Below are positions 1 to 21,466 of a DNA stretch of 21,466 nucleotides, one piece after another; positions within the stretch are counted from its first letter, which is position 1; each line of letters begins with the position of its first letter. The position numbers and the translations under genes were made by a program. Under the pieces are notes generated by a model. That model had not been told where the DNA came from. It made no database searches and worked only from the letters and a program-made list of their open reading frames with translations. This DNA comes from a virus. The DNA is taken from the IMG/VR virus record IMGVR_UViG_3300030012_002674, positions 297 through 21,762 of that record; one strand, given 5' to 3'.

Positions 1-2082
1 ACAATAGGTGATATATATGAAATACAAAATCTTAAAATAGCTTTACCAAAAGCAAAGAATATTCATAAGTTTAAAGATGATAAATGGAGTCAGTTTGAAT
101 ATCCTAAAGTTTTAAGTAAAATAAAAACAGTATTTGATTTTAAACAATATCCAGAAGATTTTAAAGAAAGATGGTATGATTACATTGATAACGAGTTCAC
201 CCGTAGGGAGGAAGGTTTTTGGTTTTATAACAAAGGCGTTCCTACTTACATTAGTGGTACTCATTACATGTACTTGCAGTGGTCTAAGATTGACGTCGGG
301 GCACCAGACTTTAGGGAGTCAAATAGATTATTCTTTATTTTCTGGGAAGCTTGTAAGGCAGATTCACGATCCTATGGGATGTGTTACCTTAAGAACAGGC
401 GTTCCGGGTTTTCTTTCATGGCCTCAGGAGAGGTGGTTAACTTGGCAACCATATCAAGTGACAGTAGGTATGGTATATTATCCAAGTCCGGTCCTGATGC
501 AAAGAAGATGTTCACAGATAAGGTGGTACCCATATCAGTTAATTATCCCTTCTTTTTCAAACCGATCCAGGACGGAATGGACCGTCCAAAGACCGAACTT
601 GCCTTCCGTGTCCCAGCCAGTAAACTTACCAGACGTAAGCTTACCACCAACGAAGCCACACAGGATCTCGAGGGATTGGACACCACCATCGATTGGAAGA
701 ACACCGGTGACAACTCCTACGATGGGGAGAAACTCAAACTCCTCGTTCATGATGAATCGGGGAAGTGGGAAAGGCCCAACAACATCCTCAACAACTGGAG
801 GGTTACGAAGACCACGTTAAGACTAGGTAGTAGAATTATTGGTAAGTGTATGATGGGTTCAACATCAAATGCTTTAGACAAAGGTGGTGATAATTTTAAA
901 AAACTTTATAAAAACTCAGATGTCACAAAAAGAAACCGCAATGGACAGACAAGCTCAGGATTATATTCTTTGTTCATACCTATGGAATGGAACTACGAAG
1001 GATTCATTGATTCTTATGGCTTACCTGTATTCGAAACTCCAGAGCAAGAGGCTTTCGGACCTTTTGGAGAAGTAATTGAAACAGGTATATTAGAGCACTG
1101 GCAAAATGAAGTTGATGGTTTAAAAAATGACGGTGATGCTTTAAATGAGTTTTATAGACAGTTTCCAAGAACTGAAGAACATGCTTTCAGAGATGAAACT
1201 AAAAACAGTATATTTAATTTAGCAAAAATATACGAGCAAATAGATTTTAATGAAGACCTAAATAATGAGTCACAAATAACAACAGGCAACTTTCAATGGT
1301 TTAATGGTGTTAAAGATAGCTCTGTTATGTTTTATCCAAACCCAAAAGGTAGATTTAAAATAAGTTGGGTTCCTAGGCAACAACAACAAAATAAATTTGT
1401 TATAAAAAATGGTATTAAATATCCTGCTAATGAGCATATGGGTGCTTTTGGTTGTGATAGTTATGATATATCAGGAACTGTAGATGGACAAGGATCAAAA
1501 GGTGCTTTACATGGTTTAACTAAGTTTAGTATGGAAGATTGTCCACCAAATCAGTTTTTTTTAGAGTATATTGCAAGACCAGCAACAGCGGAGATGTTTT
1601 TTGAGGATGTTTTAATGGCATTAGTTTTTTACGGGATGCCTTTGCTTGCAGAAAATAATAAACCTCGTCTATTGTATTATTTAAGAAGACGTGGTTATAG
1701 AGGTTATTCAATGAATAGACCTGATAGAGTATGGAATAAATTATCTACGGCTGAAAAAGAAATAGGTGGTATACCAAACTCTAGCGAAGATATAAAGCAA
1801 GCGCATGCCGCTGCTATTGAAATGTATATACAAGATCATGTAGGTATCAAAAGTGATAACACTTATGGTAATTGTTATTTTAACACAACATTACAAGATT
1901 GGGCTAAATTTGATATTAATAATCGTACAAAGTTTGATGCGACTATTAGCAGTGGATTAGCAATAATGGCTTGTAATAGACACTTGTATAGACCAAATCC
2001 AATTATGAAAAAAGAAAAATTAAACTTAAGCATAGCTAGATATAAGCAAACTGGTGTGCGATCAAAACTAATAGAAAATTAA
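1..2082 (+). CDS. terL: Terminase large subunit, 5'-truncated by the window
   Basis: Packaging motor ATPase and headful nuclease that drives DNA into the prohead through the portal. The reading frame is already open at base 1, so the Met at base 268 is internal; the upstream segment ending in EEGFWFYNKGVPTYISG belongs to the protein. Using window codon numbers, a Walker A-like segment KNRRSGFSF lies at 131-139, the Walker B strand LLVHDE at 247-252 (catalytic Glu 252), and the coupling motif MGSTSN at 285-290. A probable nuclease acidic strand, FGCDSYD, is at 483-489. The 694 visible codons fit a crAss-like or marine-phage TerL, so probably only a short N-terminal piece is missing. The stop is one base before the portal ATG. 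Bases ~190-825 have much higher GC and different codon choice from the rest. The family call is firm; the nuclease residue assignment is inference. Confidence 0.95.
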   Translation, partial: TIGDIYEIQNLKIALPKAKNIHKFKDDKWSQFEYPKVLSKIKTVFDFKQYPEDFKERWYDYIDNEFTRREEGFWFYNKGVPTYISGTHYMYLQWSKIDVGAPDFRESNRLFFIFWEACKADSRSYGMCYLKNRRSGFSFMASGEVVNLATISSDSRYGILSKSGPDAKKMFTDKVVPISVNYPFFFKPIQDGMDRPKTELAFRVPASKLTRRKLTTNEATQDLEGLDTTIDWKNTGDNSYDGEKLKLLVHDESGKWERPNNILNNWRVTKTTLRLGSRIIGKCMMGSTSNALDKGGDNFKKLYKNSDVTKRNRNGQTSSGLYSLFIPMEWNYEGFIDSYGLPVFETPEQEAFGPFGEVIETGILEHWQNEVDGLKNDGDALNEFYRQFPRTEEHAFRDETKNSIFNLAKIYEQIDFNEDLNNESQITTGNFQWFNGVKDSSVMFYPNPKGRFKISWVPRQQQQNKFVIKNGIKYPANEHMGAFGCDSYDISGTVDGQGSKGALHGLTKFSMEDCPPNQFFLEYIARPATAEMFFEDVLMALVFYGMPLLAENNKPRLLYYLRRRGYRGYSMNRPDRVWNKLSTAEKEIGGIPNSSEDIKQAHAAAIEMYIQDHVGIKSDNTYGNCYFNTTLQDWAKFDINNRTKFDATISSGLAIMACNRHLYRPNPIMKKEKLNLSIARYKQTGVRSKLIEN
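190..825 (+). other. GC-rich, atypically coded tract within terL
   Basis: Hand counts give about 43-45% GC for 421-600 and 53% for 601-780, against roughly 22-37% in sampled lines downstream. Codons shift to ACC, AAC, GAC, CTC, CGT and AGG, whereas flanking terL uses mostly ACA, AAT, GAT, TTA and AGA. The protein stays canonical and in frame throughout. The tract covers the ATPase core from before Walker A to just short of the coupling motif. Recombination with a higher-GC relative is the simplest explanation; assembly chimerism is also possible. Both edges are approximate. Confidence 0.7.
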
Positions 2083-2083
2083 T

Positions 2084-4510
2084 ATGGCTGAGTCAGTTGT
2101 AAAAGGTTATTTTCCAAGTCAAATTGTAAGTGACATAGAAAAAGTTAGCGCAGAGTATGGCTTAAAAGTAGCTAAAGCCATAGAATACGAGTGGTTTGAT
2201 AGATCAAATTCAAATCATAGATATAATCAGCACCAAATGGAGTTTCATAGACTCAGGTTATATGCTAGAGGTGAACAGCCTATACAAAAATATAAAGATG
2301 AATTATCTATAAACGGTGATTTATCTTACCTTAATTTAGACTGGAAACCAGTACCTATAATACCTAAATTTGTAGATATAGTTGTAAACGGTATATCAGA
2401 AAGAACATTTGATATAAAAGCTTACTCACAAGATCCTTATGGTATGAGTAAGAGAACAAAATACATGGAATCTATAATAAGAGACATGCAAACAAAGGAG
2501 CTTTCTGATTTTGCTCAAGAAGCTTTTGGTATGAGCTTATTTGAAAATCCACCTGAAAAGTTACCTGATTCAAAAGAAGAATTAGATTTACATATGCAGC
2601 TTAGTTATAAGCAAGGTATTGAGCTAGCTGAAGAACAAGCTATAAATGTTTTGTTAGATGGCAATAGATATGACTTAACAAGACGAAGAGTTAATTATGA
2701 TTTAACAACATTAGGTATTGGCGCTGTAAAAAATACATTTACAACCGCTGAAGGTGTTAAAGTAGAATATGTTGATCCTGCTAATTTAGTATATTCATAT
2801 ACTGAAGATCCAAACTTTCAAGATGTTTATTATGTAGGTGAAGTAAAAACAATACCTATAAATGAACTTAAAAAAGAGTTTCCAAACTTAACTGACGAAG
2901 AATTAAAAGATATAGAAGCTCAAGCAATACACTCAGATGGTTATGCTAATAGTAGATACGGCTCTACTTATTACAATGATAGAAATCAAATACAAGTTTT
3001 ATATTTTAATTATAAAACTTATATGAATGAAGTATATAAAGTAAAAGAAACAGCAACAGGTGCAGAAAAAATAATATTAAGAGATGATACGTTTGATCCA
3101 CCTATAAATGAAATGACTGGTAATTTTGGTAAAATATCAAGATCATTAGAAGTTTTATATGAAGGTGTTTTAATATTAGGTACAGACATGTTGTTAAAGT
3201 GGGAACTTGCTAAAAATATGATGAGACCTAAAAGTGATTATAGTAAAGTTAAAATGAACTACGCTATATGCGCGCCAAGAATGTACAGGGGTCGTATTGA
3301 TTCATTAGTAAAACGTATTACTGGTTTTGCAGATATGATTCAATTAACACATTTAAAACTACAACAAGTTATGTCAAGGATGGTGCCAGATGGTGTTTAT
3401 CTTGATGCTGATGGCTTAGCTGAAGTTGATTTAGGCAATGGAACTAATTATAATCCACAAGAAGCTTTAAATATGTTCTTTCAGACGGGATCTATTATAG
3501 GTAGATCTTTCACTTCTGAAGGTGACATGAATCCAGGTAAAGTACCTATTCAAGAAATAACAAGTGGAGCTGGTGGTGGTAAACTACAAAGTTTAATAGC
3601 TAATTACAATTATTATCTACAAATGATAAGAGATGTAACCGGATTAAATGAAGCTAGAGATGGTAGTACGCCTGATAGTAGAGCTTTAGTTGGTGTTCAA
3701 AAATTAGCAGCTGCAAATAGTAATACAGCAACAAGGCATATATTACAATCAGGAGTTACTATAACTCAAGAATTAGCAGAAGGTTTATCATTAAGAATAT
3801 CTGATATATTAGAGTTCTCACCTACTAAAGAAGCATTTATACAAAAAATAGGTAATCATAATGTAGGTGTATTAGAAGATATTAAAGATTTATATTTACA
3901 TGACTTTGGTATATTTATAGAATTAACACCAGATGATGAAGAAAAACAAATGCTTGAAAATAATATACAAGCAGCTGTATCAGGTGGTTTAATAGATTTA
4001 GAAGATGCTATTGATCTTAGAGAAATATCAAATATAAAACTTGCAAATCAATTACTTAAATTAAGACGTAAGAAAAAGCAAGAGAAAGATCAGCAAATGC
4101 AACAAGAGAATATACAGGCACAAGCTCAAGCCAACGCTCAAGCTCAACAAGTTGCAGCACAAGCTGAAGTACAAAAATCGCAAGCATTGTTCCAAATACA
4201 ATCACAAATGGAACAATTAAAAGCTCAATTAAAAAATAACGAACTACAACAAGAAGCTAATTTAAAGAAGGAGCTTATGAGATTGGAGTTTGATTTTAAC
4301 ATGCAATTAAAAAATATTGAAGTTGAAGGAGCTAAAAACAAAGAATCTTTTAAAGAAGATCGTAAAGACGAAAGAACTAAAATACAAGCAACTCAACAAA
4401 GTGAGTTAATTGATCAAAGAAAAAATGACTCTGGCCCTAAAGATTTTGAATCCGCAGGAAACGATATTATGGGTGGAGGATTTGGACTAGGTTCGTTTGA
4501 ACCAAAATAA
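2084..4510 (+). CDS. Portal protein, crAss-like type
   Basis: Forms the ring at one capsid vertex through which DNA enters and leaves, and docks the terminase and later the connector rings. The 808 residues match the large portals of crAss-like phages. The N-terminal region carries KPVPIIPKFVDIVVNGI near residues 88-104. The middle holds a basic RRRVNYDLTTLGIGAVK segment near 200-218. A conserved segment around residues 490-560 includes MIRDVTGLNEARDGSTPDSR. Residues ~660-770 are a Gln/Ala/Glu/Lys-rich predicted coiled coil, followed by a Gly-rich tail ending GGGFGLGSFEPK. The ATG follows the terL stop by one base with no Shine-Dalgarno, suggesting translational coupling. The position directly after terL and before scaffold and capsid genes is the standard one. 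The call rests on recognised family sequence and gene order. Confidence 0.93.
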   Translation: MAESVVKGYFPSQIVSDIEKVSAEYGLKVAKAIEYEWFDRSNSNHRYNQHQMEFHRLRLYARGEQPIQKYKDELSINGDLSYLNLDWKPVPIIPKFVDIVVNGISERTFDIKAYSQDPYGMSKRTKYMESIIRDMQTKELSDFAQEAFGMSLFENPPEKLPDSKEELDLHMQLSYKQGIELAEEQAINVLLDGNRYDLTRRRVNYDLTTLGIGAVKNTFTTAEGVKVEYVDPANLVYSYTEDPNFQDVYYVGEVKTIPINELKKEFPNLTDEELKDIEAQAIHSDGYANSRYGSTYYNDRNQIQVLYFNYKTYMNEVYKVKETATGAEKIILRDDTFDPPINEMTGNFGKISRSLEVLYEGVLILGTDMLLKWELAKNMMRPKSDYSKVKMNYAICAPRMYRGRIDSLVKRITGFADMIQLTHLKLQQVMSRMVPDGVYLDADGLAEVDLGNGTNYNPQEALNMFFQTGSIIGRSFTSEGDMNPGKVPIQEITSGAGGGKLQSLIANYNYYLQMIRDVTGLNEARDGSTPDSRALVGVQKLAAANSNTATRHILQSGVTITQELAEGLSLRISDILEFSPTKEAFIQKIGNHNVGVLEDIKDLYLHDFGIFIELTPDDEEKQMLENNIQAAVSGGLIDLEDAIDLREISNIKLANQLLKLRRKKKQEKDQQMQQENIQAQAQANAQAQQVAAQAEVQKSQALFQIQSQMEQLKAQLKNNELQQEANLKKELMRLEFDFNMQLKNIEVEGAKNKESFKEDRKDERTKIQATQQSELIDQRKNDSGPKDFESAGNDIMGGGFGLGSFEPK

Positions 4511-4531
4511 CTAATTTTATAATATTATATT

Positions 4532-5731
4532 ATGGCTAAAAAAGAAAAAGTAGTCGAAGAAGTAGTAGATAAAGTTGAAGAAACTAAAACTGCTACTGAA
4601 GAGACAAAAAAAGGTGAAGATCTAGTACCTGAGGTAACTGTTAGTGAAGATGGTGTTCCTAAAGTAGATTTTACAAATTTAGTACCAAAGCAAGAAAAAA
4701 ATGCCGATACAAAGCAAGAAACAACAGACGTGGTTGCAGATAAACAAGCCGAGCCTGTACAAGAAGTGGAAAAAGAAATACCACAACAACAAAGCTCCGT
4801 TCAAGATGAAGAGTCGGTTGTTCTTGAAGAAATAACGGAAGAAGAGGTACAAGAAAAAGTAGATGATCTAAGTGAAGAGGTAGAACAAGCTTTAGATAAT
4901 GAAGACAAAGGTATTGATTTACCCGAAAACATACAAAAGGTTGTTGATTTTGTTAATGAAACAGGTGGTACTTTAGAAGACTACGTAAGATTAAATCAAG
5001 ACGTAGATGCTTTAAATGAAGAACAATTACTTGTAGAGTATTATCAAAACACTAGACCACATCTTGATCCTTCTGAAATAAACTTTTTAATTGATGATAA
5101 ATTTTCAATTAATGAAGATGAAGAAGACGAAAGAGATATTAAAAGAAAAAAGTTGGCTAGAAAAGAAGAATTAGCAAATGCTAAAAATCATCTAAACAAC
5201 TTAAAAACAAAATACTATGATGAAATTAAGGCTGGTTCAAGATTAAGTCCTGAACAACAAAAAGCTGTTGATTTTTTCAATAGATATAACAAAGAAAAAG
5301 AATCTGTTGATAAACAGGTTCAAACTTTCAACAATAAAACTAACCAGGTTTTCAATGACAACTTCAAAGGTTTTGAATACAAGGTCGGGGACAAAAGGTT
5401 TAGGTTTAATGTGAAAAACCCGAATGAGATAAAAGAAAGTCAAAGCAACATTAATAATTTTGTTAAGAAGTTTCTTAATAAGAAAAATGAGATGGAAGAC
5501 GCTGCTGGCTATCATAAATCTTTATTCACTGCGATGAATCCTGATGCAATCGCTAACCATTTCTATGAGCAGGGAAAAGCTGATGCTATTAAGCAAAGTG
5601 TTGCTAATACAAAAAACATCAGTATGGACCCTCGTAAAACTCAAAGTGCTGAACCTCAACAAGGTACAACATTTAGAGCTGTAAAAGATGATGGTGACAC
5701 GTTTAAATGGGGATTCAAAAAACGAAAATAA
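4532..5731 (+). CDS. Probable capsid scaffolding protein
   Basis: A 399-residue, strongly charged protein between portal and major capsid genes, the usual place for a scaffold that guides capsid assembly and is then lost. Residues 1 to ~135 are a low-complexity stretch rich in Glu, Val, Thr and Lys, very probably disordered. Residues ~140-290 are predicted helical and include TGGTLEDYVRLNQD, an acidic EDEEDERD stretch and RRKK-like basic pairs, a pattern familiar from scaffold-like proteins of marine phages. The C-terminus is basic and aromatic (DTFKWGFKKRK), like the capsid-binding ends of known scaffolds. No protease motif was seen, so it is unclear whether it is released intact. No direct homology to a characterised scaffold is claimed; the role comes from position, composition and family resemblance. 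An alternative is a capsid-internal cargo protein. Confidence 0.7.
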   Translation: MAKKEKVVEEVVDKVEETKTATEETKKGEDLVPEVTVSEDGVPKVDFTNLVPKQEKNADTKQETTDVVADKQAEPVQEVEKEIPQQQSSVQDEESVVLEEITEEEVQEKVDDLSEEVEQALDNEDKGIDLPENIQKVVDFVNETGGTLEDYVRLNQDVDALNEEQLLVEYYQNTRPHLDPSEINFLIDDKFSINEDEEDERDIKRKKLARKEELANAKNHLNNLKTKYYDEIKAGSRLSPEQQKAVDFFNRYNKEKESVDKQVQTFNNKTNQVFNDNFKGFEYKVGDKRFRFNVKNPNEIKESQSNINNFVKKFLNKKNEMEDAAGYHKSLFTAMNPDAIANHFYEQGKADAIKQSVANTKNISMDPRKTQSAEPQQGTTFRAVKDDGDTFKWGFKKRK

Positions 5732-5756
5732 ATTTAAACTTTAAAAATTATTAATT
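5732..5756 (+). promoter_or_regulatory. A/T-only translation leader of the capsid gene
   Basis: The 25 bases before the capsid ATG contain a single C and no G, and end in TTATTAATT directly before the ATG. There is no purine-rich Shine-Dalgarno sequence. This suits the unstructured leaders used by flavobacterial ribosomes, which largely ignore anti-Shine-Dalgarno pairing. Whether a promoter also lies here cannot be told; no clear flavobacterial -33/-7 pair was found. Confidence 0.35.
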
Positions 5757-7274
5757 ATGGCTTTTCCAAATCCGGCTCAAGGTGCTCAATTATTAGATTT
5801 AGTGCCAAGGCCAAATAAGCTTGCTTATGACAATAACTATTTGTCAATAGGCGACAATGATTTTAATTTTGCGAAGCAGTTTTTACCAGAAGTTTATGAG
5901 AAAGAAGTAGAAAGATACGGTAATCGTACTATCTCTGGTTTCTTAAGAATGGTAGGAGCTGAAATGCCTATGGCTTCTGATGAAGTTGTATGGTCTGAGC
6001 AAGGTAGAATCCATGTAGCGTTTAAAGACGCTTTATTAACTCAAGCTGGTGGGCTTGATATTATTACTTTACAAGATGAATCTGCTGCTATCCAAGCTGT
6101 TGGTGGACAAACTGCTGTTCAAGCTGTTTTAAACTACTCTGTAGGTGATACATTAGTTGTATCTCAGGGTGTTAAAACTGCTAAGGTTAGAATTTCTGCT
6201 ATCAACGGTGTTGCATTAACGGTAAGACCTTATGCTGCTGCTTTACTTAGTGATGCTGCTGCTGGTGCTTTTGACGTTGCTGCTCCAGGTAATGAAGTTA
6301 GTGGATTTATTTATGGTTCTGAATATGGTAAAGGAACAGACAATAGCGATCAAGTTTCTGTTGACGCTCCTTTCACTAAGTTTACTAACAAGCCACTTAT
6401 CATGAAAGGTAAGTATTCTATCTCTGGTTCTGACACTGCTCAGATCGGTTGGGTAGAAGTAGCTACTGAAGCTGGTGCGTCTGGTTACTTATGGTATTTA
6501 AAATCAGAAAGTGAAACTAGAATTAGATTCGAGGATAAAATTGAAATGGCAATGATTGAAGCTGAAAAAGCTGCTGCTGCTTCTACTATTTCTTTAGTTA
6601 CAGGTAATGCTGCAACTGGAAATGCTGGAACTCAAACAGCTGCTGTAGGTTCTGAAGGTCTTTTCGCTGCTATCGAAGATAGAGGTTTAGTATATAACGA
6701 TCAAAACTTTGGCAACGGTACTGCTGATGCTGGGTTAAATGAGTTTGATGACATTTTACAAGAACTTGATAAGCAAGGTGCTATTGAAGAGAATATGATG
6801 TTCTTAGATAGATCAACTGCTTTATCAATTGACAAAATGTTAGCTAACCAAAATTCTTATGGAGAAGGTGGTACATCTTATGGTGTATTTGACAACTCTG
6901 AAGATATGGCGCTTAATCTAGGATTTAGTGGTTTTAGAAGAGGATCATATGACTTTTATAAGTCTGACTGGAAATATCTTAATGACTCTGTAACAAGAGG
7001 ACTTATCAATGATGTTGAAGGTGTTATGGTTCCTGCTGGAACAAGTACAGTTTACGATCAAAATCTTGGTAGAAATATCTCAAGACCTTTCTTACATATT
7101 CGTTATAGAGCTTCTGAAGCTGATGACAGACGTATGAAGTCTTGGATTACAGGATCTGTTGGTGGTAACTTCACTTCTGACTTAGATAGCATGACTGTAA
7201 ACTTCTTATCAGAAAGATGTTTATGTGTTCAAGCTGCTAATAACTTTGTAATATTCAAAGACACAACTGCTTAA
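5757..7274 (+). CDS. Major capsid protein, crAss-like HK97-type
   Basis: Main shell subunit, 505 residues, the usual size for crAss-like capsid proteins. The N-terminal part carries the family signature FLPEVYEKEVERYGNRT at residues 42-58, followed by GFLRMVGAEMP and VVWSEQGRIHVAF. Residues ~125-175 look like an inserted small beta domain (VGDTLVVSQG, AKVRISAING, LTVRPYA). The segment KGKYSISGSDTAQIGWVEV at ~217-235 and the GYLWYLKSESETRIRFED helix at ~243-260 are also typical of the family. The HK97 fold is known for crAss-like capsids and inferred here. Codon use leans to GCT, TCT, GTT and GGT more than in neighbouring genes, consistent with high expression. It is followed by a strong hairpin. 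Confidence 0.93.
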   Translation: MAFPNPAQGAQLLDLVPRPNKLAYDNNYLSIGDNDFNFAKQFLPEVYEKEVERYGNRTISGFLRMVGAEMPMASDEVVWSEQGRIHVAFKDALLTQAGGLDIITLQDESAAIQAVGGQTAVQAVLNYSVGDTLVVSQGVKTAKVRISAINGVALTVRPYAAALLSDAAAGAFDVAAPGNEVSGFIYGSEYGKGTDNSDQVSVDAPFTKFTNKPLIMKGKYSISGSDTAQIGWVEVATEAGASGYLWYLKSESETRIRFEDKIEMAMIEAEKAAAASTISLVTGNAATGNAGTQTAAVGSEGLFAAIEDRGLVYNDQNFGNGTADAGLNEFDDILQELDKQGAIEENMMFLDRSTALSIDKMLANQNSYGEGGTSYGVFDNSEDMALNLGFSGFRRGSYDFYKSDWKYLNDSVTRGLINDVEGVMVPAGTSTVYDQNLGRNISRPFLHIRYRASEADDRRMKSWITGSVGGNFTSDLDSMTVNFLSERCLCVQAANNFVIFKDTTA

Positions 7275-7285
7275 TAGCAATCATT

Positions 7286-7335
7286 AAAGGTACGGGCGTC
7301 AAAAAGCTATGCTCAACGGACGCCCAGTAACCTTT
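7286..7335 (+). terminator. GC-rich hairpin after the capsid gene
   Basis: Left arm 7286-7300 (AAAGGTACGGGCGTC) pairs with right arm 7319-7335 (GACGCCC, A, GTAACCTTT). The inner stem GGGCGTC/GACGCCC is seven perfect pairs. The outer stem AAAGGTAC/GTAACCTTT pairs apart from bulged A residues at 7326 and about 7329. The 18-base loop contains its own small AGC-TAT-GCT hairpin. A T-rich but not pure-T stretch (TTTATTTAAATTATTT) follows. It sits 12 bases after the capsid stop. Most likely a partial terminator or 3' mRNA-stabilising structure that sets capsid expression apart from downstream genes. Confidence 0.7.
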
Positions 7336-7362
7336 ATTTAAATTATTTAATTATATTATATC

Positions 7363-8139
7363 ATGGAAAAAACAAAAAAACAAAAGTTTCCAGGAGTTCC
7401 AGAAGGAACTAAATGGGAAATAAGAGATAGATTATACGAGTTAAAAGGTAGTAAAAGACCTTTAGTATTTTCAATGCTATCAAAACATAGCGGTAACAGA
7501 CCATTACTTTGGTTTGATGAAAAGCTTGGTTACAATAGAGAACTAAGATACGCTACAAATATGCCTTCACCATTTAAAGATGAACAAAAAGGTGAAGTTA
7601 CTTTAGGTAAAATAATATTTAGAGAAGGTAAATTATTTGTTGACAGAAGAGATCAATGTCTTCAAAAACTTTTATCTCTTTATCATCCGTTAAAAGATGT
7701 TAAATATACAGAATACAATGCTGTAGAAGATGCTGTAGATGATTTAGCTTACTTAGAATACGAATTACAAGCTTTAAATTTAGCTAAGTCTTTAGATATT
7801 GATGACGCTGAAGCTATATTAAGAGCTGAAATTGGTAGCGGAGTAAACAAATTAACAAGCAAAGAAGTTAAAAGAGATGTGTTTTTAATGGCTAGAAAAA
7901 ACCCTAGTTTATTTTTGCAATTAGCAAATGATGAAAACGTAGAACTTAGAAACTTTGGTGCTAAAGCTGCAGAAGCTGGATTAATCAAGCTGAGTGCAGA
8001 TCAAAGAATGTTTACTTTCCCAAATGGTAAGAAAATTTGTTCAGTACCTTATGATGAGCATCCATATAATGCATTAGCTGCTTATTTTAAAACAGATGAT
8101 GGTATGGAGCTATATAAGAACTTAGCAAAAAAAATGTAA
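7363..8139 (+). CDS. Conserved virion-module protein of unknown function
   Basis: A 258-residue protein between capsid and connector genes. Residues ~17-110 form a recognisable conserved block: RPLLWFDEKLGYNRELRYA at 46-64, then SPFKDEQ at 69-75, a beta hairpin IIFREGKLFVD, and LQKLLSLYHPL ending near 110. I have seen this block in large and crAss-like phages, but I know of no demonstrated function. Residues ~115-215 are helical and charged, with an acidic DAVDDLAYLEYELQAL segment and a later NVELRNFGAKAAEAGLI helix. The C-terminal part ends in YKNLAKKM. The gene is bracketed by two strong RNA hairpins, so its dose may be tuned separately from its neighbours. A head-decoration, head-completion or assembly role is a guess from position only. 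Confidence 0.8.
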   Translation: MEKTKKQKFPGVPEGTKWEIRDRLYELKGSKRPLVFSMLSKHSGNRPLLWFDEKLGYNRELRYATNMPSPFKDEQKGEVTLGKIIFREGKLFVDRRDQCLQKLLSLYHPLKDVKYTEYNAVEDAVDDLAYLEYELQALNLAKSLDIDDAEAILRAEIGSGVNKLTSKEVKRDVFLMARKNPSLFLQLANDENVELRNFGAKAAEAGLIKLSADQRMFTFPNGKKICSVPYDEHPYNALAAYFKTDDGMELYKNLAKKM

Positions 8140-8153
8140 ATAAAAAATGTAAA

Positions 8154-8175
8154 ACGGTCGTCTAACGGCGGCCGT
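8154..8175 (+). terminator. Second GC-rich intergenic hairpin
   Basis: ACGGTCGTC (8154-8162), loop TAAC (8163-8166) and GGCGGCCGT (8167-8175) form a nine-pair stem, two of the pairs being G-T wobbles. Flanking TAAA upstream and TTTA downstream (one unpaired A) can lengthen the helix. The wobbles make the structure clearly stronger in + strand RNA than in the complementary RNA, where they would be A-C mismatches. It lies 14 bases after the 258-residue gene and 16 bases before the next small gene. Likely a terminator or attenuator, or an mRNA end-protecting structure. Confidence 0.68.
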
Positions 8176-8191
8176 ATTTACTATAAATATT

Positions 8192-8353
8192 ATGGCAATG
8201 AAATCAAAACAAAAAGGTCTTGGTGATACTATTGAGGCCATAACAAAAGCAACTGGTATAAAAAAAGTTGTAGAAAAAATTAGTGAAGCTACAGGCAAAG
8301 ACTGTGGCTGCGACAAAAGAAAAGAATATTTAAATAAAAAATTCCCTTATTAA
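8192..8353 (+). CDS. 53-residue Cys-containing conserved miniprotein
   Basis: The short frame begins MAMKSKQKGLGDTIEAITKA and ends LNKKFPY. It starts directly after an AATATT leader and its stop TAA is two bases before the next ATG, so it fits the gene chain exactly. The first half is basic, then a helical stretch GDTIEAITKATGIKKVVEKI, then DCGCDKR with Cys at residues 38 and 40. The layout (GLGDTI..., ATGIKKVVE..., DCGC, KR, LNKKFPY) resembles small proteins I associate with marine tailed phages, often near capsid and connector genes. The function is unknown. One Cys pair is too few for a full zinc site in a monomer, but a dimer could make one. An alternative internal start at the second Met would remove only two residues. 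Confidence 0.82.
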   Translation: MAMKSKQKGLGDTIEAITKATGIKKVVEKISEATGKDCGCDKRKEYLNKKFPY

Positions 8354-8355
8354 TT

Positions 8356-9063
8356 ATGGCTGTAAGTGTAGATACCGTTTATCAAACTGTTTTGAGTACG
8401 TTAAATAAAGAGCAACGTGGATATGTTACGCCTCAAGAATTTAACTTATTTGCAGAACAAGCTCAATTAGATATATTTGAACAGTATTTTTACGATATAA
8501 ATCAATTTGGTAGATTACACGGTAACAATACAGAATATTCAGACATGTTAAATATACTTGAGGAAAAGTTAAGTATATTTGAACAATTTAATCAAGATGT
8601 AAATATGGGTAATGGTGGTGTAGGTACACTACCAGCAAACTATAGATTAGGCGATTTAATGTATAAGCAAAACGCTGATCGTCCTTATGTTACTATTGAA
8701 CACATAAACAAAGGTAACTTGAGAAAAATACAATCTTCACCTTTAACAGAACCCAACTTAATTAGACCTGTTTATATTAAAACATCAGAGACGCAAATAC
8801 AAGTATATCCAGAAACAATAACAGCGGGTGTAACTTGTAATCTAGTATCTAGACCTGTTGCTCCAAACTGGGGTTATGTAATGGTTTATGGTGAAGCATT
8901 ATATAATGCAGGAACTAGTGTTGATTTTCAACTACATCAATCAGAAGAAATAGCATTAGTAGAAAAAATATTAGAGTTTGCAGGACTATCTACAAAAGAA
9001 GTTCAAACTTATCAAATTGCAAACCAAGAAGAAATGCAAACAATACAACAAGAAAAACAATAA
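8356..9063 (+). CDS. Head-tail connector (ring) protein, crAss-like
   Basis: A 235-residue protein opening MAVSVDTVYQTVLSTLNKEQ, with RGYVTPQEFNLFAEQAQLDIFEQYFYDINQF at residues 21-51. This block is strongly conserved among crAss-like phages and marine relatives at this genomic position. Residues 54-80 form a helix, then a Gly/Asn linker, then a beta-rich part (~90-170) with LPANYRLGDL and QIQVYPE. The last ~45 residues are a helix ending in a Gln/Glu-rich tail. Gene order between capsid and nozzle, together with an alpha-beta-alpha layout, suggests one of the adaptor rings stacked below the portal. It could equally be a collar or tail-attachment protein; which ring it forms cannot be told from sequence alone. 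Confidence 0.78.
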   Translation: MAVSVDTVYQTVLSTLNKEQRGYVTPQEFNLFAEQAQLDIFEQYFYDINQFGRLHGNNTEYSDMLNILEEKLSIFEQFNQDVNMGNGGVGTLPANYRLGDLMYKQNADRPYVTIEHINKGNLRKIQSSPLTEPNLIRPVYIKTSETQIQVYPETITAGVTCNLVSRPVAPNWGYVMVYGEALYNAGTSVDFQLHQSEEIALVEKILEFAGLSTKEVQTYQIANQEEMQTIQQEKQ

Positions 9064-9066
9064 CAT

Positions 9067-10233
9067 ATGCCATTATTTCAAGGAACACAACAAGGTTATT
9101 ACAGTCAAACACAAGGCTTTACAGGTTTAGGCGCTGGCAACCTTACGTATGGTCCAGTTACTACAGCTTTCTTTCCTACAAGACCAACACAACAGTCAGA
9201 GATTAGAGTTTTTATAAATGAAATAGAGGTTAGTAAAAACAGTTATTCATATAATGGTACTAGTCCAGGTGACGATGTTGTAGATAATAGTTACAACATA
9301 GTATTTAATAACAATAATCCAAATACAGATATACAGGCCGCTGACGGCTCCCCATTAGCTAATTTACCTATATTATTTCAAGAAATAATACAAACAGAAG
9401 AGTATGGTAATTATCAATATGTATCACTAGAAGATGTTATAAATAATTTTATAATATCATATGTTGGTGAAGATAAAATAATAAGTAAGATAAGAAGAAC
9501 AGATGTTGCTTTTCATGCTCAAAGAGGTTTAGCTGAATTAAGCTATGATACTTTAAAATCTTTTAAATCACAAGAAATAGAAGTTCCACCTTCTTTAACA
9601 ATGAAGTTACCACATGATTATGTTAACTACGTGAAGCTTTCTTGGTTAGATAATGATGGCGTTGAAAGAATATTAATGCCTACAAGAAAAACTAGTAACC
9701 CAGAAGCTTTGATACAAGATAGCAATTATAATTATACTTTTGACAATGACGGTACATTGTTAACTGCTTATGATTCTGAAACATGGGAAAAATTTAGAGA
9801 AGCTACAAATAGAAATGTAACTAATGATGACACGTTAGATGAGTTTGAAAGATATAGAGGCTTAGAAGGTAATAGATATGGATTAAATCCTGAAGTTGCA
9901 AATGCAAACGGTGTTTATTTTATAGATAATTTAAGAGGTAAAATATACTTTGATTCTAGTTTAGCGAACAAAATAATTACACTTAAATATATAAGTGATT
10001 CTTTAGGCACAGATAATGAAATGATTATTCATAAATTTGCAGAAGAAGCTTTATACAAACACATTGCATTAGCTATACTATCTACAAGAGCAAATACTCA
10101 AGAATATTTAATAAATAGATTTAAGAGAGAAAAGTTTGCAGCAACAAGATTAGCTAAAATAAGATTATCAAATTTAAAATCTGAGGAACTTACTCAAATA
10201 ATGAGAGGTAAATCAAAACAAATAAAACACTAA
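9067..10233 (+). CDS. Connector/tail ring protein with extra N-terminal domain
   Basis: A 388-residue protein next to the first connector gene (three-base gap) and just upstream of the nozzle gene. Residues ~121-388 hold the conserved part: LEDVINNFIISYVGEDKI at 121-138, RRTDVAFHAQRGLAELSYDT at 143-162, then IEVPPSLTMKLPHDYVNYVK at 171-190 and a C-terminal helical region. This pattern recalls tail-tube or ring proteins of short-tailed phages such as T7 gp11, and is typical of crAss-like gene blocks. Residues ~31-118 form a separate beta-rich segment (FFPTRPTQQSEIRVFINEIEV, SYSYNG, YNIVFNN), which looks like a small fibre- or collar-type domain. The first 30 residues are Gly/Gln/Tyr-rich and probably flexible. 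The ring role is inferred. Confidence 0.75.
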   Translation: MPLFQGTQQGYYSQTQGFTGLGAGNLTYGPVTTAFFPTRPTQQSEIRVFINEIEVSKNSYSYNGTSPGDDVVDNSYNIVFNNNNPNTDIQAADGSPLANLPILFQEIIQTEEYGNYQYVSLEDVINNFIISYVGEDKIISKIRRTDVAFHAQRGLAELSYDTLKSFKSQEIEVPPSLTMKLPHDYVNYVKLSWLDNDGVERILMPTRKTSNPEALIQDSNYNYTFDNDGTLLTAYDSETWEKFREATNRNVTNDDTLDEFERYRGLEGNRYGLNPEVANANGVYFIDNLRGKIYFDSSLANKIITLKYISDSLGTDNEMIIHKFAEEALYKHIALAILSTRANTQEYLINRFKREKFAATRLAKIRLSNLKSEELTQIMRGKSKQIKH

Positions 10234-10236
10234 TAC

Positions 10237-13200
10237 ATGCCAGAATTTATTCATAACTTTACTCGCGGTAAGATGGAAAGTGATCTTGACGAGAGAATGG
10301 TTCCTAATGGAAGTTACCGTGATGCGTTAAATGTAACAGTTTCTACATCCGAGGCTAGCAATGTTGGTGCTTTACAAAATTTAAAAGGTAATACAGAGAG
10401 AAAAGGTAAACCAAATTCTAATAGTGATTGGTCAAATAACTATATAAGTGATTTAACAAATGCTACTTGTATTGGTTCTATAAGACATGAGCCAACAGAA
10501 TGTATATATTGGTTTATAGCTAGCGAAGCAGATAGATCAAGTGGTTCTGTTAGTGTTATTGCTGAGTTTAATCAAAAAACAAACAAAGTAAGACCTGTAT
10601 TAGTTGATACTAAAAACATACTTAAGTTTACAAAAAATGATCATATTACGGGTATAAATATAGTTGAAAATTTATTATTTTTTACAGATAATAAAACAGA
10701 GCCAAAAAAAATAAATATAGAAAAGTTTAAAAAAGGATCTGTAAACTTTGTAACACACACTAAAGTATCTTCATATAACACGTCAACAGGTGAATACGGT
10801 TTACCACTTGGTTCTGATTTTGCAGAAGAAGACGTTACTGTTATTAAAAAATCTCCAATAACTCAACCGGTTCTAATAATGTCAGATTCTTTAGTAGATG
10901 GCCCTGGTACTGGTACCGATCCTGTTACTACAACTTATTCTGAAAACAATTACTATAATTTTACGTATATTACAGAAGAAGCAGTGGGTAATCAAGCTGC
11001 TGAATATGCTCCTTTACCAACATATCAAACATATCAAGAAGCTGTTGGTACCGCTCAAGCGTATCCAACTAATATGGAGTTTGTTAATATAGTAACATCT
11101 TCTGTACCAACTGGCTGGACTGTTGGTGAAACTATAGTATTAACTGGTAGTCATATAGATGATTATAACAATATAGATGAATATACTATAAGATTAGAAA
11201 TAGTATTTATTAATGGAGCTAATATAAAGTGTAAAATTCAATCAATACCTTCTCGTATATTAAGGTTTGGCGCGGATCAAGATGAATTAATAATTTGGGA
11301 TGTTTTGTTGCAAGAAAAAGATCCTATGTTTGAATTTAACTTTCCTAGATTTGCGTATAGATGGAAATATGAAAACGGTGAATATTCTACTTTTTCTCCA
11401 TTTACAAAACCTGCTTTTATTGGTGATGAGTTTGAATATTTATCATCAGATGGTTTTAATTTAGGTATGAAAAATAACTTAAGATCATTACAAATATCTG
11501 GTTTTGATTGGGGTAGCCCAGAGGTTATTGAATTAGATATATTATATAAATCAGCTACGGGTAATGCAATATATGTAGTAGACACATTAAAAGATAGAAA
11601 CACAACAAGTTTTACTTTAAAAAGCGAGTTGATTGGAGCTGTTGTTGAAGCTAATCAAATATTAAGACCATATGATAATGTGCCTAGAAAAGCGTTAGCT
11701 CAAGAAATTTCAGCTAATAGACTTATATATGCAAATTATTTACAAAATTATAATGTTCCAAGTGTAAATTTAAATTTAAATATTTTATCAGATACGCATC
11801 CTGGTTTGTTAGAAGATGGAGAAAATGATTTTAGAAAACCATTTAAAACTATAAAATCTATAAGAAAATATCAGTTAGGTATTGTTTTTCAAGACGCTTA
11901 TGGTAGACAAACACCTGTTTTTACAGATGCTAACGCAACAATAACATTAGATAAAGATACCGCAATTAAAATAAATAAGTTTTCTGCAAACGTAACAAGT
12001 TTGAGTAGCACGCCTGATTGGATAACTCATTACAAATATTTTATTAAAGACACATCAAATGAATATTACAACTTAGCTCTTGATAGATTTTATTTTGCTG
12101 AAGACGGTAATGTTTGGTTAAGTTTTCCTTCTTCAGAAAGAAACAAAGTTCAAATAGATAGTTATTTAATATTAAAGAAACAACACGATGTAGATACAGA
12201 CTCAATAGGTCCATGTAGATATAAAATACTTGATATACAAAGTAAAGCACCTGAGTTTATAGCTAATTCTAAAAAAATAATAGCGTCGGCTCAGTGTCAA
12301 GTTGTTAGTGGTTTTCAACAAAATTTTTCTTTAATAAACTTTACAGGTCCAAATGCAGATGATAATCAAAACTTTGCAACGGCTTTTAATGGTGATAGTT
12401 TTGTAACTATTTCTGATGGAGGTAATACAACAGATATATTAGGTGTTAAGTTTGGCGGACCAGTATCTAGTGGTGGAACTAATTATGAAGTGTCTTTAGA
12501 TGAACCTTTTGGTTCTGATGCATCTTTCTTTGGAGCTACTGGTTTAGCAAATGGAACCCAAGTAATAATAAACGTTTATAAAAATGAAGAAGAAAGATTA
12601 CCTGAGTTTGAAGGTAGATTTTTTGTAAAAATAAATAGAGATACTGATTTTGAATTAAACATAGTAAAAACATTTTCAGCTTTAGAAAAAAGATATGGAA
12701 TAGTAGCAAGTGTTGATGTTAAAGGTGTTAGTGCAAGCAGAAGTTCTAGAGGTGAATCAGGTAGATGGGGTTTGTTTTTTAGAGATGAAGGTGAATCTCA
12801 AAAAAATGATATTACAAGATGTAGTTGTCCAAGTAGCTGGAGACACTCGGGTATTACTACTGGAGGAAATGGAAATAGGTTAAATGGTTTCAACGGTGTA
12901 CCTGCTAATTCATTAGTTTTTATAGATGGAGAAACAGGTATGGAGCAGGCTTTTTATGCTGGAGCTGCTACTAACAGAACATATTTAGGTGTTTTAATGG
13001 CTGGTTTTGGTAACTTATCTAATTCACTGCAGTCTCGAGGTGCTAAAGACTTTATGTTGACAAAAGCTGTTAAAGGTGCTTTAGTTAGAGTTGTTCATAA
13101 TGATGGAAGAGTAACAGAGCCTTATGAAATAAAAAATCATTGGAGATACCAAGGTAGAAGAGGTATAAGAAAATGTGTATGTACAAAAGGTTGTAAAGAT

Positions 13201-15732
13201 TGTCAAAAAGGCTTAGATAGTAATAATGTTTTTTCTGTAGCATTAGAACTAGAAACACCAATACAGGAAGATTGGGTAGGTAATGGAACTTTGTCAGCGT
13301 TAGCAAATTTAAAAGGTTTTCAAATAGTAGAAGAAGTTGTTACTGATGACAATAAAATATTATCCTCTAATAACCCAGCAGTTTTTGAAACAGAACCTAA
13401 AGAAGCTATTGATATAGATCTATATTATGAAGCTTCAGATGCTTTTCCTATTTCAAACATAACACAAAGCTCTAAAACATTAGATTATTACAATGCTTAC
13501 TCATTTGGTAATGGTGTAGAATCAGATAGAATTAGGGACGATTTCAACGCTCCTAGAATAGGTAAAGGCGTAAAAGTTTCAGCTACATTAGATGAACCTT
13601 ACATGGAAGAAAGAAGATCAAACGGTCTTATATTTTCTCAAATATATAATTCTACATCTGGTATAAATAGATTAAATCAGTTTATACAGGCAGAACCAAT
13701 AACAAAAGACTTAAATCCAGAGTACGGTAGTATTCAAAAGTTGCATTCTAAGAACACTAATTTAGTTACACTATGTGAAGATAAGTGTTTAAGTATATTA
13801 GCTAATAAAGATGCTCTATTTAACGCAGACGGTAATGTTAATGTTACATCTAATAAAGCTGTATTAGGACAAGCAATTCCTTATGCGGGTGAATTTGGTA
13901 TTAGTACAAATCCTGAATCATTTGCTGATTATGGTTTTAGAAGTTATTTTGCTGATAAAAATAGAGGTACAGTTATAAGATTATCGCAAGATGGTATTAC
14001 ACAAATAGCATTAAAAGGTATGAGTGACTTTTTCTCTGATAATCTACCTGTGTGTACAAAAATTATTGGTAGTTATAATGACGATAAAGCTTGCTATAAT
14101 ATAACACTAGATAACTTAACAGAAGAGTGGCAAGATAAACTATCAGCAACACCTAAAGATAAAACAAATTGTGAAGTACCTGATGATATTTCTGACAATA
14201 TAAAATCAACAACAGTTTCGTTTAAAGAAACAGTAGACGGTTGGACTAGTAGAAAATCTTATTATTCAACAACAAACGGCGTTGTATTTCCTCTTGAAAG
14301 CGGCGTTTCATTAAATGATAAATATTATACATTTAACAAAGGTTTAATATGGGAGCACTCTTCAAACAACACTTATAGTAATTTTTATGGAACACAATAT
14401 GATTGTTCTGTTAATGTAATTATAAACGATGTTAATGAATCTATTAAAGGGTTTAAAACTTTAAATTATTCTGGTACAGCTTCAAGAGCCTATAAATACG
14501 GCACAAGTAGTGGTTTAAGTAATTTAACTATAGCTCAAATAGTAGATCAACAAATAGCTCCTAATATTATAAATAGTGAAACAAGTACACCGGGTTGGTA
14601 CACTAATTATATAAACACTGACATGGAGGAAGGTCATATAAAAGAGTTTGTTAAAAAAGAAAATAAATACTTTAATAAAATAAAAGGTTTAAAAACTTTT
14701 TATAATGATAATTGCGATAATAATGTTGATTCATCTGCTTTTCCAACTCAAGGTATAGGTGTTGCAACTATTAGTGGTGGTACTCCTACTAAATTTGATT
14801 TAATTATAAAACTAGATACAAGCTGTAGTACAGAAGGAAATGTTAATCCAGACACTACTAAAAAGTTTTGGTATTTATGGGCTTGTACAAAACCAGGTTC
14901 AAATGATCCAGGTATAGATATAAGAGATATAACTACAGATCAACTTGTAAAGTGTGGTATAGAGGAGTTTTATAACCAATTTCCAAACGGTTACAATGAA
15001 ATAAGTAAAAACTATTTAAATTATAAATTTTATAATTCACAAGGTGTAAACGTGGGTACTCAACTTTACAACGAAGATAATACTCAAGTAAGTTCTAGTG
15101 GCAAGTTTTTATATATAGACCCAGCATCAACACCTAGTAACGATGCTTTAAACGCGAATGTTTCTGGCACTAGTGTTCCTAATACTTATTTTATTATAAC
15201 TATTACAAATGGAACTATATCAGCTAAAACACAATATAACACTTTAGATGATTGCTCTCCTGCGCAACCTGGAGCTACTTTTAGAGCTCACTTAGGTTGG
15301 TTTAAAGTTATTCCTGGACAAGGTAATTATTTTATAAACTTTATAAATGCAACTAAAAATATTTCTAATCCAGGAAGTAGACCTGCTCATTTAAAAAGCG
15401 CGATTATAAGCTGGCTTAATTCTAATTCTATTGTAAATCAAAACAATTTAGGTATATATGCTTTTAATTATAGTTATTTAGCTGGTAATGGAGTTGCTGT
15501 TGGTGAAACTCTTTACAAAGAAGATGGAACAACTTTAGACTCAAATTTTAATACAGGAGCTTTTGTATACAGAACTGATCAAGTTTTTAACGGAGCGTCA
15601 ACAACTGGCTTTTCTGTGAACAGATACGATGTTGATAATAGTGATGATTGGGCCTCTTTACCAGATACTTATAAAATAATAGTCTTACAAAACGGAACAA
15701 TAACCCACGTAATAAACATGAATTCATTATAA
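10237..15732 (+). CDS. Giant tail nozzle (muzzle/stabilisation) protein
   Basis: 1831 residues. The start FTRGKMESDLDERMVPNG, continuing YRDALNVTVSTSEASNVGAL, is the hallmark of the large stabilisation or muzzle proteins of crAss-like phages. By analogy with T7 gp12 and P22 gp10, it should form the tube end that retains packaged DNA and touches the host surface. Most of it is beta-rich with repeated short strands, compatible with propeller-type folds. Cys residues cluster at 862/864 (CSC) and 980/982/986/989 (CVCTKGCKDC), an arrangement suggestive of metal binding. Residues ~1595-1671 and ~1739-1828 contain two copies of a domain, so the C-terminal third may be a host-facing extension. It starts three bases after the previous stop and overlaps the next ATG by one base (TAATG). 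Alternative: a tail spike or combined nozzle/adhesin. Confidence 0.85.
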   Translation: MPEFIHNFTRGKMESDLDERMVPNGSYRDALNVTVSTSEASNVGALQNLKGNTERKGKPNSNSDWSNNYISDLTNATCIGSIRHEPTECIYWFIASEADRSSGSVSVIAEFNQKTNKVRPVLVDTKNILKFTKNDHITGINIVENLLFFTDNKTEPKKINIEKFKKGSVNFVTHTKVSSYNTSTGEYGLPLGSDFAEEDVTVIKKSPITQPVLIMSDSLVDGPGTGTDPVTTTYSENNYYNFTYITEEAVGNQAAEYAPLPTYQTYQEAVGTAQAYPTNMEFVNIVTSSVPTGWTVGETIVLTGSHIDDYNNIDEYTIRLEIVFINGANIKCKIQSIPSRILRFGADQDELIIWDVLLQEKDPMFEFNFPRFAYRWKYENGEYSTFSPFTKPAFIGDEFEYLSSDGFNLGMKNNLRSLQISGFDWGSPEVIELDILYKSATGNAIYVVDTLKDRNTTSFTLKSELIGAVVEANQILRPYDNVPRKALAQEISANRLIYANYLQNYNVPSVNLNLNILSDTHPGLLEDGENDFRKPFKTIKSIRKYQLGIVFQDAYGRQTPVFTDANATITLDKDTAIKINKFSANVTSLSSTPDWITHYKYFIKDTSNEYYNLALDRFYFAEDGNVWLSFPSSERNKVQIDSYLILKKQHDVDTDSIGPCRYKILDIQSKAPEFIANSKKIIASAQCQVVSGFQQNFSLINFTGPNADDNQNFATAFNGDSFVTISDGGNTTDILGVKFGGPVSSGGTNYEVSLDEPFGSDASFFGATGLANGTQVIINVYKNEEERLPEFEGRFFVKINRDTDFELNIVKTFSALEKRYGIVASVDVKGVSASRSSRGESGRWGLFFRDEGESQKNDITRCSCPSSWRHSGITTGGNGNRLNGFNGVPANSLVFIDGETGMEQAFYAGAATNRTYLGVLMAGFGNLSNSLQSRGAKDFMLTKAVKGALVRVVHNDGRVTEPYEIKNHWRYQGRRGIRKCVCTKGCKDCQKGLDSNNVFSVALELETPIQEDWVGNGTLSALANLKGFQIVEEVVTDDNKILSSNNPAVFETEPKEAIDIDLYYEASDAFPISNITQSSKTLDYYNAYSFGNGVESDRIRDDFNAPRIGKGVKVSATLDEPYMEERRSNGLIFSQIYNSTSGINRLNQFIQAEPITKDLNPEYGSIQKLHSKNTNLVTLCEDKCLSILANKDALFNADGNVNVTSNKAVLGQAIPYAGEFGISTNPESFADYGFRSYFADKNRGTVIRLSQDGITQIALKGMSDFFSDNLPVCTKIIGSYNDDKACYNITLDNLTEEWQDKLSATPKDKTNCEVPDDISDNIKSTTVSFKETVDGWTSRKSYYSTTNGVVFPLESGVSLNDKYYTFNKGLIWEHSSNNTYSNFYGTQYDCSVNVIINDVNESIKGFKTLNYSGTASRAYKYGTSSGLSNLTIAQIVDQQIAPNIINSETSTPGWYTNYINTDMEEGHIKEFVKKENKYFNKIKGLKTFYNDNCDNNVDSSAFPTQGIGVATISGGTPTKFDLIIKLDTSCSTEGNVNPDTTKKFWYLWACTKPGSNDPGIDIRDITTDQLVKCGIEEFYNQFPNGYNEISKNYLNYKFYNSQGVNVGTQLYNEDNTQVSSSGKFLYIDPASTPSNDALNANVSGTSVPNTYFIITITNGTISAKTQYNTLDDCSPAQPGATFRAHLGWFKVIPGQGNYFINFINATKNISNPGSRPAHLKSAIISWLNSNSIVNQNNLGIYAFNYSYLAGNGVAVGETLYKEDGTTLDSNFNTGAFVYRTDQVFNGASTTGFSVNRYDVDNSDDWASLPDTYKIIVLQNGTITHVINMNSL
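15019..15720 (+). repeat. Duplicated C-terminal domain in the nozzle protein
   Basis: Two diverged protein-level copies. Copy 1 is about residues 1595-1671 (15019-15249); copy 2 is about 1739-1828 (15451-15720). Shared features in order: an aromatic strand (NYKFYNS / YAFNYSY), GV-VG, the core LYNEDNTQ / LYKEDGTT, a G-F-Y strand (GKFLYID / GAFVYRT), a variable loop, then TYFIITITNGTI / TYKIIVLQNGTI. The order is identical in both copies. Nucleotide identity looks low, so the duplication is old. The location at the tail tip suggests receptor-contact modules, but that is inference. Confidence 0.7.
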
Positions 15733-17768
15733 TGGCTACACAAACATTTGATAACTACACAATAACAGACGTAACATATCAAGTTACAGGAGGAACTAAT
15801 GTGTATTCAGCACATCAAACAGCTGTGTTAACAATATCACCTAATGATGGTTATACTGTAGATGCTGGTGATTTTAGCTGGATAAACACTAGTTTAGCAA
15901 ATGTAAACACGGTTGTTTTTACGCAAAGTGGAACTAATGTTTTAGTTACAGTAACATTTGATAATCCATTTACAATGCCTAGCTCAGATACAACTTTGGG
16001 TTTGTGTATTGCTGGGGCAGCTATTAGAAGTTATATAGGACTAACTGGCCAATATAAGGTGGCTGGTGACGATACTAATATGAGTATAGTTGATGACTCG
16101 CCTGTTGGTGATTTAGTTTATTTTGATATTAATGGTGAGGAAAATCAAGAGGTTTTGTTAATAAGTAAAACATATACAGCTTCGAGTGGTTATGCTTTTG
16201 AAACAGATTTTGAAGTTGTTTTAAATGTTGAAAATCCTAATAGTTATAATGTTATATACACAAAAACGTTAGATGATTCTAACAATTTAACAAGTATAAA
16301 TATTAAAATTTATTACACTTTTCCAAGTAGCACTGTTGTTGATGATAGGCTTGATTTAGTTATACCAGATAGATTTTTAATATATGTTCCTGAAAACAAA
16401 GTAAGAGCTTATAGTTTTTTACAAGGTAATTCAATTGTTGGGCCAAGTGGATGTGTTAAAACTGTTAGATTTTATGGAAACCCAACAGCTACGTTTACTT
16501 TAGCCACATCTAATGGTTCTATATTAGATGTTGGTGAAATTACTACAGATGGACAAGATGATACTGTTTTTTACGCAACAACACCTACATTAACTATACC
16601 AGATAGTGGTTACTACGATATAAACATATATATACCAGCTTCAAATTCTGCTACTACATATACTTTTACTTTAGCTGGTGATTTAGTAAGTCCTTTTCCA
16701 CAAGCTAATCCATTTACTATATTGCAAAAACCAGACACAACACTTACATTTTCTGCTTCTGGCACTGGCTTTACTGTTAGTAATGTTTCACCAAGCAGCA
16801 CTAGTTATACAAAAACATTTACAGCAAACAGTGAACCAACTGAAGGTTCTACAGCTTATGATAATAGTTATTTATTTAACGTAACAGCAACCAATGGTAA
16901 TCAAATAACTGTTGATGACACAACAACTGATACGTTTGGAACTTGGTCTAATTTAAAAGACGTTGATCAACAAACAACTAGCGCTATTTCAAATACATTG
17001 GTTATACCTGTTAACGATTCTACTGGTATAACAACAGGTATGAGGTTTATATCTCCACTTGTAACTTCAAGTAGTGTATATACAGTAGACAGTATAAACG
17101 GAAACAATATAACTTTAACTGGTGGCGCAAATCTTACTCTACCTAATTTTTCAAATATTAGTTTTAGCAATAGATCTGGTTCCGAATTACAATTACCTAT
17201 AACAGCTACTGTAGACGACGCTGGTACTTCTGCTCAAGTTAAAGGTGTTGGTGTTATATCAAGATACGGTGATGAAAATAAAACATTTAATCTTGATTTA
17301 GCTACAGTGTTCACAATTGGTAGTAGTAATCCTTGTAAACAGTTTAATGTTACTGTCGGAACAGGTGGTGGTTTATTATCTTATTATGACTGTATAACAA
17401 ATAATAAAAGAGAATTAACTGTGTTTAAAGGGCAGGCTAACTTTAATATATGTGCGTTAGCTAGTCCAGCACCTACAGTTACAGGAACTATGTCTATAGC
17501 CGCTCATGGTAGCAACACGTGTGCTGCTGGTGGAGCTAGTAATCAAGGTACTTGTACTACTTGGACAATAGTTTATAACCCAGCTGCGCCTAGAGGTAAA
17601 TCAGTTACCGTAACGTATATAGACTGTGTAACGCTAGCTGAAGCAACTATAACTGTAGGATTAGGTTCTACAGTAACACAATGCGCTACAAGACAAACGC
17701 CAGTGAGTTCTGATCCAGGCGATGGTGGTGCAACAATAACATTAACCGATTTAACATGTTCACCTTAA
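15732..17768 (+). CDS. Beta-rich, repeat-bearing tail fibre or adhesin
   Basis: 678 residues of Thr/Ser/Asn/Val-rich beta sequence with few Lys or Arg, translationally coupled to the nozzle gene through a TAATG overlap. Residues ~33-92 and ~143-210 look like two related Ig-like domains. A middle part (~240-530) has several short beta motifs, including VRFYGNPTATFTLA and TLTIPDSGYYDINIYIP. The last ~145 residues contain two copies of a Cys-based repeat: Cys 535, 554, 574 and Cys 608, 632, 651, each with a central DC and a final CA. Such C...DC...CA modules recur in tail proteins of Bacteroidota phages. There is no signal peptide, as expected for a virion part. Host recognition is the likely job, inferred from position and architecture; the protein family itself is not recognised with certainty. 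Confidence 0.72.
   Translation: MATQTFDNYTITDVTYQVTGGTNVYSAHQTAVLTISPNDGYTVDAGDFSWINTSLANVNTVVFTQSGTNVLVTVTFDNPFTMPSSDTTLGLCIAGAAIRSYIGLTGQYKVAGDDTNMSIVDDSPVGDLVYFDINGEENQEVLLISKTYTASSGYAFETDFEVVLNVENPNSYNVIYTKTLDDSNNLTSINIKIYYTFPSSTVVDDRLDLVIPDRFLIYVPENKVRAYSFLQGNSIVGPSGCVKTVRFYGNPTATFTLATSNGSILDVGEITTDGQDDTVFYATTPTLTIPDSGYYDINIYIPASNSATTYTFTLAGDLVSPFPQANPFTILQKPDTTLTFSASGTGFTVSNVSPSSTSYTKTFTANSEPTEGSTAYDNSYLFNVTATNGNQITVDDTTTDTFGTWSNLKDVDQQTTSAISNTLVIPVNDSTGITTGMRFISPLVTSSSVYTVDSINGNNITLTGGANLTLPNFSNISFSNRSGSELQLPITATVDDAGTSAQVKGVGVISRYGDENKTFNLDLATVFTIGSSNPCKQFNVTVGTGGGLLSYYDCITNNKRELTVFKGQANFNICALASPAPTVTGTMSIAAHGSNTCAAGGASNQGTCTTWTIVYNPAAPRGKSVTVTYIDCVTLAEATITVGLGSTVTQCATRQTPVSSDPGDGGATITLTDLTCSP
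15828..16361 (+). repeat. Two tandem Ig-like domains in the fibre
   Basis: Residues ~33-92 and ~143-210 align in order: a strand into GY (NDGYTVDAGDFSW / SSGYAFETDFEVV), a loop, then VVFTQ / VIYTK, a variable turn, VLVTVTF / INIKIYYTF, then PSSDTTLGLCI / PSSTVVDDRLDLVI. Similarity is at protein level and moderate. The spacing and the shared aromatic-then-PSS pattern argue for duplication of one beta-sandwich domain. Confidence 0.55.
17334..17711 (+). repeat. Tandem C...DC...CA repeat at the fibre C-terminus
   Basis: Copy 1 (residues 535-581): CKQFNVTV, YYDCITNNK, a strand, then ICALASPAPTV. Copy 2 (608-660): CTTWTIVY, YIDCVTLAE, ATITVGLG, then QCATRQTPVSS. Spacing is 19 and 20 residues between Cys in copy 1, and 24 and 19 in copy 2. 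Extra Cys at 597 (between the copies) and 676 (end) may pair with these. The odd number of Cys per copy suggests pairing between copies, or metal or free thiols. Confidence 0.7.
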
Positions 17769-17769
17769 T

Positions 17770-18132
17770 ATGGAAACACAAGCAATAACATTAACATTCG
17801 CATATTTATTAAATGTATCTTTACAGGTAGGTGACACACTTTATTATTTAGCTGCAAATGACGAGATAGTTCAAATAGGTGAGGTTACTAGTATAACTAT
17901 AAGATATGCTGATCCAGCATCAGGTGTTACAGCTCAAACAGTTGTAGTAGCACAAATACCTGTAAACGTGACTCCTCCTACTAACTCAAGTTATATATTT
18001 TTTACAAAAGACGCGCAGGGTAATACATCAAACTTAAAGGGTTATTACGCTGAAGCGCAGTTTAGAAACAACGATACAAAAGAGTGTGAGCTATTTTCTG
18101 TAGGTTCAGAAATATTTGAAAGTAGCAAATAA
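17770..18132 (+). CDS. Small conserved tail-associated protein (120 aa)
   Basis: Follows the fibre stop by a single base. It begins with beta strands (ITLTFAYLLNVSLQVGDTLYYLA) and a turn DEIVQIGEVTSI, and closes with the conserved block NLKGYYAEAQFRNNDTKECE (88-107) followed by LFSVGSEIFESSK (108-120). I recognise this C-terminal block from small proteins beside tail fibre genes of marine phages, including cyanophage-like and flavobacterial ones. The function has not been established to my knowledge; a fibre cap, fibre chaperone or tail-tip structural protein are the candidates. No signal peptide or membrane segment is seen. A 33-base A/T-rich gap follows, the longest in this part of the gene chain. 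Confidence 0.78.
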   Translation: METQAITLTFAYLLNVSLQVGDTLYYLAANDEIVQIGEVTSITIRYADPASGVTAQTVVVAQIPVNVTPPTNSSYIFFTKDAQGNTSNLKGYYAEAQFRNNDTKECELFSVGSEIFESSK

Positions 18133-18165
18133 CATGTAATTATTATAAGATAAACACTAATTAAA

Positions 18166-18825
18166 ATGGCACAAGGATTATATAAATCTTCCCCCACTAA
18201 ATTTATGGGAGCAGCAATGACAAAAGGCGTCGGCGGACTTATGGGTATCGCTGGTGGTATTATTGGTGGTGGTAAGAGAAGAAGAGAGCAGAGAGCTGCT
18301 CAAAGAGAAATGAATAGAAATAAAGCTAGATTTGAAAACTTAGATACATCAAACTTAGCTGCAAACTTAGACAACGCATACGAAGACTTAACAGTAAACA
18401 CGCAGGCCGCTGATTTTGCTAGAGAACAATCACAACAAAACATTGCTAACACAATGAGTGGTATGTCTGCCGCTGCTGGTGGATCTGGTATAGCTGCTAT
18501 GGCCCAAGCTTTAGCTGGTGCTGGTAATCAAGCCGCGCAACAAGCATCTTCTGATATTGCTAAACAAGAACAAGCAAATCAAATGAAAGCTGCAAATGCT
18601 AGAATGAGTATACAAAATGCTGAATTAGCAGGTGCGCAAGCGTCAAGACAAGCTGAAAAAGATAAAACAAGTACACTATTAGGTATGTCACAACAAAGAT
18701 TAGGTGCTGCAAACGCGGCTAGACAAGCTGCTACTCAAAGTATAATGGGTGGTATAGGTGGCTTAGTTGGTTCTCATGGAGATATAATTGACGCTGGAGG
18801 TACAGGCTTTGGAGATTTACTTTAA
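18166..18825 (+). CDS. Probable internal virion/ejection protein with Gly-rich membrane-active segments
   Basis: 219 residues, very rich in Ala, Gln, Gly and Met. Residues 13-36 are a hydrophobic Gly-rich stretch (VGGLMGIAGGIIGGG at 22-36) directly followed by KRRREQR. A charged helix precedes RFENLDTSNLAANL (55-68), which leads into NAYEDLTVNTQAADF (70-84), a conserved block I associate with internal virion proteins of marine podoviruses and crAss-like phages. An amphipathic Ala/Gln helix (~90-190) follows, then a second Gly-rich hydrophobic segment (SIMGGIGGLVG, 192-202) near the C-terminus. Composition and position resemble T7 gp14, which is ejected and spans the outer membrane. Membrane insertion is inference. 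It leads the three-gene 3' block of probable head-carried proteins. Confidence 0.68.
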   Translation: MAQGLYKSSPTKFMGAAMTKGVGGLMGIAGGIIGGGKRRREQRAAQREMNRNKARFENLDTSNLAANLDNAYEDLTVNTQAADFAREQSQQNIANTMSGMSAAAGGSGIAAMAQALAGAGNQAAQQASSDIAKQEQANQMKAANARMSIQNAELAGAQASRQAEKDKTSTLLGMSQQRLGAANAARQAATQSIMGGIGGLVGSHGDIIDAGGTGFGDLL

Positions 18826-18834
18826 AAAATAAAA

Positions 18835-20070
18835 ATGGAAAATTCACCAATAAAACAAAACAACGCTTTAATAAAGGGAGCAGGTATGACAACTGGTAAT
18901 CAACAAGGTGGTTTTGTAAACCCTATGGTTGGGTTTGCTGCTGGTGTTGGTCAACCTAGTCAAGCTGCAATGATGGCTAGAAGACAAAATGAGTACAAAA
19001 AAAGACAGAATCAAATAGAACTTACAAACTTTGTTAATAACATGGGTGATGTACCTATAAATAAAGTTGAAGAATCTATGAGAGATGAAGTAAATCAATT
19101 CCTAATAACTAAAAGAAATGAGTATGCTGAAGCGGCTAAACAAGCAGCTATATTAGACGCTCAAGATCCAGAATACGCAAAGGCAGTTTCTAAAATGAAT
19201 GAAATAAATTTAGCTTTTAAAAATTTAAGTAGTAATTTAGATAGCTTTAAAGATAAGAGAGAGCAGTTTTATGAAGATGAAAAAAACAACGTAATAAGTG
19301 ACGCTTCAAGAGAAAGTGGAAATGTTGATAGGTTAAACTCTTTGTTTAAAAATAGTAATTACGATATTACAATAGGTCCTGGTGGTAGTTTTACAATATT
19401 TAATGATGGTCAATATATACCATTTGAAGATTTAAGTAAAGACTCTGAATATAACTATTTTTTAGTAAACAATGAAGGGTTTAATAGTATAATGGAGCTA
19501 ACAAATACAGTACATAGTAATGCTGCTAAGTTAGAAGGAGGTTATAAAACAAACATTAGTTACAAGCTTAACAATATAATAAACAGCATGGGTAGAGAAG
19601 ATTTATTATCTATGGCTTATGATAATGTATTAGGTTCTGAAATACCTATAGTTGATAGAGAAGATTTTTACGATCAAGTAGATATTAACGGTGATCCTAT
19701 TGATCTTCTTTTGCCTGAAAACGATGAATTATTAAGAAAATATTTAGTTAACAATGTATACATGACTAGTCTTGGCACTGTAGCGAATAAAGCTTATAAA
19801 CAAAAAGTAAAAGATGACGCGCCTTCAAGATCAATGAGTATGATAAGATTTGACAGAGACGTTGCAAAAATAAATAAAAGACTAGAAGGTATAGGAATGA
19901 ATGGTCCACAAGGTCAGTCAATACAAGGTGTATCAGGTGGTAGATCTGTTATATGGATTAGTGATGGTGCTGGTGGAACTCAACCAGTAGCTGTTAAAGA
20001 TGGAACAATAGATCCGCAAGTTGTATTCTATAGTTTAGATGATATTAAAGATTACTTAGGTACTAATTAA
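18835..20070 (+). CDS. Probable internal virion (cargo) protein
   Basis: 411 residues, nine bases after the preceding gene. It begins with a flexible Gly/Gln-rich region (NQQGGFVNPMVGFAAGVGQP, residues ~22-41) and a basic RRQNEYKKRQNQIE stretch. A long helical part follows (~50-145; NFVNNMGDVPINKVEESMRDEVNQF, then NEYAEAAKQAAILDAQDPEY). From ~175 a beta hairpin appears (YDITIGPGGSFTIFNDGQYIPFEDL), then a mixed helical region. Its order after a gp14-like gene and before a larger internal-type gene suggests it is packaged in the head and ejected. The helix-plus-GGSF-hairpin layout resembles other uncultured marine phage proteins at the same position, but no function is known. Alternative: tail-associated structural protein. 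Confidence 0.65.
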   Translation: MENSPIKQNNALIKGAGMTTGNQQGGFVNPMVGFAAGVGQPSQAAMMARRQNEYKKRQNQIELTNFVNNMGDVPINKVEESMRDEVNQFLITKRNEYAEAAKQAAILDAQDPEYAKAVSKMNEINLAFKNLSSNLDSFKDKREQFYEDEKNNVISDASRESGNVDRLNSLFKNSNYDITIGPGGSFTIFNDGQYIPFEDLSKDSEYNYFLVNNEGFNSIMELTNTVHSNAAKLEGGYKTNISYKLNNIINSMGREDLLSMAYDNVLGSEIPIVDREDFYDQVDINGDPIDLLLPENDELLRKYLVNNVYMTSLGTVANKAYKQKVKDDAPSRSMSMIRFDRDVAKINKRLEGIGMNGPQGQSIQGVSGGRSVIWISDGAGGTQPVAVKDGTIDPQVVFYSLDDIKDYLGTN

Positions 20071-20085
20071 ATAAAATAGCATATT

Positions 20086-21466
20086 ATGCCAGATTATAAA
20101 GTAGGTAAAAAAATATACACTGAAGAAGAAGCAGCAAACGCTGCTGAGTCCATGGGTCTTGATGTAGACACATGGGCTAAATCATTTTCCGCACAAGTTA
20201 TAGCGGGAAACCAATCAGACCCTGCAAATGCGGAGACAAGTGTAGGGTCGGAAGAGAATACGGTCTCCGATTCGGTCGATGGTTCTTCGGGATTAGAAGC
20301 GGCTTATAACAAATATGTTTACAACTCTGATACTGTTGATGTTGAATTAACAGATAATAAATACATGGGTTTAAACCTTGATGAAAATGGTTGGATAGTA
20401 TCTAAGTCTTTATTAGAAGGTAACAACTATAACTGGTCTGATAATACACAGTACAACAAAACAATAAACAGACTGGTAAAAGCAGGTACACATGCTTATG
20501 ATCCTAAAACTCGTATACTTCACAAACTACCTGAAAAACAAAACCCATCAAGATATTATGAGATGAAGCTTGAAAAGGGTACTATAATGGAGGAAGAGAA
20601 GAGAAATCTTTTTGAACAAGAGGAGTTTGAGAAAAAGTTAACTGAAGAAGGGTTTTACAAAAAGTTTGGCAAAGCAATGCCTACAGTTGATGAGATTATT
20701 GGTTTTGATCCTAATGGTAAAAAACGTTATGAAGACTTAGAAAAAGAACTTAGGCAGGAATATGAAAGCGTTACTGATCCTGCTTTTAGAACTAGTATAG
20801 GTATAGGTGGTAGCTATATAGATAATTTTGATAAGTTTTTAAAAGAAAAATATGAAGAAGAATCTGAAAAGCCGAGAAAAGATATGGCTTCTTTTTCAAG
20901 AGCAGATGAAATTAATAAACTTATAAAAATAAGAGAGTCAAAACAATATTATTACCAGAAAAAGGATTTTGAAGTTAATGAATCTTATGAAGAAAGTTAT
21001 GACTTAGTAAAAGAACTTGAAAATATTCTTGAAGATCAAAAAGCTTCTTTATACAGTGAAGCAGAGTTTGAAGGAGATACAGCAATGAATTTAGCTGCAG
21101 AAGATTCTCAAAGTATAGATAAATTATTAAACGACCTAAAAAACAACGATGTTTATGCTGTAGAGAATATTATAAAAACTCTTGAAGGTGGTGATAAAGT
21201 TCGTAAATATATAAGAGAAAAAAATCCAGATCTTTATAATAGAATATTTAAACCTAATGATACTAAGGTTAGTGATGAGTTTAGATTAAGAATGCGTGAT
21301 GTTACAGAGTACGTGCCACCTGGTGTTGAGGGTTATGAAACTAGAAACTATAGAGTAATAGAAGAAACATTAAAAGAAATAACTAGAACAGATGATGATT
21401 TTAGTGAAGGCTTTGATCTTTATAGAGGTGGTTATCAAGGAGATGAAGAGCAAGAAATAATAAAGT
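20086..21466 (+). CDS. Large internal-virion-type protein, 3'-truncated by the window
   Basis: The frame runs open for 460 codons from an ATG after AGCATATT to the window end, with no stop. It starts MPDYKVGKKIYTEEEAANAA, then ESMGLDVDTWAKSF. I recognise this short N-terminal module (K-[IV]-G-K-x-Y, EE-A, a helix, then a D-x-[WY] helix) from the openings of very large head-carried proteins in marine and crAss-like phages. Residues ~42-66 are a Ser/Glu/Asp-rich linker coded by an unusually GC-rich patch. After that come beta-type segments (YMGLNLDENGWIVSK) and then long, very charged helices (Lys/Glu/Asp/Tyr-rich) to the end. Whether it continues into a virion RNA polymerase-like, peptidoglycan-degrading or other domain lies outside the window. 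Confidence 0.7.
   Translation, partial: MPDYKVGKKIYTEEEAANAAESMGLDVDTWAKSFSAQVIAGNQSDPANAETSVGSEENTVSDSVDGSSGLEAAYNKYVYNSDTVDVELTDNKYMGLNLDENGWIVSKSLLEGNNYNWSDNTQYNKTINRLVKAGTHAYDPKTRILHKLPEKQNPSRYYEMKLEKGTIMEEEKRNLFEQEEFEKKLTEEGFYKKFGKAMPTVDEIIGFDPNGKKRYEDLEKELRQEYESVTDPAFRTSIGIGGSYIDNFDKFLKEKYEEESEKPRKDMASFSRADEINKLIKIRESKQYYYQKKDFEVNESYEESYDLVKELENILEDQKASLYSEAEFEGDTAMNLAAEDSQSIDKLLNDLKNNDVYAVENIIKTLEGGDKVRKYIREKNPDLYNRIFKPNDTKVSDEFRLRMRDVTEYVPPGVEGYETRNYRVIEETLKEITRTDDDFSEGFDLYRGGYQGDEEQEIIK
20231..20269. repeat. Inverted repeat in a GC-rich linker patch
   Basis: CGGAGAC at 20231-20237 is the exact reverse complement of GTCTCCG at 20263-20269, separated by 25 bases. A nested alternative pairing, TCGGA with TCCGA, uses part of the same region. 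Bases 20221-20280 count 32 G/C of 60, in a gene otherwise near 30-35%. It lies in the coding region for the Ser/Glu/Asp-rich linker. It could be chance structure in a high-GC insert or a recombination scar. Confidence 0.4.

Follow-up and report, generated by a model that had tools for sequence, protein, structure and literature searches.

Two four-cysteine units end an adhesin-like protein encoded within the split muzzle gene of a crAss-like phage

In a 21,466-nucleotide stretch of crAss-like phage DNA (the window), a gene for a 678-aa adhesin-like protein sits inside a split muzzle gene, between the muzzle body and its detached C-terminal domain. We think it somewhat probable that the distal end of this protein consists of tandem four-Cys beta domains with disulfides inside each copy, and that the protein is a tail-tip adhesin with an exchangeable tip. 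The adhesin is probably carried by a crAss-like podovirus whose likely host is a flavobacterium. Exchangeable phage adhesins are already known; what appears new is the four-Cys unit and a muzzle gene interrupted by an adhesin gene. A search of the open-access literature (titles and beginnings of abstracts) returned no split muzzle gene and no such Cys module. Taken apart from its locus, the Cys module would be of modest weight. For uncultured relatives, a gate gene split around an exchangeable adhesin marks a defined place to seek host-range determinants, and the four-Cys unit, being compact, lends itself to expression and testing.

The muzzle gene is split around an adhesin-like gene

The features of the locus, all on the + strand, are as follows.

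10237..15732, +, muzzle (tail-tip gate) protein without its C-terminal domain, 1831 aa (PF25729, phrog_14478, tblastn)
14368..14682, +, crAss_MUZ_C domain, muzzle residues 1378-1482 (Pfam match)
14683..15729, +, muzzle body, C-terminal extension containing an internal repeat (blastp of its two halves)
15732..17768, +, inserted adhesin-like gene, 678 aa (ORF; orthologues at the same place)
15732..16031, +, conserved N-terminal domain, putative docking domain (profile in 56/64 inserts; alignment A8)
16032..17318, +, variable middle with predicted beta strands (pairwise identity; predicted strands)
17319..17525, +, Cys unit A: C535, C554, C574, C597 (sequence, orthologues, structure prediction)
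17538..17765, +, Cys unit B: C608, C632, C651, C676 (sequence, orthologues, structure prediction, shuffles)
17770..18132, +, 120-aa ORF, predicted detached C-terminal domain of the muzzle (L028, phi38:1 and phrog_18548 matches)

The upstream gene matches phrog_14478 with E=2.5e-120. Its match to PF25729 (crAss_MUZ_C; 25.3 bits, E=2.1e-5) lies slightly under the cut-off of 27 bits, and the same family scores 37.6 bits in the related locus L028 and 67.9 bits in phi38:1. The 120-aa ORF aligns with the C terminus of the one-piece muzzle of L028 (37/112 identical, E=6e-20) and with that of phi38:1 (E=8e-8), and gave no match to the next separate ORFs of phi38:1 and elemo. The family phrog_18548 falls on a single protein in the muzzles of L028, phi38:1, elemo, and Gundel, and on two proteins in the window. 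As judged from these alignments, the ORF is the C-terminal domain of the muzzle, split off. Both features of a Crassvirales muzzle locus are thus present, a muzzle protein with a MUZ_C domain and the C-terminal domain, though the latter is a separate ORF. After MUZ_C, the muzzle body extends for about 350 aa, in which two repeat copies (15016-15240 and 15463-15723) are identical at 30/87 positions (E=5e-8, blastp).

The closest known counterpart is the crAss001 muzzle gp44 (PF25729 crAss_MUZ_C, PF25731 crAss_MUZ); the upstream gene is a muzzle homologue, and the downstream ORF matches the C-terminal segment of one-piece muzzles. The window differs in having that segment as a separate ORF with an adhesin gene in between. 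As far as the accessible text goes, the published account of crAss001 describes insertions within the muzzle protein and no split gene (PMC10172136). At 15728-15734, the stop codon of the muzzle and the start codon of the adhesin share the letters TAATG, an overlap suggestive of coupled translation. We set aside a programmed frameshift between the two genes because the junction differs between loci, being this overlap in the window and a 32-base gap in L014.

The 678-aa protein matches no family in Pfam (E<=1) or PHROGs (E<=0.1). Among 15 homologues, the best single-member Pfam matches were DUF2963 (0.0052), AbrB_C (0.037), and aBig_2 (0.095), and the first 529 aa gave one weak match (E=0.2) in 50,697 phage records (tblastn). 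Its Cys residues are at positions 92, 241, 535, 554, 574, 597, 608, 632, 651, and 676, so that 8/10 are crowded into the final 144 residues of the protein (p = 1.1e-4, hypergeometric).

The protein ends in two units of four cysteines

The first-pass annotation had described two compact modules of three Cys each at the end of a fiber, with C597 and C676 as extras. Two copies do end this adhesin at its C terminus, but each has four Cys, C597 and C676 being the last residues of the two sets. The interval it had assigned, 17334-17711, encodes residues 535-660; the element itself extends to the gene end, at 17765. The Cys spacings are 19/20/23 in unit A and 24/19/25 in unit B. When a profile of A units is run on unit B of the window, the score is 19.0 bits, a value reached by 0/1000 full shuffles and 0/1000 shuffles with fixed Cys, and the A and B profiles compared with each other give E = 1.3e-4 (probability 54%). 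In L005, L011, and L054, unit B scores no better than its own shuffles, so the copy relation rests on the family and not on each pair. The Asp of the motif Y[YI]DC, which had been read as conserved, is replaced by Asn in unit B of L005, L006, L011, L012, and L013 and by Ala in unit A of L054. Values of dN/dS on the units, 0.08-0.45 in three pairs, indicate purifying selection.

All eight Cys are kept in 11/11 tabulated module-bearing orthologues, some of which are near-copies, and the two units are adjacent in every one. This adjacency and the even number of Cys would suit an earlier suggestion that the Cys pair across the two units to form one locked tandem. However, single-unit relatives have exactly four tip Cys at nearly the same spacings (20/19/23 and 21/20/25), and we regard pairing across units as quite improbable. 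L109, L086, and L117 have one unit each, with exactly four tip Cys on reading (profile E = 0.12-0.34). In L078, C1 and C2 are both replaced, C3 and C4 are kept, and there is one extra Cys; this joint loss is one sequence, L144 and L165 being the same contig. Scans for more loci like L084 and L078 yielded 4 and 10 loci; apart from L163 and L164, which are identical to L084, these were close copies or known contigs; hence no further independent Cys loss was found. The joint loss of C1 and C2, together with the four-Cys single-unit relatives, favors two predicted disulfides within each unit rather than across units.

Four Cys per unit could also ligate Zn or Fe-S, in which case the Cys would bind a metal or cofactor instead of forming disulfides. 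Within a unit, the Cys are 19-28 residues apart and there is no CxxC, a wide spacing that is unusual for Zn or Fe-S sites. The loss of C1 and C2 as a pair in L078 while C3 and C4 stay also speaks against such a site, and we consider it the least probable of the readings discussed here.

Predicted structure of the tip

Prediction of the whole 678-aa protein from 15 sequences gave a string of beta domains (mean pLDDT 78.8). Its pTM is 0.42, so the arrangement of the domains is not given by the model. The tandem module alone, predicted from 11 sequences (mean pLDDT 85.8, pTM 0.76), forms two small five-strand beta domains, with strands at 6-12, 18-24, 30-35, 42-47, and 59-62 in unit A and at 80-86, 95-101, 108-114, 117-123, and 139-144 in unit B. 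The predicted strand order is the same in both copies. The Cys occupy like places in the two units: C1 opens strand 1, C2 directly follows strand 2, C3 lies within strand 4, and C4 comes after strand 5. Given these positions of C1 and C2, a C1-C2 bond across the first hairpin is plausible from the modeled strand order, and the C3-C4 pairing would follow by exclusion.

Fold searches with the module gave no BFVD match at E<=0.001 (Foldseek). Local BFVD matches of probability 0.9-1.0 were found to several unnamed phage proteins, such as A0A6J5M7Y7 (71 columns, rmsd 1.8, 22% identity), and a wider spread of the module is therefore possible. The whole protein gave low TM-scores over many-domain proteins in BFVD. 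Among solved structures, no profile match was confident (best E 0.33), and Foldseek against the PDB gave no confident match (best E 0.5), which does not show a new fold. In VIA-align, the top row was a Bacillus cereus protein, the ring subunit Ena1C (9t3p), matched over unit B with Z 4.3 (64 residues, rmsd 3.0) and tied with the unrelated human SIDT1 (Z 4.2); Z values under 8 may reflect no more than a common beta arrangement. The PDB searches gave nothing convincing, and we claim no relation of the module to Ena proteins, lectins, or cadherins.

The unit is found in one gene family of crAss-like viruses

An alignment scan of virus contigs with A units returned 12 loci, all on contigs already known to carry orthologues. 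Of 21 records of relatives, 12 showed precisely two matches, located in one and the same gene, and 9 had none, including phi38:1, elemo, and Gundel. In a set of 16 records, 10 had matches, only in the adhesin-like gene. The ORFs of the best 80 of 587 muzzle relatives added L054 with two units (profile E = 1.7e-8) and L084 and L098 with one (E = 8e-7), and two further scans that started from module-bearing proteins gave relatives of the same kind. Counted in this way, the related fibers that bear the module carry two units or a single unit per gene. The four-Cys unit matches no Pfam family and gave only single weak matches in PHROGs (best E 0.068), and the tandem modules of the window and L023 gave only noise in the 50,697 phage records (tblastn).

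In 792 Bacteroidota genomes, the module was not found by profile. At E<=0.01, profile A7 matched in 2/397 genomes of Flavobacteriaceae (the family of the Aquimarina genome G019) and in 3/395 Bacteroidota genomes, which is about chance level. When read out, these bacterial matches were partial, some with stops, or were repeats of the leucine-rich type; five further genomes gave 0 matches at E<=0.01. A general Bacteroidota domain is thus rejected at the present sensitivity. The module had at first been associated with tail proteins of Bacteroidota phages. The crAss muzzle and the flavobacterial phage neighbors support a Bacteroidota phage, but at the sequence level the module is not general in such tail proteins. 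A profile search, proposed at the same time, retrieves the adhesin genes of relatives and nothing outside the crAss-like family of adhesin-like genes, where by profile the unit appears only at the C terminus.

Split muzzle loci carry different tips

The census comprises 91 non-redundant loci with the 3' part of the muzzle, after removal of 33 duplicates and 10 loci without that part. The sample is biased in favor of near relatives of the query. An insert interrupts the gene in 64 loci; 2 loci are split without insert and 6 are fused, giving 72 readable junctions. The other 19 are unresolved, mostly by contig ends; Gundel (L004) is one of these by profile, and is fused by PHROG. The conserved N-terminal domain is present in 56/64 inserts (profile, E<=0.01) and the Cys unit in 17/64, several of these being near-identical copies. 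In the five fused-muzzle records searched (phi38:1, elemo, Gundel, L028, and L122, two of them fragments), the N-terminal domain is absent.

A tree of the conserved part of the muzzle was built from 71 rows, namely, the 66 split loci minus the near-copies L139 and L142, plus 7 fused loci including L004. Fused loci fall mostly outside the split ones, on long branches of unsure placement. The one-piece muzzles of L028 and L122 are nested among the split ones, possibly by re-fusion or as a misplaced branch. The double-unit loci form one clade of 11 (SH-aLRT 99), the single-unit loci and L078 a clade of 5 (SH-aLRT 100), and other tips lie elsewhere. In a clade of three (support 100), L081 has a WW.Y tip that L079 and L125 lack.

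The inserts end, at one and the same place, in tips of several kinds: a double or single Cys unit, WW.Y..DY or LRLCCPD.NC, cadherin-like, or Big_9. The other Cys tip, WW.Y..DY or LRLCCPD.NC, was found in 15 loci, duplicates included. Among 20 chosen inserted ORFs, Pfam assigned cadherin-like or Big_9 domains to 9 and DUF285 repeats to 1, and nothing to 10 (E<=0.01). The cadherin-like and Big_9 domains support a putative adhesive role for the inserts.

Within the adhesin-like gene, mean pairwise identity is 63% over residues 1-111, about 38% over residues 335-490, and, within the clade, 53% and 63% in units A and B. Compared with L020, the window's protein is 86-90% identical in the modules but only 27-42% over residues 112-490; synonymous divergence (pS) is 0.26-0.37 inside the modules and 0.52-0.63 outside them. 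This combination of high module identity and lower pS shows, on the sequence comparison, an apparent recombination that kept the module block and replaced the rest of the gene.

The same data raise a serious rival to our reading, in which the tandem Cys units serve as a structural cap or in oligomerization and receptor binding falls to the variable middle (residues 112-490). A tip that binds a receptor is often the most variable part, and the modules are better conserved than the middle of the adhesin, so they may be structural. Their conservation within the clade is the main evidence against the tip as a fast-changing receptor-binding surface, and the apparent recombination seen against L020 kept this block. 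On the other side, wholly different tips occupy this position in other lineages, and the genes of L024 and L059 stop short of it, so the module is not needed for such a protein as such. We consider a purely structural role rather unlikely.

A possible role at the muzzle gate

According to the tail-tip adhesin reading, the N-terminal domain would dock at the muzzle and the beta domains of the middle would hold the tip away from the particle, the two clamped Cys units forming a stiff end that meets the cell surface. Disulfides would most likely form after the particle leaves the reducing cytoplasm of the host, with C1-C2 closing the first hairpin and C3-C4 linking the strand with the CA motif to the segment after the last strand. 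The tip would hold a surface ligand before the muzzle gate opens, and its contact would be passed to the muzzle, opening the gate. Here we infer the oxidation and pairing of the Cys, the docking through the N-terminal domain, and the role of the tip in holding a ligand, and with them the ligand, redox state, and virion position of the adhesin. In crAss001, the tail is stabilized by disulfides, and the function proposed for a muzzle tip domain is to contact the cell and open the gate (PMC10172136). Docking of crAss-like phages and the resulting opening of the muzzle are presented as a proposal or as unknown in the available text of the published accounts (PMC10172136, PMC10136315). More tentatively, and as a conceivable rather than an expected generalization, the cut gate gene could be, in most sampled environmental crAss-like phages, a genomic dock for exchangeable adhesins that share an N-terminal plug; such an adhesin would then be built into the muzzle, and ligand binding by the Cys tip would be coupled directly to gate opening.

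Two known kinds of adhesin are worth comparing. The tail fiber proteins of crAss001 (gp22 and partners) resemble the 678-aa protein in their proposed role, receptor recognition having been suggested for Crassvirales fibers (PMC10136315). They dock on the collar hub THA/THB (PMC10172136), whereas the 678-aa gene lies inside the muzzle locus. Tentaclins, the Ig-domain receptor-binding proteins of phages, are likewise chains of beta domains; their defining features are a C-type lectin domain at the N terminus and an anchor motif at the C terminus (PMC10743442). The window's adhesin, by contrast, is conserved in its N-terminal domain and exchangeable in its C-terminal part.

Genomic context, probable host, and other observations

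The source of the window is a virus record of the IMG/VR kind, a fragment of 21,762 bases. Its gene order is terminase-like (a presumed identity), portal, acidic protein, capsid, further head and tail genes, muzzle, the 678-aa gene, and further genes. The muzzle ORF matches 87 phage records (tblastn), 86 of which are by name phages of Flavobacterium, Cellulophaga, Tenacibaculum, or Maribacter, and the nearest isolates to the muzzle infect these same genera (tblastn, structural proteins). Together with the muzzle profile matches, this identifies the phage as crAss-like, a label resting on the muzzle and other structural genes, with a flavobacterium as the probable host. A promoter scan gave no signal above shuffles, and four terminator-like sites were found against 1.0 expected, one of the four on the coding strand.

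Several related loci show further arrangements. L074 and L106 have a separate muzzle C-terminal ORF with no adhesin between (gaps of 11 and 9 bases), and the unusual length of their muzzles (1995 and 2212 aa) looks as though an adhesin had been fused on. The insert of L031 (about 13500-13760) is read in two frames (87 and 608 aa), so it is broken or mis-assembled. In L067, a 399-aa insert (12294-13490) with seven DUF285 stretches (E=6e-235) adjoins an adhesin with the N-terminal domain within the split muzzle. The inserts of L075, L079, L120, and L123, from several lineages, have a further Cys-rich tip, C..C...L.LCY....D.CC. Finally, the muzzle relatives L134 and L135 are part of Aquimarina genomes, on scaffolds as long as 168,714 and 837,170 bp, respectively, suggesting that they belong to integrated crAss-like prophages.
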